DNA from: Arthrobacter globiformis
GTDB lineage: Bacteria > Actinomycetota > Actinomycetes > Actinomycetales > Micrococcaceae
Reading direction: 5' to 3'
NCBI RefSeq assembly: GCF_003261175.1
Contig: NZ_QLNP01000003.1
Location: 33,697-97,696 of the forward strand
Length of the DNA: 64,000 nucleotides
Below are positions 1-64,000 of the stretch, piece by piece. Both the position numbers and the translations under genes were made by a program. Under the pieces are notes generated by a model, which saw nothing but the letters and a program-made list of their open reading frames with translations, ran no database searches and was not told where the DNA came from. How positions within the stretch are numbered: the stretch's first letter is position 1; every line of letters starts with the position of its first letter.

Positions 1-18
1 CTCTTCAACGGTTTCCAT
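1..18 (-). CDS. N-terminal start of an unidentified gene (runs off the window)
   Basis: On the minus strand a perfect AGGAGG ribosome binding site (about 25-30) lies six bases before an ATG at 18-16, followed by codons for M-E-T-V-E-E before the window edge. Only six residues are visible, so no product can be named. The strong site and spacing are the only support. It could be a downstream member of the DUF2975/HTH transcription unit, which ends at 150. Confidence 0.45.
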
Positions 19-149
19 CTGCTTCCTCCTGTCATCACGGGTGGCCCGCCTTCGGACCCTCGGCAGCCGCCGTCGTCCCCCACAGCAACCGCCATCTGAA
101 CGGTAGGTCCGGTGGCTTCCTGTGTCCAGACCTTGCAGGTGATTGGGGA

Positions 150-389
150 TCAGGGAGCGCCGGCGGCTCCGCCCGCGGTAACCAGGAGGTCCCCGACCCG
201 GCACTCCAGGACGTCACAGATGGCCGTCAGGGTGGAGAACCTGATCGCCTTGGCCCTGTCGTTTTTCAGTACCGACAGGTTCACCAGGCTGACGCCGACC
301 CGCTTGCTCAGTTCGGTCAGGGTCATCCCGCGGTCTGCCAGCAGCTCGTCGAGCCGGCAATGGATTCCTGAGGCTTCCTCCGCCGGCAT
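150..389 (-). CDS. Small Cro/CI (XRE, YozG-like) helix-turn-helix regulator
   Basis: A 79-residue protein that is almost entirely one helix-turn-helix domain: residues about 12-65 read RLDELLADRGMTLTELSKR, then VGVSLVNLSVLKN, then FSTLTAICDVLECRVGDLL, the classic Xre/YozG pattern. Such proteins bind DNA in the cytoplasm and commonly regulate the membrane protein gene beside them. The ATG at 389-387 overlaps the stop codon of the DUF2975 gene by one base (TGATG), so the two are translationally coupled. A likely operator is the concentric palindrome at 1035-1069 ahead of the operon. The target and signal are unknown. Confidence 0.88.
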   Translation of the reverse strand: MPAEEASGIHCRLDELLADRGMTLTELSKRVGVSLVNLSVLKNDRAKAIRFSTLTAICDVLECRVGDLLVTAGGAAGAP

Positions 390-1024
390 CAGACCAGACC
401 CTCGGTGTCCTTCTGCAGCCTGCGGCCAAACTCGAAGACCCCGGCGACAAGAAGCAAGGCGATGCCCAGTACCAGCGGACCGACGTTGAAATCCAAAGAG
501 AAGAGGTAGTACTCCCCCGGCACACGCCCGCTCGCTCCGATCAGGTCTGCCAGCCGGCTCCGCGCGATGGAATCGAGAATCTGCCCCACCGTCCCGGCCA
601 GTGCGAGGACAAATCCCCCGGCGCCAACGAGCCACGCAGAACCACGGGTGAAAAGAAGTTCACTCCGGAGCCGGTAGGCCAGCAGGAAGATCAGCGCCAA
701 AACGGCAAGAATGCCGAGTTGGTTCAGGGCCCCACCCCAAGCCAGCAGTGCGGCCGGGCCGGAAGGAAGCACCGGAAGGGTTGCATCAAGGGCGGTGTAG
801 TGTCCGGTTGCCCCCAATGACAGTCCGGACGCGGCTTGGCGCGTCGTAGCCACAGGAAGTGTGAGCGTCACGGGACCTGGAGCGGAAGCAACGATGCCCG
901 ACACCGTGAGCACCGTCGTCGTGACTGCCGCCGCTGCCGAGGCAATCATCAGAAAAAGCGCATCTGTTCTGGACACGATCATTTTCCGGCCTGGAGCCGG
1001 AACGGCGCGCTTGGTAGCTTTCAT
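389..1024 (-). CDS. DUF2975 family integral membrane protein
   Basis: A 211-residue protein with four predicted membrane helices (about residues 20-45, 94-115, 125-148 and 178-203). Its general composition and the C-terminal segment VGPLVLGIALLLVAGVFEFG followed by RRLQ fit DUF2975, a family of unknown function. DUF2975 genes are habitually paired with a small YozG-like HTH gene, exactly as here. The ATG at 1024 is chosen because GGGGG lies about six bases upstream; an in-frame TTG immediately before it (1027) is the only longer option. A membrane sensor or antagonist role for the coupled regulator is a guess. Confidence 0.85.
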   Translation of the reverse strand: MKATKRAVPAPGRKMIVSRTDALFLMIASAAAAVTTTVLTVSGIVASAPGPVTLTLPVATTRQAASGLSLGATGHYTALDATLPVLPSGPAALLAWGGALNQLGILAVLALIFLLAYRLRSELLFTRGSAWLVGAGGFVLALAGTVGQILDSIARSRLADLIGASGRVPGEYYLFSLDFNVGPLVLGIALLLVAGVFEFGRRLQKDTEGLV

Positions 1025-1034
1025 CAATCCCCCA

Positions 1035-1069
1035 GTTATCGAAGCTCGTTAATAACGACAATCGATAAC
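1035..1069. promoter_or_regulatory. Concentric double palindrome, putative HTH operator
   Basis: Outer arms GTTATCGA (1035-1042) and TCGATAAC (1062-1069) enclose inner arms TCGTT (1046-1050) and AACGA (1054-1058). Both pairs share the same centre at 1052. The element sits 11 bases upstream of the DUF2975 start codon, where it would cover the ribosome binding region or core promoter. Autoregulation by the HTH protein encoded in the operon is inferred. Confidence 0.6.
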
Positions 1070-1219
1070 CTAGGGCTTGAAGAGGCCGGAGTCAATGCTG
1101 CTCAACCTGCTGCTCCGGACAGGGCAAAAAGGAGCAAACAATTGATCATCGACATGGTCCCCGCACGGGCTTAACCTTTCCTCGCTGGGACCCAACAACA
1201 ACGACAGTGAGGCAGCGAA

Positions 1220-1612
1220 ATGGGAACCCGGGAAGATGCTGATTTGGTCCGCCGGGGCTACGAGGCATTCGGCGCAGGAGACATGGACACCCTTCGCAGC
1301 CTGTTTGCCGAGAACGCCGTCTGGCATCTGGGAGGAAGCGGCGGGCTGTCCGGTGACAAGCAGGGCCTGGACGCCATCCTCGCCTACTTCGGCGAACTGT
1401 TCACGCGATCTGACGGCACCATCAGAGTTGATTTGGACGATTTGATCGGCGGGGAAAACCATACGGTGGGCTTCCAGAGGGTGCACGCACAACGCAACGG
1501 GGCGGCCATGGACCAACGCGCCGTCATCGTATTCGCGCTCCAGGACGGGAAAATCAGCGAGGCATATGAATTCCCGGAGGACACCGCCAAGGCCGCCGAA
1601 TTCTGGTCCTGA
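1220..1612 (+). CDS. SnoaL/NTF2-like domain protein
   Basis: A 130-residue single-domain protein of the nuclear transport factor 2 fold. The N-terminal DLVRRGYEAFGAGDMDTLRS, then LFAENAVWHLGG, the central ALQDGKISEAYEF and the C-terminal FW are typical of SnoaL-like cytoplasmic proteins, a group that includes ketosteroid isomerase-type enzymes and many small-ligand binding proteins of unknown substrate. GAGGCAG lies upstream of the ATG. The GerW-like gene follows four bases after the stop, so the two probably form an operon. The specific reaction cannot be told from sequence. Confidence 0.85.
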   Translation: MGTREDADLVRRGYEAFGAGDMDTLRSLFAENAVWHLGGSGGLSGDKQGLDAILAYFGELFTRSDGTIRVDLDDLIGGENHTVGFQRVHAQRNGAAMDQRAVIVFALQDGKISEAYEFPEDTAKAAEFWS

Positions 1613-1616
1613 CGCC

Positions 1617-1949
1617 ATGGCAGATGCGATGACGTCCCTCACCGAATCCTTCAAAAATGTGGGCGTGTCCAGGGCCTACGGGGAGCCGATCCGGCTCGAC
1701 GGGAAAGAACTCGTTCCCGTCGCGCTGGTCTCCTTCGGCTTTGGCGGCGGCACCGAAGGCGGCGATCCGGACGCAGCGGGCTCCGGCGGCGGAGGAGGCG
1801 GATTCGTCTTCCCCCTGGGGGTTTACACCCACGACGACGGCGGCCGGCTGACTTTCCGTCCAAATCCCCTGTCGCTGACCGCTTGCCTGGTACCGCTCGT
1901 ATGTGCCGTCGGCTTTGCGCTGCGCGGCGCACTCCGGGCACGGCGGTAG
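1617..1949 (+). CDS. GerW/YtfJ family protein
   Basis: A 110-residue protein with the GerW pattern: a helix (MTSLTESFKNVGVSRAYGEP), a segment reading ELVPVALVSFGFGGG, a glycine-rich stretch of repeated Gly residues around 55-62, then a hydrophobic C-terminal helix ending RGALRARR. In Bacillus GerW/YtfJ is a spore protein; in non-sporulating actinobacteria the role is unknown and sporulation should not be inferred. ATG 1617 is chosen because upstream in-frame starts lie inside the preceding gene. It directly follows the NTF2-like gene. Confidence 0.8.
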   Translation: MADAMTSLTESFKNVGVSRAYGEPIRLDGKELVPVALVSFGFGGGTEGGDPDAAGSGGGGGGFVFPLGVYTHDDGGRLTFRPNPLSLTACLVPLVCAVGFALRGALRARR

Positions 1950-1993
1950 CCTCCCCAGTTTCCGACCGCTGTGTGATTCGCGGCCGGAGGTCG

Positions 1994-2161
1994 CTACGCG
2001 ACGTCGTCGGCGATGTTCCGGTCCGACAGGTGGGCCAGCAGGGCCTTTTCCGGATTGCCGGGGTTCTCTTCGAGGTGGCGCAACAGGCTGACGCGCACAT
2101 CAGGGCCTGTGGCAACAGCCGAAAGAACATCGATAATGACGTCCATGACCTGACGGCGCAT
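1994..2161 (-). CDS. Small hypothetical protein (55 aa)
   Basis: A 55-residue acidic protein (starts MRRQVMDVIIDVLSAVATGP) with a hydrophobic, probably helical first half and no recognised domain. The ATG at 2161 has a perfect GGAGG eight bases upstream. A GTG 33 bases further upstream is possible but has poor spacing. Convergent with the GerW-like gene. Function unknown; codon use matches the neighbours. Confidence 0.6.
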   Translation of the reverse strand: MRRQVMDVIIDVLSAVATGPDVRVSLLRHLEENPGNPEKALLAHLSDRNIADDVA

Positions 2162-2284
2162 CGTCCAATCCTCCGAAGCGTACGTCACGTCCACCTCCCA
2201 TCCGGCCGCGGGACCCTGGAACCAGTGGGGCCGGCCCTCGCTTGGGCCGACCCCACTTGCAGATCATGGTGCTATGAAATCAGG

Positions 2285-2548
2285 TCAGACCCGGCTTCTG
2301 CGAGTGACGGCGCCGTAGATCAGCAACACAATGACGGCCCCGAGGATGGACAACAGCCAGGTCCGGAGGTCGAAGAAGTCACCCAGGCCGCCACCGAAGA
2401 TCAGCGAACCGATCCAGCCGCCGAGGATAGCCCCGACAACACCCAAGACGAGGGTGACAATCCAACCGCCGCCCTGCCTCCCGGGAAGAATGGCTTTTGC
2501 AATGGCCCCCGCAATCAGACCGAGCAGGAGAAATCCAAGAATTCCCAT
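2285..2548 (-). CDS. GlsB/YeaQ/YmgE family stress-response membrane protein
   Basis: An 87-residue protein of the transglycosylase-associated (Tag1) family. It shows three hydrophobic helices (about 2-20, 28-50 and 61-80) with the family features GLIAGAIAKAILPGRQGGG and LGVVGAILGGWIGS. These tiny inner-membrane proteins are widespread and stress-induced; no enzymatic activity is established. GGAAAGGAAAG lies upstream of the ATG. The gene stands alone, with a long AT-richer region upstream (2549-2985) that should hold its promoter. Confidence 0.9.
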   Translation of the reverse strand: MGILGFLLLGLIAGAIAKAILPGRQGGGWIVTLVLGVVGAILGGWIGSLIFGGGLGDFFDLRTWLLSILGAVIVLLIYGAVTRRSRV

Positions 2549-2985
2549 GACGCACTTTCCTTTCCACCAGACAGGTACCGCGGGTGTGGCACCGGCTATA
2601 GAGATGAGTTAATCAGCATGCTTAGTAGCTGGCAAGCGTCCATTGCCAGTGCCCTGAAAATTCTCTTGTCAGGGCTGTTGGAGCGGTGCTATAAAAATCG
2701 GTATCCAGCATCGGAAACTGAGGTCAAGGAGGGGGTCCCCGGCAGTAGTAAGTCAACGCCTCATAGACTGGGACGGGATACCGGTACACGCAAAGGCTGC
2801 TAATCGGGCGGCGAGCTAATAGAGAACGCCACAGCGCAAAGTGTGCAGGTGCAGCATCATCAGCGTGCGGATCTTCTTCCCGCTAAGTGGTCCCCGGCTG
2901 CACGAGCAGCCGGGGACCACATCACCCTAGCTGCAGAGGGGAACGCAGCATCCGGAATTACCGAGCTGGTTGTGGTGGGATTCCA
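2549..2985. other. Intergenic region, no gene recognised
   Basis: This stretch has lower GC than its surroundings and no convincing reading frame. It holds the divergent promoters of the GlsB-like gene and the small membrane gene, an AGCATGCT palindrome at 2615-2622 on the GlsB side, and the perfect hairpin at 2887-2920. Confidence 0.5.
2887..2920. repeat. Perfect 15-bp stem, 4-nt loop hairpin
   Basis: GTGGTCCCCGGCTGC (2887-2901) pairs perfectly with 2906-2920 around the loop ACGA. Neither side is followed by a T tract, and no gene is seen to end just upstream in either direction, so an ordinary intrinsic terminator is not obvious. It lies 66 bases before the start of the small membrane gene and could sit in its 5' leader. 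Confidence 0.6.
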
Positions 2986-3231
2986 GTGGACCAGGCGACA
3001 ATCGTCAGTTATGCCCTCGGCTATATCGGCGTCGCTATAGCCGTTTTTCTTATGTTCCTGCCGGCGCTCGCTGTTTTCGGCCTGCTTCTGCTCGGGGTCG
3101 GCGCCGTGCAAGTGCTCCTTCTACTCATCAATGCAATGGCCATCGGCCTCTACAAAGCTGTCCTCAGGCTTTATCACTACCTGCTGGACAGGTGGCAGAG
3201 CGGCCATGGCGGCAGGCTGGCCGCCCACTAG
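2986..3231 (+). CDS. Small two-helix membrane protein, unknown
   Basis: An 81-residue protein dominated by hydrophobic segments (about residues 8-30 and 32-52) followed by a basic, aromatic tail (LRLYHYLLDRWQSGHGGR). No family was recognised. The start is taken at GTG 2986 because the reading frame upstream runs through the hairpin at 2887-2920 and loses coding character. The ribosome binding site (GTGGGA) is weak. Likely cytoplasmic-membrane; function unknown. Confidence 0.55.
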   Translation: MDQATIVSYALGYIGVAIAVFLMFLPALAVFGLLLLGVGAVQVLLLLINAMAIGLYKAVLRLYHYLLDRWQSGHGGRLAAH

Positions 3232-3313
3232 AGCGGAACCCCGCCCGGCCGAAGGGGGTCCTGCCGGAACTCCGCCCGCATGAGGGCATGCCGAAACCGG
3301 CGTGCCGAAACAT

Positions 3314-4372
3314 ATGATGGCTGTCATGGAGGAGGAACTGCAGCGCGCCGCCCAGGCCCTGTACGCGCTTCCCTTCGACGACTTCATCGCCGCCCGCACT
3401 GCGGCCGCCAAGGATGCCGCCGCATCCGACAAGCGCCTTGCCCAGGCGATCAGGACCCTGCCGAAACCATCCGTGGCCGCTTGGACCGTCAACATGCTGG
3501 CGCACCATCGCCCCGAGGCAGTTCAGCAGCTCAGGGTCCTCGGCCAGACCATGCAGCAGGCCCAGGCTTCCCTTGACGCCGCAGCCCTGCGGGAACTCGC
3601 CAAGGAACGCCGGAAGCTTCTCGGCACCGCGGTGGGTGAAGCACGGCTCGCCGCTGAGGAACAGGGCCGGAAGATCAGCGGACCTGTGGCCACCGAAGTG
3701 GAAGAGACACTGCGGGCCGCCACGGCGGATCTGGCGGCTGCCGCCGCCGTCGAAAGCGGGCTGTTGCTCCGCGGGCTGTCCGCTGACGGCGTTGACCAGG
3801 TTGATGTGACTGACGCCGTGGCGGTTCCGTCCGCCCTCGGCAAGCTGCCGCCTCCGCCGCTCCCGGCGGTGCGACCCAGCGGAGCACGGCGCCCGGTTGA
3901 TGAGGGGCCGAAAAGCCGTCGGGAGGCATCCTCCGCCACGACGGCTCCGGCCAGCCGGAGCGCACGAACACAGTCGCCGAAGTCCGCGGACAAGGCCCAC
4001 TCCGAAGAGCACGAACAGCCGCGGCTCCGGGCCGTCCGCAGCGCTCCCCGCCCTGTTCCACCGTCCCTGCTGGAGAAGGCGCAGGCGGCACTGGCGGAAG
4101 CGGAGGAGACGGCCGCCGATGCCGCCAGCGAGGCCGCACGCCGCGCCCAGGCACAGGAGGACGCCGCGGCAGCCTTCGTCCAGCTCACAGCGGACGTTAA
4201 CGAGGCACGGCAGCGGCTCCGGGCCCTGGAACTCGCACTCGATGCCGCGCGCAAGCAACGTGAGACCGCCGCCGCTGAAGCGAAGCAGTACGCCCGGGCG
4301 GCGGAGAAAAGCGAGCGGTCGGCCGTGCTGGCCAAGGAACGTGTTCTCCGTCTCCGCAACACGCCGGACTGA
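3314..4372 (+). CDS. Actinobacterial hypothetical protein with long coiled coil
   Basis: About 352 residues. The N-terminal part (ALYALPFDDFIAARTAAAKD, later PKPSVAAWTVNMLAHH) is a pattern recognised from unannotated actinobacterial proteins. A proline- and charge-rich linker follows (about residues 185-250). The C-terminal third is an Ala/Glu/Arg-rich coiled coil (LEKAQAALAEAEETAADAAS, then many heptads) ending in a basic segment. No signal peptide or membrane helix. The start is uncertain: ATG at 3314, 3317 or 3326 or GTG at 3302, none with a good ribosome binding site. Function unknown. Confidence 0.75.
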   Translation: MMAVMEEELQRAAQALYALPFDDFIAARTAAAKDAAASDKRLAQAIRTLPKPSVAAWTVNMLAHHRPEAVQQLRVLGQTMQQAQASLDAAALRELAKERRKLLGTAVGEARLAAEEQGRKISGPVATEVEETLRAATADLAAAAAVESGLLLRGLSADGVDQVDVTDAVAVPSALGKLPPPPLPAVRPSGARRPVDEGPKSRREASSATTAPASRSARTQSPKSADKAHSEEHEQPRLRAVRSAPRPVPPSLLEKAQAALAEAEETAADAASEAARRAQAQEDAAAAFVQLTADVNEARQRLRALELALDAARKQRETAAAEAKQYARAAEKSERSAVLAKERVLRLRNTPD

Positions 4373-4411
4373 ACTGCCAAAAATGTCAGACCCCGGTTGC
4401 ACCATGGAGCC

Positions 4412-4591
4412 ATGGAAAATAATCAGGAGTTCCACGTAACTTACTTCGACGCCGACTGCGGCCGGATCCGGACCGAGGTCTTCGACACCGTGGCGGCGGC
4501 AGAGCTGTTCGCCAGCCGTAGCATCACCGGCGAGGACAGCTGGGCCATCGTCGATGCCGTCGCAGTCCAGCAGGAACAGCTCGCCGCCTGA
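4412..4591 (+). CDS. Small hypothetical protein (59 aa)
   Basis: A 59-residue acidic protein starting MENNQEFHVTYFDADCGRIR, with an alpha/beta look (FHVTYFDAD strand, then a helix around VAAAELFAS) but no recognised family. GGAG lies five bases before the ATG at 4412. It is 39 bases downstream of the coiled-coil protein gene and may share its transcript. A hairpin at 4644-4685 would end transcription. Confidence 0.6.
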   Translation: MENNQEFHVTYFDADCGRIRTEVFDTVAAAELFASRSITGEDSWAIVDAVAVQQEQLAA

Positions 4592-4643
4592 CGCCGGTTA
4601 GGCCTGACCAGCCAAGCCTGAAGCCGACTCCGATCAACACGGA

Positions 4644-4685
4644 GAGGCCCCGCCCCGCCCGCCTAGGCGAACGTAGCGGGGCCTC
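4644..4685. terminator. Hairpin between convergent genes
   Basis: GAGGCCCCGC (4644-4653) pairs with GCGGGGCCTC (4676-4685); the 22-base spacer contains a further small palindrome. It sits between the small hypothetical gene and the convergent aldo/keto reductase gene, as expected of a shared terminator, though no clear T tract follows. Confidence 0.55.
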
Positions 4686-4704
4686 ACCGTGGGCAGCGTG
4701 GGAA

Positions 4705-5550
4705 TTAGGCGAAGTCAGAGACAGCCGGGTCGGGGCCGATCCTGCCGCTTCCGTCCGCGGTGCGGTCCAGCCCGTTAATGGCTGCAACGTCCTCGGCGTC
4801 CAGCGTGACGTTCAGCGCGTCGAAGTTTTCACGGATCCTGGATTCCGTGACGGACTTGGGAATGACGACGTTTCCAATGGCAAGGTGCCATGCGATGACC
4901 ACCTGCGCCGGGGTGGCCTTGTGCTTCTGTGCGATGCCCGCAATGACCGGGTCCTCCAAGAGTTCGCCGCCCTGGCCCAGCGGGGACCAGGCCTGGGTCA
5001 GGATGCCCTGGGAGGCATTGAATTCCCGCAGCTCCGACTGGCTGAAGTACGGGTGCAGTTCCACCTGGTTGATGGCCGGGACCACGCCGGTCTCGTCGAT
5101 GATCCGCTGCAGACCTTCGACGGTGAAGTTGGAGACGCCGATGGATTTGACCTTGCCGCGCTTCTGAAGTTCGATCAGCGCCTTCCAGGTGTCCACGTAC
5201 TTGTCCTGCTTGGGCTGGAGCCAGTGGATCAGGTACAGGTCCAGCGTTTCAAGGCCCAGCCGCTCCAGGGACTCCTCGAACGCGGCAAGCGTGGATTCGT
5301 ACCCCTGGTCGGCGTTCCACAGCTTGGTGGTGATAAAGATTTCCTGCGGCGACAGCCCGGAGCTGGCGATCGCCCGGCCGACGCCGGACTCGTTGCCGTA
5401 GATCTTGGCGGTGTCGATGTGGCGGAACCCGGCCTGGAACGCCTGGAAGACAACCTTCTCGGCTACGTCGTCTTCAACCTGCCAAACCCCGTAGCCAAGC
5501 TGCGGAATGGTGTTGCCGTCATTGAATGTCAGTGTTGGTGAAGAAGTCAT
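4705..5550 (-). CDS. Aldo/keto reductase (2,5-diketo-D-gluconate reductase type)
   Basis: A 281-residue NADPH-dependent carbonyl reductase with the TIM-barrel AKR signatures in order: FRHIDTAKIYGNESGVGRAI (catalytic Asp and Tyr), FITTKLWN (catalytic Lys), YLIHWLQP (catalytic His), and near the C-terminus VVIPKSVTESRIRENF (cofactor phosphate loop). Length fits AKR3/AKR5 enzymes. ATG 5550 is used because the AKR N-terminus (LTFNDGNTIPQLGYGVW) begins right after it and GGATGGA lies upstream. Cytoplasmic; the physiological substrate cannot be told. It is transcribed alone. Confidence 0.93.
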   Translation of the reverse strand: MTSSPTLTFNDGNTIPQLGYGVWQVEDDVAEKVVFQAFQAGFRHIDTAKIYGNESGVGRAIASSGLSPQEIFITTKLWNADQGYESTLAAFEESLERLGLETLDLYLIHWLQPKQDKYVDTWKALIELQKRGKVKSIGVSNFTVEGLQRIIDETGVVPAINQVELHPYFSQSELREFNASQGILTQAWSPLGQGGELLEDPVIAGIAQKHKATPAQVVIAWHLAIGNVVIPKSVTESRIRENFDALNVTLDAEDVAAINGLDRTADGSGRIGPDPAVSDFA

Positions 5551-5662
5551 TTGTCCATCCTGCCAACAATCAAACCGGAAGGGCACGGATTATGACGAAG
5601 CTAAGCTAGCCGCGTAACGGCCCGTCAGAAGGAATATATCGGCGGCAGGCGAATACCGCCCG

Positions 5663-6106
5663 TCACGACTCCGACAGGAGCCGCTCGGCGTCAGCGACCT
5701 GCTCAAAAACCGTCTCCGCCCGGCGCCAGACCGAGGCCGCGCCAACTGGCACGGGTCCCACGGCAAGCCGCAGCATCGCCGCCGCCTCGGCGGTGGCCGC
5801 CAGCGAGTTGCCCGCCTTGGACAGCGAGCGGTGAACACCGGAGAGGGCATGCGGAATGTCCAGCCCGTCGCTGGGCGACCGCCGCTGCGCCTCAACGCAA
5901 ACCTCCCGGACACGGCTGGAGAGGCCGGCCAGCTGATTGGCGATCTCCACCAGCTCTCCATAGAGCTGGGCGTCCTCCACACCCTCGAGCACCTGGTGGT
6001 AGCGGTCGAGGCCGCGGTGGAACCGGTCATGGGCACGGCGCCACAAGCCCTTGCCAAGTTCCGCGTCGTCTTTCCGCCCTTGCCGGGCGGCCGTAAAAAA
6101 TCCCAA
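5663..6106 (-). CDS. Hypothetical protein downstream of the proteasome activator gene
   Basis: A 147-residue, mainly helical soluble protein (AHDRFHRGLDRYHQVLEGVE and long Ala/Leu-rich helices) with no recognised domain. The likely start is TTG 6106, seven bases after the stop codon of the Bpa gene, so the two are co-transcribed and probably coupled. A role with the proteasome activator is suggested by position only. TTG start and weak ribosome binding site make the N-terminus uncertain. Confidence 0.7.
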   Translation of the reverse strand: MGFFTAARQGRKDDAELGKGLWRRAHDRFHRGLDRYHQVLEGVEDAQLYGELVEIANQLAGLSSRVREVCVEAQRRSPSDGLDIPHALSGVHRSLSKAGNSLAATAEAAAMLRLAVGPVPVGAASVWRRAETVFEQVADAERLLSES

Positions 6107-6112
6107 AGAGGC

Positions 6113-6763
6113 CTACAAATACTGGCCGGGGCCGTGGTCGGGGTCTTCCTTCCGGCCCGGGTGCAGCGGGTCTGCACCGGGCTGAGGCGCCTTGGCACGC
6201 TGCGGCTCACCGTTCTCACCGATGATCACGCCGGGTGCTATGACCGTGCCTGGCGGCAGCTGCTTTAGCTGCATCTGGGCCAGGGTGTGTTCCCGGGCGG
6301 CGTGCTGGGCGGCGATCGCCGTCTGGATCCCGTGGAACAGGCCTTCCAGCCAGCCCACCAGCTGGGCCTGTGCGATACGCAGCTCGGCGTCAGAGGGAGT
6401 GGCGTCGTCCGGGAATGGCAGGCTGATCCGTTCCAGCTCCTGCACCAGTTCCGGTGCCAGACCGTCCTCAAGCTCCTTGATGGAGCGCTCGTGGATTTCC
6501 GCCAGGCGCCCCCGGGCGGCGTCGTCCAAAGGCGCTGACTTCACCTCTTCCAGCAACTGCCGGATCATGGTTCCGATCCGCATCACCTTGGCGGGCTCAT
6601 CCACCAGGTCCTGCAGATTGGCGGCCTTGGGCTTTTCCGCCTCGGCGGGGCGATCAGTTGTCCCCGCGTCCAGGGTGTTGCCCTCATCATCCAGGGTGGT
6701 GCCCTCCACCGGCTCCTCGTCCTCTGCAGTCCGGGTGGGTTGAGTGTCTTCGGGATCGCTCAT
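6113..6763 (-). CDS. bpa: Bacterial proteasome activator Bpa/PafE family
   Basis: A 216-residue protein. The acidic disordered N-terminus (residues 1-45, many Asp/Glu/Thr) is followed by the conserved helical core (VDEPAKVMRIGTMIRQLLEE, then RGRLAEIHERSIKELEDGL, then AELRIAQAQLVGWLEGLFHG). It ends in G-Q-Y-L. In Mycobacterium, Bpa/PafE (Rv3780) forms an ATP-independent ring that opens the 20S proteasome by inserting a C-terminal GQYL into the alpha ring; the identical C-terminus here implies the same docking. The organism should therefore carry prcBA, not seen in this window. Leads a two-gene unit with the gene ending at 5663. Confidence 0.92.
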   Translation of the reverse strand: MSDPEDTQPTRTAEDEEPVEGTTLDDEGNTLDAGTTDRPAEAEKPKAANLQDLVDEPAKVMRIGTMIRQLLEEVKSAPLDDAARGRLAEIHERSIKELEDGLAPELVQELERISLPFPDDATPSDAELRIAQAQLVGWLEGLFHGIQTAIAAQHAAREHTLAQMQLKQLPPGTVIAPGVIIGENGEPQRAKAPQPGADPLHPGRKEDPDHGPGQYL

Positions 6764-6801
6764 GCGTTCATACTCTCACGGGCCCGGAATGCCGAGTCCA
6801 C

Positions 6802-7266
6802 TCAATGAAGCTCCTTGACCAGGATTTCGCCTTCGTCCTTAGCGAAACCGCATTTGCGGTAGAAACCGACGGCATACGTGTTGGCCGGAACCCACACTTC
6901 CGCCACTCCATTGCGCCTCATCCAGGCCTCCATCTCTGCAATAAGCGCGCGCCCGATGCCCCGGCGGCGCCACTCTGCATGGGTTCCCATCTCCATCAGC
7001 AGCAACTCCGCCCAGGGGCCGGGCGTCCGCCGCCGCTGAATGCAGCAGTGCAGGAATCCCACCGTCTGTCCCCCGGCCTCCGCCAGCCAGAAGCGAACCG
7101 ATGGGTCAGCGAGAAAGTGCCGGGCGCCGTCGGGGGTTATTGTCCCCGACGGCGCGGTGCCCGGATCCTCGTCAAAGAGGTTGTCCGTAGCGGCCAGCGC
7201 GACGAGCGCGCCGGCGTCCGCCGGCCCGATCCTGCGGACGGCGAATCCGGCCGGCGGAACTGGCAT
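6802..7266 (-). CDS. GNAT family N-acetyltransferase
   Basis: A 154-residue acetyl-CoA-dependent acyltransferase fold. The N-terminal strand (FAVRRIGPADAGALVALAAT), motif A (LLMEMGTHAEWRRRGIGRAL, with the R-R-x-G-I-G acetyl-CoA pyrophosphate loop) and motif B (NTYAVGFYRKCGF) are clear. The ATG at 7266 lies two bases after the stop of the YbdD gene, so it is the third gene of the cstA operon. The substrate is unknown; linkage to CstA is positional. Confidence 0.88.
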   Translation of the reverse strand: MPVPPAGFAVRRIGPADAGALVALAATDNLFDEDPGTAPSGTITPDGARHFLADPSVRFWLAEAGGQTVGFLHCCIQRRRTPGPWAELLLMEMGTHAEWRRRGIGRALIAEMEAWMRRNGVAEVWVPANTYAVGFYRKCGFAKDEGEILVKELH

Positions 7267-7268
7267 GG

Positions 7269-7490
7269 TCAGCAGCACCTGCCCTGCGGGTTGCTGTCCT
7301 GGCGGTCAGTCCGGTCCCGCCAGAACGCGCGTTCGTCCAGGGGCGGCGTGCCGTGGCCCGCCGCCGCGTGGTGCTCCAGGTACTTCCGGTACGCGTCGGC
7401 GCCCATGACACCCTGCATGTACCGTGCGAAGCCGCGGAAGGCCCCCGCCACCGGATGAAGCACGCCAGCCGGTCCGGGTGCAGCACTCAT
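7269..7490 (-). CDS. YbdD/YjiX family small protein
   Basis: A 73-residue protein with the family core RYMQGVMGADAYRKYLEHH and the C-terminal pattern PPLDERAFWRDRTDRQDSNP, ending in Cys-Cys. YbdD/YjiX genes sit directly behind cstA/btsT in many bacteria and are thought to assist the transporter. Its ATG overlaps the cstA stop (TGATG), confirming coupling. Confidence 0.9.
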   Translation of the reverse strand: MSAAPGPAGVLHPVAGAFRGFARYMQGVMGADAYRKYLEHHAAAGHGTPPLDERAFWRDRTDRQDSNPQGRCC

Positions 7491-9790
7491 CAGTGGTGCC
7501 CCGCCCGCTCAACACGCATTTCAGCGGGCAGCTTGTTCCATTCCGCCATGAGCTCGCGTTCGGCGGGGGTTGGGATCAGCCCGGCGGGCGCGTAGACGCG
7601 CGAGGGATGTGGCCGGTCCTCGTTGTTGACGTTGGGGACGCCGGCCGCGGTGTTGCGGAAGGCCTTCACCGTGGCAAGCACCGCGGTGACGATGACGATG
7701 ATGCTCAGGACCACGAAGATGACGGACAGCCAGCCCTGGATCATGGTGTTGCGGACCACGGCCTCCATGGCCGCCGTGGTCTTGGCCGTGCCGAACGAGG
7801 TCTTCCCGTCGGCCAGCGCCTTGCTGAAGGCGGCGTTGTTGGCGAAGTACCCCACGGCCGGGACGGAGGAGAAGATCTTCTGGATGCTTGCCGTGATGGT
7901 AACGACGGCGGTGAAGGCCAGCGGCACGGCAACGATCCACAGGTACCTGAACGAGCCGCGCTTCGCCGCGATGGCCATGCACACCGCCAGGGCGATCGCG
8001 GCCAGCAGCTGGTTGGCGATGCCGAACAGCGGGAACAGGGTGTTGATGCCGCCCAGCGGGTCGGTGACGCCCATCAGCAGCACGGCACCCCAGGCACCCA
8101 CCATGATGGCCGTGCAGAGCCACGCGCCCGGACGCCAGGACGCCTCCTTGAACTTCGGGGCAAAATTCCCGATCGAATCCTGCAGCATGAACCGCGCAAC
8201 GCGCGTTCCGGCGTCGACCGCGGTGAGGATGAACAGGGCCTCGAACATGATGGCGAAGTGGTACCAGAAGGCCATCATGCCGGTGCCGCCGATGAACTGC
8301 TGCATGATGTGGGCCAGGCCCACGGCGAGCGTTGGCGCACCGCCTGAACGCGAGACGATGCTTTCCTCGCCCACGTTCGACGCGGTCTGGGCGAGGACGT
8401 CCGGGGTGATGTTGACGCCGGCCAGGCCGAGTCCGTTGACCCACTGCGCCGCCGTCTCGACGGTTCCTCCGGTCAGCGCCGCTGGGGCGTTCATGGCGAA
8501 GTAGATCCCGCGGTCGATCGAAATGGCCGCGACCAGCGCCATGATGGCGACGAAGGACTCCATGAGCATCCCGCCGTAGCCGATGAACCGGGACTGACGT
8601 TCCTTTTCGATGAGCTTTGGCGTGGTGCCGGAGGAAATCAGGGCGTGGAAGCCTGACAGCGCGCCGCACGCGATGGTGACGAACAGGAACGGGAACAGGG
8701 CACCGGAGAAGACCGGACCGTTCTCGCGGCCCGCAAACTCGCTGAAGGCGGGAACGGTGATTTCGGGGCGCACCACAATGATGGCCACTGCGAGCATCGC
8801 GATCACGCCGATCTTCATGAAGGTCGAGAGGTAGTCCCGGGGCGCGAGCAGGAGCCACACCGGGAGGATGGCCGCGATGAAGCCGTAGACGATGAGGCCC
8901 CACGCGATGGTGACCTTGTCCAGGTGGAAGAACGCCGCGCCCCATTCCGTGCCGGCCACCGCGCCGCCCCCGATGATGGCGGCCATGAGCAGCACGAAGC
9001 CGATGATGGAAACCTCCATGACCTTGCCCGGGCGCAGGTACCTCAGGTACACGCCCATGAAGAGCGCGATCGGGATGGTCATGCCCACCGAGAAGACGCC
9101 CCACGGGCTCTCCCCCAGGGCATTGACGACGACGAGCGCCAGGATGGCGACGATGATCACCATAATCAGCAGGGTGGCCACGAGGGCGGCAGTGCCGCCG
9201 ATGACGCCGAGTTCCTCGCGCGCCATCTGGCCGAGGGAACGGCCGCCGCGGCGCATCGAGAAGAACATGACCAGGTAGTCCTGTACGGCGCCTGCGAGGA
9301 CGACGCCGAGAATGATCCAGATAGTGCCGGGGAGGTACCCCATCTGGGCCGCGATGACGGGCCCCACGAGCGGTCCGGCTCCGGCGATGGCGGCGAAGTG
9401 ATGCCCAAAGAGGACATTGCGGTCCGTGCGGACGTAGTCCTTGCCGTCAGCCTTGTACTCTGCGGGCGTGGCGCGGCGGTCGTCAGGCTTGAGCAGGTAG
9501 CGCTCGATGACCTTCGAATAGAAGCGGTAGCCGATCAGGTACGTGCACACCGAGGCGAACACGAACCAGATGGCGTTGACCGTTTCGCCCCTGACGATGG
9601 CCAGCATGAACCAGGCCACGCCGCCCAGGAGCGCGATGGCTACCCACGTGGCGATCTTCGCAGGGGTCCATCTGCGCTCCTCCGCGTCGCGGACCGCGTC
9701 ATCCACCGACGTCGGCGGCAGCGACCCGTTGGGCGCGGGATCGAGTTCCCCGTCCGCCGTTCGGGTCCCGTCCTCAGGCATGGTGCCCAT
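7490..9790 (-). CDS. cstA: Carbon starvation protein CstA (peptide/pyruvate transporter family)
   Basis: A 766-residue polytopic membrane protein with about 16-18 helices. The family marker HHFAAIAGAGPLVGPVIAAQ, then MGYLPGTIWIILG and the segment MRRGGRSLGQMAREELG identify CstA/BtsT; the group takes up pyruvate or peptides, and in E. coli is induced on carbon starvation. The ATG at 9790 has AAGGAGG upstream at good spacing. A hydrophilic N-terminus of about 40 residues precedes the first helix. Forms an operon with ybdD and a GNAT gene. Confidence 0.95.
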   Translation of the reverse strand: MGTMPEDGTRTADGELDPAPNGSLPPTSVDDAVRDAEERRWTPAKIATWVAIALLGGVAWFMLAIVRGETVNAIWFVFASVCTYLIGYRFYSKVIERYLLKPDDRRATPAEYKADGKDYVRTDRNVLFGHHFAAIAGAGPLVGPVIAAQMGYLPGTIWIILGVVLAGAVQDYLVMFFSMRRGGRSLGQMAREELGVIGGTAALVATLLIMVIIVAILALVVVNALGESPWGVFSVGMTIPIALFMGVYLRYLRPGKVMEVSIIGFVLLMAAIIGGGAVAGTEWGAAFFHLDKVTIAWGLIVYGFIAAILPVWLLLAPRDYLSTFMKIGVIAMLAVAIIVVRPEITVPAFSEFAGRENGPVFSGALFPFLFVTIACGALSGFHALISSGTTPKLIEKERQSRFIGYGGMLMESFVAIMALVAAISIDRGIYFAMNAPAALTGGTVETAAQWVNGLGLAGVNITPDVLAQTASNVGEESIVSRSGGAPTLAVGLAHIMQQFIGGTGMMAFWYHFAIMFEALFILTAVDAGTRVARFMLQDSIGNFAPKFKEASWRPGAWLCTAIMVGAWGAVLLMGVTDPLGGINTLFPLFGIANQLLAAIALAVCMAIAAKRGSFRYLWIVAVPLAFTAVVTITASIQKIFSSVPAVGYFANNAAFSKALADGKTSFGTAKTTAAMEAVVRNTMIQGWLSVIFVVLSIIVIVTAVLATVKAFRNTAAGVPNVNNEDRPHPSRVYAPAGLIPTPAERELMAEWNKLPAEMRVERAGHH

Positions 9791-9838
9791 GTCTCCTCCT
9801 TGAGATTCCCAGTTGGCACGGAGTGTGCCACCGGCACC

Positions 9839-10281
9839 CTACCAACGGGTAGGGCTACAACCGCGGCCATTTGCGGAGCACCGCCGGAGGAATCGCCGAG
9901 CGGTCGCGACGCCGCGGTGAGCGGACGGCCCTGGCCAGTACCGCCGTCGTCCGCTCCAGGGGTCCAGTGCGGCTGTCAGAAGCTTCTCAGGTGCCGGCGC
10001 TTCGCCAGGACACGGGCAGGCGGGCAACGTAGAAACCCATGGCCTGGATCCGGTAAACGTGCGCCAGGGCAGCCGACGCCTGTCCTGCTCGGCGGCTTCC
10101 GCGTAGGCGGACAGTTGGGCGAGCAGTACGGAGTTTTCGAAGTGGATGCCCAGCCTGGACGCGGTGCCCGGGGGATGACGCCGTAGAACGGAACCGGCAC
10201 GGCAACAGCCGTGGCCCCGTGCCCGAACGTCCTGCTGACTTTCGCGAGTTCCAGGATCTGCTGGGGCCCCTGCACGCTCAC
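9839..10281 (-). pseudogene. Relic of a PadR-linked ABC transporter ATPase
   Basis: The GTG at 10281 overlaps the padR stop codon (GTGA), and the frame starts SVQGPQQILELAKVSRTFGH followed by GATAVAV, which matches the N-terminus of an ABC ATPase. Homology then stops: there is no Walker A and the frame ends at 9976. Protein-like stretches continue in other frames (LGIHFENSVLLAQLSAYAEA in one, HVYRIQAMGFYVARLPVSW in another), suggesting a deletion and frameshifts joining two unrelated ends. The source of the second part was not recognised. PadR regulators commonly precede such transporters, so a lost efflux system is inferred. Confidence 0.6.
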
Positions 10282-10892
10282 CGGCGGTTCTCCGCTGTGA
10301 GCGGAGCCGCCTCTTCCACGGTGACCCCGTTGGACGGCTTACGTGCCTGGCTGCGCGCCCCGGTGGCTTGCGCAAGCTGCATCATCCGGGCCTCGCACAG
10401 ATCCAGCCAGCGGATCTCGGCCTCGGTCTGGAAGATCAGCGAATCCAGCACCAGCAGCCAGGCCGTGTCCGCCGCCCGCTGGTTGGCCGCGGTGTCCCGC
10501 CGGGATTTCGTATAGTCCTGCAGGGCACGCATGGAAGCGGTGCGCTGGGCCTGGATGATGGCTGCGACGTTTACCCCGGGCAGGGTGACGGCCAGCGCCA
10601 GCTTGATGGCGAGCTCGTTCCGCGGCGGGTTGCCCCGTTCCACCGGTGTCGCAAACCAGCCCTGCACCTCCGCCCTGCCGGCTTCGGTAATGCTGTACAC
10701 GACGTGGCCTTCGCCGTCGCCGCCGTCGTTGCTAACGAGGCCATCGCGTTCCAGCCGGTCGAGGGTGGTGTAGACCTGCCCGATGTTCAGCGGCCAGGTG
10801 TAGCCAGTGCGGTCTTCGAATTCGACCCTGAGCTGGTAGCCGTAACGGGGCTGGTCCTGCAAGAGGGCGAGGAGGCTGTGGCGGATGGACAT
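10278..10892 (-). CDS. PadR family transcriptional regulator
   Basis: A 204-residue repressor. Residues 1-80 form the PadR winged helix (SIRHSLLALLQDQPRYGYQL, then IGQVYTTLDRLERDGLV). A C-terminal Vir-like helical dimerisation domain follows (AIIQAQRTASMRALQDYTKS and DTAWLLVLDSLIFQTEAEIR). AAGGAG sits four bases before ATG 10892. PadR proteins repress an adjacent membrane or efflux gene until bound by a phenolic or hydrophobic ligand; here the coupled ABC gene is degraded, so the surviving regulon is unclear. Palindromes at 10918-11000 are its probable operators. Confidence 0.92.
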   Translation of the reverse strand: MSIRHSLLALLQDQPRYGYQLRVEFEDRTGYTWPLNIGQVYTTLDRLERDGLVSNDGGDGEGHVVYSITEAGRAEVQGWFATPVERGNPPRNELAIKLALAVTLPGVNVAAIIQAQRTASMRALQDYTKSRRDTAANQRAADTAWLLVLDSLIFQTEAEIRWLDLCEARMMQLAQATGARSQARKPSNGVTVEEAAPLTAENRR

Positions 10893-10917
10893 CTGGCTCC
10901 TTGGCTGGAAGTCGGCA

Positions 10918-10948
10918 GTATGCACGCGCCCCCAAGACGCGTGCATAC
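10918..10948. promoter_or_regulatory. 11-bp inverted repeat upstream of padR
   Basis: GTATGCACGCG (10918-10928) and CGCGTGCATAC (10938-10948) are perfect arms with a 9-base spacer, 26 bases upstream of the padR start codon. The position and symmetry suit a dimeric PadR operator for autorepression. Confidence 0.6.
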
Positions 10949-11000
10949 TGCGTATCCTCCGAGCCTAGCCTTTGCTTTTCAGCGTGGCAATACTGAGTAT
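10945..11000. promoter_or_regulatory. Two ATAC-N3-GTAT sites upstream of padR
   Basis: ATAC-TGC-GTAT (10945-10955) and ATAC-TGA-GTAT (10990-11000) are near-identical palindromes whose centres are 45 bases apart, about four helical turns, so a regulator would see both on one face. The first overlaps the right arm of the 10918-10948 repeat. PadR control is inferred. Confidence 0.5.
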
Positions 11001-11025
11001 CTACCCTTCCCGCGCGGGCGCGGCG

Positions 11026-12009
11026 CTACATCACCAGCAGGACCTTGCCCACGTGCTCGCCGGAGTCGAAGTATTTGTGGGCCGCCCTGGCCTGGTCCAG
11101 CGGAAAGGTCTTCGCCACCAGCGGGTGAATGCGCCCATCGGCGACGAGGGGCCATACGGAGTCCCTGACCGCCGTCATGATGACGCCTTTCTCGGCTGTC
11201 GGGCGGGGGCGCAGCGCCGTGGCCACGATGGCGGCACGCTTGCGCAGCAGCTGCCCGAGGTCCAGTTCCCCCTTGGCGCCTCCCTGCAGCCCGATGACGA
11301 CGAGCCGGCCGTAGTCCGCCAGGGCGTCAACGTTTTTCTGCAGGTACTTGGCGCCCACTACGTCCAGGATGACGTCGGCACCCTTGCCCCCGTTTTGGGC
11401 GCGGAGGCTCTCGGCGAAGTCTTCCTCCGCATAGTTGATGGCGATGTCGGCCCCAAGGAAGGCCTTGGCGGTGCTGACTTTCTCGTCGGTGCCGGCGGTG
11501 GCCGCCACCGTGGCCCCCAATGCCTTGGCCAGCTGGATGGCCATGGTGCCGATGCCTCCCGTGGCACCGTGGATCAGGACGGTCTCCCCCGGCTGCAGCT
11601 GCGCGGTCATGACGAGGTTTGAGTACACGGTCGCCGCCACCTCAGGCAGGGACGCAGCGGTAACCAGGTCCACGCCGTCGGGAATCCTCAGCACCTGCTC
11701 GGACGGCACCGCGACCTGCTGCGCATAGCCGCCGCCGGACAGCAGTGCCACCACCTTGTCCCCGACAGAAAACGGCTTGGCCACGCCGGGGCCGAAACCA
11801 GCGATCCTGCCGGATACCTCCAGCCCGGGGATCTCCGAAGCACCCGGCGGGGGCGGGTAGTAGCCCCTCCGCTGCTGGACGTCGGCGCGGTTCAGGCCCG
11901 CCGCCACAACATCGATGAGGACCTCACCGTGGCCCGGCTGCGGAGCCGGCACCTCACGGATTTCCAGCACTTCCGGCCCGCCGGGCTCCGAGATAAAGAC
12001 GGCTTTCAT
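11026..12009 (-). CDS. NAD(P)H-quinone oxidoreductase, zinc-free MDR (PIG3/QorA type)
   Basis: A 327-residue medium-chain dehydrogenase/reductase without zinc ligands. It has the GroES-like N-domain (MKAVFISEPGGPEVLEIREV; AAGLNRADVQQRRGYYPPPP) and a Rossmann domain with VLIHGATGGIGTMAIQLAKA and a Tyr-type quinone reductase signature (GADVILDVVGAKYLQKN). The NRADxxQRxGxYPPP pattern is characteristic of the PIG3 branch. It should reduce quinones or alpha,beta-unsaturated carbonyls with NADPH in the cytoplasm. GGGAG upstream of ATG 12009 fixes the start. Monocistronic or leading towards padR 130 bases on. Confidence 0.93.
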   Translation of the reverse strand: MKAVFISEPGGPEVLEIREVPAPQPGHGEVLIDVVAAGLNRADVQQRRGYYPPPPGASEIPGLEVSGRIAGFGPGVAKPFSVGDKVVALLSGGGYAQQVAVPSEQVLRIPDGVDLVTAASLPEVAATVYSNLVMTAQLQPGETVLIHGATGGIGTMAIQLAKALGATVAATAGTDEKVSTAKAFLGADIAINYAEEDFAESLRAQNGGKGADVILDVVGAKYLQKNVDALADYGRLVVIGLQGGAKGELDLGQLLRKRAAIVATALRPRPTAEKGVIMTAVRDSVWPLVADGRIHPLVAKTFPLDQARAAHKYFDSGEHVGKVLLVM

Positions 12010-12122
12010 GGCGAACTCCCGATTTCTAGCTGATTCCTGCCCCAAAAATACTGTGCGGCGGCGACAACTGCCACGCGGCGGTTTTTGTTGCAGCCAACTG
12101 CCTATGAAACACTACTAGTCAG

Positions 12123-12210
12123 GGAAGGTTGTCCGAGCGGCCGAAGGAGCTGGTCTTGAAAACCAGTGTGCGGTAACCCCGTACCAAGAGTTCGAATCTC
12201 TTACCTTCCG
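12123..12210 (+). tRNA. tRNA-Ser (UGA)
   Basis: An 88-base class II tRNA. The acceptor GGAAGGT (12123-12129) pairs with ACCTTCC (12203-12209), with discriminator G. The anticodon stem CTGGT/ACCAG holds loop CTTGAAA, giving anticodon UGA. A long variable arm (GTGTGCGGTAACCCCGTACC region) and a TTCGAAT T-loop are present. CCA is not encoded. Confidence 0.95.
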
Positions 12211-12514
12211 CGCAGGGGCCGGCGCCGTGTGAAAAGCACCGGTATGACGGCCATTTTGAAGGCCGGCTGGGCCAATCGAAAGGTTGGTCTGGCCGGCCTT
12301 TTGCGTAGGCAGGCAGCGGCACTTTCCACCAGCAAGTAGGGGTTCGGACGGGGGCCTGGAAAACAGGTAATCCGAGTACCTGCCCGGCAGAATTCGAGTA
12401 CGCGCCACTGATGCGCACCCTTGCCGAAAGGCGTTCACTTGTATCAGCACCGCTCTATCCCGCGACCGCGGGAGGGAGATTCCGCATCCACCGTTGCATG
12501 TGGGGGTCGAGGTC
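12211..12514. other. Region downstream of tRNA-Ser
   Basis: Apart from the terminator hairpin at 12259-12302, no coding frame or structured element was recognised until the short gene at 12515. Confidence 0.4.
12259..12302 (+). terminator. Intrinsic terminator after tRNA-Ser (UGA)
   Basis: AAGGCCGGC...GCCAA pairs with TTGG...GCCGGCCTT and runs into TTTT on the plus strand, 50 bases after the tRNA. Confidence 0.75.
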
Positions 12515-12646
12515 ATGAGCAAGGCTGAAAAACAGAGCCTGCGCTACTCGGATTACTACTGGTGCATGTCGCTGAAGGACTTCACGGAGTGGATCGAGGC
12601 CGACGACGACCAGGAGCCGGGCACGTCATACTCAGACCAGCGCTGA
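12515..12646 (+). CDS. Small acidic aromatic-rich protein (43 aa)
   Basis: A 43-codon frame starting MSKAEKQSLRYSDYYWCMSL and rich in Tyr, Trp, Asp and Glu. Nearly all codons end in G or C, like the neighbouring genes, and there is a GGGGG/GAGG purine stretch before the ATG. No family was recognised. Too short for many automatic callers. It ends 22 bases before the promoter of the VOC gene, so it is transcribed separately. Confidence 0.55.
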   Translation: MSKAEKQSLRYSDYYWCMSLKDFTEWIEADDDQEPGTSYSDQR

Positions 12647-12667
12647 GCGCACCCCGTCTCACCCCCA

Positions 12668-12696
12668 TTGAAAGTGTCACACCCCCGGCATAGTGT
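12668..12696 (+). promoter_or_regulatory. Sigma-70-type promoter of the VOC gene, with 5' leader palindrome
   Basis: TTGAAA (12668-12673), a 17-base spacer and TAGTGT (12691-12696) form a good housekeeping promoter about 65 bases before the VOC start codon. A perfect TGCGGGA-ACG-TCCCGCA palindrome follows at 12725-12741 in the leader and could be an operator. Confidence 0.55.
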
Positions 12697-12761
12697 CGGT
12701 TCTGTTCGTAGCACCTCCATGACCTGCGGGAACGTCCCGCAAACCACACCAGGAGCAGACC

Positions 12762-13583
12762 ATGCCTACGCCCGAACCCACGCCCGGCGCCCCCTGCTGG
12801 GTCGACCTTATGACCACCGACGCCAACCAGGCGAAACAGTTCTATGGCGAACTGTTCGGCTGGGACTTCCAGACCGGAGACCAGGAAAAGTACGGCGGCT
12901 ACATCACCGCCCAAAAGAACGGCAAGACCGTCGCCGGCATCATGCAGAAGCAGGAGGACCAGGAGGGTATGCCGGACATGTGGTCCACCTACCTGTGGTC
13001 CGACGACGCCGCCGCCACAGCCGCGGCGGTTGCCGCAAACGGTGGCCAGGTGTACATGGAGCCCATGGACGTGCCCGAACAGGGCCACATGGCGTTCTTC
13101 GGGGATGCCTCCGGCGCCACGGTGGGCGTGTGGCAGCCGCGTGAGATGCGCGGTTACGAGCTTGTTGGCGAGCCGGGCGCCCCGGCCTGGCACGAGCTTC
13201 ACACCAAGGACTACTCCGCCGCTGTGAAGTTCTATCAGGACGTGTTTGGCTGGGACACCGACGTCATGAGCGACACCCCGGAGTTCCGGTACACAACCCT
13301 GGGCGCCGGCCGGGAGGCGAAAGCCGGGATCTATGACGCGTCGGCCGACCTTCCCGCCGAAGTCCCCTCCAACTGGGTGGTCTATTTCGCGGTGGAGGAC
13401 GCTGACGCTTCCATCGACAAGGCCGTCAGTTTGGGTGCGACGGTCCTTGACGGACCGGATGACACACCCCACGGCCGGCTGGCCACGCTGACGGACCCCA
13501 CCGGGGCGAGGTTCAAGCTCGTGGCCGACACCGGCCAGGGCAACGCGGGCGACGCCGAAACAGGCGGACAGGGCACCCTGTAG
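12762..13583 (+). CDS. Two-domain VOC (glyoxalase/bleomycin resistance-like) protein
   Basis: A 273-residue cytoplasmic protein made of two tandem VOC domains. Domain 1 is about residues 10-125 (CWVDLMTTDANQAKQFYGEL, then FGWDF) and domain 2 about 140-255 (AWHELHTKDYSAAVKFYQDV, then FGWDTDVM). Each begins with the paired betaalphabetabetabeta motif and ends in a metal-ligand-like Glu or Pro-Thr-Gly-Ala. The family includes CFP-30B/antibiotic-binding proteins and dioxygenases; substrate unknown. CAGGAG precedes the ATG. Own promoter at 12668 and terminator at 13600. Confidence 0.9.
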   Translation: MPTPEPTPGAPCWVDLMTTDANQAKQFYGELFGWDFQTGDQEKYGGYITAQKNGKTVAGIMQKQEDQEGMPDMWSTYLWSDDAAATAAAVAANGGQVYMEPMDVPEQGHMAFFGDASGATVGVWQPREMRGYELVGEPGAPAWHELHTKDYSAAVKFYQDVFGWDTDVMSDTPEFRYTTLGAGREAKAGIYDASADLPAEVPSNWVVYFAVEDADASIDKAVSLGATVLDGPDDTPHGRLATLTDPTGARFKLVADTGQGNAGDAETGGQGTL

Positions 13584-13599
13584 TCACGTTCGCCAATGG

Positions 13600-13642
13600 A
13601 TGCCGGCTGGCCGCTTCGAAGGAAGCTGCCGGCCGGCATTTT
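13600..13642 (+). terminator. Intrinsic terminator after the VOC gene
   Basis: ATGCCGGC...CTTC and GAAG...GCCGGCAT form a stem followed by TTTT, 17 bases after the stop codon; it also faces the convergent FAD-protein gene. Confidence 0.75.
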
Positions 13643-13691
13643 CGTGCGCCCGAGGGTGGCACTCCGGCAGGAGGTGAGTACGCGTTTGAGA

Positions 13692-15698
13692 TCAGGCGGC
13701 AGGAGGTGAGGAAGCGTTTGGGGCCAGGGCGAGGATGGCCCGGGCGATCTCGTCGGCGTCGCGGAGCGTGCGCTGCCCGCTGGGGTACACCGGGCCGGCC
13801 TGCTGTGCCGCCTCGGCGGCAATGGCCGTGCCCCACTGCGTAGCCGAGAGCTGCAGCCCCAGCACGTACATCCGGTCCGTGACCTCGCCGTTCGCGGCAA
13901 CCGGCCGGTACGGGTGCGGGCGGACGTCGAGCCCGGAGGCCTGCACCGGGGTGCCTTCCACTGTCATCATGGTCCGAGGCCGGACGAGCCCGTCGGCGAG
14001 GAGCTGTTCCAGCAGCCGGGACTCGTTCAGGGCCACCCGGTTGGCCGGGGCCAGTGCCTCCACCAGAGTGTGTGCTTCCGCGGCACCGCCCCGAACCCAC
14101 GGCGAGGCGGCGGTGAAGGCGCGTTTTCCGCGGGCCACGCCGAACTTGGGGTCCGGGCCCACGAAGCTGACAATTCCGGCTCGTGCCAGAGCTGCCAGCT
14201 GCTCGGCGCGCAGCGCCGGAGGACCGCTGGCCAGGCCCTCCACCAGCGACTCAAACCAGCCCCGCAGGCCGGCGACCCATGACTCGTCGGTGATCCCGCC
14301 GTCGGCCACCACCGATTTCAGCACCGCGCGGCCGTGGTGCAGCGCGCCGATGGCCATCTTGACGGGGTCGTCCTCGCCGAGCGCTGAGCGCCGGGCATCG
14401 TCGTCGAGGTACTCGACGACGGCGGCATCCAGCTCGGCACGCGAAGCAAAGCTCCGACCGGACAGCGGGGCGGCCAGGCCGCGCAGGTCCAGCCTGCCGC
14501 CCTGGCGGACATGGCGGCCGACGACGGCGTTAAAGTCCGCTTCCCACCGGCCGGTGCTGTGGGCATGCGGGTGCAGGGCCTCGTCCAGCTCCTTGAGGAA
14601 CGCGGCGTGGTCCTGCACGGCGTCCGGCTGCGAGCGCACGAGGGTCGTGTAGTAGGCCCAGAGCGCGTCCCGGTGCAGCAGCGGCCAGAGGTCGTGGTCG
14701 AATGCCGGAACGATTCCGGCGGCCGCAAACCTCTGCAGTGCTTTCCCGGTGAAGTAGCGGAGCGTGACCGACGCCGGGTAGTAGCCCGCGAGGGTGGCCT
14801 TGGACCGGTACGGCGTTCCGCGCCGGGACGCGGCGAAGATGATCGGCTCCTGGCCAGAAGGCAGGTACTCGAGGGTGTCCCCTGCCTCCACGAACTTTCC
14901 GCCCCGGCCCTCCGTGAGCTGGCCCATCACATCGAAGAAGTTAAGGCCCATCCCGCGGACCAGCACCGGCTCCTGCGCGGGAATCACACTCCAGTCGACG
15001 TCGGCCGGGACGGCGGGCGGCAAGTAGCGCAGGCCGAGTTGAGCGGCGGCTGCCTGCAGTTCGCGCTGCTCCGGGCTGAGGCGGGACGCGAGGTGGCCCA
15101 GCGCGAGCACCACCGAATCGACGGTGAGGGTCCCGCCACCGTCCGGTTCGCCGCCGTCGAGTTCGCCCGCGTCCAGTCCTCCCCGGTCCAGTTCGACCTC
15201 GAACCTTCCGTCCGGTTGCCGGCGCGCAGCGGTAGCCGTCGCCTGGTGCATCTCGATCGTGACGCCGTCGGGCAGCGCGGCGAGCAGCTCCTCGACGGTG
15301 GACCGCAGGTAGCGGCCGTAGATGGCGCGGCTGGGGAAGTCTCCGGATCCCAGTACGCCGAGCTCCGCCCGCTCGTCATCGGTGAGCTCCGGCAGGGGGC
15401 TGCGCTGCTGGGCTGCCCGCCAGCGGTCGAACGTGGTGCCGGCCAAAGGCGCCGCCAGCCCCGTGTCCTCGGGGACCAGCGTGGGGTAGAACGACTGAGT
15501 GTTCATCAGGTAGAGGCGGGACTGGCCGGGCTGCCAGACGTGCCCCGGGCCGGCCGGAAACGGGTCAATGACATCTATGTGCAGGCGGGCTCCCGCAGGG
15601 CGGGCGGCGGACCAGTTGGCGAGCAGCCGCTCCAGCACGCTGGTACCCCTCGGACCGGCGCCGATCAGCGCCGTCCGGATGCTCTGCGAAATAACCAC
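13692..15698 (-). CDS. Large FAD/NAD(P)-binding protein (NAD_binding_9 type)
   Basis: A 668-residue protein that opens with a nucleotide-binding Rossmann motif (RTALIGAGPRGTSVLERLLA) and continues with the group's features HVWQPGQSRLYLMNTQSFYP and LVRGMGLNFFDVMGQLTEG. It ends with VLGLQLSATQWGTAIAAEA. Such actinobacterial proteins resemble the HcaD/ornithine-monooxygenase clade, but no reaction is assigned. The start is placed at GTG 15698, just before the Rossmann strand, with GGAAAG upstream. It diverges from the S9 peptidase gene 61 bases away, so they share a regulatory region. Confidence 0.85.
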   Translation of the reverse strand: MVISQSIRTALIGAGPRGTSVLERLLANWSAARPAGARLHIDVIDPFPAGPGHVWQPGQSRLYLMNTQSFYPTLVPEDTGLAAPLAGTTFDRWRAAQQRSPLPELTDDERAELGVLGSGDFPSRAIYGRYLRSTVEELLAALPDGVTIEMHQATATAARRQPDGRFEVELDRGGLDAGELDGGEPDGGGTLTVDSVVLALGHLASRLSPEQRELQAAAAQLGLRYLPPAVPADVDWSVIPAQEPVLVRGMGLNFFDVMGQLTEGRGGKFVEAGDTLEYLPSGQEPIIFAASRRGTPYRSKATLAGYYPASVTLRYFTGKALQRFAAAGIVPAFDHDLWPLLHRDALWAYYTTLVRSQPDAVQDHAAFLKELDEALHPHAHSTGRWEADFNAVVGRHVRQGGRLDLRGLAAPLSGRSFASRAELDAAVVEYLDDDARRSALGEDDPVKMAIGALHHGRAVLKSVVADGGITDESWVAGLRGWFESLVEGLASGPPALRAEQLAALARAGIVSFVGPDPKFGVARGKRAFTAASPWVRGGAAEAHTLVEALAPANRVALNESRLLEQLLADGLVRPRTMMTVEGTPVQASGLDVRPHPYRPVAANGEVTDRMYVLGLQLSATQWGTAIAAEAAQQAGPVYPSGQRTLRDADEIARAILALAPNASSPPAA

Positions 15699-15759
15699 GC
15701 TTTCCAGAGTATCGGCATGTGACTTGCTAGCTGAGCGGGGATGTTGTTTGGATGGGCGC

Positions 15760-18009
15760 ATGACCACCACTGCAGCTGATTCTGCCCCCGCCTCCGGCGC
15801 CGCTCCCACCGCCCCCGCGCCCACCGACGAGAACATCTGGCTGGAGGACATCTACGGCGAGGAACAGCTGGCCTGGGTGCGCGAGCAGAATGCCCGCACG
15901 GAGGACCTGCTCGAGGACGCCGATTACGCCCGGCTCGAGGGCGAGATCCTCGAGGTGTTGGATTCGACGGACAAGATCGCCATGGTGAGCAAGCACGGCG
16001 AGTGGTACTACAACTTCTGGAAGGACCGGCAGAACCCCAAGGGCCTGTGGCGCCGAACCAGCTGGGACAGCTACCGCAGCGACGACCCGGAGTGGGACGT
16101 CCTGCTCGACGTGGATGCCTTGGCGGCCGCCGACGGCGTGGAATGGGTCTTCCACGGCGCAAACCTGCTCCGGCCTGAACCCGGGCAGCCGTACCGGCGC
16201 GCCCTGGTGGCGCTCTCCCCCGACGGCGGCGACGCCAACCGCTACCGTGAGTTCGACGTCGAGACCCGCACCTTCGTTGATCCCGCTGCCGGCGGTTTTG
16301 ATCTCCCGACGGCGAAGGGAAACGTCTCGTGGCTCGATGCGGACACGCTGCTGGTCGCCAGCACCGCAGCGGATCTCCCCCGCACGGCGTCCTCGTACGC
16401 CCGCACCGCTGTGCGGATGCGCCGGGGCCAGGCCCTGAGCGATGCGCCCCGCATCTTCGAGATCCCCGAGGACCACATGATGGCGATCGTGGCCCACGAC
16501 TCCACGCCCGGCTTTGAGCGGACGTTCGCGGTGGACTGGATCGACTTCTTCAACCGCCGCACCTCGGTGCTGCAGGACGGTGGCTGGGTGCAGTTGGACG
16601 TGCCCACCGACGTGAACACGGGCGTGCACCGGGAATGGCTGCTGTTCAGGCCGCAGCGCGACTGGACGGTGAGCGGGACCACCTACGCGGCGGGCTCCCT
16701 GCTCGCCGCCGATTTCCAGGCGTACCTGGCCGGCGAGCGCGAGCTGACGGTCCTCTTCGCCCCGGACGCGCACACGTCCCTGCAGTCCTGGAGCTGGACC
16801 CGGAACTTCCTGCTGCTGAACCTGCTGAAGGACGTGTCCTCGGAGATCCGCGTGCTGGATCCTGCCGACTCGTGGCGGTCCTCGCTGCTCGATGCCTGCC
16901 CGCCACTGCACGACGTCAATGCCTTCGCCGTTGATGACGAGGACGAGGCGGAAGGCGGGTGCGGGGACGACTTCTGGCTCGTGGCCACCGGCTTCACGAC
17001 GCCCAGCACCCTGACCCGCGGCACCCTGACCCGCATGACACTCACCGGGGTCGCCGCCGACGGCGGGGCTTCCGGCGAGTCTTCCAGCGAAACGCCAGCG
17101 GCTGGCGTGGTGAGCAGCCACGCGGAAGTGAAGGCATCGCCGTCGTTCTTCAATGAAGCGGACTACGAGGTGCAGCAGCACTTCGCCGTCTCCGCGGACG
17201 GCACGAAGGTGCCGTACTTCCAGGTGGCCACCCGCGGCCTGGTGCTCGACGGGCAGAACCCCACCCAGCTTTCCGGCTACGGCGGCTTCGAGGTCTCGCG
17301 CACGCCGGCGTACAGCGGCACCATCGGCCGGGCGTGGCTGGAACGGCGGACTGCCGCAGTTCCCGGCGACGGCCTCGCGGAGGGGCACAGCCGGGGCGGC
17401 GTGTACGTTGTGGCCAACATCCGCGGCGGCGGGGAATACGGCCCGTCCTGGCACCGGGCCGCACTGCAGGAAAACCGGCACCGCGCCTACGAGGACTTTG
17501 CCGCGGTGGCCAGGCACCTGATCTCCCGGGGCGTCACGAGCCGTGACCGTCTCGGCTGCGTCGGCGGCTCCAACGGCGGCCTGCTCGTGGGCAACATGCT
17601 GACGCGGTATCCCGAACTGTTCGGCGCCGTGTCCTGCGGGGTGCCGCTGCTGGACATGCGCCGGTACACCAAGCTGTCGGCGGGTCACTCGTGGATTGCC
17701 GAGTACGGCGACCCCGACCTGCCCGAGCACTGGGAATTCATCAGGACCTTCTCCCCGTACCACCAGCTGAAGGACGGCGTGGAGTATCCGGAAACCTTCA
17801 TCTGGACCGCAACGTCCGACGACCGGGTAGGCCCGGTGCAGGCCAGGAAGATGGCTGCCCGCATGCTGGCCATGGGCATCCCCAACGTCTGGTTCCACGA
17901 AGCGCTGGAGGGCGGGCACGCCGGAGCTTCGGACAACCGGCAGGCCGCCGCCCTGCAGGGCCGAAGCCAGCACTTCCTGTGGAAGGCGCTGGCAGAAGGC
18001 ACGGCCTGA
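15760..18009 (+). CDS. S9 family prolyl oligopeptidase
   Basis: A 749-residue serine peptidase. A beta-propeller region (residues about 50-490) starts with ENIWLEDIYGEEQLAWVREQ. The alpha/beta-hydrolase domain follows with FEVSRTPAYSGTIGRAWLE, VYVVANIRGGGEYGPSWHRA, the nucleophile elbow GGSNGG (Ser604), the acid in TATSDDRVGP and the His in EGGHAG. It should cleave short proline-containing peptides in the cytoplasm; no signal peptide is seen. An acidic, Ser/Thr-rich insert around residues 388-455 is unusual for the family. The reading frame opens at ATG 15760. Confidence 0.93.
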   Translation: MTTTAADSAPASGAAPTAPAPTDENIWLEDIYGEEQLAWVREQNARTEDLLEDADYARLEGEILEVLDSTDKIAMVSKHGEWYYNFWKDRQNPKGLWRRTSWDSYRSDDPEWDVLLDVDALAAADGVEWVFHGANLLRPEPGQPYRRALVALSPDGGDANRYREFDVETRTFVDPAAGGFDLPTAKGNVSWLDADTLLVASTAADLPRTASSYARTAVRMRRGQALSDAPRIFEIPEDHMMAIVAHDSTPGFERTFAVDWIDFFNRRTSVLQDGGWVQLDVPTDVNTGVHREWLLFRPQRDWTVSGTTYAAGSLLAADFQAYLAGERELTVLFAPDAHTSLQSWSWTRNFLLLNLLKDVSSEIRVLDPADSWRSSLLDACPPLHDVNAFAVDDEDEAEGGCGDDFWLVATGFTTPSTLTRGTLTRMTLTGVAADGGASGESSSETPAAGVVSSHAEVKASPSFFNEADYEVQQHFAVSADGTKVPYFQVATRGLVLDGQNPTQLSGYGGFEVSRTPAYSGTIGRAWLERRTAAVPGDGLAEGHSRGGVYVVANIRGGGEYGPSWHRAALQENRHRAYEDFAAVARHLISRGVTSRDRLGCVGGSNGGLLVGNMLTRYPELFGAVSCGVPLLDMRRYTKLSAGHSWIAEYGDPDLPEHWEFIRTFSPYHQLKDGVEYPETFIWTATSDDRVGPVQARKMAARMLAMGIPNVWFHEALEGGHAGASDNRQAAALQGRSQHFLWKALAEGTA

Positions 18010-18104
18010 CCACGGCTCCTTCGGGACTCTGCAGTGACCCTCCCCGGCCGTTTTGCGCTGGATGGCCGGTTCTGCGTATCCTTGGTGGGCTAGGAATAGC
18101 AATT

Positions 18105-18192
18105 GGAGACGTGCCAGAGCGGCCGAATGGGCTTCACTGCTAATGAAGTGTGGGGCACAACTCCACCGGGGGTTCAAATCCCCCCGTCTCCG
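18105..18192 (+). tRNA. tRNA-Ser (GCU)
   Basis: An 88-base class II tRNA. Acceptor GGAGACG (18105-18111) pairs with CGTCTCC (18185-18191), with discriminator G. The anticodon arm CTTCA-CTGCTAA-TGAAG gives anticodon GCU. A long variable arm and TTCAAAT T-loop are present. CCA is not encoded. Confidence 0.95.
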
Positions 18193-18197
18193 CGTTT

Positions 18198-18226
18198 GGC
18201 CCCGGTCCTCGGACCGGGGCCGTTTG
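18198..18226 (+). terminator. Terminator after tRNA-Ser (GCU)
   Basis: GGCCCCGGTCC and GGACCGGGGCC (18198-18221) form a GC-rich stem with a minimal loop, followed by GTTTG. Confidence 0.65.
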
Positions 18227-18334
18227 CGTTCCCGGGCCCATTCCCTGCCGCGTGGCCGCCAGTCCTGCCGTTGCGGCCGTCCGAGTGCCGGACCCCCAAG
18301 GCAGTAAACCGCTTTCCGGTGTCAGGATGATTGC

Positions 18335-19810
18335 ATGAACAAGCTTTCTGCCAGCGAGGCCTGGAGCCCCAGGCTGGCCCTGCTGGTGGCGGCCACGTTC
18401 TTCATGGAGTTCCTCGACGGCACGGTCCTGACCACCGCCATCCCCAGCATCGCCAGGGACTTCGGGGTGCCGTCGGCCAGCGTGAACATCACCATGACCG
18501 CCTACCTGATGACAGTGGCCATGGGTATCCCACTGAGCGGCTGGCTGGCGGAGCGCCTCGGGGCCCGGCGGATATTTTGCCTGGCCATCGCTGTCTTTAC
18601 CCTGGCGTCGCTGCTGTGCGCCGCCAGCCAGGACCTCACGATGCTGACCGTCAGCCGCGTCCTGCAGGGCCTGGGCGGGGCGATGATGGTGCCGGTCGGT
18701 ACGCTGCTGGTGCTTCGCGGGACGCCAAAGTCGGATCTGCTGCGCGCCACCGCCTACCTCGTCTGGCCGGGGCTGCTGGCGCCGGTCCTCGCACCACTCG
18801 TGGGCGGCGCCCTGACCACCTACCTGTCCTGGCACTGGATCTTCCTGATCAACCTGCCGCTCGGCGCCGCGGCCTTCCTCGCCGCCCTGCGCCTGGTTCC
18901 CGCCGTTCCCGGCGACCGGACCCGCCGGCTGGACTGGCTTGGGCTTGCCCTCACGACAGCCGGCGTGGGCGCGCTGGTGGCGGGCCTTGAACTGGCCAGC
19001 GGCCACCCCGGCGGCTTGTGGACCTGGCCCAGCATCCTGGCCGGGGTTCTCGCGCTGGCAGCGGCGGTCGTCTGGATGCGACGCGCGGCCCACCCGTTGT
19101 TTGACCTGACGGTGTTCGGCACCCGCACCTTCCGGGCCACCAACTCGGGCGGCTTCATGTACCGGCTGACCATTAGTGCCGTGCCGTTCCTGTTGCCGCT
19201 GATGTTCCAGAACGGATTCGGATGGAGCCCCCTGCACGCGGGCATCATGGTGGCCGCCGTGTTCATCGGGAACATCGGCATCAAACCCGCCACGACGCCG
19301 CTCATCAGGCGCTTCGGGTTCAAGCCGGTGCTGGTGTTCGCGTCCCTGGCGTCGGCTGCCACCTTCGCCCTCTGCGCGACGCTGACCCCGGCCACACCTG
19401 AACCGCTGGTGTTCACGCTGCTCGTGTGCAGCGGGGCGTTCCGATCCATCGGCTTCTCCGCATACGCATCTGTCCAGTACGCGGACATCGTGCCGGGGCA
19501 GCTGACCTCGGCCAATGCCGTCTCGGCGACGCTTGTGCAGCTGGCCACGGGGGCCGGCATCGCGGTGGGCGCCCTGCTGCTGCGTCTCTTCGAGTCGGAG
19601 TCCCTGCTCTCGTCCGGGTTTGGCGCCATCTTGTCGGCCGGACCGGACGGCAGCGGCGTGGCCGCCTACCGCGGCGCGTTCCTGTCAATTGCGGTGCTGA
19701 TGCTCCTCAGCACCGCCGACAGCCTTATGCTGCACCGGCACGCGGGGGCCGAGGTCAGCCGGCCTGGGCCAGTGCCAGCGGAAGCACCGCGCCCGCACCG
19801 GCCCGCCTGA
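18335..19810 (+). CDS. MFS transporter, DHA2 (EmrB/QacA) drug:H+ antiporter type
   Basis: A 491-residue membrane protein with about 14 hydrophobic helices. Family motifs seen are FMEFLDGTVLTTAIPSIARD (motif D1-like with the membrane Asp), GWLAERLGARRIF (motif A, loop 2-3) and RVLQGLGGAMMVPVG (motif B/C region). It would export toxic or drug-like compounds using the proton gradient. Its last 56 bases overlap the 3' end of the convergent recQ-like gene, so both C-termini are read from the same DNA. No regulator is adjacent. Confidence 0.92.
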   Translation: MNKLSASEAWSPRLALLVAATFFMEFLDGTVLTTAIPSIARDFGVPSASVNITMTAYLMTVAMGIPLSGWLAERLGARRIFCLAIAVFTLASLLCAASQDLTMLTVSRVLQGLGGAMMVPVGTLLVLRGTPKSDLLRATAYLVWPGLLAPVLAPLVGGALTTYLSWHWIFLINLPLGAAAFLAALRLVPAVPGDRTRRLDWLGLALTTAGVGALVAGLELASGHPGGLWTWPSILAGVLALAAAVVWMRRAAHPLFDLTVFGTRTFRATNSGGFMYRLTISAVPFLLPLMFQNGFGWSPLHAGIMVAAVFIGNIGIKPATTPLIRRFGFKPVLVFASLASAATFALCATLTPATPEPLVFTLLVCSGAFRSIGFSAYASVQYADIVPGQLTSANAVSATLVQLATGAGIAVGALLLRLFESESLLSSGFGAILSAGPDGSGVAAYRGAFLSIAVLMLLSTADSLMLHRHAGAEVSRPGPVPAEAPRPHRPA

Positions 19811-21971
19811 GCGCGCGTCCCGCGACGGTGACGGTCCACCGGCTGTCCACGAGGTCGTCGATGAGCATCACACTGCCGCCGCCGAGGCCGGCGAGCTCTG
19901 CCGCCAGTGACTCCCCCACCACGAGACGGTCCCACACACCGGCCAGCCGGTACGCGCTGTTGCCGCCGCGTCCGCCGGTGGGCCCGCCGTGCTCGAGCTG
20001 CAGCTGGCCGATGTACGGGATGCGGCCGATCTGGGAAATGCCACGGGCCAGGGAGTCCACGAGTTCGGGCCTGCTGCGCGAGGGCATGCTGACGATCGCG
20101 GCCGGCCTGCCTGCGCCGCTCCAGCCCGGAATCCGGGAATCACCTGTGCCCCATTCGCGGAGCACCTGGACACAGGCCTGCAGCATGCCGGGATCGACGG
20201 CACGGTCCGGAGCCCCGGCCGCGAAGAGTTCGCGCAGCGCCCCTCCCCAGCCCAGGTCCGTCAGCCTGGCGAGGACCCGGCCGTCCGCTACGTTTTCGTC
20301 AGGTTTGATCTTGCCCTTCACCGGCACCCCGAGGCGGTCCATCCCGCTGGGCCACTGGAGCCGGGACTCCAGCACGATGCCTGCACGGCTGAGGGTCTGC
20401 CCGGCAGCCTCCGTGGCCGTGGAGGCGACCTCCGAGGGGAACCACCTCCCCGCGCAGTTGTCGCAGCGGCCGCAGGCGGCAGCCGTCTCGTCATCCAGGA
20501 CGGAGGTGATGTACTCCATCCGGCACCCGGCGGTGTCCTGGTAGATGACCATGGAGTCCTGCTCGTCCACCCGGGCCTCCGCGATGCGGCGGTACCGTTC
20601 GGCGTCGTACGTCCAGGGCATCCCGGTGGAGCGCCAGCCGCCGCCCACCCGTTCCACTGCACCGTCCACGGCGAGGACCTTCAGCAGGAGTTCCAGCGGC
20701 GTCCGGCGCAGGTCCACCCGGGCTTCCAAAGCCACCGTGGACACGGCCGAGCCCGCCTCAGCCAGCGCGGTCAGCACAGCGGTGGCCTTCTCCTCGGAGG
20801 GCATGGAGGCCGTGGCGAAGTACTGCCAGATTTCGCGGTCCTCGGACCCTGGCAGGAGCAGGACGTCCGCATTGGCGGCGCCACGGCCCGCCCTGCCCAC
20901 CTGCTGGTAGTAGGCGACCGGGGACGACGGTGCGCCGAGGTGCACCACGAAACCAAGGTCCGGCTTGTCGAAGCCCATCCCCAGCGCAGAGGTGGCCACC
21001 AGTGCCTTGACCTGGTTGTCCTTGAGGAGCTGCTCCGCCCTCTCCCGGTCTGCCGGGTCAGTGCGGCCTGTATAGGCCAGTACCTCGTGGCCCGCCTCCG
21101 CGAGCAGCCTGGCGGTGTCCTCTGCGGCGGAGACCGTCAGGGTGTAGATGATTCCGCTGCCCTGCAGATCAGCCAGGTGCGTGAGCAGCCAGCCGAGACG
21201 TTCGCGCGAATCGGGCAGCGCCAGGACCCCGAGACGCAGCGATTCCCTGCCCAATGCGCCGCGGATGGTCAGCACGCCGTCGCCCAGCTGTTCCTCGATG
21301 TCGTGGACCACCCTGGAGTTGGCAGTGGCTGTGGTGGCCAGTACGGGCACGGCGTCCGGCAGCTCGGCGATGAGGTCGGCAATGCGACGGTAGTCGGGCC
21401 GGAAGTCGTGGCCCCAGTCTGAGATGCAGTGGGCCTCGTCGATCACCAGCAGCCCCGTGCGCCGGATGAGTTCCGGCAGCTGGTTCTCGCGGAACGAAGG
21501 GTTGGTGAGCCGCTCGGGGGACACCAGCAGGACATCCACCTGGTCGGCAGCAAGCTGCTCCCGCACCGTATCCCACTCCAGCTGGTTGGCTGAGTTGATG
21601 GCCACGGCCCGGACACCCGCCCGGGCGGCGGCGGCCACCTGGTCCCGCATCAGGGCCAGCAGCGGCGAAACAATCAGAGTGGGTCCCGCCCCGCGCCGCC
21701 GGAGCAGCAGGGACGCCACGAAGTAAACGGCGGATTTTCCCCAGCCCGTCCGCTGCACCACGAGCGTCCGGCGGCCGCCGTCGACCAGCGCCTCTATGGC
21801 CTCAAACTGGCCGTCGTGGAAGTCGGCATCCGGCCGGCCTACCAGCTCGCGCAGCACCGACAGGGCCTGACCCCGGGTCCCAGTGGCCGCCGCTTCCTGG
21901 TCCCTTCCGGCGCCGGTACCGGAGGGGCCGGGGGCAGAAGCAAGGACAGGAGCGTGCTGGTTATTTGCCAT
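19755..21971 (-). CDS. RecQ-family helicase fused to a phosphoribosyltransferase-like domain
   Basis: A 738-residue protein. DEAD/DEAH helicase motifs: TLVVQRTGWGKSAVYFVASL (Walker A), LLVIDEAHCISDWGHDFRPD (motif II plus the RecQ aromatic-rich loop), VLATTATAN (III), ALVATSALGMGFDKPDL (V), and QQVGRAGRG (VI). A short zinc site (CGRCDNCAGRW) follows. The C-terminal about 120 residues end in VMLIDDLVDSRWTVTVAGRA, the PRPP-binding loop pattern of type I phosphoribosyltransferases. It should unwind DNA 3'-5'; the role of the PRTase part is unknown. ATG 21971 is chosen as the first after the leader; the ribosome site is weak. Confidence 0.9.
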   Translation of the reverse strand: MANNQHAPVLASAPGPSGTGAGRDQEAAATGTRGQALSVLRELVGRPDADFHDGQFEAIEALVDGGRRTLVVQRTGWGKSAVYFVASLLLRRRGAGPTLIVSPLLALMRDQVAAAARAGVRAVAINSANQLEWDTVREQLAADQVDVLLVSPERLTNPSFRENQLPELIRRTGLLVIDEAHCISDWGHDFRPDYRRIADLIAELPDAVPVLATTATANSRVVHDIEEQLGDGVLTIRGALGRESLRLGVLALPDSRERLGWLLTHLADLQGSGIIYTLTVSAAEDTARLLAEAGHEVLAYTGRTDPADRERAEQLLKDNQVKALVATSALGMGFDKPDLGFVVHLGAPSSPVAYYQQVGRAGRGAANADVLLLPGSEDREIWQYFATASMPSEEKATAVLTALAEAGSAVSTVALEARVDLRRTPLELLLKVLAVDGAVERVGGGWRSTGMPWTYDAERYRRIAEARVDEQDSMVIYQDTAGCRMEYITSVLDDETAAACGRCDNCAGRWFPSEVASTATEAAGQTLSRAGIVLESRLQWPSGMDRLGVPVKGKIKPDENVADGRVLARLTDLGWGGALRELFAAGAPDRAVDPGMLQACVQVLREWGTGDSRIPGWSGAGRPAAIVSMPSRSRPELVDSLARGISQIGRIPYIGQLQLEHGGPTGGRGGNSAYRLAGVWDRLVVGESLAAELAGLGGGSVMLIDDLVDSRWTVTVAGRALRRAGAGAVLPLALAQAG

Positions 21972-22099
21972 TGATTCAGTATCCCAGCCGCCTCTGACAC
22001 ACCAAACCCAGGGCACCCGCCATGTGGACAACAGCCGGCGCGCACTTCTGTGACTTCCCCTTCACAGGCCGCCGGCCGCGTGCCCGTAAGATAAGTGCC

Positions 22100-23518
22100 G
22101 TGACTAGCGACCAGACCCGTACTTTTGACCTTTCGGCCTCGTTCAAGGCGTATGACGTCCGCGGCATCGTGGGCGAATCCATCACGGCTGAAATCGTCGA
22201 AGCCGTGGGCGCAGCATTCGTTGACGTGCTTGGCCTTGAGGGACAGACGGTCCTGGTGGGCGGTGACATGCGCCCGTCCTCCCCCGAGTTCAGCAAGGCG
22301 TTCGCCAGCGGTGCGGCCAGGCGGGGAGCCAACGTCCAGCTGCTGGACCTGATCTCCACGGACGAGCTGTACTACGCGTGCGGAGCCTTGAACGCCGCAG
22401 GCGCAACGTTCACCGCGAGCCACAACCCCGCCGCATACAACGGCATCAAGATGGCCAAGGCCGGCGCCGTCCCCATCTCCTCCGAAACCGGCCTCAAGGA
22501 GATCCAGGCGCTCGCCGAGCAGTACCTGAACACGGGCTCCATTCCCGCTGCGGAAACGCAGGGCCAGATCGGCGTCCGGGACGTGCTGAAGGACTACGCC
22601 GAGTACCTGCGCACGCTGGTTGACCTCTCCGGCTCGCGCCCGCTCAAGGTGGTGGTGGACGCCGGCAACGGCATGGCCGGACTCACCACGCCCGCCGTCT
22701 TGGGCGACACGCTGCTGCCGAAGCTGCCCTTCGACATCGTTCCGCTCTACTTCGAACTGGACGGCTCCTTCCCGAACCACCCGGCCAACCCCCTCGAGCC
22801 GGAAAACCTGCGCGACCTTCAGTCCGCCGTCGTCGAACACGGCGCGGACATCGGCCTGGCGTTCGACGGCGACGCCGACCGCTGCTTCGTCATCGACGAA
22901 AAGGGCGAGGCGGTCTCGCCGTCGGCCATCACCGGCATGGTGGCCCGCCGCGAAATCGCCCGCGCGAAGGCGCAGGGCGAGGCAAACCCCACCATCATCC
23001 ACAACCTCCTGACCTCCCGCGCGGTGCCGGAGCTCGTCGCCGAAGACGGCGGCCGGGCGGTACGCACCCGGGTGGGCCACTCCTTCATCAAGGCCGTCAT
23101 GGCAGAGGAAGGCGCCATCTTCGGCGGGGAGCACTCCGCCCACTTCTACTTCCGTGACTTCTGGAACGCGGACACCGGCATGCTTGCCGCCATGCACGTG
23201 CTGGCCGCACTGGGTGAACAGGACGGCCCGCTGTCTGAGCTCGGCCGGGAGTACGAACCGTACGTTTCCTCCGGCGAAATCAACTCGGAAATCGAGGACA
23301 AGGCCGGCGCCGTGGAGCGCGTCCGGGCCGATTTCGAGACCGAGGACGTGGTGGTGGACCACCTCGACGGCAGCACCTTCACCGCCGCCGACGGCAGCTT
23401 CTGGTTCAACCTGCGCCCCTCCAACACGGAACCGTACCTGCGGCTGAACGCCGAAGCCACGGACCGGGCCACGATGGAGCGGGTGCGCGACCGCGTGCTG
23501 GCCCTGGTCCGCAGCTAG
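22100..23518 (+). CDS. manB: Phosphomannomutase/phosphoglucomutase
   Basis: A 472-residue alpha-D-phosphohexomutase with all four domain signatures: SFKAYDVRGIVGE (N-terminal), TASHNPAAYNGIK (phosphoserine loop), FDGDADRCFVID (Mg2+ loop), GGEHSAHFYFRDF (sugar-binding) and RPSNTEPYLRL (phosphate-binding). It interconverts mannose-6-P and mannose-1-P (or the glucose pair), feeding GDP-mannose and cell-envelope glycans. GTG 22100 begins just before the conserved N-terminus. The gene at 23528 follows ten bases later in the same transcript. Choice between mannose and glucose preference is not certain. Confidence 0.93.
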   Translation: MTSDQTRTFDLSASFKAYDVRGIVGESITAEIVEAVGAAFVDVLGLEGQTVLVGGDMRPSSPEFSKAFASGAARRGANVQLLDLISTDELYYACGALNAAGATFTASHNPAAYNGIKMAKAGAVPISSETGLKEIQALAEQYLNTGSIPAAETQGQIGVRDVLKDYAEYLRTLVDLSGSRPLKVVVDAGNGMAGLTTPAVLGDTLLPKLPFDIVPLYFELDGSFPNHPANPLEPENLRDLQSAVVEHGADIGLAFDGDADRCFVIDEKGEAVSPSAITGMVARREIARAKAQGEANPTIIHNLLTSRAVPELVAEDGGRAVRTRVGHSFIKAVMAEEGAIFGGEHSAHFYFRDFWNADTGMLAAMHVLAALGEQDGPLSELGREYEPYVSSGEINSEIEDKAGAVERVRADFETEDVVVDHLDGSTFTAADGSFWFNLRPSNTEPYLRLNAEATDRATMERVRDRVLALVRS

Positions 23519-23527
23519 GACGGCCTC

Positions 23528-24010
23528 ATGGCATCACCCGACTCAACCCCGGCCCAGTCATCGTGGCGCGCATCCGTGCCGGAGTCCACGGCTACGGATC
23601 TGGAAAACCTGCTGGGCACCGGATTGGCGGCGGCCCAGGAGCAGCTTGAGCGCAGTGGCGGGTTCCTGCCGTTCGCCCTTGTGGTGGAGAACGACGGCGA
23701 CGTCCGCCTCGTCGCTGTTTCTCCGGCGGATCCGGAGGCCGACGGGGACAGTGAGTTCGACGCCGACGCGATGATCCGGGACATCACGGAACTTTTGCGC
23801 CAGCACCGGGACGAGTTCCGCGCCGCCGCCGTCGTCTGCGACATCACCCTGGTCGAGGAGGACTCGGACGCCATCCATGTGGCCACCGAACACCGGGACG
23901 GCGCGGTGTTCGCAGCCGTCCTGCCGTACTCCCCCACCACCGAGGGCGGTGAGTGGGAGTTCGGCGACCTTGCCGCCGACTCCAACGAGCCTGTCATTTG
24001 GGCGGACTAG
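23528..24010 (+). CDS. Actinobacterial hypothetical protein, co-transcribed with manB
   Basis: A 160-residue acidic protein with an alpha/beta pattern (SGGFLPFALVVENDGDVRLV; FRAAAVVCDITLVEEDSDAI; AVFAAVLPYSPT). No catalytic motif, signal or membrane helix is visible and no family is recognised, though the pattern is familiar from unannotated actinobacterial genes next to phosphomannomutase. GGA precedes the ATG by seven bases. The ten-base gap from manB indicates one operon. Confidence 0.78.
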   Translation: MASPDSTPAQSSWRASVPESTATDLENLLGTGLAAAQEQLERSGGFLPFALVVENDGDVRLVAVSPADPEADGDSEFDADAMIRDITELLRQHRDEFRAAAVVCDITLVEEDSDAIHVATEHRDGAVFAAVLPYSPTTEGGEWEFGDLAADSNEPVIWAD

Positions 24011-24043
24011 ACCGGGCGAAACGGTGAATTGCGCCGGTCATCA

Positions 24044-24066
24044 GGCGCACAGCCACCCTGTGCGCC
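24044..24066. terminator. Hairpin at the end of the manB unit
   Basis: GGCGCACAG (24044-24052) and CTGTGCGCC (24058-24066) pair perfectly around CCACC. No T tract follows, so it is either a weak terminator or part of the nsrR leader. Confidence 0.45.
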
Positions 24067-24109
24067 CCGGACCCAACGTCGATTTGCCCAGGTCATTTAG
24101 GCTAGAAGC

Positions 24110-24559
24110 ATGAAAATCAACGCCTTCGCGGACGTCAGCCTGCGCGCCCTCATGGTGCTCGCTGCCGCGCCCGAGGGCGGCTTGCTCACCACCCAAAACG
24201 TCGCGGACGCCGTCAACACCCCGTACAACCATGTCAGCAAGGCCGTGGCAAAGCTGCGTATGCTCGGGCTGATTGATGTGGAGCGCGGCCGCAACGGAGG
24301 CTCGAGGCTCAGCGCAGCCGGCCGCCGTGTGACCGTGGGCCAGGTCCTGCGGGAACTGGACACCCGCGAGGACCCCGCCGAGTGCATTGGCCCGGCCGGC
24401 AGTTGCCCCCTCATCAGCGAATGCAGGCTCCGTGGAGCCCTGGCGCGGGCCCGCGAGGCCTTTTACCGCGAGCTCGACGGCGTCGTGGTGGCCAACCTGC
24501 CCACCTCACGGCAGATGACACCCGTCTTCGAGGCCATCGGGCTCCGCCCCGGCGTCTGA
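24110..24559 (+). CDS. nsrR: Rrf2-family regulator NsrR (nitric oxide-sensing, Fe-S)
   Basis: A 149-residue Rrf2 repressor. The N-terminal winged helix (FADVSLRALMVLAAAPEGGL; NTPYNHVSKAVAKLRMLGLI; GRNGGSRLSAAGR) binds DNA. Cys92, Cys99 and Cys105 (ECIGPAGSCPLISEC) have the NsrR [4Fe-4S] ligand spacing rather than the IscR one. NsrR releases DNA when nitric oxide nitrosylates its cluster, switching on flavohaemoglobin hmp. A degenerate hmp gene with intact operator-like palindromes follows directly, so the classical NO-detoxification pair was once here. Metal ligation is inferred from the pattern. Confidence 0.9.
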   Translation: MKINAFADVSLRALMVLAAAPEGGLLTTQNVADAVNTPYNHVSKAVAKLRMLGLIDVERGRNGGSRLSAAGRRVTVGQVLRELDTREDPAECIGPAGSCPLISECRLRGALARAREAFYRELDGVVVANLPTSRQMTPVFEAIGLRPGV

Positions 24560-24607
24560 CTCGCGCCCCAGTCAGCCGTTCCCCGGTTGCACGGGATTTG
24601 AATTCAC

Positions 24608-24666
24608 TTCTACGGGGTGTAGAAATTGAGGCGCGCCAATACTCGTATTTACAAATACAGGTATTT
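24608..24666. promoter_or_regulatory. Three palindromes between nsrR and the hmp relic (putative NsrR operators)
   Basis: TTCTAC-GGGGT-GTAGAA (24608-24624), AATAC-TC-GTATT (24638-24649) and AAATAC-AG-GTATTT (24653-24666) are all perfect inverted repeats. The last two are versions of one motif with centres 16 bases apart. AT-rich palindromes of this kind before hmp are what NsrR recognises in other bacteria; binding here is inferred. Confidence 0.6.
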
Positions 24667-24671
24667 CAAAG

Positions 24672-24943
24672 GTCATCACGCCGGAGATTGCCGAAGCCTG
24701 GACCGAGGTCTACTGGCTCATGGCCGATGCCCTGATCAAGCTGGAGAAGGGCCTCTACGCGGCCCAGGCGAACACGCAGATGTGGATGCCGTGGACCGTC
24801 GTCGAGAAGACCCCCGCCGGCACCGGATCGATGACTTTCGCCCTGGCGCGAAAAACATCCGCAACGAGGCCATCGAGGCAGGCATCCCCGCAACACGGAT
24901 CCACTACGAGGTCTTCGGACCGGACATCTGGCTGGCCGCCTAG
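24672..24943 (+). pseudogene. hmp: Flavohaemoglobin (hmp) relic with 5' and internal deletions
   Basis: From 24672 the frame reads VITPEIAEAWTEVYWLMADA, then LIKLEKGLYA, the last helices of an Hmp globin domain. It runs into MWMPWTVVEKTPAGTGSMTF, the start of the FAD domain. After about 24843 the frame breaks and the extreme C-terminus resumes in another frame: NIRNEAIEAGIPATRIHYEV, then FGPDIWLAA and stop. The haem-binding N-terminus (about 120 residues), and most of the FAD and NAD domains, are missing from a protein normally near 400 residues. No start codon or ribosome site serves the remnant. It cannot make NO dioxygenase. Confidence 0.85.
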
Positions 24944-24975
24944 CCCCTATTATCTGGACGAAAACTCCAGAACGG

Positions 24976-25025
24976 ACGACGGCGGCCCCGCACCTCTGAA
25001 GAAAAAGGTGCGGGGCCGCCGTCGT
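24976..25025. terminator. 20-bp perfect hairpin between hmp relic and pckG
   Basis: Positions 24976-24995 and 25006-25025 are perfect 20-base inverted repeats (core GGCGGCCCCGCACC) around the ten-base loop CTGAAGAAAA. It lies six bases beyond the pckG stop codon and 32 bases after the hmp relic, serving convergent transcripts. Confidence 0.75.
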
Positions 25026-25031
25026 ACTGGT

Positions 25032-26858
25032 CTAGGCCAGACGGGACTTCAGGCCGTCGAGCTCCTGCTGGAGCGCTGCGGGCAGCGAATCGCCGAAGTT
25101 GGCGAACCACTCTTCGATCGAAGCGAGCTCGGTCTTCCACTCGTCGGCGTCGACGCGGACGGCGTCCTCCACCTGAGCGGGGGTCATGTCGAGCCCGTCG
25201 AGGTCGATGGCGTCGCCGGTCGGGACGAAGCCGATGGGGGTCTCCACGGCGTCGGCCTTACCTTCGAGCCGCTCGATGGCCCACTTCAGGACACGTGCGT
25301 TGTCCCCGAAGCCCGGCCAGGCGAAGCCACCCTCAGCGGTACGGCGGAACCAGTTGACCAGGAAGATCTTGGGCAGGCGCTCCGGGTTAGCTTTGGCGGA
25401 CAGGTTGACCCAGTGGTTCAGGTAGTCGCCTGCGTCGTAGCCGATGAACGGAAGCATGGCCATGGGGTCGCGGCGGACCACGCCGACGGCACCGGCCGCA
25501 GCAGCGGTGGTCTCGGACGACAGGGTGGAGCCCATGAAGATGCCGTTGGTCCAGTCGCGGGCCTCGGTGACCAGCGGGATGGTGGTCTTGCGGCGGCCGC
25601 CGAACAGGATGGCGGACAGTTCCACGCCGTTCGGGCTGTGGTACTCCTCGGCCAGCATGTCGATCTGGTCGATCGGGGTGCAGAAGCGCGAGTTCGGGTG
25701 GGCTGCCGGCTTGGCGGACTCGGGCGTCCAGGAGTTGCCCTGCCAGTCGGTGAGGTGCGCCGGGGTTTCCTCGGTCATGCCCTCCCACCAAACGCCGCCG
25801 TCGTCGGTCAGCGCGACGTTCGTGAAGATGCTGTTGCCCTTGGCGATGGCGCGCATGGCGTTCGGGTTGGTGCCCCAGCCGGTGCCGGGGGCCACGCCGA
25901 ACAGGCCGGCCTCGGGGTTGACGGCGCGGAGCTCGCCTTCCTTGCCGAACCGCATCCAGGTGATGTCGTCGCCGAGGGTCTCGACCTTCCAGCCCTTGAT
26001 GGTGGGGTCCAGGAGGGCAAGGTTGGTCTTGCCGCAGGCAGACGGGAAGGCAGCCGAGACGTAGTACGTCTTCTGTTCAGGCGAGGTGAGCTTGAGGATG
26101 AGCATGTGCTCGGCAAGCCAGCCCTCGTCGTGGGCCATGACCGAGGCGATGCGCAGGGCATAGCACTTCTTGCCCAGCAGCGCGTTTCCGCCGTAGCCGG
26201 AGCCGAAGGACCAGATGGAACGCTCTTCGGGGAAGTGCACGATCCACTTGTCCGGGTTGCAGGGCCACGGGACGTCTGCCTGGCCGGCCTCCAGCGGAGC
26301 ACCCAGGGAGTGCAGGGCCGGAACGAAGAAGGCGTTGGTTTGGGTGATCCGGTTCAGGACGTCCGTGCCGATGCGGGCCATGATGCGCATGGAGGCGACA
26401 ACATAAGCCGAGTCGGTGATCTCGACGCCGAACTTCGGGTCCTCGGCGTCGAGGTGGCCCATGACGAACGGGATGACGTACATGGTGCGCCCGCGCATGG
26501 AGCCGGAGAACAGCCCGCGCAGCTTCTCCTTCATCTCCGCCGGGGCCATCCAGTTGTTGGTGAAGCCTGCGTCGTGCTCCTTCTCAGAGCAGATGAACGT
26601 CTGCTCTTCAACGCGGGCCACGTCAGCGGGGTCCGAGAAGGCAGCGAAGGAGTTGGGGAACAGGTCCTGGTTCAACCGCTTCAGGGTGCCGGCCGCGACG
26701 AGTTCGTCGGTGAGGCGGGTGTTTTCTTCCTCGGAGCCGTCGACCCAGTGAATCCGGTCCGGCTGGGTGAGCCCAGCGACCTCTTCAACCCAGGCCAGCA
26801 GACCGGCATGGGTGGTGGGTGCTTTCTCAAGCAGCGGCAGTCGCGCCAGGTGGGCCAT
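25032..26858 (-). CDS. pckG: Phosphoenolpyruvate carboxykinase (GTP)
   Basis: A 608-residue cytoplasmic enzyme converting oxaloacetate and GTP to phosphoenolpyruvate, CO2 and GDP, the entry to gluconeogenesis. Clear GTP-class features are [20 protein letters not shown], the P-loop with reactive cysteine ([13 protein letters not shown]), the metal/kinase loop ([10 protein letters not shown]), [12 protein letters not shown] and [20 protein letters not shown]. Length is typical. AGGAAGGG sits upstream of ATG 26858. The upstream 280 bases carry palindromes at 27009-27035 that may mediate carbon-source control. Monocistronic. Confidence 0.97.
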
Positions 26859-27008
26859 TGCAGTTCCCTTCCTCGGGTTCAGTGGTGTGTGCTAAATGCT
26901 ATTTCTGATGATCTGGACCAATTCGCGGTCAGACATCGGATGTCCTGCCCGCCGGGACCCAACTTCCGCGGAAATTCGCGGAATTTTTATTTAGAAAAGT
27001 CGAAATTG

Positions 27009-27035
27009 GTGACGAAGGTCACATAGACCGGTCTA
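27009..27035. promoter_or_regulatory. Two adjacent palindromes upstream of pckG
   Basis: GTGAC-GAAG-GTCAC (27009-27022) is followed one base later by the perfect 12-mer TAGACCGGTCTA (27024-27035). They lie about 150 bases upstream of the pckG start and about 100 before tRNA-Arg. Symmetry suggests binding sites for dimeric regulators (GntR- or other-type); the regulator is not identified. Confidence 0.5.
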
Positions 27036-27137
27036 GTTGCGTAAATTACAGGGTCCTCGATTTGGAACTCCCGCTGTCCTCGCGTAAAGTTAATCGAGGT
27101 TCGGGGCGAGCGAAAAACTCGCCGGGAACCGGAAGAT

Positions 27138-27211
<74 letters not shown>

Positions 27212-27216
27212 CAGCG

Positions 27217-27252
27217 AGAAGGTCCGCATCGGGAAACCGATGCGGACCTTCT
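27217..27252 (+). terminator. 16-bp stem, GAAA-loop terminator after tRNA-Arg
   Basis: AGAAGGTCCGCATCGG (27217-27232) pairs perfectly with 27237-27252 around a GAAA tetraloop, six bases after the tRNA end. It also faces the convergent GntR gene. Confidence 0.75.
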
Positions 27253-27286
27253 GCGTTAAGCATGGGTTAGTCCAGAACCGGGCTTC

Positions 27287-28015
27287 CTATTCGGCAACTG
27301 CCTCCCGTATCCGCTGCCGGAACCCCTCGAAGTGGTGCGTCAGCTCGCGGGCTGCCCTGGCCTTGTCCCCGGCAGCGACGGCCGAATAGATGTTCCGGTG
27401 GACTGCAGCGAGTCCCGGCAGGTCCTCCACGCCGGGTCCAACCTCGGCATAGATCTTGCGGTAAACCTTCCAGAAGACTCCTAGCAGGTTTAGCAGGAGC
27501 TCATTACTAAGGGGTTCAAAGAGCCTGCGGTGGAACTCAGCATCGGCTTCCACAAAGGCTTCCCCGGCCTCCGCGCTCTCCTCCATTCGGACCACGGACT
27601 CCTCGATGGCCGCGAGCTGTTCGGCCGTCATCTCGTCCATTGCGCTGCCAATAAGCCCCGCCTCCAGCGCGTGCCGGACGTCCACGAGCTGCCGCGCTTC
27701 CCGGCCGTGGTGCCGCAGCGAGAGCCGCCCGCGGAAAATCAGGCCGTCGGCGAGGGATTCGAAATTGCTGGTCGCAACGAACATGCCAAAGCCGTGGCGG
27801 ATCTCGATGACCCCCAGCGCCTGCAGGACCTTCAGCGACTCCCGCAGGGTATTCCGGCCCACGCCGAGCGCGAGGCACAGCTCGTTTTCGGTGGGAAGGG
27901 CGTCGCCCGGCTCCAGTTCACGGTCCAGGATGAGCTCCATGATGTCCGACTGCAGGGCGCGCAGGCGCGCCTGGGCGCCGAAGCGGGCCGGCGGAACCAC
28001 GTGGGAGGGCTGCAT
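27287..28015 (-). CDS. GntR/FadR-family transcriptional regulator (FCD domain)
   Basis: A 242-residue regulator. Its winged helix (RALQSDIMELILDRELEPGD, then ALPTENELCLALGVGRNTLR and ESLKVLQALGVIEIRHGFG) is the FadR subtype. The C-terminal FCD domain (LVDVRHALEAGLIG; EADAEFHRRLF; HRNIYSAVAAGDKARAAREL) would bind a small organic acid via a metal. AAAGGAG lies six bases before ATG 28015. Diverges from the flavin oxidoreductase gene with 130 bases between, so that gene and itself are the obvious targets. The ligand is unknown. Confidence 0.92.
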   Translation of the reverse strand: MQPSHVVPPARFGAQARLRALQSDIMELILDRELEPGDALPTENELCLALGVGRNTLRESLKVLQALGVIEIRHGFGMFVATSNFESLADGLIFRGRLSLRHHGREARQLVDVRHALEAGLIGSAMDEMTAEQLAAIEESVVRMEESAEAGEAFVEADAEFHRRLFEPLSNELLLNLLGVFWKVYRKIYAEVGPGVEDLPGLAAVHRNIYSAVAAGDKARAARELTHHFEGFRQRIREAVAE

Positions 28016-28145
28016 GGAAGGCTCCTTTGCACTGTCCGTACTTTTCCTCACCGTAGCGGATGTCCCATGTCCCCAGAACGGCGGGGTCCATTGTTACGGC
28101 AGCGCCTGCCGAAATCCGCGGCAGGCGTGGGCGTAGGCTTTTGCC

Positions 28146-29603
28146 ATGCCACGTCTTGTTGAACGGGAATTCGATGTCATTGTGATCGGCGCCGGCGCGG
28201 CAGGGGAAAATGCCGCGGACCGGGTAGTGCAGGGCGGCCTCACGGCGGTTCTGGTGGAAGCTGAACTGGTGGGCGGCGAATGCTCCTACTGGGCGTGCAT
28301 GCCATCCAAGGCACTGCTGCGGCCGGGCACCGCACTGCACGGGGCCCAGTCAGTTCCAGGCGCCAGCGAGGCCGTGACAGGAACGCTTGATGCGGCCGCG
28401 GTCCTCAAGCGGCGCGACTCCTTCACGTCCCACTGGCAGGATGCCAGCCAGGTGGAATGGGTGGAGAGCGCAGGCATCGAGCTGATCCGCGGCCGGGCAC
28501 GCATCACCGGCGAGCGGACAGTGGGAGTCGCCGGGCTGGACGGCGACGCTTACGCACTCACGGCGCGTCACGCCGTCGTGCTTGCCAACGGCTCCACGCC
28601 CAACCGGCCGCCCGTCGACGGGCTGAGCGACGTTGAGTACTGGGGCACGCGGGAGGCGACCTCGGCAAAGGAGGTCCCCGGACGGCTTGGCGTGCTGGGC
28701 GGCGGCGTCGCCGGAACCGAGCTTGCCCAGGCTTTTGCCCGCCTCGGGTCCACGGTCACGCTGGTGGCGCGCAGCGGGCTGCTGCGCAATTTTCCCACTG
28801 AGGCAGCGGAACTGGTGGCCGCCGGCCTGCGCGCCGACGGCGTGGAGCTCCGGCTCGACGCCAAGACCCGCAGCGTCCACAGGAATTCGGACGGTTCCCT
28901 GACGCTCACGCTCGACGGCGGCGACACCGTCACAGTGGACCAGCTGCTGGTGTCGACCGGCCGGAGGCCCGCCCTGGACGGGATCGGGCTGGAAAACGTG
29001 GGGCTGTCCGCCAGCGACGGCAAGCCGCTGATCATCAGCACCGACTCCACCGGCCTGGTGGCCGGAGCCTCGGGCAACGACGGCGGCCGCTGGCTGTACG
29101 CGGTGGGCGACGCGGCGGGCAAGGTACTGCTGACCCACCAGGGCAAGTACGAGGCCCGGGCCACCGGCGCCGCCATTGCCGCCCGGGCCAAGGGCGAGCT
29201 GCGCGGGGACCCTGAGCCGTGGAGCCGGTACGCGCAGACAGCCGACGAACACGCCATTCCCAACGTGGTGTTCACCGACCCCGAGCTGGCCAACGTCGGC
29301 AGGTCGCTGGAGCAGGCCCGCACGGACGGCTACAACGCATCCTCGGTGGAGCTGCCCATCGAAGTGGCTGGCTCCTCCCTGCACGCCCGGAACTACAAGG
29401 GCTGGGCGCAGCTGGTGGTGGACGAGGACCGCAAGGTGCTGCTCGGCGCAACCTTCGCGGGGCCCGACGTCGCCGAACTCCTGCACGCGGCGACGATCGC
29501 CGTCGTCGGGGAAGTTCCGCTGGACCGGCTCTGGCACGCCGTGCCCTCTTATCCCACCGTCAGCGAGGTCTGGCTGCGGCTGCTGGAAAAGTACGGGCTC
29601 TGA
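28146..29603 (+). CDS. FAD-dependent pyridine nucleotide-disulfide oxidoreductase (SthA/LpdA-like)
   Basis: A 485-residue flavoprotein. The N-terminal FAD motif (VIVIGAGAAGENAADRV), a redox pair Cys46/Cys51 in GGECSYWACMPSK, the NAD(P) motif (RLGVLGGGVAGTELAQAFAR), the second FAD motif (WLYAVGDAAGKVLLTHQG) and a dimerisation domain are present. The end reads SYPTVSEVW where lipoamide dehydrogenase has His-Pro-Thr; the catalytic His is replaced by Tyr, as in SthA, MerA and mycobacterial quinone-reducing LpdA. A lipoamide dehydrogenase role is therefore unlikely; quinone or transhydrogenase chemistry is more plausible. Divergent from the GntR gene. Confidence 0.88.
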   Translation: MPRLVEREFDVIVIGAGAAGENAADRVVQGGLTAVLVEAELVGGECSYWACMPSKALLRPGTALHGAQSVPGASEAVTGTLDAAAVLKRRDSFTSHWQDASQVEWVESAGIELIRGRARITGERTVGVAGLDGDAYALTARHAVVLANGSTPNRPPVDGLSDVEYWGTREATSAKEVPGRLGVLGGGVAGTELAQAFARLGSTVTLVARSGLLRNFPTEAAELVAAGLRADGVELRLDAKTRSVHRNSDGSLTLTLDGGDTVTVDQLLVSTGRRPALDGIGLENVGLSASDGKPLIISTDSTGLVAGASGNDGGRWLYAVGDAAGKVLLTHQGKYEARATGAAIAARAKGELRGDPEPWSRYAQTADEHAIPNVVFTDPELANVGRSLEQARTDGYNASSVELPIEVAGSSLHARNYKGWAQLVVDEDRKVLLGATFAGPDVAELLHAATIAVVGEVPLDRLWHAVPSYPTVSEVWLRLLEKYGL

Positions 29604-29612
29604 TCTTTATTT

Positions 29613-29630
29613 GAACTGACTAGTCAGTTC
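29613..29630. promoter_or_regulatory. Perfect 18-bp palindrome, putative TetR operator
   Basis: GAACTGACTAGTCAGTTC (29613-29630) is perfectly self-complementary and lies 41 bases before the first gene of the operon that ends with a tetR gene. TGACTAGTCA-type cores are common TetR targets. Repression of the operon by its own TetR is inferred. Confidence 0.7.
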
Positions 29631-29670
29631 GGTTAGCCTTGAAGCAGACAACTTCTGCGAAAGGCCCGCT

Positions 29671-30399
29671 TTGCTCTGCGCACGACAGCTCAGCGTCAAA
29701 GGCCGGCGGCTCGACCTCCTGCCGCCGACCTCACTGCAGGTGGCCCGCGGCCAACTGCTGCTGGTAACCGGCGACCGCCAGGACCAGCGCACGGCCCTCA
29801 CCTTGGTCCTGAGCGGCCGGATGAAGCCCGACGGCGGCACTGCCAGTTGGGACGGCTCAGCAGGAATAAGGCCGCTCCGCCGCGCCAGCGCCCTGGTGGA
29901 CTCCCCAGGCGTCAACGAACCCGAACAGCACCTGAGCGTCGCCGACCTGGTGACCGAGGATCTGGCCCTGATCCCCCGGCGCTACCGCGGCGCCCTGCGC
30001 AGCAAGCCGTGGCTGAAGGTCAACCGCTTTGAGGACGTCGCCGGCATGTGGACGGAACAGCTCCCGGCGGCGCGGCGCACCGAGCTCCTCACGGCGCTGG
30101 CCCTTGCCAACCCCGGCACGGACCTCCTCGTGGTGGACTCCCCCGACCGGCACGGTTCCGATTCTGCCCACTGGCTGCCCCGTCTCACGGAGTTGGCGTA
30201 CGACGGCGGCCGGCCCCTCGCCGTCGTCGCAACCGTTACGTCTCTCCCGGACGGCTGGACCGGACCGACCGCGGAGATCGGCAATGCGGTCCGCCGCCCC
30301 TCCACGGCGAGTTTTTGTCCAGATAATGGCCGCAAAACGCCCCCGAAGTCCGAAGATGTGGACGGAAACTGCAGCGTGACGGAAGAGGTGGCCAAGTGA
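29671..30399 (+). CDS. Degenerate ABC-type ATPase-like protein
   Basis: A 242-residue protein with the outline of an ABC ATPase but all three catalytic motifs lost. The Walker A position reads GDRQDQRT (Gly and Lys replaced), the LSGGQ signature reads LPAAR, and Walker B reads LLVVDSPD with Ser for the catalytic Glu. The frame is intact and codon use normal, so it is probably expressed as a non-hydrolysing partner or regulator. TTG 29671 with AAAGG upstream is the likely start. Its stop overlaps the GTG of the YhgE/Pip gene (GTGA). Confidence 0.75.
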   Translation: MLCARQLSVKGRRLDLLPPTSLQVARGQLLLVTGDRQDQRTALTLVLSGRMKPDGGTASWDGSAGIRPLRRASALVDSPGVNEPEQHLSVADLVTEDLALIPRRYRGALRSKPWLKVNRFEDVAGMWTEQLPAARRTELLTALALANPGTDLLVVDSPDRHGSDSAHWLPRLTELAYDGGRPLAVVATVTSLPDGWTGPTAEIGNAVRRPSTASFCPDNGRKTPPKSEDVDGNCSVTEEVAK

Positions 30400-32432
30400 C
30401 TGTCCTGCGGCTGGCGCGCTCCGAGCTCAAGCGCATGACCGGCGGGCTGCTGCCCAAGCTGACCATTCTGGCCCTAGCCCTGGTGCCGCTGCTCTATGGC
30501 GCGGTGTACCTCTACGCCAACTGGAATCCGTACGGCAACCTCGACCGGATTGACGCCGCGCTCGTGATGGAGGACACCGGGGCGGCCAGCGGCAACGGAA
30601 CGCGGCTCGAGGCCGGGCAGAAGGTGGCGGACAGCCTCCTCGACGGACACGTGTTCAACTGGCAGACTGTCCACTCCGCCGCGGAAGCGGACCAGGGCGT
30701 CAGCGACGGAAAGTACGCCTTTGCCCTCAGGATCCCCAAGGACTTCTCTGCCAACCTCGCCTCGCCGGGCAGCTTCAATTCGGCGACCCAGGCCATGCTC
30801 AACGTCACCACCAACGACGCCAACAATTACCTTCTGAGCACCATCGTGGACAAGCTGACCACTGCCGTCCATGCGTCGGTGGCCAAGGAAGTCGGTGCGG
30901 AGACAGCCAACCAGCTCCTCACCGGCTTCGGCACCATCCACACCCAGATGGTGAAGGCGGCCGACGGCGCTGTCCAACTGGCCGACGGCGTCACCCGGCT
31001 GCACGACGGCACGGTCACCCTGCATGAGGGAACCGGGAAGCTGGAAACCGGGGCGGCCGACCTGTACAACGGCCAGGTCAGGCTTCGTGACGGGGCCAAC
31101 GAACTCTCGGCCGGCGCCGGACAGCTGAGCGCTGGGCTGGCGGAGTTGCGCGACAAGACGGCCGGGCTTCCGGCCGACTCGCAGCGCCTCGCTGACGGCG
31201 CCGCGCAGGTTGCGGCAGGAAACGCAGCACTTAACAGCAAAGTGCAGGACGCCGTCGGGCAGCTCGGGGCAGCAGAAAATGGCCTCCGCAGCCGGCTGCA
31301 GGAGTCCAACAGCAAGCTGGTGGCCGCCGGCGTCCTGACCCAGGAACAGTCGGACAGGGTGCTCGCGGAAGTTGATTCCGCGGCTGCCTCCGGCCCGGTC
31401 AGCGAGGCCAAGGCGAAGATCCAGTCAGACGCCGCGCAGATCCAGCGGCTTTCCGACGGATCGGCTGCGGTAAGTGCCGGCGCGGCACGGCTGGCCGCCG
31501 CCGCACCCGCGTTGACCGGCGGCATCTCGACGGCGTCCGCCGGGGCAGACCGGCTGGCAGCCGGAGCAGCAGCGCTGGCTTCCGGCGAGCAGACGGCGGT
31601 GGACGGTTCCGCCGCCCTTTCGGCGGGTGCCCAAAAGCTCGACGACGGTGCGGCGCAGCTGGAGAGCGGAGCCGGCACCGCGGCTGCCGGTGCCGGGAAA
31701 CTGGCTGACGGGCTGGCCCAGGGCGCCGGCAAGGTCCCCCACCCGGATGACTCGCAGAAAAGCAGCCTCTCGGCCGTGATGTCCGACCCCGTGGCCGTCA
31801 GCAACGTCTCGCAGGCAAAGGCGGGCTCCTACGGTGCCGGACTGGCCCCCTTCTTCATGACACTGGCCCTGTGGATCGGCATCTTCATGCTGGTCCAGGC
31901 CATGCGGCCCATCACCCAGCGCGCCCTGGCCTCCAACGCGCCGGCCTGGAAGATCGCGGTCGGGGGCTGGCTTCCGTTCCTGGCGGTGTCGGCCGTGCAG
32001 GCGAGCCTGCTCACCGTCGTCGTCAATGTGGGCCTTGGGCTGCATCCCGCCCATCCGTGGCTGATGTGGCTGTTCCTGCTGGCAGCCGCCATGGCATTCA
32101 GCGCCATCATCCAGGGCGTGGTGGCACTGCTCGGTTCGCCGGGGAAGCTGGTTGTCCTCATCCTGCTCGTGCTGCAGTTGGTCTCCTCCGGCGGCACTTT
32201 CCCGTGGCAGACCACGCCGGAGCCGCTGCACGCCGTCCACCGGGTCCTCCCCATGGGTTACGTGGTGGATGGGATGCGGCACCTGGTCTACGGGGCGGAC
32301 CTTTCCCTGATCCCGGCCACCGTGGCGGGGCTGTTTGGCTACACTTTGCTGGGGATGGCACTTTCGACGCTGGCCGTCCGCAGGAACAAGTTCTGGACCC
32401 TTAAGACCCTGAAACCGGAGATCGCCGTATGA
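30396..32432 (+). CDS. YhgE/Pip domain ABC-2-like membrane protein
   Basis: A 678-residue membrane protein. An N-terminal helix (LPKLTILALALVPLLYGAVY) is followed by the YhgE/Pip N-domain, and an extracytoplasmic region of 'DG-x-x-x-L-x-x-GA-x-x-L' repeats (about residues 190-445, for example LADGVTRLHDGTVTLHEGTG). Six C-terminal helices (from GAGLAPFFMTLALWIGIFML) resemble ABC-2 permeases. Homologues include phage infection protein Pip and the ESX/T7-linked EsaA; the transported substrate is unknown. Overlaps the genes on both sides by four bases. Confidence 0.9.
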   Translation: MTVLRLARSELKRMTGGLLPKLTILALALVPLLYGAVYLYANWNPYGNLDRIDAALVMEDTGAASGNGTRLEAGQKVADSLLDGHVFNWQTVHSAAEADQGVSDGKYAFALRIPKDFSANLASPGSFNSATQAMLNVTTNDANNYLLSTIVDKLTTAVHASVAKEVGAETANQLLTGFGTIHTQMVKAADGAVQLADGVTRLHDGTVTLHEGTGKLETGAADLYNGQVRLRDGANELSAGAGQLSAGLAELRDKTAGLPADSQRLADGAAQVAAGNAALNSKVQDAVGQLGAAENGLRSRLQESNSKLVAAGVLTQEQSDRVLAEVDSAAASGPVSEAKAKIQSDAAQIQRLSDGSAAVSAGAARLAAAAPALTGGISTASAGADRLAAGAAALASGEQTAVDGSAALSAGAQKLDDGAAQLESGAGTAAAGAGKLADGLAQGAGKVPHPDDSQKSSLSAVMSDPVAVSNVSQAKAGSYGAGLAPFFMTLALWIGIFMLVQAMRPITQRALASNAPAWKIAVGGWLPFLAVSAVQASLLTVVVNVGLGLHPAHPWLMWLFLLAAAMAFSAIIQGVVALLGSPGKLVVLILLVLQLVSSGGTFPWQTTPEPLHAVHRVLPMGYVVDGMRHLVYGADLSLIPATVAGLFGYTLLGMALSTLAVRRNKFWTLKTLKPEIAV

Positions 32433-33079
32433 GCACGCTGGAGGCGGACCAGGAACCCGTTGCACCAAGGAAGCTCCGCCCCGGCCGGACCAATGCCACA
32501 AAGCAGAAGCTGTTCGAGGCATCCATGGACCTGATCGGGGAACGCGGCGCATCAGGTGTGACGGTGGACGAGATCGCCGCTGCGGCCGGCGTGTCCAAGG
32601 GAACCGTCTATTACAACTTCGGCAGCAAGTCCGACCTGATCGCCCAGCTCCTGCGGCACGGCGTCGACATCCTCGAAGCCCGACTGCTCAGCGTGACGGG
32701 TGCGACCGCGGACCCGCTGGCCGGCATGGAGGCAATGATCGGCCAGGCCATGGACTTCATGGCCGAGTATCCGTCCTTCGCAAGGCTGTGGGTGGGCGAA
32801 CAGTGGCGGACGCCGAGCGAATGGCAGGACACTTTCGCCGAGCTCCGGACCAGGCTCCTGCGCGTGATCGGCACGGCAATCGAACGCGTTGCTGCGCAGT
32901 ACCCGGTGGACGCCAGCATTTCCCGGGGAAGCCTGGAAGCGGCCGTGTTTGGCGCCTGCTTCGTGGTGGGTCTGGACCGCCAGACATACAACCCCGAACG
33001 GAGCCGTGACCAAAGCGTTGCAGCCATCATGACGATCATGCGCGGCTACGTGCTGAAGGGGCCCGATCCTCGTGGATGA
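32429..33079 (+). CDS. TetR/AcrR family transcriptional regulator
   Basis: A 216-residue repressor. The N-terminal HTH (KLFEASMDLIGERGASGVTV, then DEIAAAAGVSKGTVYYNFGS and KSDLIAQLL) is canonical TetR; the rest is the all-helical ligand and dimer domain. Starts inside the stop of the YhgE/Pip gene (ATGA), making it part of that operon. The perfect palindrome at 29613-29630 ahead of the operon is its likely operator. Ligand unknown, possibly a lipophilic compound handled by the permease. Confidence 0.93.
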   Translation: MSTLEADQEPVAPRKLRPGRTNATKQKLFEASMDLIGERGASGVTVDEIAAAAGVSKGTVYYNFGSKSDLIAQLLRHGVDILEARLLSVTGATADPLAGMEAMIGQAMDFMAEYPSFARLWVGEQWRTPSEWQDTFAELRTRLLRVIGTAIERVAAQYPVDASISRGSLEAAVFGACFVVGLDRQTYNPERSRDQSVAAIMTIMRGYVLKGPDPRG

Positions 33080-33705
33080 TTAGTCCCATGCGTCACATGG
33101 GTAACAGCGGAAAGACAGCGATCGGTGCGTTTGCCGCAGCGGCAGGCCTGCTGGTGCTGACGTCCATCACGCTCGAAGAAGCAGCGCTGGTTGCATTTCT
33201 CGGCGCCGTGGCCGTGGGGTACGTGGCGTCCGTGGCGGAAGCCTTCGCCCGCCACCGTTACCTCGCCCTGCTGGCGGGCGGGGTGGGAACCAGCCTGTTC
33301 ATCGGGTGCAGCATCGCCTTCCTGCGCACGTGGGGGCTCGCCTTCAACCAGGATGCTGCCGCCTTGGGCCAGGCCGCGACCACCCGGGATTCGGACATCT
33401 ACTTCTACCTTGCGGCGGCCTCGGGATGCCTGACGCTGCTGGTGCTGTTTTGCGCGGCGGTCTGGCCGTCCCGGAGGCGGCTGCAGCGGAACGCACTCCC
33501 CCGACCCGCTGGCATGCCCGGGCCCCGGGGTGCAGGTCCCGTCCGGGGCGCAGGCTCGGCCCGTCCTGCAGCGAGGCTTCCCGCGGGCGCCAGGCAGCCA
33601 GGGCAGCGCCCTGTTCAGCAGAAGCACGCTCAGCAACCGACCCCGCGGAAAAGTGCCCAGCCAGCGCGCGCCCAGCGGTCCGGCGGACGGACGCCCGGCC
33701 GCTAA
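33076..33705 (+). CDS. Membrane protein with basic disordered tail, unknown
   Basis: Up to 209 residues with four hydrophobic helices (about residues 14-33, 36-56, 63-85 and 110-131), then a Pro/Gln/Arg/Ala-rich basic tail of some 70 residues. No family recognised. ATG 33076 overlaps the tetR stop; ATG 33088 is an equally possible start, and neither has a good ribosome binding site. Coupling to the tetR gene suggests it is the last gene of the operon beginning at 29671. Confidence 0.7.
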   Translation: MISPMRHMGNSGKTAIGAFAAAAGLLVLTSITLEEAALVAFLGAVAVGYVASVAEAFARHRYLALLAGGVGTSLFIGCSIAFLRTWGLAFNQDAAALGQAATTRDSDIYFYLAAASGCLTLLVLFCAAVWPSRRRLQRNALPRPAGMPGPRGAGPVRGAGSARPAARLPAGARQPGQRPVQQKHAQQPTPRKSAQPARAQRSGGRTPGR

Positions 33706-33771
33706 TACTGCGGCAACGCGTTGGGCCGGACCGGCACCTCCCGGCCCGTTCCCTAGGGGCAGGGGGTGCGG

Positions 33772-34299
33772 CTAGTGTGCGCGCGGAACCTTGAAGTGCG
33801 TGAGCTTGGCATCCTGGCCATCCAGCTCCGCCCAAGGCTTCTCTGTCTCCAGCACGGTCAGCCCGCTCGTGGGAAACCGCGTTGCGGCATCCATGTAGGC
33901 GTCGTGATTGGAATTCCGTGAGGCCAAGTGCATGGCCAGGTCCTGCACGCCGGGCATGTGGGAGATTACCATCAGCGTGGTCACGGTGTCCGGCACGTGG
34001 TTGATGACCGCAAGCATACGCAGCGCGGAGGCGCCGTAGAGCCCGTCCTCAAGTTTCGGCGTCGGAGCCTTCTCACCGAGTTCACTACACACCCAGGTGC
34101 ACGTTTGCCGCGTTCGCAGAGCACTGGAGCAAAGGATGAAATCCGGGACGATGTTGTGCTTGAGCAGCCACTTGCCCGCAAGGGGGGCCTCGCGGTGGCC
34201 ACGCTCCTCCAAAGGACGCTCATGGTCTGCCACCCCGCCCGGCCAGTCGGCTTTGGCGTGGCGCATAAGGACCAGCCGCTTCTTGTGGTGCGCACTCAT
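33772..34299 (-). CDS. SixA-like histidine phosphatase
   Basis: A 175-residue histidine phosphatase superfamily protein. The catalytic motif is LVLMRHAKADWP (Arg-His-Ala) with partners GHREAP, SSALRTRQT and MVISHMPGVQDL (second His). The short size and sequence fit SixA, which removes phosphate from phosphohistidine proteins; small-molecule substrates are also possible. Cytoplasmic. It is 80 bases downstream of the winged-helix regulator gene on the same strand but need not be functionally linked. Confidence 0.9.
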   Translation of the reverse strand: MSAHHKKRLVLMRHAKADWPGGVADHERPLEERGHREAPLAGKWLLKHNIVPDFILCSSALRTRQTCTWVCSELGEKAPTPKLEDGLYGASALRMLAVINHVPDTVTTLMVISHMPGVQDLAMHLASRNSNHDAYMDAATRFPTSGLTVLETEKPWAELDGQDAKLTHFKVPRAH

Positions 34300-34378
34300 G
34301 GACTCACCCTACTAGCCGCGGAGGCCAGTGCTCGATGGCCCCGAACTCGCAAAGCCGCTTTGGCGCGTCGCCTACGGA

Positions 34379-35251
34379 CTAGATCGAGTACTCCGGAGCG
34401 GCCCAGACAACGACCTCAGGGTGTTCGTAGAAGCGGTAGCCCTGGCCACGGACGGTACGCACGGTGTTGGCGAGGCGGCCCAGCTTGGAGCGCAGGCGGC
34501 GGATATGGACGTCGATGGTGCGCTCGTTCGGCACTTCTTCGGCGTTCCGCCACAGGCCCTCGAGCAGTTCGTCGCGGCCCACGGTGCGGGTGCCGTTCTC
34601 CACGAGGTAGTTGAGCAGTTCGAATTCCTTGAACGTCAGGTTCAGGGACTCGCCGTCGAGGTGCACCTCGCGGCGGGCGAGGTCGATCAGGACACCCGAC
34701 GGGCGGGGATCCTGGGCCGGCTGCACGCGGGCGGTCTCGGTGCGCTGCCGGGCATTGACCGTGGGGTCGCCGAAGGTGGAACGGACGACGTCGAGGGCTG
34801 AACCGGGGGCGCTGGACGGGGCCACAGCGACGGCGGCGTAGCTCTCGGCTCCGGTAACCAGCGACTGGGCATAAGCCCGGATCTCCTGGGCAAGCTTGGC
34901 GATCGAGGTGCCGGCGGCAGCCGCGGTTTCCTCGTCAATGCCCATGTACAGGACGAATCCGCGGGCAACGTTTTCATTGGGTACGGCGCGGACCGGCGCG
35001 GCGGCCGGGGCCACAAGAGGCGTGGGCGCGGTGAGCGGCACGGCTTCGTCAGCCTGGACGGCGCGCAGCTGGCCGTAGGAGTTCGGGTTGTAGCCCTGGG
35101 GTGCGTAACCCGGAGCGGCGGGAACACTGTTTGCCTGGCCGCCCTGGGCGAAAGCGGGGCGGGCGGCGAATCCCTGCCGCAGGCCCGACGCCTGGCCTGC
35201 TTTGTTGGCGTTACGGACTGAGATGTGGACGTATCCGGATGCAACTGACAT
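34379..35251 (-). CDS. Orphan OmpR/PhoB-type winged-helix regulator
   Basis: A 290-residue protein with no receiver domain. The N-terminal half is a Pro/Ala/Gln-rich tract and a short conserved segment (ARGFVLYMGIDEETAAAAGT, then SIAKLAQEIRAYAQSL). The C-terminal 100 residues are a complete Trans_reg_C winged helix (VHLDGESLNLTFKEFELLNY; NERTIDVHIRRLRSKLGR; TVRTVRGQGYRFYEHPE). It binds DNA without the usual phosphorylation input. GAGG lies nine bases before ATG 35251. A 726-base intergenic region upstream with direct repeats suggests extensive control, perhaps by itself. Confidence 0.88.
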   Translation of the reverse strand: MSVASGYVHISVRNANKAGQASGLRQGFAARPAFAQGGQANSVPAAPGYAPQGYNPNSYGQLRAVQADEAVPLTAPTPLVAPAAAPVRAVPNENVARGFVLYMGIDEETAAAAGTSIAKLAQEIRAYAQSLVTGAESYAAVAVAPSSAPGSALDVVRSTFGDPTVNARQRTETARVQPAQDPRPSGVLIDLARREVHLDGESLNLTFKEFELLNYLVENGTRTVGRDELLEGLWRNAEEVPNERTIDVHIRRLRSKLGRLANTVRTVRGQGYRFYEHPEVVVWAAPEYSI

Positions 35252-35977
35252 GAATGCTTACCTCAATGTGAATGGCCGTCATCGCGGCTCGAATGCTTGG
35301 GTCCCCGCAATGATTTTGGGGAGGGGCGCCCTACGCTGGGCTGGGGGCGAATGCCTAAAAACTTCGTGGGGTGGTGAAAGTTAGGCGTGCATTCGACAAC
35401 AGCGCATGTCGGCAGCAGCTGGTGTGCTGGGCCAATGTTCTGCGGCTGCAGGTGCTGTTGAGTTCTTGTTCACATTTGAAAGTGTGCAACGTAACAATGA
35501 AAACTTGCAAGTAACAATGGACGGAACTGTCCGCATGTTGAGACAAACGGCCTGATTGTGTGATACCTCACAGTTTTTCCGTTGACCGATTTTTCGATTT
35601 ATTTTCCAGAACGGACGGTCGGAAAGCTCTCCTTACAGAATCTTCTTCGATTTTTCCCCGAAAAGTCGGCGAATATTCAATGACATTTGAGTTGCCGAAA
35701 ACCCGCATCTCCGATTCGCCGATTGTCCAGCTATGACGCGCCTCGAACGAAGAATTTTCAGCCGAGCGCGGGTGGGGGCGGTGGTCAAATTCGTCAGAAC
35801 GACGGCGGCCGCCCGGTTCGCTTGTGGCGCCTCTGCCACCGGGCCTCGCTTCAGGGTCCAGGGTCTGTCACCTGAAAAATAGCTACGCAGCGCCTTTCAG
35901 CTCGCTACGCTGGGATTCACAGCTGACGCACAGGGTTGCCAAAGCGGCGGCTAAACACCAGAACGGAGAGTTGTCAC
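35252..35977. other. Long AT-richer divergent intergenic region
   Basis: These 726 bases separate the winged-helix gene and the response regulator gene and have clearly lower GC than the genes. Visible elements: two GTAACAATG direct repeats exactly 20 bases apart (35491-35499 and 35511-35519), a TGTGA-TACC-TCACA palindrome (35559-35572), a TTGACC -35-like hexamer (35582-35587), and T-rich stretches. No reading frame has coding character. It could hold a small RNA, not identified. Confidence 0.5.
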
Positions 35978-36718
35978 ATGGCCACTTCGCACTCCATGAC
36001 CAACAACCTTCCCCAGCTGACCCACCCGGACGGATCCCCCATCCGTGCCCTTGTGGTCGATGACGAACCGAGCCTCTCAGAACTCATGAGCATGGGCCTG
36101 CGCATGGCCGGCTGGTCGGTGGCCATCGCGGCCGACGGCCCGGAGGCCGTGAAGCTCGCCAAGGAGTTCCGCCCGGACGTGCTGGTGCTTGACGTGATGC
36201 TTCCCGGGTTCGACGGCGTCGAGCTTCTGAGCAGAATCCGGGCCTTCGCGCCGGAGGTCCCGGCGCTGTTCCTCACCGCCAAAGATGCCGTACAGGACCG
36301 CATCGTGGGCCTCGCCGCGGGCGGCGACGACTACGTCACCAAGCCGTTCAGCATGGAGGAAGTCCTGCTGCGCCTGCACCGGCTGGTCCAGCGCTCCGGC
36401 GTCGCCGCCATGGACTCCGCCGAGCTGGTGGTGGGCGACCTCGTCCTGAACCTCGACACACGCGAAGTCACCCGCGCCGGCGACGAGCTGCAGCTGACAG
36501 CCACCCAGTTCGAGCTCCTGCGCTACCTCATGGAGAACCCCAAGCGCGTGGTCAGCAAGGCCCAGATCCTGGACCGGGTGTGGAACTACGACTTCGGCGG
36601 CCAGGCCAACATCGTCGAACTGTACATCTCGTACCTGCGCAAAAAGGTGGATGCCGTGCACCCGCCGATGATCCACACGGTCCGCGGCGCGGGCTACGTC
36701 ATCAAGCCTGCAGAGTAG
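35978..36718 (+). CDS. OmpR-family response regulator
   Basis: A 246-residue two-component regulator. The receiver domain (IRALVVDDEPSLSELMSMGL; phosphoacceptor Asp72 in LVLDVMLPGFDG; Thr in FLTAKD; Lys in VTKPFSMEE) is followed by an OmpR winged helix (LQLTATQFELLRYLMENPKR; NIVELYISYLRKKVDA; IHTVRGAGYVIKP). ATG 35978 follows GGAG at ten bases and skips a short upstream extension. The partner kinase gene starts three bases after the stop. Resembles MprA/TcrX-class regulators; the regulon is unknown. Confidence 0.94.
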   Translation: MATSHSMTNNLPQLTHPDGSPIRALVVDDEPSLSELMSMGLRMAGWSVAIAADGPEAVKLAKEFRPDVLVLDVMLPGFDGVELLSRIRAFAPEVPALFLTAKDAVQDRIVGLAAGGDDYVTKPFSMEEVLLRLHRLVQRSGVAAMDSAELVVGDLVLNLDTREVTRAGDELQLTATQFELLRYLMENPKRVVSKAQILDRVWNYDFGGQANIVELYISYLRKKVDAVHPPMIHTVRGAGYVIKPAE

Positions 36719-36721
36719 GCC

Positions 36722-38335
36722 GTGGCAAACCTTTCCGGTGCAGCCCGTACCCAGCGCCGAAGCTGGCTGAAGCCGGACACCTGGCACCTCCGCACGCGCC
36801 TGGTTCTCGTTGCCATGGCGCTTCTGGTGGCCATTTGCGGCGCAATCGGCCTGTTCAGCTACGCCTCGATGGACTCCTATTTGACCCAGCAGCTGGACAA
36901 GCAGCTCTCGGATGCGGCGCACCGCTCCAGCGAGTTCGGGCGGCCACCGCAGGGCAACCCTGGCACCAAACCAGACCCGCTGGGCGCCCGCGGCCAGAGG
37001 GTCGGCACCGTGACGGCCCGGATCGAGGACGGCACCGTCATCAGCGCAGGTTTCATTGCCACGGACGCCACTCTCGCCACGCTGTCCGCGGCGGACGACC
37101 AGGTCCTCCTGGAGCTCCGCCCCGACGGTGCGCCCGTCGAACGCACACTGTCCTCGGGCACCTACCGTCTGGTCGCCGCCCAGGCGCCCTACGGGGACGT
37201 GATCGTCACCGGGCTCCCGCTGGCGGAAAAGCAGAACACCCTGACGTCGTTGGTGTGGACCATCACCATCGTCTCGCTGGGCGGCCTCGTGCTGATCGGC
37301 CTGGCCGGGACGGTGCTCATCCGCCGCACCATGAAACCGCTGGAGCAGCTCTCCGAGGTGGCCACCCAGGTGTCGCGCCTGCCGCTGGACGCCGGTGAGG
37401 TGGCACTCGCCGTCCGCGTCCCGCCGTCGAACGCCCATCCCGGAACCGAAGTGGGCAGCGTGGGTCACGCCCTGAACCAGATGCTGGACAACGTGTCCAA
37501 CGCATTGGAGGCGCGGCAGGAAAGCGAAATGAAGGTGCGGCAGTTCGTGGCGGACGCCTCCCACGAGCTCCGCACGCCGCTGACGGCCATCCGCGGCTAC
37601 ACCGAGCTGATGCGTATGACGGAAAAATTCACTCCGGACGGCCAGCGGTCCCTGGCACGTGTGCAGAGCCAGTCGGAACGCATGACGGCCCTGGTGGAGG
37701 ACCTCCTCCTGCTGGCCCGGCTCGACGACGGCCAGCCCCTCAAGCTCAGCGACGTGGACCTTACGCAACTCGTGATTGAGACCGTCAGCGACGAAAAAGT
37801 CATGGCACCGGACCGGGCTTGGCACCTCGACCTTCCCGAGGAACCTGTGTCGGTTCGGGGCGATGCATCGCAGCTGCACCAGGTCCTCGTGAACCTGCTC
37901 TCGAATGCCCGCAAGCACACCCCGCCCGGCACCACGGTGACCACCGGCGTGATGCGGTCAGCGGACGGCAGCGCTGTGATTACTGTCACGGACGACGGCG
38001 CCGGCATCCCGCCCGAATTCGTGGAGAAGGTCTTCGCGCGTTTCGCCCGCGCAGACGCGTCACGCGCGACCCCGGCGCGGGCGCCGCTTGCTCCCGCCTC
38101 CGCGACGGCGAAGGGTACTGCTGACGTTGGCGCAGGCGCGCAAACGGCCCTCCGCACCGCGGCATCGCAGGGGGAATCCGTGGTCGCGTCGGCCGAGGGA
38201 ACCAGCGGTCTGGGCCTGTCCATCGTGCAGTCCATCGTGGAGGCGCACGGCGGCACAGTGGAGGTTACGTCCCGGCCCGGCCGTACCGAGTTTGCCGTCA
38301 GACTGCCCGCGCAAGGCGCCACGCCGTCGTCGTGA
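36722..38335 (+). CDS. Sensor histidine kinase (HAMP, HisKA, HATPase)
   Basis: A 537-residue membrane kinase. Two membrane helices (about 26-48 and 176-200) bracket an extracytoplasmic sensor of about 125 residues. A HAMP segment follows, then the H-box FVADASHELRTPLTAIRGYT with His281, the N-box (LHQVLVNLLSNARKHTPPGT), the F-box (FVEKVFARFARADASR) and the G-box (GLGLSIVQSIVEAHGG). Unusually, about 44 Ala/Gly-rich residues (449-492) are inserted in the ATP lid between the F- and G-boxes. GTG start three bases after the response regulator gene. Signal unknown. Confidence 0.93.
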   Translation: MANLSGAARTQRRSWLKPDTWHLRTRLVLVAMALLVAICGAIGLFSYASMDSYLTQQLDKQLSDAAHRSSEFGRPPQGNPGTKPDPLGARGQRVGTVTARIEDGTVISAGFIATDATLATLSAADDQVLLELRPDGAPVERTLSSGTYRLVAAQAPYGDVIVTGLPLAEKQNTLTSLVWTITIVSLGGLVLIGLAGTVLIRRTMKPLEQLSEVATQVSRLPLDAGEVALAVRVPPSNAHPGTEVGSVGHALNQMLDNVSNALEARQESEMKVRQFVADASHELRTPLTAIRGYTELMRMTEKFTPDGQRSLARVQSQSERMTALVEDLLLLARLDDGQPLKLSDVDLTQLVIETVSDEKVMAPDRAWHLDLPEEPVSVRGDASQLHQVLVNLLSNARKHTPPGTTVTTGVMRSADGSAVITVTDDGAGIPPEFVEKVFARFARADASRATPARAPLAPASATAKGTADVGAGAQTALRTAASQGESVVASAEGTSGLGLSIVQSIVEAHGGTVEVTSRPGRTEFAVRLPAQGATPSS

Positions 38336-38427
38336 TGCCCGTTACCTAAATGTGACTTAATCAGGAGCCTCCTGTACGGTCGATAGAGTGCGGCCGCCAC
38401 TAGAGCCGCATCTCCGGATTGACGCCC

Positions 38428-38584
38428 AGCTCTGCCGCTTCCCGGATTCCGCTAGTTCAGGCAGAGGCGGGGGAACCAGAGTCCCGGGCTTTCCGCATCA
38501 GCCCTTGGGGTGAAGCCGACACGTGAATTTTCCGTGCGGCCGGATGACCTCATCCGAACCCGACAGCTAACTCCGCAGGTGTTG
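38428..38584 (+). ncRNA. ydaO-yuaA cyclic di-AMP riboswitch
   Basis: The leader of the transglycosylase gene shows the conserved ydaO blocks in order: a CTCTGCC/GGCAGAG stem (38430-38466), GGCGGGGGAACCAGAG, CCCTTGGGGTGAAGCCGAC, and TCCGAACCCGACAGCTAAC followed by TCCGCAGG. In actinobacteria this riboswitch sits before peptidoglycan hydrolase genes and turns them off when c-di-AMP is high. The switch ends 15 bases before the start codon, so ribosome-site or terminator control is possible. Boundaries are approximate. Confidence 0.9.
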
Positions 38585-38598
38585 AGAGGCAATCAACC

Positions 38599-39483
38599 AT
38601 GTCTGAATTCAAGGCACAGGCGCGCCCTGACCGCGCCTCCCAGCAGTCTGACCCCAAGATTTCCCGTCACCGGGCAGAGCCGGCCAAGCCCGCATCCGCG
38701 TGGTCCGGGCTCACCGCACGCATCCCGTCGCTCGGCCGCCGCGCAGCCGTCGTGGCCACCGCCTGCACGGTTCTCGTCGGCGTCGGCGCAGCGGGACAGG
38801 CGGCCGACCAGGCTACGCCTTCCGCCGCCGAGCCGGCCGCGGCCACCGCTGACGCCGGGCAGACGCTGAGCTTCGACAAGACGCTGATCTCCGCGCTTCC
38901 CGCCCCGTCCTCGGCCTCCATCGCGCCGCAGTCCTCGTCCCAGGCTGCCGCCGCAAAGGCCGCCACCGTGAAGGCTGCCGCCGCCAACGCAGCCGCTGCT
39001 AAGACTGCCGCCGCTGAGACTGCCGCCGCCAACGCAGCCGCTGCTAAGACTGCCGCCGCTGCCAACGCCGCTGCGGTTGCCAAAGCCAACGCCGCCCAGG
39101 CCGCCGCTGCCAAGGCTGCCGCCGCGAAGGCTGCCGCCGCTGCCAAGGCCAAGACCGCCGCGCCGGTCGCCCTGAACGATCCGGCCGGCGCGCAGGCCTA
39201 CGCGGCCAGCAAGCTGGGGTCCTTCGGCTGGTCGGCAGACCAGATGCAGTGCCTGAAGCGGCTCTGGACCAAGGAATCGGAATGGCGCACGACGGCCACC
39301 AACGCGAGCAGTGGCGCCTACGGCATCGTCCAGTCACTGCCTGCCGAGAAGATGGCGACCGCGGGGGCGGACTACCGCACCAACTACCGCACCCAGATCA
39401 ACTGGGGCTTGGACTACATCAAGGAGCGCTACGACTCCCCGTGCGGTGCCCTGAACTGGCACCTCGCCCACAACTGGTACTAA
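38599..39483 (+). CDS. Secreted lytic transglycosylase-like protein, riboswitch-controlled
   Basis: A 294-residue exported protein. A long basic N-terminus precedes a hydrophobic signal/anchor helix (RAAVVATACTVLVGVGAAGQ). An Ala/Lys-rich low-complexity linker follows (about residues 110-190). The C-terminal SLT-like or aggregation-promoting-factor domain reads MQCLKRLWTKESEWRTTATN with the catalytic-type Glu, then ASSGAYGIVQSLPAEKM and the terminal ALNWHLAHNWY. It should cut or remodel peptidoglycan outside the membrane. Expression is governed by the c-di-AMP riboswitch immediately upstream. The linker contains a DNA-level repeat that could vary in copy number. Confidence 0.9.
   Translation: MSEFKAQARPDRASQQSDPKISRHRAEPAKPASAWSGLTARIPSLGRRAAVVATACTVLVGVGAAGQAADQATPSAAEPAAATADAGQTLSFDKTLISALPAPSSASIAPQSSSQAAAAKAATVKAAAANAAAAKTAAAETAAANAAAAKTAAAANAAAVAKANAAQAAAAKAAAAKAAAAAKAKTAAPVALNDPAGAQAYAASKLGSFGWSADQMQCLKRLWTKESEWRTTATNASSGAYGIVQSLPAEKMATAGADYRTNYRTQINWGLDYIKERYDSPCGALNWHLAHNWY
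38975..39061 (+). repeat. 45-bp tandem repeat in the transglycosylase linker
   Basis: The 42 bases at 38975-39016 recur exactly at 39020-39061 (period 45 bases, 15 codons), encoding the Ala-rich repeat containing NAAAAKTAAAE. Being in frame, copy changes would lengthen or shorten the linker without breaking the protein. Confidence 0.8.
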
Positions 39484-39554
39484 GCGTTCCCGCGGCCAAA
39501 CCGGCCGGCGATGAACATTTCTGCACTGCTTTAGGGTGACCGCCTAGGTTCCGA

Positions 39555-39588
39555 GGGCCCCGGATCCGCTAGGATCCGGGGCCCTTCT
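39555..39588 (+). terminator. Intrinsic terminator after the transglycosylase gene
   Basis: GGGCCCCGGATCC (39555-39567) and GGATCCGGGGCCC (39572-39584) pair perfectly around GCTA and lead into TTCT. Confidence 0.8.
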
Positions 39589-39756
39589 GCGTCCCTGCTC
39601 TTCTTGCCGCAGGCACAGTGGTGCAGAAATGCGGCGTGGTGCAGCAAACCCGGCAACCACACCTGGTGCTGCGGCCGGCAGCGCCAAAGTCACTTCCACA
39701 GCCCCCGCACAGCTTGGCCCTAAAACCCTCCTAACAGCGACGGCCACTGTTGAGGC

Positions 39757-41028
39757 ATGACCATCACTGACCAGGCCTCCGGCCCCCAGCCGCACCCACC
39801 GCTCCACACCCAGCCGCACCCGCTCGCAGGAGGCGCCGCGGCAGGACAGGCCCCGGCGCACCCCCGGCACGGCCGGCGGTCGCCCATCGACATGGCCACC
39901 GTGGTGCCGGTCCTGGACGTGACCATCCCGGTCTACAACGAGCAACGCGACCTGGAGGATTGCCTGCGCCGGCTCCACGCCTACCTGCGCCGCTCGTTCC
40001 CGCACTCGTTCCGCATCACCGTTGCGGACAACGCGAGCACGGACGGCACGCTCAAGGCTGCCGAACGGGTGGCCCGGGAACTCCGGGAGGTCACCGTGGT
40101 GCACCTCGACGAGAAGGGCCGCGGCAACACCCTGCGGAAAGTCTGGCTGGCCTCGCCGTCGCCAGTCCTGGCCTACATGGACGTGAACCTCTCCACCGAT
40201 CTGGCCGCCTTGGGTCCGCTGCTGGCACCGCTGCTCTCCGGCCACTCGGACCTGGCCATCGGCACGCGGCTGACCCGCAACTCCCGCGTGGTCCGCGGAC
40301 CGAAGCGTGAATTCATCTCCCGCAGCTACAACTTCATGCTGCAGTCGCTCATGGGCGCCCACTTCAGCGACGCGCAGTGCGGGTTCAAGGCCATCCGTGC
40401 CGACATCGCCCAGCAGATCCTGCCGCACACCGTGGACACGGCCTGGTTTTTCGACACTGAACTCCTGGTCCTCGCCGAACGATGCGGCCTCCGGGTCCAC
40501 GAGGTGCCGGTGGACTGGACCGACGACCCCGACTCAAGCGTGGACATCGTCCAGACGGCGCTCGCTGATGTCCGCGGCATGGCCCGGCTCAGCAAGGACA
40601 TGGTGACCGGCCGCATTCCCGTCGCCGAACTCCGCGCCGCCCTGGCCCCCGGCCCCCTGGTTACCACGGCCGTGGCCAACACCGCCGCGAACAGGCGCTT
40701 CACGTTCAGCATCGCCGGCACCAGTGATGTTGCCCGCCATCACTTTGAAGGGCTGGTGGTTTTTGGGATCGGGCTCGCCCTCACCTCCGGGGCGCTCGCC
40801 CTCGTCCACAGCGGCGCACTGCCGGGAGGCACGACGCCGGACCGCTGGGTCGAGCTGGCGACCGTCACCGCCGCGAACCTCGCGGCCACCGCGGCGAAGT
40901 TCCTGCTGTTCCGGCTGTGGGTCTTCCGACGGCGGCCCGTCCCCACCAACGCTCCCGCAGATCCTGCCGCTTCCGAGCTATCGCTCCCGCAGTCATCCGC
41001 CCCGACCACAGAAATGACGCAGTCATGA
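39757..41028 (+). CDS. GT2 glycosyltransferase with GtrA-like membrane domain
   Basis: A 423-residue fusion. The N-terminal GT2 domain (DVTIPVYNEQRDLEDCLRRL; ITVADNASTDGTLKAAERVA; the DVNLSTD acceptor of the DXD type; SDLAIGTRLTRNSRV) resembles dolichyl/polyprenyl-phosphate sugar synthases. The C-terminal about 110 residues carry hydrophobic helices of a GtrA-like flippase (ending TAAKFLLFRLWVFRRRP). It would charge polyprenyl phosphate with a sugar and present it outside. The stop overlaps the ATG of the truncated GT39-like gene, the usual recipient partner. Confidence 0.9.
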   Translation: MTITDQASGPQPHPPLHTQPHPLAGGAAAGQAPAHPRHGRRSPIDMATVVPVLDVTIPVYNEQRDLEDCLRRLHAYLRRSFPHSFRITVADNASTDGTLKAAERVARELREVTVVHLDEKGRGNTLRKVWLASPSPVLAYMDVNLSTDLAALGPLLAPLLSGHSDLAIGTRLTRNSRVVRGPKREFISRSYNFMLQSLMGAHFSDAQCGFKAIRADIAQQILPHTVDTAWFFDTELLVLAERCGLRVHEVPVDWTDDPDSSVDIVQTALADVRGMARLSKDMVTGRIPVAELRAALAPGPLVTTAVANTAANRRFTFSIAGTSDVARHHFEGLVVFGIGLALTSGALALVHSGALPGGTTPDRWVELATVTAANLAATAAKFLLFRLWVFRRRPVPTNAPADPAASELSLPQSSAPTTEMTQS

Positions 41029-41258
41029 GCACCACCGCCGCTCCCCCCAGATCAGACGACAGACCCTACGACACGGCACGGGTCGGCGAGCGCCGAACAG
41101 GCTACGCACCCAGCGCCCGGTGCCACCAAAGAGGCCAGGCGGAAGCATGGTGCAGGGTGAAACCGGGTTGTCCGACGCCGCGGCGCGTCTCGGAGTGGGT
41201 GGCGGCCACCTTCCAGTCCGAGACCACCGGCGGCGGCACTGTGTTCGACCTGTCCTGA
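41025..41258 (+). pseudogene. Internally deleted GT39/YkcB-type mannosyltransferase relic
   Basis: ATG 41025 overlaps the GT2 stop (ATGA), the normal coupling to a large polyprenyl-phosphate-sugar transferase gene. The 77-residue frame starts MSTTAAPPRSDDRPYDTAR, like such N-termini, and ends VSEWVAATFQSETTGGGTVF then DLS, matching the C-terminus of YkcA/B-type GT39 proteins. The roughly 600 residues between, including all membrane helices, are absent. It is most likely a deletion relic; a surviving tiny protein has no obvious function. Confidence 0.65.
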
Positions 41259-41268
41259 CGAACGCTGA

Positions 41269-41949
41269 CTACAGCCGCAGGGAAATTGCCGGGCGACCGT
41301 CCTCGCCGGTTTCCACCGAGGCGGAAACGGCGGTGTAATCCGGGATGTGCAGCACGCCGTCGGGAAGGACGCCGGTGTTCGGGCCCACCGCGACAGTCCG
41401 GATGCCGGCAGCTACTCCCGCAGCGATGCCAGCAGGAGCATCCTCGAACACCACTGCTTCCGAGGGGTCTGCCCCGAGCAGGGACGCGCCGCGCAGGTAG
41501 CCCTCGGGGTGCGGCTTGCCGCGGGACACGTCCTCGGACGTGACAACCGCTGCCGGCATCTCCACCCCTGCCGCCGCCATCCGGACGGTGGCGAGATCGC
41601 GCGACGCCGACGTCACCAGGGCCACGGCGTCGGCCGGCAGGGACTCGAGCAGCTGCAGCGCACCCGGCACTGCGACGATGCCGGCGGTCTCAGCCAGTTC
41701 CATCTGCCCCAGTTCTGTCGCCAGGGCATGGACGTCGGACCCCTCCGGCGCAAAGCGGCGGACAGTATCCAGCGCCTGCACTCCGTGGGAGGTGCGGAGA
41801 ATTTCCGCGATATCGAGCCCGTAGCGTCCGGCGAACTCGGTCCACACGCGCTCCACGATGGCTGTGGAATCTACCAGGGTGCCGTCCATGTCGAAGAGGA
41901 CGGCGCGGGCTGTCAGCGTGACGGTGGCGGACTCGGCAGGAAGGCTCAT
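41269..41949 (-). CDS. HAD-superfamily sugar phosphatase
   Basis: A 226-residue HAD hydrolase with motif I RAVLFDMDGTLVDSTAIVER (nucleophile and acid Asp), motif II ALVTSASR, motif III Lys in GKPHPEGYLRGA and motif IV VVFEDAPAGIAAGVAAG. The helical cap of about 65 residues places it among beta-phosphoglucomutase/2-deoxyglucose-6-phosphatase types. GGATGGA precedes ATG 41949; ATG 41958 is an alternative. Substrate not predictable. Transcribed away from the VOC gene region as part of a minus-strand run. Confidence 0.9.
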   Translation of the reverse strand: MSLPAESATVTLTARAVLFDMDGTLVDSTAIVERVWTEFAGRYGLDIAEILRTSHGVQALDTVRRFAPEGSDVHALATELGQMELAETAGIVAVPGALQLLESLPADAVALVTSASRDLATVRMAAAGVEMPAAVVTSEDVSRGKPHPEGYLRGASLLGADPSEAVVFEDAPAGIAAGVAAGIRTVAVGPNTGVLPDGVLHIPDYTAVSASVETGEDGRPAISLRL

Positions 41950-41995
41950 GGCTTCCATCCTGCCTCATCCGGCTTCCGGACCCGGCGTTCGTGAC

Positions 41996-42373
41996 TTAGC
42001 CGTTGGGCCGGTTCGGGAGGTACTGCACCGCCCACTTGTTGCCGTCCGGGTCGGCGAAGTAGACGAAGTGCCCCCAGTCCTGGATGTCCACGTCGCTGAC
42101 GTCCACGCCGTTGGCCTTGAGCTGGCTGTGCGCTTCGTTGATGTCGCTGACCACCAGCTGAAGGCTGGGCGCCGTGCCGGGAGGAGCATCGTTGAGCCCC
42201 TCCCCGATGGCGATCGAGCAGCCCGACCCGGGCGGGGTCAGCTGGACGAAGCGGAGCCCGTCCATGGGCCGTTCGTCGTAGTCAGCGTTGAAGCCGACCT
42301 TGTTGACGTAGAAGTCCTTGGCGCGGTCCACATCGGACACGGGTACGAAGACGAGTTCAAGTTTCCAGTCCAT
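41996..42373 (-). CDS. Single-domain VOC protein
   Basis: A 125-residue glyoxalase-fold protein: MDWKLELVFVPVSDVDRAKD with FYVNKVGF at the N-terminal repeat, and WGHFVYFADPDGNKWAVQYL at the C-terminal repeat. It fits the antibiotic-binding/dioxygenase-like branch, but ligands and substrate are unknown. Cytoplasmic and probably dimeric. No operon partner within 45 bases on either side with obvious functional relation. Confidence 0.88.
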   Translation of the reverse strand: MDWKLELVFVPVSDVDRAKDFYVNKVGFNADYDERPMDGLRFVQLTPPGSGCSIAIGEGLNDAPPGTAPSLQLVVSDINEAHSQLKANGVDVSDVDIQDWGHFVYFADPDGNKWAVQYLPNRPNG

Positions 42374-42450
42374 GGTGCACAGGCTAGCCGGGGCGCACTG
42401 CGCTCCGGAAGACCTCCGGCGCAGGGTCTTAGCCGAACCTTGCGGGCCGG

Positions 42451-43086
42451 TTACCCGGCAATGCCGTAGAGCCGGTCACCGGCGTCGCCCAGGCCCGGCA
42501 CGATGTAGGACTTCTCGTTCAGCTTCTCGTCGATGGAGGCGAGGACGATGGTGACGTTGGCGTCCTTCAGTTCCTCCTCCAGCTTGGCCAGGCCCTCCGG
42601 AGCGGCCAGCAGGCAGATGCAGGTGACGTCGGCTGCGCCGCGCTTGAACAGGAACTTGATGGCCTCGCGCAGGGTGCCGCCGGTGGCCAGCATGGGGTCG
42701 AGGACGAAGATCTGGCGTCCGGAAAGGTCATCCGGCAGCCGCTCCGCGTAGGTGATGATGTCCAGGGTTTCCTCGTCGCGGGCCATGCCCAGGAAGCCCA
42801 CTTCGGCGGTGGGGACCAGCTTGGTCATGCCCTCGAGCATGCCCAGCCCGGCGCGCAGGATGGGAACCACCAGCGGGGTGGGCTTGGTGAACGCGGTGCC
42901 GACGGTGGTGGCGACCGGAGTTTCAATGGTGACCGGCTGGGTGCGGACGTCGCGGGTGGCCTCGTAGGCGAGGAGCGTGACCAGCTCCTCCGTGAGCTGG
43001 CGGAAGACCGGCGAAGGGGTGTTCTTATCCCGCAGGACGGTGAGCTTGTGGGCGACCAGCGGATGGTCCACGAGGAGTGTGCGCAT
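42451..43086 (-). CDS. upp: Uracil phosphoribosyltransferase
   Basis: A 211-residue pyrimidine-salvage enzyme making UMP from uracil and PRPP. The N-terminus [20 protein letters not shown] and the catalytic loop [14 protein letters not shown] are diagnostic. The PRPP motif [16 protein letters not shown] and the uracil-binding end [16 protein letters not shown] complete the family pattern. Length is standard. Placed near tadA, a common actinobacterial arrangement. Confidence 0.97.
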
Positions 43087-43098
43087 GGGTCAAAACTA

Positions 43099-43932
43099 TC
43101 ACCCGGGGCTTGGCTCCCCGCCCCGGTTTCCGGCTCCTCCCCCGGCATCGGGCGTCCCCTGCAGGCGCTCCTTCTGTTCGGCTTTGCTGTCTTTGAGATG
43201 GGCCGGGTGCTCGAATGTGGGGGCGGGGCCCGCATGCTCCCGCCGGCGGATGACATGGAACAGCCGGTGGGCCAGGATGACCACGGCAACCCAGGCCGCC
43301 CCGATCAGCCAGGCCGCCATCACGTCCGTCAGCCAGTGGTGGCCGAGGAACACCCGGCTCAGTCCCATAGCGATGATGAACGCTGCCCCCGCGATGATCA
43401 CCCAGGTCCGTGCCGAGGTCTTTCGGAACTGCAGGCACACCAGGTACACCACGATGCTGATCACCACGGTGGTGTTTAACGTGTGCCCGCTCGGAAACGA
43501 CGGCGAGAACTCAAACGGCGGAACGGCGTCGAGATGGTCAGGACGGGTGCGGCCCAGCAGGGTCTTGCCCACGCTGGTGGCGGTGACGGAGACTGCCGCC
43601 GCGCCGCCCACCAGGATGAGCGGCCGCCAACTGCGGCTGACATAGATCAGCCAGGCCACGAGAATGCTCGCCAGGATGGGCATGCCGATGCCGCCGCCGA
43701 TGTTCGTGAAGGCCGTAACGGCCGAGTCGAGTCCGGGGCTCCGGTACTCCTTGGCCAGCTGGAGGGCGGGCTTGTCCAGACCCGAGACGCCGTCCTGGTC
43801 CACGACGCTGTTGTACACCTCTGCGCTGAGGAGCGTGAGGACCACCACCAGGAAGCCGCCGATGATCAGCGTGATCCACAGGGCCGCGTAGGGCCCGAGC
43901 CACCTGCCGTACCGCTCAGTCAGGGACTTCAT
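43099..43932 (-). CDS. PAP2-family membrane phosphatase
   Basis: A 277-residue integral membrane protein with about six helices. The acid-phosphatase triplet is complete: KTLLGRTRPDH (motif 1), PSFPSGHT (motif 2) and SRVFLGHHWLTDV (motif 3). Likely dephosphorylates a lipid such as undecaprenyl pyrophosphate or phosphatidate at the outer face. A Pro/Gly-rich polar C-terminus of about 45 residues is extra. Starts 60 bases from, and divergent to, tadA; ends 12 bases before upp, perhaps in the same transcript. Confidence 0.9.
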   Translation of the reverse strand: MKSLTERYGRWLGPYAALWITLIIGGFLVVVLTLLSAEVYNSVVDQDGVSGLDKPALQLAKEYRSPGLDSAVTAFTNIGGGIGMPILASILVAWLIYVSRSWRPLILVGGAAAVSVTATSVGKTLLGRTRPDHLDAVPPFEFSPSFPSGHTLNTTVVISIVVYLVCLQFRKTSARTWVIIAGAAFIIAMGLSRVFLGHHWLTDVMAAWLIGAAWVAVVILAHRLFHVIRRREHAGPAPTFEHPAHLKDSKAEQKERLQGTPDAGGGAGNRGGEPSPG

Positions 43933-43992
43933 CGTTACTCCCGGCGCTTGCGTTGTCCGATGCTAAGTATCCTTCGAAACTATCATTGACCC

Positions 43993-44499
43993 ATGGCCCC
44001 GGCAGATCCGCAACACCTCGAATGGATGGGCCTTGCCCTCGAAGAAGCCCGGCGGGCCCTGGCTACCGAGGATGTGCCCATCGGCGCCGTCGTGATCGGC
44101 CCGGACGGGACCGTCCTGGGTACCGGACGCAACGAGCGTGAGGCCCTCGGGGACCCCACCGCGCACGCCGAGGTGGTGGCCATCCGCGGGGCCGCAGCAC
44201 GGCTGCGTGAACGTGCGGCGGCCGAAGGCGGCAGCGGCGACGGCTGGCGGCTGGAGGACTGCACGCTGGTGGTGACCCTGGAACCGTGCGCCATGTGTGC
44301 CGGCGCGATCGTTCTGGCCCGGATCCACCGCGTGGTGTTCGGGGCCTGGGATGAGAAGGCCGGGGCGGCGGGCTCCGTTTTCGACATTCTGCGCGAGCGC
44401 CGACTGAACCACTGGGTGCAGGTTTATGCCGGCGTGCAGGAGGAAGAATGCGGCATGCTGCTGCGGGAGTTTTTCGCGGTGCACCGCACCGGCAGTTAA
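43993..44499 (+). CDS. tadA: tRNA-specific adenosine deaminase
   Basis: A 168-residue zinc deaminase that converts A34 of tRNA-Arg(ACG) to inosine. The HAE motif (TAHAEVVAIRGAA) supplies the ligand His and catalytic Glu, and EPCAMCAGAIV the two zinc Cys. An N-terminal MGLALEEARRALATEDVPIG and a C-terminal CGMLLREFF are family typical. A Gly/Arg-rich insert (RERAAAEGGSGDGW) separates the two motifs. Its substrate tRNA gene is also in this window (27138-27211). Confidence 0.95.
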   Translation: MAPADPQHLEWMGLALEEARRALATEDVPIGAVVIGPDGTVLGTGRNEREALGDPTAHAEVVAIRGAAARLRERAAAEGGSGDGWRLEDCTLVVTLEPCAMCAGAIVLARIHRVVFGAWDEKAGAAGSVFDILRERRLNHWVQVYAGVQEEECGMLLREFFAVHRTGS

Positions 44500-44507
44500 C
44501 GGGCCAG

Positions 44508-45731
44508 CTAGCCCACGGCGTCCAGCGCCTCGATCCGCACCTGGCGGGACGCCGGCGAATCCAGGCTGAAGGAGCGGAAGTCGCCCAGGTCCTCCCGGAT
44601 CCACGCCTCAACCTCCGCGATGCGCTGCTCGACGGCGGGCGTCCGGCCGGCAAAGAGCCAGGCCGCGATCCTTTCCCTGCCGGGATCGTACTGCCAGAGC
44701 CCGATGATCCTGCCGCGGTCAAAGATGGGATGGTCAGGCAAGTCCGCCTGCAGCGCCAGGGTGGCGTCCAGCAGCTTCCGGTCCCGGTCCTCGTCCGCAA
44801 ACAGGTCCGCCGCGTTCCGCCGGTGCAGCACCAGCGAATCGGTGCCGGCCAGCAGCTGGATCTGTTCCCCTTCCGGTGGACTGAAGTCCGCGAGGCGTTC
44901 GACGTCGGCGGGTAGCATCCAGAGCACGTCGCCGGCTGCGGTGGGCACCTCCACGGCCCCGACGGCGGCGAGCGCCGCCTTGCTGTCGGTGAGGGTGAAG
45001 CCGGAGAACCACTGGGATTGCTTAACGGTGGCGCCGCCAGTCCAGCCGAGGTAGCGGCGGATCAGTTCCTCGCGGGCGCCTTCGGGGCCGAGCCGGCTGG
45101 GAGGCAGGGCCCACTGCGTGTAGCCATAGCGCTGCTGGTCAAGGCGCCCGTTGACCGGAACACGGCGGATCCGGCCGTCTGCCTGCAGCAGCCCCAGCGC
45201 CGTGGGCAGCGTGGTGGCGGCCCCCTTTTTCTTGCCTTCCTCGCCCAGGCTCCGCACTGACTCCCCCAGCTCCTCCTTGAGCTGCCGGGGGTCCAGCGGA
45301 CCGTCGGCTTCGCCGAGGACGTGCAGGATTTGTTCCTCCAGCAGCGTGATCTCGCCGCGGTCCACGCCGAGCCGCGCCAGCACTCGGAAGGCCTCTTCGG
45401 CGCTTTTGCCCAGGCTTAGTGCCCAGTCGAAGTCCTCCCGGCCCAGCACGTAGGTGCAGCCGCGGGCGGTGGGCAGTTCGTGGATCCTCAGCTCGCGGAC
45501 GTCCCTATCCACCTGCTCACGCCGGATTCCGGCGCGCGCGAAGAGGGTCAGGTACGGGTTGGCACCGCCCACAGACCTCGCCCAGCCCGCCGCAGCGAGC
45601 ACCTCCTGCGACGTGCGGCCTTCGAGTGTGCCGTCCAGCCCCTGCCGGTGCCAGGCCCAGGCACGGAGCAGCTCCGGGGTGAGGGCTTCAACAGCTGGCA
45701 GGGTGGCGGCAGACGGGACGTGGCTGGTCAT
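44508..45731 (-). CDS. AlkZ/YcaQ-family DNA glycosylase-like winged-helix protein
   Basis: A 407-residue protein of the HTH_42 (AlkZ/YcaQ) family, tandem winged helices with a C-terminal beta-barrel. RAWAWHRQGLDG at the N-terminus and TVKQSQWFSGF, carrying the Q-x-Q catalytic pattern, are the markers. AlkZ of Streptomyces unhooks interstrand DNA crosslinks such as azinomycin adducts. The start ATG lies only three bases after the stop of the glycosyltransferase gene, so it is the fourth gene of the operon from 48357. Whether it protects against a product of that operon is speculation. Confidence 0.85.
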   Translation of the reverse strand: MTSHVPSAATLPAVEALTPELLRAWAWHRQGLDGTLEGRTSQEVLAAAGWARSVGGANPYLTLFARAGIRREQVDRDVRELRIHELPTARGCTYVLGREDFDWALSLGKSAEEAFRVLARLGVDRGEITLLEEQILHVLGEADGPLDPRQLKEELGESVRSLGEEGKKKGAATTLPTALGLLQADGRIRRVPVNGRLDQQRYGYTQWALPPSRLGPEGAREELIRRYLGWTGGATVKQSQWFSGFTLTDSKAALAAVGAVEVPTAAGDVLWMLPADVERLADFSPPEGEQIQLLAGTDSLVLHRRNAADLFADEDRDRKLLDATLALQADLPDHPIFDRGRIIGLWQYDPGRERIAAWLFAGRTPAVEQRIAEVEAWIREDLGDFRSFSLDSPASRQVRIEALDAVG

Positions 45732-45734
45732 GCC

Positions 45735-46895
45735 TCATTCTCCATCAGCAGGCGGTTGCGAGGAATGGCCGCCCGGCGACGCTTTCGGCGCCACGTAGCC
45801 GAGCACCTGCCGGGCAGTGGCATCCCAGCCGGGCAGGAGTTCCCTCCCGGCGAGGGCGCGTCGGCGCCATTCGGCGCGCAGCCCGGGGTCCGTGAGCCAG
45901 CTGCGCAGCAGGGCCGCCAGCGGCTCCGGGTCCGCTTCCCCGTCGGCAGGTTCGCTGCTTCGCTCGTCAGGTTCGCCGCCGAGTTCGACGACGGCGCCGG
46001 GCAGGGCGGGTCCAGCACCATTCGGACGTCCTGGGGCAGTTTCCGCACCCAGCCCGAGCGCCTCCACCGCGCCGGTGCCCGCCCGGACGATGACCGGCAC
46101 CCCGCGGGCCACGGACTCGGTGACCGCCATGCCGAATGCCTCCACCTTGGAGACCAGCAGGCTCAGGTCGGCGGCGTCCCACTGCTCCTCCAATGCCCCG
46201 CCGGTTAGTTCGCCGGGCAGCTGCACCCGGCTGCCCAGGCCGTAGTGGTCTACTGCAGCCGCGACCTGGCGGGCGTAGCCGGGGTCCGCGGTGGCCGATC
46301 CGACGAGCGCCGCCGTCCACTCCAGATCCTGCAGCCGGGCCAGCGCGCCGAGGAGAACCAGCTGGTCCTTGTTGGGCAGGAGTGCTGCCACGGCCAGCAG
46401 TCGCGGCGGCTCGGATCCGTCCGCCACCGGGCCGCGCTCGGTTCCGGGCAGCGCCGCGCGGACGCCGGCTAGGCCGTGCCGCCGGCTGATTTCGGCGGCG
46501 GCGGAGCCGCTGGTGCAGATCACGCCGGCGGCCGCCCGCAGCGCCCGGGCTTCCAGGTCCGCATGTTCGTCCAGGGGCATGTGCAACAGGACCCACGGCG
46601 CGTGGCCGGCCTCGGCGGCTTCCTCCATCGCTTCGGGGGCGCCAGAGGCGACCAGACCGTCAACGATCGTGACGGTGTTGGTTCCTGCGGTGGTCCCCGT
46701 CGTGAGCAAGCCGGCCAGCCGCCGTCGTTCTTCCTTGCTGCCAACCGGCCAGTTGCCGACGACCGGCTGGATGGTTACCGCTGTTCCCAGTTGCTCGAGG
46801 CCCTGCGCCAGCGCTGCGTTGTAGACGTTGCCGCCGGAGTTGTGCCGGATGTTTGCGGGTACCAGGAGCCGGATGGCAGGCGGCGGGGGCAGCAT
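45735..46895 (-). CDS. GT4-type glycosyltransferase in PTPS operon
   Basis: A 386-residue GT-B glycosyltransferase. The N-domain starts IRLLVPANIRHNSGGNVYNA with the Gly-rich donor/acceptor loop, and the C-domain has the GT4 pattern LLAVAALLPNKDQLVLLGAL, VQLPGELTGGALEEQWDAAD and SKVEAFGMAVTESVARGVPV (E-x7-E). No membrane helix. ATG 46895 is seven bases after the PTPS-like stop. Donor and acceptor are unknown. Conserved linkage suggests it glycosylates a small molecule made by the two upstream gene products. Confidence 0.86.
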   Translation of the reverse strand: MLPPPPAIRLLVPANIRHNSGGNVYNAALAQGLEQLGTAVTIQPVVGNWPVGSKEERRRLAGLLTTGTTAGTNTVTIVDGLVASGAPEAMEEAAEAGHAPWVLLHMPLDEHADLEARALRAAAGVICTSGSAAAEISRRHGLAGVRAALPGTERGPVADGSEPPRLLAVAALLPNKDQLVLLGALARLQDLEWTAALVGSATADPGYARQVAAAVDHYGLGSRVQLPGELTGGALEEQWDAADLSLLVSKVEAFGMAVTESVARGVPVIVRAGTGAVEALGLGAETAPGRPNGAGPALPGAVVELGGEPDERSSEPADGEADPEPLAALLRSWLTDPGLRAEWRRRALAGRELLPGWDATARQVLGYVAPKASPGGHSSQPPADGE

Positions 46896-46902
46896 GGCCG
46901 GG

Positions 46903-47301
46903 TCAGCTGCGGTCGAATTCAAGGGCATAGCTCGCCCAGGCATCGGGGTTTTCCCGGAGGGTGACGTCCAGGCCGGCGAGCTCACGTCCGTCCTTATCCT
47001 CCCGCAAGCGCTTTGCGACGGCGTCGGCAATGTACTGCGCCAAGGCCTCCGTGGTGCTTAGTTTGCCGGCGAAGTCCGGGTGCTCGTCCAGGTTCCGGTA
47101 GTTGAGCCCGGCCAGCACCTCCTCAATCATGTTGCCGGCTGCGCCGATGTCCAGGACGATGGCGTCGTCGTTGAGGGCACGACGGCGGAACGTCACTTCC
47201 GCGACGAAGGTCGCCCCGTGCAGGCCCTGGGCGGGCCCGAAGGCCTCGCGGGGAAGGCTATGGGCAATCATGAAGTGGCGGCGTACGGTCAGGCTGAACA
47301 C
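46903..47301 (-). CDS. PTPS/QueD-fold protein lacking canonical catalytic residues
   Basis: A 132-residue T-fold protein alignable end to end with QueD/6-pyruvoyltetrahydropterin synthase. First zinc His (His14 in FMIAHSL) and second (His28 in GLHGATF) remain, but the third is Ala30, the catalytic Cys is Ala24, and the Asp-His dyad is Asn67-Tyr68 (GLNYRNLDEHPDF). The purine-anchoring Glu near the C-terminus (LRENPDAW) is kept, so pterin or GTP-like binding may persist. GTG start with GAGGTAA ahead, four bases after the dehydrogenase stop. Annotation pipelines will probably call it 6-carboxytetrahydropterin synthase; that activity is doubtful. Confidence 0.8.
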   Translation of the reverse strand: MFSLTVRRHFMIAHSLPREAFGPAQGLHGATFVAEVTFRRRALNDDAIVLDIGAAGNMIEEVLAGLNYRNLDEHPDFAGKLSTTEALAQYIADAVAKRLREDKDGRELAGLDVTLRENPDAWASYALEFDRS

Positions 47302-47304
47302 TGG

Positions 47305-48357
47305 TTACCTCGCGGTTTCGGTGGGTTCGGTTTCATGGACGGGGTATTCGGGGCCGGAGGCTTCCGTGGGCGGGTATTCAATGACGTGGCACAGCGCTTC
47401 GAGCCGGCCCTCGGCCAGGTCCTGGACCACGCCGGGCAGCCCGGCGAAGTCCGAGGCGCCGGTAAGGAAGGCGTCGAACACCGGGTCCTCCAGCAGGGAC
47501 ACAGCGAGCTCCAGCCTGTCGGCGTTGGTCCGGCGGTGCCGGCGGGCCCGCGCCACGGCGCCCACCTGACTGGCCCGGATGGACAGCCTGCGCGCGTGGA
47601 AGTCCTCACCGAGCGGGAGCGTGATTTTCCGGTCGGCGTACCAGGACATCTCGATGATGTCGCCCTCATCGCCCACCAGCTTCAGGCTGCGTTCCAGCCC
47701 GCCTTCGGACGCGGAGCAGTGGAACACGATGTCGCAGTCCGGCAGGGCATCATCCGGGAGGGCGAAATCAACGCCGACGGCGTCGGCGAGGTCCTTGCGG
47801 GCTGGATCGAGGTCCACGAGTTGGAGCCGTGCGAGGGGAAACGTGCGCAGCAGCGTGGCCACCATGCCGCCCACCAGCCCGGCGCCGATCACGGCGACGC
47901 GGTCGCCCAGCCTTGGCCCCGCCTCCCAAAGGGCGTTCACGGCCGTTTCCACGGTGCCGGTGAGGACCGCGCGGCGGGGAGGAACGGCGTCGGGAACGCG
48001 GGTCAGCGAGGACACCGGGACCACGTAGAGGTCCTGGTGCGGGTGGAGACAGAACACGGTTTGCCCCACCCAGTCCGCCGGGCCCTGCTCCACCACCCCC
48101 ACGGACAGGTAGCCGAACTTCACCGGCGATGGGAAGGAGCCCTCCTGGTGCGGGGCGCGCATTTCCTCGGCGACGCAGGGCGGAACGGCGGCCTGGTGGA
48201 CTACAAGTTCGGTGCCCTTGCTGATGCCGGAGTACAGCGAGCGCACCAGCGCCTCCTCCGGGCCGGGAACGGGCAACTCCTCGGCGCGGAGTTCACCCTG
48301 GCCGGGGCCCACGGTCCAATATGCGGTTGCTTCGGTCTGCTGCTGGAAAGTAGTCAT
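47305..48357 (-). CDS. BchC-like medium-chain dehydrogenase
   Basis: A 350-residue MDR-family protein. The N-domain SLYSGISKGTELVVHQAAVP resembles BchC and its actinobacterial relatives, with no full structural zinc lobe seen. The Rossmann domain has LGDRVAVIGAGLVGGMVATL and an acidic strand end (LQLVDLDPARK), favouring NAD. Leads an operon of four tightly spaced genes (dehydrogenase, PTPS-like, GT4, AlkZ-like). The reaction is probably oxidation of an alcohol on an unidentified, possibly pterin-derived or glycosylated, compound. The ribosome binding site is weak. Confidence 0.85.
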   Translation of the reverse strand: MTTFQQQTEATAYWTVGPGQGELRAEELPVPGPEEALVRSLYSGISKGTELVVHQAAVPPCVAEEMRAPHQEGSFPSPVKFGYLSVGVVEQGPADWVGQTVFCLHPHQDLYVVPVSSLTRVPDAVPPRRAVLTGTVETAVNALWEAGPRLGDRVAVIGAGLVGGMVATLLRTFPLARLQLVDLDPARKDLADAVGVDFALPDDALPDCDIVFHCSASEGGLERSLKLVGDEGDIIEMSWYADRKITLPLGEDFHARRLSIRASQVGAVARARRHRRTNADRLELAVSLLEDPVFDAFLTGASDFAGLPGVVQDLAEGRLEALCHVIEYPPTEASGPEYPVHETEPTETAR

Positions 48358-48494
48358 CTTGCTTATGAATCTAGTGCCCGGCCCCGATTTCCGGGAAGAC
48401 GCGGCCCGGCTTGGCCGCTACGGGCCCGTCTCGCGGCCGTGCGAAGCATGCCGTTTTGGGGATGCGGGCCTTGCTCCGGTACCCTATTGAGGTT

Positions 48495-48581
48495 GGTGAC
48501 GTGTCCGAGCGGCCGAAGGTGCAACACTCGAAATGTTGTTTGGTGTAAAAGCCAACGTGGGTTCAAATCCCACCGTCACCG
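48495..48581 (+). tRNA. tRNA-Ser (CGA)
   Basis: An 87-base class II tRNA. GGTGACG (48495-48501) pairs with CGTCACC (48574-48580), with discriminator G. The anticodon arm CAACA-CTCGAAA-TGTTG gives CGA. A long variable arm and TTCAAAT T-loop are present. Confidence 0.95.
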
Positions 48582-48592
48582 CCACGTAGAAA

Positions 48593-48632
48593 GGCCCCGG
48601 TTCCCCTGTAACAAAGCGAACCGGGGTCTTTT
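48593..48632 (+). terminator. Intrinsic terminator after tRNA-Ser (CGA)
   Basis: CCCCGGTTC (48595-48603) pairs with GAACCGGGG (48618-48626), followed by TCTTTT. Confidence 0.8.
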
Positions 48633-48926
48633 GCTTTATGCGGACGGGGCTAACCCGGACGGGCTCGCAACCCCGCCGCCGGAGTTAGAGGGCGGCGCTG
48701 CCGCCGCGCTGTATGTCGCCCGGGGGCGGCGGCCCGCTCATTCCCCGGTTCGCAGAGCGGGCCGCCTACCGAAGCCGTAGATCCAGGAGACCCGTTACGG
48801 CGACGGTAGCGGGATAGTACCGCCGCAGGCTTGGGAAAAGGTGGCGCCGATTTGGAACCTAAGCAAGCTGTCCATTAGTTTTGACGAGAACGTTCCGTGT
48901 TCCCCCATACACGGAGCGGTTGCCTA
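48633..48926. other. Hairpin-rich intergenic region, no gene recognised
   Basis: No reading frame with coding character. A strong stem at 48728-48766 (GGCGGCCCGCTC with GAGCGGGCCGCC, 15-base loop), a smaller CCGTGT/ACACGG stem around 48896-48915, and a TTGACG -35-like hexamer precede the perfect terminator at 48927. A short structured RNA on the plus strand is possible; it lacks the conserved core of SRP RNA. Confidence 0.4.
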
Positions 48927-48964
48927 GAAGAACCCCGCCGCACTCCTGTGCGGCGGGGTTCTTC
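48927..48964. terminator. Bidirectional 17-bp terminator
   Basis: GAAGAACCCCGCCGCAC (48927-48943) pairs perfectly with 48948-48964 around TCCT. It follows the minus-strand gene ending at 48991 and any plus-strand transcript from the hairpin-rich region. Confidence 0.8.
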
Positions 48965-48990
48965 GCTGTATGAGCCAACAGCCGGGTGTG

Positions 48991-49344
48991 TTACTCGGAG
49001 CCGGACTTCTGTTCCCGGTCGAGGAGGTTCTTCCTGATCTCGTCCAGCTTCTCCTTGATGACCCGCTCCGCGTCCGAGATGGTCTTCCCGGCGCTGCTCA
49101 GCGGATCCAGCTGCACGTACACCTCGTGCGCCACGGGCAGGTCGTACTCATCCTTCAGGTGCGTGCCGCCGCCTACGCCGTCCAGGGTCAAGTACACCTG
49201 GGCGTCGGTCCGGGCGATTCCGGCGATCCTGCCGAACACCACGGTGAAATCGTTCGGCTGAAAGCTAACCGTCTGGCCAACGTGGCTGCGGTCAAGCTCC
49301 CCCGCCGTCACGGCCTTCTCATACTGGCTTCCGCTGTAGTTCAT
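48991..49344 (-). CDS. Hypothetical protein (117 aa)
   Basis: A 117-residue soluble protein starting MNYSGSQYEKAVTAGELDRS. A beta-rich centre (GQTVSFQPNDFTVVFGRIAG; AQVYLTLDGVGG) is followed by a charged C-terminal helix (AERVIKEKLDEIRKNLLDRE). No known family recognised. A start codon with GGAG-type purines upstream (GAGTAGCG) is present. Transcribed alone, bounded by the terminator at 48927. Confidence 0.7.
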   Translation of the reverse strand: MNYSGSQYEKAVTAGELDRSHVGQTVSFQPNDFTVVFGRIAGIARTDAQVYLTLDGVGGGTHLKDEYDLPVAHEVYVQLDPLSSAGKTISDAERVIKEKLDEIRKNLLDREQKSGSE

Positions 49345-49458
49345 CGCTACTCCTCAATTTCGGGGTGGTGACTTACGCCTGCAGTCTATGGCGGACGGGC
49401 GGCACGCGCTTGAATGGTTGCAGATCTTTTCGCGCGCAGCAGCTGGCAGGAGGCACTC

Positions 49459-50040
49459 ATGAACGCCACAGGCACCAGGAGCACGGACTACGCCTTCGTC
49501 ACGGAGTGGCGGGTGGCCGGGACGGCCGAGGAGGTGGCAGCGGTTCTGGGTGACGCCGCAGGGCTGGCGCGGTGGTGGCCGTCTGTGTATCTAAGCGTCA
49601 GCCCCATCCATCCGGGCAGTGAAAACGGCGTGGGGCGGATGGCAAGGCTGCACACCAAGGGCTGGCTCCCCTATACCCTGCGGTGGACCCTCACCGTCAC
49701 GGAACCGATCACCAGCAAGGGCTTCGCGATCCGCGCAACGGGCGACCTGGACGGGACCGGACGCTGGACATTCGAGCAGGACGGCCCGGAGGTCCTGATC
49801 ACATATGACTGGCGGGTCAGCGCCACCAAGCCGCTGCTGAGGCGGCTCAGCTGGCTGCTGAAACCCGGCTTCTCCGCCAACCACCGGTGGGCAATGGCCC
49901 GGGGCCAGGAAAGCCTCGCGCTGGAACTGCGTCGCCGGAGGGCGGGAACCGGTCCGCACTCCGTCCCCGCACCACCGCCGCCCACGTTCCCGCGGGTGGC
50001 GGGGCGTGGGCGGCGGATGGACGAGCGGGTTCGTGGCTAG
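49459..50040 (+). CDS. SRPBCC/START-like domain protein
   Basis: A 193-residue protein of the polyketide cyclase/START fold: DYAFVTEWRVAGTAEEVAAV, GLARWWPSVYLSV, then ISKGFAIRATGDLDGTGRW-type strands and a long C-terminal helix (SANHRWAMARGQESLALELR). Such proteins bind hydrophobic ligands or help aromatic cyclisation; the ligand is unknown. AGGAGG precedes ATG 49459. A Pro/Arg-rich tail of about 30 residues follows the domain. Its stop overlaps the convergent RND gene stop by three bases. Confidence 0.87.
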   Translation: MNATGTRSTDYAFVTEWRVAGTAEEVAAVLGDAAGLARWWPSVYLSVSPIHPGSENGVGRMARLHTKGWLPYTLRWTLTVTEPITSKGFAIRATGDLDGTGRWTFEQDGPEVLITYDWRVSATKPLLRRLSWLLKPGFSANHRWAMARGQESLALELRRRRAGTGPHSVPAPPPPTFPRVAGRGRRMDERVRG

Positions 50041-53000
50041 GCGTTAGCCAGAACGGGCTCCGGCGGTGCCTGGTGGCGCTCGGCCTTCGGCTTGGCGAAC
50101 CTCAGGTACAGCGACGGGACCACGAACAGGTTGAGCAGCGTGGACGTCACCAGCCCGCCGAGGATCACCAGGGCCATGGGATGTTCAATCTCATGGCCGG
50201 GGATGTTCCCCAGGACCACCAGCGGCACCAGGGCAAGTCCCGTGGCCAGGGTGGTCATCAGAATAGGCGAGAGGCGTTCCCCGGCGCCCCGCAGGACCAG
50301 TTCCGGACCGAACTTTTCACCCTCATACTTCTCCAGGTGCTGGCAGTGGTTGACGAGCAGGATGCCGTTCCTGGCGGCGATGCCCATGACCGTCAGGAAG
50401 CCCACAATGGAGCCCAGTGACAGCACGCCTCCGCCCATGAATGCGGCAAACACCCCACCCACCAGGGCAATCGGGAGCGTGAGGATCACCAGCGTGGCCA
50501 GCCGCCAGCTGCCGAAGGCAACCTGCAGCAGCAGGTAGATAACGGCCAGCGCCCCGATGGCGAGCGTCAGCAGGGTCTTGGTCGCCGCCTGCCGCTCCTG
50601 GAACTCACCCAGGATCTGGGTACGGAAGCCCTGCGGCAGCTCCACCTTCTTGAGCCCTTCCTCCATGGCCGCAACCACGTCGCCCAGAGCGCCGTCCCTG
50701 ACGTTGGCTTCGATATCGATCCGTCGGGAGTGCGCGTCACGCTGGATGACGTTCGGGGTCGGTTTCACCTGGACGCTGGCCACATCGGACAGCAGGATCT
50801 TCTGCCCGCTCGGTGTATCGATTGGCAGGTTCCTGATGCTGCTGATATCCGACCGGACCTCTGGCGGGCTCCAGACCTGGACGTCGTAGGCCTTGCCGCC
50901 GCGGTAAACGTCGCCCACCTCCTCGCCGGCCACCATCGTCGCCGCCGCCCGGCGGACGTCGCCCGGCTTCAGCCCGTAGCTCTGGGCTTTGGCCAGATCA
51001 ACCTCGATGTTCAGCTGAGGAATGTCCTTTTGCAGCGCCGTATGGGGGGCCACCGTTCCTTCGGTCTGCTCAAAAATCGTCTGAATCTCCGCAGCCTTTG
51101 AACGCAGGAGGGCCAGGTCGTCCCCGTAAAGCCGGACGACGACGGCGTCGCTGGCACCCGTGAGAACCTCACGGATTCTCTCCTTTAGGTAGGTCTGGAC
51201 GTCGCGCACAATGCCGGGATAGCCGTCCACCACTTCATGGATTGACTTCAGCGTCTTGTCATAGTCCACGGCAGGGTCGATGCTGATCCAGTTCTCACCG
51301 AAGTACACCCCCACGACCTCGTCGGCGTTGAAGGCCTGCCCAATGTGCGAGCCGCAGTTCCGGACCCCCGGGATCGTCAGCAGTTCCTCGCAGGCTTTCT
51401 GGCTAACGCGGTATTCCTCCGTAACCGACGTGCCCGGCTGGGTCAGCCAGTGCATCAGGAAGTCGCGCTCCTTGAAGTCCGGCAGCAGTGACTGCCCGAG
51501 CAGCGGTGCCGTGATGGCACCGATGGCCGCCATGGCACCGAAGGTCGCGTACCCCGCCACGGGCCGCCGCACCATCCGGCTCAGGACCGCGCGGTAGCCC
51601 CGTTTGAGTATCCTCACAAGGGGCGGTTCCTGTTCCTTCAGCGGAACTTTCCGCATGAAGATCAGGGCGAGCGCGGGTGTAACGGTCAGCGCCACAAGCA
51701 TCGACGCCAGCACCGCCAGGGTGTAGGAGATGGCCAGCGGCCTGAAGAAGGCCCCGGTCAGTCCCTGCAGGAAGAAGATCGGCACCGCCGCAGCGATGAT
51801 GATCAGCGTGGCGTAGATGATCGGCCCCCGGACCTCCAGCGAGGCTTCGAGGACCACCGAGGCGGTGGATCTTGTGCCGCCCTCCGCCCGGTGCTGCCGG
51901 AGTCTTCGGATGATGTTCTCGATGTCGATGATCGCATCATCCACCACCACCCCGACGGCAATCACCAGCCCCGCGAGGACCATGGTGTTCACCGATGCTC
52001 CTGTGAGGTAGAGGACGGACGCCGCCGTCACCAGTGACAGCGGGATGGCGATCAGGCTGATCAGCGCCGTGCGCCATTGGAAGAGGAACGCGCCCAGCAC
52101 CAGCACCACGAGGATGCAGCCCAGCATCAGCGCGCGGCTGAGGTTGTTCAGGGACTCCTCGATGAACGTTGCGGGCCGGAAGATCTCCGTATCAACGGTG
52201 ATGCCGCTGAGTCCCGGCTCCATTTGCTGCAGGGCAGCCTCAACGCCCCTCGTGACTTCCAGGGTGTTGCCCCAGGGAAGTTTCTCGACGATGAGCATGA
52301 GCCCTTGGCCCTGGTTGATCACGGCGTCGCCAATGAGCGGCTGATGGTCTTCCACGACGTTGGCCACATCACCCAGGCGGAGCGGCTTCCCGTTCCTCTC
52401 CTCGATGGTGATCTCAGCGAGGTCCTTCGGAGTGGTGATTGGCAGCACGTGCTGGATCCCGACCCGCTGGTTGGGCGTCTCAATGTGGCCGCCGGTGCCG
52501 ATGACGGAACCCGGCGAATACTGCAGCAGGCCGGCGTCGAGGGCGTTGGCGGTGACCTCCATGACCTGGTTCAGGCTGACGTCATTGGCCTTCAGCTTGT
52601 CCGGAATCGCTTGCACCTGCAGCATCTGCAGCCGCTCGCCCCAGATGGCTACATTGGCCACACCCGGGACCCGCAGCAGGTGGGCGCGGATCTTCCAGTA
52701 CGTGATCATGGACATTTCCATGAGCGAACGCTGGTCCGAAGTCAGCCCGATCTTCATGACCCGGCTGGTGGACGACAGCGGCTGCAGGATCACCGGCGGC
52801 GCCGCCCAGGTGGGCAGCGACGGTATGACGTTGGCGATCCGCTCCGAGACCAGCTGGCGGGCCTTAAGCAGGTCCGCTCCCGGGGCGAAAATCAGCACGA
52901 TCGAGGACAGCTGCTCCACGGACTTGGAGCGGATCTCATCCAGACGCTCAACGCCGTTGAGGGCGTCTTCGAGGGGAACGGAAACCAACTGCTCCACCTC

Positions 53001-53174
53001 GGCAGCGGTAAGGCCGATGCAGATAGTCTGAATCTCCACCTTCGGCGGTGCAAATTCGGGAAAGACGTCCACGGAGGCCGTGCTGAGCTGGACGCCGCCG
53101 AACGCCATCATTGCCACCGCGATGGCCACCACCAGGGCGCGGAATTTCAGGCTGAACCCGACAATCCGGCGCAT
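50037..53174 (-). CDS. RND efflux permease, CusA/CzcA-like (subunit B, complete proton relay)
   Basis: A 1045-residue, 12-helix inner-membrane pump with two large extracytoplasmic loops. N-terminus FSLKFRALVVAIAVAMMAFG, VDVFPEFAPPKVEIQT and RSKSVEQLSSIVLIF typify the CusA/CzcA heavy-metal clade. The TM4 motif VVVDDAIIDIENII retains the acidic proton-relay residues and TM10-11 reads VMGIAARNGILLVNH. The start ATG lies one base after the lipoprotein stop. Third gene of the operon from 56783. The substrate (metal ion or organic) is not established; no metal-binding Met triad is asserted. Confidence 0.9.
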   Translation of the reverse strand: MRRIVGFSLKFRALVVAIAVAMMAFGGVQLSTASVDVFPEFAPPKVEIQTICIGLTAAEVEQLVSVPLEDALNGVERLDEIRSKSVEQLSSIVLIFAPGADLLKARQLVSERIANVIPSLPTWAAPPVILQPLSSTSRVMKIGLTSDQRSLMEMSMITYWKIRAHLLRVPGVANVAIWGERLQMLQVQAIPDKLKANDVSLNQVMEVTANALDAGLLQYSPGSVIGTGGHIETPNQRVGIQHVLPITTPKDLAEITIEERNGKPLRLGDVANVVEDHQPLIGDAVINQGQGLMLIVEKLPWGNTLEVTRGVEAALQQMEPGLSGITVDTEIFRPATFIEESLNNLSRALMLGCILVVLVLGAFLFQWRTALISLIAIPLSLVTAASVLYLTGASVNTMVLAGLVIAVGVVVDDAIIDIENIIRRLRQHRAEGGTRSTASVVLEASLEVRGPIIYATLIIIAAAVPIFFLQGLTGAFFRPLAISYTLAVLASMLVALTVTPALALIFMRKVPLKEQEPPLVRILKRGYRAVLSRMVRRPVAGYATFGAMAAIGAITAPLLGQSLLPDFKERDFLMHWLTQPGTSVTEEYRVSQKACEELLTIPGVRNCGSHIGQAFNADEVVGVYFGENWISIDPAVDYDKTLKSIHEVVDGYPGIVRDVQTYLKERIREVLTGASDAVVVRLYGDDLALLRSKAAEIQTIFEQTEGTVAPHTALQKDIPQLNIEVDLAKAQSYGLKPGDVRRAAATMVAGEEVGDVYRGGKAYDVQVWSPPEVRSDISSIRNLPIDTPSGQKILLSDVASVQVKPTPNVIQRDAHSRRIDIEANVRDGALGDVVAAMEEGLKKVELPQGFRTQILGEFQERQAATKTLLTLAIGALAVIYLLLQVAFGSWRLATLVILTLPIALVGGVFAAFMGGGVLSLGSIVGFLTVMGIAARNGILLVNHCQHLEKYEGEKFGPELVLRGAGERLSPILMTTLATGLALVPLVVLGNIPGHEIEHPMALVILGGLVTSTLLNLFVVPSLYLRFAKPKAERHQAPPEPVLANA

Positions 53175-53175
53175 G

Positions 53176-53628
53176 TCAGTGACCCTTTGTGCCGAATTCG
53201 GCGCCGAAAAGTTCCGCGGCACCAACGGTGACAACATCGGTTCCTACAGGCGGACCGGACTGGAGCTGCACCTTGTTGTCTGCAATCTTCTCCACCGTCA
53301 CTGCGGCCCGGATGTAGGTCCGCGGCTGGGGATTGGTGTAGACCCAGGTCTTCCCGTTGGCGTCATAGACCAGTGAGCCGTAGGGCACCTGCAGCGGGCT
53401 GCCTTCACCCTTGGTCACCTTGACCGTGGTCACTCCCAGCCTTTCCACTGCCTTGTCGGTCAGCGTCAGTTTGTTCAGGTCCGGGCCGGCCTTCTCCATG
53501 GTGGACGCTGCCTGCCCGGCGGGCGCCGCGGCGGTTTTCACTGTGGCACATCCGGAGAGGCCAATGGACGCTGTGCAGACCAGCACCAGAACGGAACGCC
53601 AGCCCCCAAATTCACTATTGCTTTTCAT
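53176..53628 (-). CDS. Minimal lipoprotein adaptor for the RND pair
   Basis: A 150-residue lipoprotein. The signal peptide ends in lipobox LSGC (Cys27), anchoring it outside the membrane. The mature part (VPYGSLVYDANGKTWVYTNP; TYIRAAVTVEKIADNKVQLQ; SGPPVGTDVVTVGAAELFGA) matches only the beta-barrel and membrane-proximal end of CusB/HlyD-type fusion proteins; the lipoyl and coiled-coil hairpin parts are missing. In a monoderm there is no outer-membrane channel to reach, so a stub is sensible. ATG overlaps the stop of the upstream pump gene (ATGA). Confidence 0.82.
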   Translation of the reverse strand: MKSNSEFGGWRSVLVLVCTASIGLSGCATVKTAAAPAGQAASTMEKAGPDLNKLTLTDKAVERLGVTTVKVTKGEGSPLQVPYGSLVYDANGKTWVYTNPQPRTYIRAAVTVEKIADNKVQLQSGPPVGTDVVTVGAAELFGAEFGTKGH

Positions 53629-56600
53629 GACAATTCCGACCTCTCTGCCAGAACCGGTCCGTTGTTGATCACCAATGAGCTCCCCCAGTCCGTGTTGGTC
53701 CGTGGACCAATGCGGAGGAAGAGGATCGGCAGAATGAATAGGGTCAGCAGGGCAGTGGTAATAAGCCCGCCCCACACAACCAGCGCCAGCGGAAGGAGCA
53801 TGCCTCCGCCGACCGGCCCGCCGAGCAGCACCAGCGGCACCAGTGCCAGTCCGGTGATCACGGTGGTCAGAACAGTGGGCAGAAGCCGCTCTCCGGCCGC
53901 CTGCCGCATGAGATGTGCCGGCGAATCCGACGGGGCACGGGACTGCAGTGATTGATACGTTCCCATCAGCATGACCACGTCCCTGATTGCCAGGGCGAGC
54001 ACCGCCGCCAGGGCCACCAGCACATACACGGAGCCGAAACCGCCGCTCAGGTCGGCGGCGAGGATTCCGCCTGACAGTGCAACCGGAAGCAGCAGGAAGA
54101 CGAGCCCTGCGAGCCGCCAGTTGCCGAGGACCGTCAGCAGCAGGACCAGGATGCCGGCTGCCGCCGCCAGGGCGAGCCACCAGATCAAGGCACCGGCGGC
54201 CTGCTTTTCGGCGTACTGCGGCGGGATCTCAGCGTGGTATTCCACGGGGAACTGCATTCCCTTGATGGCCGCCTGGACATCCTGCGTGACGTCGCCGAGG
54301 CTGCGGCCCTGGATGTTGGCCACGACGTCGATGCGCCTGGAGGTGTCGTCATGGTGGATCACGGTCTGGTTCGGGCGGAGCGTGACCGTGGCCACGTCAC
54401 CCAGCCGGACCTGCCCGCCTTCAGGCTTGTCAACCATCATGTCGGTGACGCTTGTCAGGCTGTTCCGGGTGTTTTCTGTACCCTTGACGATCACCTGGAA
54501 CACCTTTTGCTGCTCGAACAGGTAGCCGACCTCGATGCCCTGCAGGACGGTGGCAGCCGCGCGCCTCACATCGCCGGGCTTGATGCCCTGCTTCTGTGCC
54601 TTGGCGAGGTCAACCTCGATTTCCGCAACAGGCTGGTCTACCGTGACGTCCACCTGCGGATCAACCACACCGTCCGTACGCGACAGAATCCCGTGGATCT
54701 CGTTTGCCTTCTGCCGGAGGATGTCCAGGTCCACGCCAAACACGCGCACCCTGAACTGGCGGTTGTCGATTTCGCTGGCAGCAGCCACCTGCTGCTCCGG
54801 GTAGGTGGTCACCTTTGCCGTCAGGCCCGGGTAGCCTTCAACAATCTCCTGCACCTCAGCGCGCACGTTGCTGAGGTCTGCGCCGTCCTCCATGGTCACC
54901 CAGAGTTCACCGGCGTTGACGTCGGAGGAGGTATCGGAGGTGATGGCCCGTCCAACGTGGCCGCCCACGGAGGAAACTCCGCGGATTCCGCTGAGCTCTT
55001 CGCTGGCCTTGGTCATGACTCTGTTCATCACGTCTGTCCCCGTGCTTGCCGCCGATGCCCATTCCACAAGGAGGGTCCGGTCGGGAACAGCGGCCACAAC
55101 CGGAAGTTCCCTCGTGGCAGCGGGGACGATGGCAAGTGCCGCAATGGCCAGTGCCGCTGCCGCAAGTGCGAACACTGTGGCCACCGCTCCGGTGAAGGCC
55201 CGCGCCGTGCGCTCGTAGCCGAGCCGGGCTTTGCGGACCACCGAAAGGCTGCGCCGTGGCCGCCGGTGACCCCGCAGCAGCAGGCTCGCCAATGCCGGCG
55301 TCACCGTCAGGGCAACGAGCATCGCCACAGCTGTGGCCAACAGGTAGGACAGCACCAGGGGCTTCAGGAACGCACCCTCCACACCCGGGACAAACAGCGC
55401 CGGCGCGAGGGCAAGGAGAGCGGTAAGTCCGGCGAACAGGACAGGCACGCGGGACCGCTGCAGCCCGTGGGCAAGCAGGGCTTCGCGTGACACCCGATCA
55501 TCGGCCGATTCCCGCCGGAAGCTGTGCAGGTCGGTGATGACATCGCCGATGACGACGAGGAGGGCAAGGACCAGACCCGCGAACGCCATCACATTCAGAA
55601 CCGCTCCTTGGAACTGCAGCACCAGTGCCGCGGCCATGGCCGCCACGGAAATGGCGACGAAGGCCAGCAGGGCGTACCGCCAGGACCGGAATGCGATGCC
55701 AATCAGGGCCGTAACCACCAGGAGGCTGATCAGCAGGGCAAGACCCAGGCTGCCAACAGCGGACTCAACGAATGACGCCGGGCGGAATACCGTGGAGTCG
55801 ACCGTGATGCCGGAAAGGCCTGGACGCAGCCCGTCCAGTACCGCCTCGACCCCCTGCGTCACGTCCGCAACACTCGTGTCGGGGAACTTCTCGATGACCA
55901 GCAGCAGGCCGGGCGACTTGCCGGTGACAGCGTCGCCGATCAGGGGCTGGTGGTCTTCGCTCAGGGTGGTCACATCGGACAGCGTCAGCGTCTTGTCCGC
56001 TGCGCCTTCAACGCTGACCTTGCCGAGGTCTGCCGGCGTCCGGATCGGAAGCACGTGCTGGATGCCGATGCGCTGGTTGGCGGACTCGAGGAAGCCGCCT
56101 GTGCCCGGGGTTGACGCTTCCAGGAAGCTCAGCGGGGATACCCACACCGCATTGCCGGCGGTTTCAACCACCTGGCTAAGGGTGACGTTTTTCGCCTTAA
56201 GTTGCTTCGGGTCCACCTGCACCTGCAGCTGCTGCTCGCGCTGCCCGTAGATGGAGACGTTTGCCACGCCCGGGACGCCCATGAGCGCCGGCTTGAGATC
56301 CCAGCGGGCCAGGACGGACATGTCGATTGGGGACACGTCCTGGGAGGACATCTGCACCATCATGACGCGGCTCGTCGAGGACAGCGGCTGCATCAGCACC
56401 GGCGGAGCTGACACGTTGGGCAGAGCGAAGGCCTGCGTCAGCCGCTCCGCAACGAGCTGCCGGGCACGGAGGATATCGGTGCCAGGCTCAAAAACCATTT
56501 CAATCGAAGAGAGGCCCGGGACTGACTTCGAACGAATTTCGTCGAGCCAGGCAACCCCGTTCAGCAGGTCGGCCTCCATAGGCGAGGTAATGAGCTGTTC

Positions 56601-56783
56601 GACCTCCACGGCGGACAGGCCCAGTGCCTCGGTTTGGATCTCCACATGCGGCGGAGAGAATTCTGGAAGATTATCCACTGGCATTGACGGCAGGGTTGTT
56701 AATCCCAACCCCAGAATGCCGGCAGCAGCGGCTAAAACAATCAATCGAAACTTAAGACTCCAGCGGACAAGCCAACCGGTCAT
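53625..56783 (-). CDS. RND efflux permease-like subunit A with degraded proton relay
   Basis: About 1052 residues, related over its full length to the pump encoded downstream (SLKFRLIVLAAAAGILGLGL; VDNLPEFSPPHVEIQTEALG; RSKSVPGLSSIEMVFEPGTD). In TM4 it reads VVIGDVITDLHSFRR against VVVDDAIIDIENIIRR in the partner: the first Asp is Gly and the Glu is His. TM10-11 is also divergent (LALAIRDVVMLMG). It may be a structural or substrate-binding partner in a mixed trimer. First gene of a three-gene coupled operon. ATG 56783 has GAGG close by; ATG 56798 is possible. Confidence 0.87.
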   Translation of the reverse strand: MTGWLVRWSLKFRLIVLAAAAGILGLGLTTLPSMPVDNLPEFSPPHVEIQTEALGLSAVEVEQLITSPMEADLLNGVAWLDEIRSKSVPGLSSIEMVFEPGTDILRARQLVAERLTQAFALPNVSAPPVLMQPLSSTSRVMMVQMSSQDVSPIDMSVLARWDLKPALMGVPGVANVSIYGQREQQLQVQVDPKQLKAKNVTLSQVVETAGNAVWVSPLSFLEASTPGTGGFLESANQRIGIQHVLPIRTPADLGKVSVEGAADKTLTLSDVTTLSEDHQPLIGDAVTGKSPGLLLVIEKFPDTSVADVTQGVEAVLDGLRPGLSGITVDSTVFRPASFVESAVGSLGLALLISLLVVTALIGIAFRSWRYALLAFVAISVAAMAAALVLQFQGAVLNVMAFAGLVLALLVVIGDVITDLHSFRRESADDRVSREALLAHGLQRSRVPVLFAGLTALLALAPALFVPGVEGAFLKPLVLSYLLATAVAMLVALTVTPALASLLLRGHRRPRRSLSVVRKARLGYERTARAFTGAVATVFALAAAALAIAALAIVPAATRELPVVAAVPDRTLLVEWASAASTGTDVMNRVMTKASEELSGIRGVSSVGGHVGRAITSDTSSDVNAGELWVTMEDGADLSNVRAEVQEIVEGYPGLTAKVTTYPEQQVAAASEIDNRQFRVRVFGVDLDILRQKANEIHGILSRTDGVVDPQVDVTVDQPVAEIEVDLAKAQKQGIKPGDVRRAAATVLQGIEVGYLFEQQKVFQVIVKGTENTRNSLTSVTDMMVDKPEGGQVRLGDVATVTLRPNQTVIHHDDTSRRIDVVANIQGRSLGDVTQDVQAAIKGMQFPVEYHAEIPPQYAEKQAAGALIWWLALAAAAGILVLLLTVLGNWRLAGLVFLLLPVALSGGILAADLSGGFGSVYVLVALAAVLALAIRDVVMLMGTYQSLQSRAPSDSPAHLMRQAAGERLLPTVLTTVITGLALVPLVLLGGPVGGGMLLPLALVVWGGLITTALLTLFILPILFLRIGPRTNTDWGSSLVINNGPVLAERSELS

Positions 56784-57265
56784 AACCTCAGCCCCCATCG
56801 TTATTGGCTTCGGCGGCGTTGCCGGAAACCAATGACTGATGCGCCTCTTCAGGAACGTCCGTAGCGGCGTTGCCACGGACGAGTGCCGAGCTGTCTCCCC
56901 GCAACCCTGCGCAACCCCCGTTGCCGGGGGACACTTCTGGCCACGGGAGTGATGATGGACCGCGGCCAGACTACGAGCGGTGTTTCCTTGCCGGAATCCT
57001 TGCGGGGGTGGATTCCTACAAGGTAAAGACAAGCGAGACCAAGATCATTTTGGCACACCGAAAACTGCAGATCAACGCAACTTCGGTCCCAGAATTGGGT
57101 AATTCTGCGCTACGAAGCGGGTTTATCGTTGCATCAGCGTCGGCAGGAGCCCTCTTGGACCGAACGGACAAGGTCCGCTCCGCAGATGTCACAATCCGGG
57201 CGTCAAATCGGAGTCCCCGCCGCGCCTTCGTTGACTACGGCGGGAACGCCCGCAATGTTAGAGCC
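56784..57265. other. Divergent regulatory region of RND operon and DUF4232 gene
   Basis: No gene was found in this 482-base stretch. It contains a CCCCCG-TTGC-CGGGGG hairpin near 56918-56933, an inverted repeat at 56986-57023 and AT-richer DNA from 57040 to 57190, consistent with promoters for both directions and a long leader for the RND operon. Confidence 0.5.
56986..57023. promoter_or_regulatory. 14-bp interrupted inverted repeat upstream of RND operon
   Basis: CCTTG-cc-GGAATCC (56986-56999) and GGATTCC-ta-CAAGG (57010-57023) are matched arms around a ten-base spacer, some 200 bases before the pump start. A dimeric regulator site or leader hairpin is inferred. Confidence 0.5.
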
Positions 57266-57949
57266 ATGAGGCCTCAGCGAATCACTAACGGACTGATATG
57301 CACGACGGCGGCTGCCGCCCTGGCGCTGCTGCTCACCGCTTGCGGACCAAGCCAGCCCGCCACCCAGGGGACTACGGAACCGGCAACCGGCTCAACCACC
57401 CCGAGCACGCAGGCAGCCCCCGAAACGTCCGCACCGCCGTCGGCCTCTTCTTCGACCTCCCAATCGCAACCGGCTTCGCCAGCTACAACTTCTTCGGCTC
57501 CGGAGGCACCGCAGTCCACCGCCGCCGGCGCCCAGCTGTGCAAGGCCGCAGGACTGAAAGCCACCACGGATGCCACGGGCGGCGGTGCCGCCGGCAGCGT
57601 CTACATGGAGCTGATCCTCACCAACAGCGGCAACGCCTCCTGCCACCTCAAAGGGTTCGCGGGCGTGTCCCTGACCACCGGACCCAACGGGCAGCCGATC
57701 GGGGCCCCGGCCCAGCGCGACAGCTCCGCCGCCGTCCAGGACGTTCTGCTGGCACCCGGGAAATCAGGCACCGCGGTGCTCCGCTACACGCAGGCGGGGA
57801 ATTACCCGGACTGCACCAAGACCCCTGCCGCCGGATTCAGGATCTACCCGCCGGAGGACACGGCATCACTGTTCGTGTCCCGGCCCTCGGATGCCTGCAG
57901 CAACGCCTCCATCGAACTCCTTAGCATCGGTGCATTTCAGACCCGCTAG
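57266..57949 (+). CDS. DUF4232 domain lipoprotein
   Basis: A 227-residue secreted lipoprotein. The signal peptide ends in LLTAC (lipobox Cys), followed by a Ser/Thr/Pro/Ala-rich spacer of about 55 residues. The DUF4232 domain then reads GSVYMELILTNSGNASCHLK, GFAGVSLT and the C-terminal SDACSNASIELLSIGAF, with paired cysteines. Function of the family is unknown; it is an actinobacterial cell-surface module. Divergent from the RND operon across 482 bases. Confidence 0.9.
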   Translation: MRPQRITNGLICTTAAAALALLLTACGPSQPATQGTTEPATGSTTPSTQAAPETSAPPSASSSTSQSQPASPATTSSAPEAPQSTAAGAQLCKAAGLKATTDATGGGAAGSVYMELILTNSGNASCHLKGFAGVSLTTGPNGQPIGAPAQRDSSAAVQDVLLAPGKSGTAVLRYTQAGNYPDCTKTPAAGFRIYPPEDTASLFVSRPSDACSNASIELLSIGAFQTR

Positions 57950-58108
57950 AGCGAAGTTTGCCGCAAGCAACCTGTCCAGTTCCAAGCCTGTTCCGGCCCC
58001 AACTTCGTAAGTACACTTACGATTACGTCGGGGTCCCCGCTGCCAGCGTCGGGCCTGCTGCGGGAACGCCCCGCGACAAAGACGCAGGCCAAAGGCAGGT
58101 TGAGACAC

Positions 58109-59599
58109 GTGACGTCACTCTGGTTGGACCGCACCGACACTTTCACCGGCGACCCGTTCACCCCCGGCGAGTCCTATGACACCGTGGTGGTGGGCGCCGG
58201 CCTGACCGGCCTGACCACGGCACTGTTGCTGGCCCGCTCGGGACAGAACGTGCTTGTCCTGGAAGGGCGCGGCCTGGGCGCCGTAGCCACCGGCAACACC
58301 ACGGCCAAGGTGACCCTGCTGCAGGGCACCGTGCTGTCGTCCCTCCGGCAGCAGTACTCCCAAAAGGTGGTGGACGCCTACGTGTCCGGCAACCGCGAGG
58401 GGCAGGCATGGCTGCTGCGGTACCTGGAGCAGCGCGGCGTGCCGTTCCAGGTACGCGACGCCTACACGTACGCCGCTACCCAACAGGGCACGGAGGCAGT
58501 GCGGGCGGAGCTTACGGCGGCCCTCGCCGCCGATCTGGAGGTGGACTACGTCCGGGATGCGGGTTTGCCGTTCCCTATCCGGGGAGCCGTGCTCCTTCGC
58601 GGGCAGGCCCAGATCAACCCCATGGATGTGCTCACCGCGCTGGCAGAAGACGTCCGGGGCCACGGCGGCAGGATCGTCACAGGGGTGCGGGTGCGGAACG
58701 TCACGGGCGCGGGGCCGTCAACCGTCCATGCTGACCGCGGAGCGGTCCAGGCCGACTCGGTGGTGCTGGCCACGGGCAGCCCCATCCTGAACCGCGGCCT
58801 GTATTTCACCAAGCTCAAGCCGAACCGCTCCTACGCCGCAGCCCTGGAGCTCGCAGGAAACGCGACGCCGCCGGAGGGCATGTACATTTCCGTGGAACAG
58901 CCCGTGCGCTCCATCAGGGATTACCCGGCGGACGGCAAGAATCTTCTGCTGGTAGGCGGCAACGGGCACCCCGTCGGAAGGGCCCGTTCAGAGAAGGAAC
59001 ATCTGGAGAACGTCCTGTCCTGGGCACAGCAGCACTTCCCCGGTGCCACCGTCACCCACACATGGTCCGCGCAGGATTACCAGGCCACCAACCTCATGCC
59101 ATTCTTCGGCAAACTCCCCCGCGGCCGCGGGCGCATCTTCTTCGGCACCGGCTACAACAAGTGGGGCATGACCAATGCGGTGGCCGCGTCCCTGGGCATC
59201 GCCGCGGACATCCTCGGAGGCCAACTGCCGTGGGCCAACACCATCCACCGCAGGGTGACATCACCTCCGGGCGCGGCCTCGGCCGTGACCCTCAACGCGG
59301 GAGTGGCCGCCACATTGGCCAAGGACTGGGGCAGACTGCAGAAGCTTCCTCCGTCGGACGGCACCGTGCCCGAAGAGGGCACCGGCACCGTGACGATGCG
59401 CGAACGGAAGCCGGTGGCCACCTCCACCGTCAACGGAACGACGTGCAGCCTGTCCGCGGTCTGCACGCACTTGGGCGGAATACTGCACTGGAACGACAAC
59501 GAAAAGTCCTGGGACTGCCCGCTGCACGGCTCCCGGTTCAGCAGCGACGGCCAGGTCCTGGAGGGGCCAGCCACCCGCGACCTTCCTCCGGCCGGGTAA
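58109..59599 (+). CDS. FAD-dependent oxidoreductase fused to a Rieske domain
   Basis: A 496-residue two-part enzyme. The DAO-type FAD domain begins DTVVVGAGLTGLTTALLLAR and has GRIFFGTGYNKWGMTNAVAA near its end. The C-terminal about 90 residues form a Rieske [2Fe-2S] domain with ligands in CTHLGGILHWNDNEKSWDCP followed by LHG (C-x-H...C-x2-H). Electrons from oxidation of an amine or similar substrate would pass to the Rieske cluster. GTG 58109 is the likely start (TTG 58100 is possible). Substrate unknown. Stands alone between the DUF4232 gene and lhr. Confidence 0.9.
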   Translation: MTSLWLDRTDTFTGDPFTPGESYDTVVVGAGLTGLTTALLLARSGQNVLVLEGRGLGAVATGNTTAKVTLLQGTVLSSLRQQYSQKVVDAYVSGNREGQAWLLRYLEQRGVPFQVRDAYTYAATQQGTEAVRAELTAALAADLEVDYVRDAGLPFPIRGAVLLRGQAQINPMDVLTALAEDVRGHGGRIVTGVRVRNVTGAGPSTVHADRGAVQADSVVLATGSPILNRGLYFTKLKPNRSYAAALELAGNATPPEGMYISVEQPVRSIRDYPADGKNLLLVGGNGHPVGRARSEKEHLENVLSWAQQHFPGATVTHTWSAQDYQATNLMPFFGKLPRGRGRIFFGTGYNKWGMTNAVAASLGIAADILGGQLPWANTIHRRVTSPPGAASAVTLNAGVAATLAKDWGRLQKLPPSDGTVPEEGTGTVTMRERKPVATSTVNGTTCSLSAVCTHLGGILHWNDNEKSWDCPLHGSRFSSDGQVLEGPATRDLPPAG

Positions 59600-59650
59600 G
59601 ACCGACCTGATGCTTCTATTGGTGTCGGTGCCGTGAGGCATGATGGAGGC

Positions 59651-62600
59651 ATGCAGTCGCAGGAGCCCGCGGGCACAGCCACCGGCACGTCTGCCGGGGA
59701 CTCGATGGGCCAGTTCAGCCGGCCCACCAGGGAGTGGTTCCTCGGTGCGTTTTCCGAGCCCACCCCCGCCCAGCACGGGGCTTGGAACGCGATTTCGTCC
59801 GGTTCACACGCCCTTGTTGTTGCGCCCACCGGCTCAGGTAAAACCCTGGCTGCATTCCTCTGGGCCCTGGACAGGCTCCTGGTGTCCGGGTCGGCCGCAC
59901 CCGACGCTGCCGCGCCGGATGCTGCCGTGCTGCCGGGCCTTGAAGAACCGCCAGCCGGCGCCAAAACCAGGCAGTCGCGGGCACGGAAGCCCAAGCGGAA
60001 AACCCGCGTACTGTACATCTCCCCGCTCAAGGCGCTTGGCGTCGACGTCGAACGCAACCTCCGCTCCCCGCTGATCGGCATCACGCAGACGGCCAAGCGG
60101 CTGGACCTGCCGGCTCCCCTGATCACCGTCGGCGTCCGGTCCGGCGACACCCCCGCCGCGGACCGCCGTGCCCTGCTCAGCAACCCGCCGGACATCCTGA
60201 TCACCACCCCCGAGTCCCTCTTCCTGATGCTCACGTCCAGGGCCCGGGAAACACTCAGCGAGGTGGATACCGTCATCGTGGACGAGGTCCACGCCGTGGC
60301 CGGCACCAAGCGCGGGGCGCATCTTGCCGTGTCGCTGGAGCGGCTGGACGCCCTGCTGCCCGCGCCGGCGCAGCGGATCGGGCTCTCCGCCACGGTCGAG
60401 CCGCGGGAACTGGTGGCGCAGTTCCTGGCCGGTTCCGCCCCGGTGGAGGTCGTGGCCCCGCCCTCCCGGAAGAACTGGGACCTCACGGTGTCCGTCCCGG
60501 TGGAGGACATGTCCGATCTGCAGGGCGCCGCCGGAGCCTTCGATTCCGGGCCGGCCTCCGGCCTGCAGCCGCAGGCCTCGATCTGGCCGCACGTGGAGGA
60601 AAAGATCGTGGACCTGGTCCTGGCCAACCAGTCCACCATCGTCTTCGCCAACTCGCGCCGGCTGGCGGAACGCCTGACCGCGCGGCTCAACGAAATCCAC
60701 GCGGAACGCCAGCTCCTGACAGTGGGCGGAGGCTGGGACGACCCCGCACCACCCGTGCCCGGAGGCGTCCCGGCGTCGACCGCCACGCCTGCCCACATGA
60801 TGGCGCAGGCAGGAAGCACCGCGGGGGCAGAGCCGCTGCTGGCCCGCGCCCACCACGGCTCAGTGTCCAAGGACCAGCGTGCCCTGATCGAGGACGACCT
60901 CAAATCCGGCCGGCTGCGCTGTGTCGTGGCCACGTCCTCACTGGAGCTCGGCATCGACATGGGTGCCGTGGACCTCGTGGTGCAGGTCGAGTCCCCGCCT
61001 TCAGTGGCCAGCGGGCTGCAGCGCGTGGGCCGCGCCGGGCACCAGGTGGGCGAAATCTCCCAGGGCTACCTGTTCCCCAAGCACCGCGCCGACCTCGTGC
61101 ACACCGCCATCACCGTTGAACGCATGCTGGACGGCAAGATCGAGCGGCTGAGCGTGCCAGCCAATCCCCTGGACATCCTGGCGCAGCAGACCGTCGCGGC
61201 CACCGCCCTGGGCAGCATCGACGTGGAGGAGTGGTTCTCCACCGTCCGCCGCTCAGCCCCGTTCGCCACCCTCCCCCGCTCCGCCTTCGAGGCCACGCTG
61301 GACCTGCTGGCCGGGCGCTACCCCTCGGATGAATTCGCCGAGCTCCGGCCGCGGATCGTCTGGGACCGCAACGCCGGGACCATCGAGGGCAGGCCGGGAG
61401 CCCAGCGGCTGGCCGTCACGTCCGGCGGCACCATCCCGGACCGCGGGCTGTTCGGCGTCTACATCATCGGCACGGAGACGGAGGGATCGGCCTCCCCCGC
61501 CGGGGCGGGCGACGGCAAGGGTTCGGGCACGGCCCCGGCCAAGGGAGGCCGGCGGGTTGGCGAGCTTGACGAGGAAATGGTCTATGAATCCCGCGTCGGC
61601 GACATCTTTGCGCTGGGCGCCACCAGCTGGAAGATCGAAGACATCACGCACGACCGTGTGCTCGTCTCGCCCGCCTTCGGCCAGCCCGGCAAGCTGCCCT
61701 TCTGGAAGGGCGACTCGCTGGGACGCCCCGTGGACTTGGGCCGCGCCCTTGGCGCGTTCGTCCGCGAACTGTCAGCGTCCGACGTCGGCCCCGCCACCGA
61801 ACGCTGCAAGGCCAGCGGCCTTGACGACTTTGCCGCGAACAACCTCCTCCAGTACCTGTCCGAACAGAAGCTGGCCACGGAGGTGGTCCCGAGCGACACG
61901 ACGCTCGTGGTGGAACGCTTCCACGACGAACTCGGCGACTGGCGGGTCATTCTGCACAGCCCGTTCGGCATGCCAGTTCACGCGCCGTGGGCCCTGGCCG
62001 TGGGCCAGCGGCTCCACCAGCGGTACGGGCTGGACGGGTCCGCCATGGCCGCCGACGACGGTATCGTGCTCCGGGTTCCCATGATGGAGGACGAGCCTCC
62101 CGGCGCCGAACTGTTCCTGTTCGACCCCGAGGAGCTGGAGCAGATTGTCACCGCCGAGGTGGGCGGCAGTGCCCTGTTCGCCTCCCGGTTCCGCGAGTGT
62201 GCTGCGCGGGCCCTGCTGCTGCCCCGGCAGACCCCCGGGAAGCGGCAGCCCCTGTGGCAGCAGCGGCAGCGGTCCGCCCAGCTGCTGGACGTCGCCCGGA
62301 AATACCCGTCGTTCCCGATCGTTCTGGAAACCGTCCGCGAATGCCTGCAGGATGTGTATGACTTGCCGGCGCTGAAGGATATCGCCGCCTTGGTTGAACG
62401 GCGGGAACTCCGGATCGTCCAGACCACCACCCAGCAGCCGTCCCCGTTCGCCAAGTCCCTGCTGTTCGGCTACGTGGCGCAGTTCCTCTACGAAGGCGAT
62501 TCCCCGCTCGCCGAACGGCGTGCGGCCGCACTGGCGCTCGACTCCACGCTGCTCAACGAACTCCTGGGGCGCGTGGAACTGCGCGAACTCCTGGACGCCA

Positions 62601-64000
62601 GAGTCATCGACCAAACCGAACGCGAGCTGCAGCGTCTTGCCCCCGACCGCAAAGTCCGCGGCATGGAGGGCGTGGCCGATCTGCTCCGCCTGCTGGGCCC
62701 CCTGGACCCCGGGGAAGTTGCGGCCCGGCTCACCTCGCCGGACGCGCCTGCCGAAACCGACGTCTCGGCGGTTGAGCCCGCCGAAACCAGATCCGCCGGA
62801 ACCACAGTTGCCGAAGCCGCCGCCCACCTCGCGGCCCTCCAGCGGGCCAACCGGGCCATCCAGGTGACCATCGCCGGCGTCGAACGCTTCGCCGCGGTGG
62901 AGGACGCGGCCAGGCTGAGAGACGCCATCGGCGTCCCGCTGCCCATGGGCGTTCCGCTTGCCTTTATCGAGCCGGTGGCGGACCCGCTGGGCGATCTCGT
63001 CTCGCGCTATGCCCGCACCCACGGTCCGTTCACCGCCACCGAAGCCGCTGCCAGGCTGGGACTTGGCGTCGCCGTCGTCGGAACTGCCCTCAAGCGGCTG
63101 GCAGCCGACGGCCGCGTGGTGGAAGGCGAGTTCCGGCCCCATGCGGAGGTGGCTGGCGGCGAACGCCCGGCGGCCGCCGCTTCTGATTCCGGTGCCGGTC
63201 TCGACCCCGTCGCGGAAGCGGCGGCGGCGTCGGCCGGGGCCTCAGCGGCCGTGTCCCTGGCCGGAAGTGAATGGTGCGACGCGGAAGTGCTCCGCAAGCT
63301 CCGCCGCCGCTCGCTGGCCGCGCTGCGGGCCGAGGTGGAGCCCGTGGACATCACCGCCTACGGCCGGTTCCTGCCGGCGTGGCAGCACGTCCGCACTCCG
63401 GGCGCGGGACGGGGGCAGCCGGCGCTGCGCGGACTCGACGGCATCATCACCGCGGTGGACCAGCTCTCCGGCGTGCCCATCCCCGCGTCCGCCTGGGAAC
63501 CGCTGGTGCTCGCCAGCCGGGTGTCCAACTACCAGCCCGCCATGCTGGACGAGCTCATGGCCGCCGGGGAGGTCCTCTGGTCAGGTGCCGGCTCGCTTCC
63601 GGGCAACGACGGCTGGATCAGCCTGCACCTCGCGGATTCGGTGGAACTGACGCTGAACCCTGCCCCCGAGTTTGAACCGGGCGATGCCCAGCGGCGGCTG
63701 CTGGACCACCTGCAGACCAACGGAGGCGGTTACTTTTTCCGGCAGCTGACGGACATTGCCGGCGGCATGGACGCCGTACTGGGCGACCAGGACGTCGTTT
63801 CCGCCATCTGGGATCTCGCCTGGGCCGGCCGGGTCACCGGGGACACGTTCGCCCCGGTGCGGTCCCTGATCGCCGGCGGACACACAGCCCACCGGCAGGT
63901 CGCGCGCGCGCCGCGGGCCAGGGCGCCGCGCCTCAGCCGGCTCGGACGGTCGCACGGGACCGGACTGCTCGGCTCCCCGGGACTGTCCGGCGGACGCTAC
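59651..64000 (+). CDS. lhr: Lhr-type large ATP-dependent helicase (3' end beyond window)
   Basis: The first 1450 codons of an open frame. The superfamily 2 motifs are clear: ALVVAPTGSGKTLAAFLWAL (Walker A, Lys64), ITTPESLFLMLTSRARETLS (Ia/Ib region), DTVIVDEVHAVAGTKRGAHL (DEVH), IGLSATVEPRELVAQFLAGS (III), VATSSLELGIDMGAVDLVVQ (V) and GLQRVGRAGHQVG (VI). The long C-terminal region includes winged-helix and Lhr-CTD-type sequence. Lhr is a DNA-repair translocase, typically about 1500-1700 residues in actinobacteria, so little is missing. ATG 59651 is assumed; a close GGAGG is present. Confidence 0.92.
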   Translation, partial: MQSQEPAGTATGTSAGDSMGQFSRPTREWFLGAFSEPTPAQHGAWNAISSGSHALVVAPTGSGKTLAAFLWALDRLLVSGSAAPDAAAPDAAVLPGLEEPPAGAKTRQSRARKPKRKTRVLYISPLKALGVDVERNLRSPLIGITQTAKRLDLPAPLITVGVRSGDTPAADRRALLSNPPDILITTPESLFLMLTSRARETLSEVDTVIVDEVHAVAGTKRGAHLAVSLERLDALLPAPAQRIGLSATVEPRELVAQFLAGSAPVEVVAPPSRKNWDLTVSVPVEDMSDLQGAAGAFDSGPASGLQPQASIWPHVEEKIVDLVLANQSTIVFANSRRLAERLTARLNEIHAERQLLTVGGGWDDPAPPVPGGVPASTATPAHMMAQAGSTAGAEPLLARAHHGSVSKDQRALIEDDLKSGRLRCVVATSSLELGIDMGAVDLVVQVESPPSVASGLQRVGRAGHQVGEISQGYLFPKHRADLVHTAITVERMLDGKIERLSVPANPLDILAQQTVAATALGSIDVEEWFSTVRRSAPFATLPRSAFEATLDLLAGRYPSDEFAELRPRIVWDRNAGTIEGRPGAQRLAVTSGGTIPDRGLFGVYIIGTETEGSASPAGAGDGKGSGTAPAKGGRRVGELDEEMVYESRVGDIFALGATSWKIEDITHDRVLVSPAFGQPGKLPFWKGDSLGRPVDLGRALGAFVRELSASDVGPATERCKASGLDDFAANNLLQYLSEQKLATEVVPSDTTLVVERFHDELGDWRVILHSPFGMPVHAPWALAVGQRLHQRYGLDGSAMAADDGIVLRVPMMEDEPPGAELFLFDPEELEQIVTAEVGGSALFASRFRECAARALLLPRQTPGKRQPLWQQRQRSAQLLDVARKYPSFPIVLETVRECLQDVYDLPALKDIAALVERRELRIVQTTTQQPSPFAKSLLFGYVAQFLYEGDSPLAERRAAALALDSTLLNELLGRVELRELLDARVIDQTERELQRLAPDRKVRGMEGVADLLRLLGPLDPGEVAARLTSPDAPAETDVSAVEPAETRSAGTTVAEAAAHLAALQRANRAIQVTIAGVERFAAVEDAARLRDAIGVPLPMGVPLAFIEPVADPLGDLVSRYARTHGPFTATEAAARLGLGVAVVGTALKRLAADGRVVEGEFRPHAEVAGGERPAAAASDSGAGLDPVAEAAAASAGASAAVSLAGSEWCDAEVLRKLRRRSLAALRAEVEPVDITAYGRFLPAWQHVRTPGAGRGQPALRGLDGIITAVDQLSGVPIPASAWEPLVLASRVSNYQPAMLDELMAAGEVLWSGAGSLPGNDGWISLHLADSVELTLNPAPEFEPGDAQRRLLDHLQTNGGGYFFRQLTDIAGGMDAVLGDQDVVSAIWDLAWAGRVTGDTFAPVRSLIAGGHTAHRQVARAPRARAPRLSRLGRSHGTGLLGSPGLSGGRY

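Follow-up and report, generated by a model that had tools for sequence, protein, structure and literature searches.

A PTPS-IV protein with altered catalytic residues in a conserved actinobacterial gene cassette that may make a glycosylated compound from GTP

Introduction

The closest described relatives of the protein at the centre of this study are found in the Pfam PTPS family. QueD (PTPS-I) and the BH4-type enzymes (PTPS-II) share with it this family assignment, two zinc histidines and a C-terminal Glu, but the protein lacks their Cys, their Asp-His dyad and one zinc His. A nearer match is PTPS-IV (COG0720/IPR007115), for which FGPAQ is given as the signature in PMC5445326. The same paper places PF00925 and PF01872 in the PTPS-IV gene neighbourhood and terms PF00925 FolE2; its Pfam name is GTP cyclohydrolase II (GCH II). 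A role for PTPS-IV in cofactor F420 is stated as unpublished in PMC5041015, and apart from that statement no function for the cassette and no reaction for PTPS-IV was found in CC-licensed literature. A structure exists for a relative from Streptomyces coelicolor, SCO6650 (PDB 3d7j), which the PDB labels 'uncharacterized'.

Here we analyse a cassette located in a 64-kb stretch of Arthrobacter globiformis DNA, called the window throughout. The first-pass annotation had presented this cassette as a candidate undescribed pathway. 'Undescribed' goes too far, since the PTPS-IV signature and the gene neighbours of PTPS-IV have been published and the SCO6650 structure has been deposited in the PDB.

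Genetic organization of the cassette

The cassette and its downstream neighbour are arranged as follows.

47305-48357, minus strand: dehydrogenase (DH) gene, 350 amino acids, first gene of the cassette
46903-47301, minus strand: PTPS-fold gene, 132 amino acids, GTG start
45735-46895, minus strand: GT4 glycosyltransferase gene, 386 amino acids
44508-45731, minus strand: AlkZ-like gene (PF06224), 407 amino acids, 3 bases downstream of the GT4 gene

All four genes lie on the same strand with successive gaps of 3, 7 and 3 bases, and the coordinates thus bear out the earlier remark that the DH, PTPS-fold and GT4 genes are tightly coupled (gaps of 3 and 7 bases). The Pfam scores for PTPS (89.2 bits), Glycos_transf_1 (61.2) and AlkZ-like (107) all exceed their cut-offs. 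A tRNA-Ser(cga) is located upstream on the opposite strand, and Rfam returns nothing else at the cassette. Riboswitch control was considered and set aside, as Rfam searches of the corresponding loci in seven relatives gave only tRNAs. Elsewhere in the window (38440-38595, plus strand) there is a c-di-AMP riboswitch (RF00379, 61.1 bits). Located 3' of this riboswitch, at 38752-39483, is a reading frame whose 243-residue product is rich in Ala, looks secreted and matches nothing in Pfam at E<=0.001.

Distribution and conserved gene order

A PTPS match at E<=0.001 is present in 78 of 296 genomes in a phylum-wide sample. Within 1.5 kb of 29 such loci from other genomes, a DH gene is found at 25 and a GT gene at 24. 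The locus L024, which lies at a contig edge, has no DH gene, and three extended loci that carry neither DH nor GT (L134-L136) retain the PTPS catalytic residues. In the window's family, matches at E<=1e-20 occur in 96 of 295 genomes, spread over 15 of 32 genera, and include all 24 sampled genomes of the window's own genus. Two Micrococcaceae PTPS matches (G316:C1:151960-152340 and G340:C22:9572-9952) contain an in-frame TGA, which suggests that the cassette is decaying there, unless the TGA reflects a sequencing error.

A search within Actinomycetota yielded at least 571 confirmed stretches, and the best 80 of these, 40 of them Arthrobacter-like, are the named loci used below. By tblastn, DH is found at 80 and GT at 75 of these best 80. 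Genes in relatives were called with our own codon-usage caller, and start positions may be off. Most DH-PTPS gaps (92 loci) are shorter than 15 bases, but the distribution extends to 228 and includes a single gap of 1138; PTPS-GT gaps (83 loci) range from -34 to 59. The pathway proposal depended on the three genes staying together outside a single genus. This they do: the DH-PTPS-GT order recurs in many genera across the phylum and constitutes a conserved actinobacterial unit. All three genes are under purifying selection, with median dN/dS values among the Arthrobacter-like loci L032-L066 of 0.19 for PTPS (35 sequences), 0.20 for DH (35) and 0.33 for GT (27).

The AlkZ-like gene is different. 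It is present at 18 of the 80 named loci by clustering and at 19 by tblastn (best 80 of at least 571 stretches), and the 18 found by clustering are all among the 40 Arthrobacter-like loci. The first-pass annotation had joined this gene to the operon, which is correct as to its position 3 bases downstream but not as to membership of the unit. We rejected a pathway role on the basis of this restricted occurrence, and the gene is probably a lineage-specific neighbour. The window's copy of the cassette consists of the three core genes only.

The PTPS-fold protein

The window's PTPS-fold protein, which is the sole PF01242 match in its genome, carries FGPAQ at residues 21-25, as do 78 of the 81 cassette PTPS proteins outside one divergent family of loci (f18, perhaps Rubrobacteraceae, which is our guess). 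By this signature the protein belongs to the already named subfamily. PF00925 and PF01872 neighbours accompany the cassette in relatives; they do not occur in the window, but the genome carries both on other contigs. Its closest named relative among the matches listed is from Arthrobacter globiformis NBRC 12137 (95% identical). SCO6650 is likewise similar (phmmer E 1.5e-37 over 126 residues) and has the HGAT and YRNLD motifs in common with it. To our knowledge, SCO6650 has no known function.

The residues that had been read from the sequence as Ala24, Ala30, Asn67-Tyr68 and Glu117 are all as claimed, and in an alignment with solved QueD and PTPS chains the altered ones coincide with the HGH motif and with the site of the Asp-His dyad. 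Where QueD has CxxxHGH and the Asp-His dyad, the window's protein has A24, HGA and N67-Y68. In place of the PTPS-II motif CxxxxxHGH there is FGPAQGLHGAT, and relative to the PTPS-III motif ExxHGH there is Gln25 at the Glu position and HGA instead of HGH. The scores for the QueD model TIGR03367 (37.8 bits; cut-off 89.25) and for TIGR00039 (35.2 bits; cut-off 125.5) are far below threshold.

These substitutions extend to the whole cassette group. Among 97 cassette PTPS proteins (window included; that of L077 is absent, having been missed by the gene caller), Cys24 is replaced by Ala and His68 by Tyr or Phe in every one, and Asp67 is replaced in 94, with three retaining it. Cys24 and His68 are present in 3/3 non-cassette relatives, and Cys24, Asp67 and His68 in all 33 reference PTPS rows (two row pairs being the same gene). 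A tree of 73 rows, comprising 40 of the 97 cassette proteins and these 33 references, separates all 40 cassette rows from the references by a branch supported at 100/98, although it is built from few columns and long branches meet between the two groups. The altered PTPS of the cassette thus has a single origin. Given the uniform A24 and Y/F68 in a clade apart from intact PTPS proteins, the substitutions are not due to chance.

The loss of a zinc His does not extend to the whole group. It is real in the window (Ala30) and in all 81 proteins outside f18, but 16 of 16 f18 members have His30 and therefore a full HGH. Proteins of this family (L118-L133) keep all three zinc histidines while the Cys and the Asp-His dyad are gone, and their counterpart of the signature has T, S, A, M or V after FGPA. 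Because f18 retains His30 without the Cys or Asp-His, the triad and the zinc ligand were lost separately. From these residues, f18 looks like an intermediate stage in the PTPS-IV lineage.

A match to PF01242 above its cut-off might be taken to indicate an ordinary QueD/PTPS enzyme that tolerates substitutions. We regard this as scarcely tenable in view of the two subthreshold models, the separate clade and the motif. Queuosine and BH4 roles were rejected by motif, model scores and tree, and the earlier judgement that conventional 6-carboxytetrahydropterin chemistry is unlikely here is supported.

The absence of the triad from all 97 members, save for the three with Asp67, could alternatively mean that PTPS-IV has ceased to be an enzyme and instead, as a binding or scaffold protein, offers a pterin or pyrimidine to DH and GT. 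We consider this doubtful, since His14, His28, Glu85 and Glu117 are invariant in 97/97 proteins and f18 has the full HGH, a pattern that resembles a working site.

Participation in F420 synthesis fits poorly and is very improbable. Besides the unpublished statement in PMC5041015, it can draw on CofD matches that exceed the cut-off in 10 of 22 genomes with the cassette, including the window's own. However, such matches are also present in 13 of 18 genomes that lack the cassette, are missing from 11 of 12 cassette-bearing Micrococcaceae tested, and in the cassette genome G195 are found only as pieces. Micrococcaceae without the cassette likewise have no CofD match over the cut-off (5/5).

The dehydrogenase and the glycosyltransferase

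The DH is a medium-chain dehydrogenase with intact cofactor glycines, and the motif positions where zinc ligands usually stand are occupied by other residues (Ser46, Tyr83 and Leu84). There is no Pfam match at E<=0.001. The bacteriochlorophyllide dehydrogenase BchC (TIGR01202) is its best NCBIfam match, yet at 39.9 bits it is far below the cut-off of 291.25, and the protein cannot be called a BchC. Its fold is nearest to polyol-type dehydrogenases, with matches that single out no one relative.

Assignment of the third protein to GT4 is well founded, with a PF00534 match of 61.2 bits against a cut-off of 26.4. The EX7E motif (E252, E260), K176 and GG21-22 are intact. Filtering by length and distance left 27 DH and 26 GT sequences of 31 chosen loci in the alignments. 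Among GT sequences compared, E252 is conserved in 27/27 and E260 in 26/27. The fold is closest to MshA/BshA-type enzymes, at 16-18% identity and with many GT4 enzymes scoring alike. The BH4 glucosyltransferase 9v0l is lower in the list, at 14% identity. A sequence search of the PDB gave no match at E<=1e-6.

Additional genes in relatives

Many relatives have a longer operon. Among the 40 loci L072-L111 (part of the best 80 of at least 571 stretches), a methyltransferase-like gene and a PF03706 membrane protein are each found at 34, and a GCH II domain at 33, in five cases fused to RibD_C. A CDP-alcohol phosphatidyltransferase occurs at 26, mostly on the other strand. In f18, RibD_C directly precedes DH at 16 of 16 loci, a different methyltransferase-like family occurs at 10 of 16, and a FolB-like gene (identified by reading) is divergently oriented beside the cassette at 15 of 16. 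At L137 the DH, PTPS, GT, methyltransferase, PF03706, GCH II and RibD_C genes all stand in one row. The Arthrobacter-like loci L032-L068 and L070-L071, also from the best 80 of at least 571, have no GCH II or RibD_C near the cassette.

This last observation would be expected if GCH II and RibD_C were riboflavin genes that strayed into the neighbourhood, with a cassette product unrelated to GTP. Such a coincidence is quite improbable when GCH II is present at 33 of the 40 loci L072-L111 (among the best 80 of at least 571) and RibD_C sits by DH at all 16 f18 loci, in two different arrangements.

The GCH II proteins are of two kinds. Across L069-L111 and L137, those with Tyr at the KAYALQ position are accompanied by RibD_C at 12 of 12 loci (6 as fusions), and those with Met, His, Gln or Leu at 1 of 23 (L096). 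L125, which was left out, is of the Tyr type with RibD_C and fits the trend. The association gives a Fisher p of 1.6e-8, although ancestry is ignored and independence is overstated because the loci are related. SCO6655 is a Met-type GCH II that releases FAPy.

A creatininase-family gene lies on the opposite strand near the cassette at 7 of 44 loci (L081, L086, L094, L100, L104, L105 and L110), in no case together with RibD_C. GCH II is of a non-Tyr type at six of these, and at the seventh there is none within reach; the association with the non-Tyr type is not significant (p 0.07). The one member scanned, from L110, is no match for ArfB (NF033501, 37.3 bits compared with 180 needed), and its nearest model is MftE at 136.4 with a cut-off of 172.

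Sources of a precursor in the window's genome

There is no GCH II or RibD_C in the 64-kb window. Three GCH II and 14 RibD_C domains score over the cut-off in the genome, all on other contigs, and searches for PF03706, for creatininase and for a close methyltransferase homologue, one of which had no positive control, found none of them in it. The cluster in this genome comprises the three core genes and no others, so a precursor must come from genes elsewhere. On contig C37 there is a 610-residue fusion of GCH II to an acyl-CoA-dehydrogenase-like domain (L117:8369-10201), and two RibD_C-family genes immediately precede it. Matches to it at E<=1e-60 occur in 20 of 295 family genomes, 19 of which have the cassette. 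The fusion was rejected as the missing first enzyme because no more than 19 of the family's 96 cassette genomes carry one.

The lack of a dedicated GCH II in the window's version is one reason to consider as the acceptor a pterin that GTP cyclohydrolase I provides for the folate pathway (dihydroneopterin or one of its phosphates), modified by PTPS-IV and glycosylated by GT in the manner of cyanobacterial pterin glycosides, with GCH II and RibD_C forming a side branch. Each of the 20 cassette genomes tested encodes GTP cyclohydrolase I, the FolB-like gene stands beside the cassette at 15 of 16 f18 loci, and pteridine glycosyltransferases are known in other systems (PMC5683033). This possibility leaves unexplained the GCH II and RibD_C genes at most non-Arthrobacter loci, and we rate it as rather unlikely, if somewhat less so than a scaffold role.

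Proposed pathway

We put at about even the chance that the cassette, built around PTPS-IV, starts from ring-opened GTP and produces a glycosylated pteridine or ribityl-pyrimidine. In some lineages Tyr-type GCH II and a reductase would supply ribityl-diaminopyrimidine, while others would use GCH II of the Met, His, Gln or Leu type, which, to judge from SCO6655, may form FAPy. DH may oxidize a side-chain alcohol. The T-fold protein might hold the aminopyrimidine edge via its invariant Glu and guide the ring to close or rearrange, dispensing with the Zn/Cys/Asp-His chemistry that QueD uses, and the GT4 enzyme would add a sugar to a small acceptor. The suggestion of a glycosylated, possibly pterin-like product survives as the most economical one, given that GCH II, RibD_C and methyltransferase-like genes accompany the cassette in relatives. 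Gene content, conservation and substitutions are observed, whereas substrate, sequence of steps and product are what we infer from them. Consistent with a GTP-derived product are the cassette order, the single clade, the invariant Glu117, purifying selection, the neighbouring genes and the GT4 and DH folds. Arguing against it are the off-window location of precursor genes, the rarity of the L117 type, the exception at L096 and fold matches that single out no relative.

A more specific scheme, which we consider unlikely, is that the cassette completes a pterin ring independently of GTP cyclohydrolase I. In it, GCH II would open GTP, RibD_C would reduce the ribosylamine to a ribitylamine, and DH would re-oxidize C2' to give a 1-deoxy-2-ketose, as in the Amadori step of the cyclohydrolase I reaction. 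The zinc-free T-fold protein could then close the ring, and GT4, joined in many lineages by a methyltransferase, would yield a pteridine glycoside. Folate synthesis that bypasses GTP cyclohydrolase I is disfavoured by the presence of FolE in every one of the 20 cassette genomes tested, and this route would thus serve a separate product.

Significance

What is added here to the published picture is a GTP-to-pyrimidine module in many relatives, the separate losses of triad and zinc ligand, a dehydrogenase without zinc-ligand residues at the positions where they usually stand, and the poor fit to F420. The survey argues against the sole role in print for PTPS-IV. It also gives the subfamily fixed partners and a glycosylation step, points to GTP as the source of a candidate precursor and distinguishes two kinds of GCH II.
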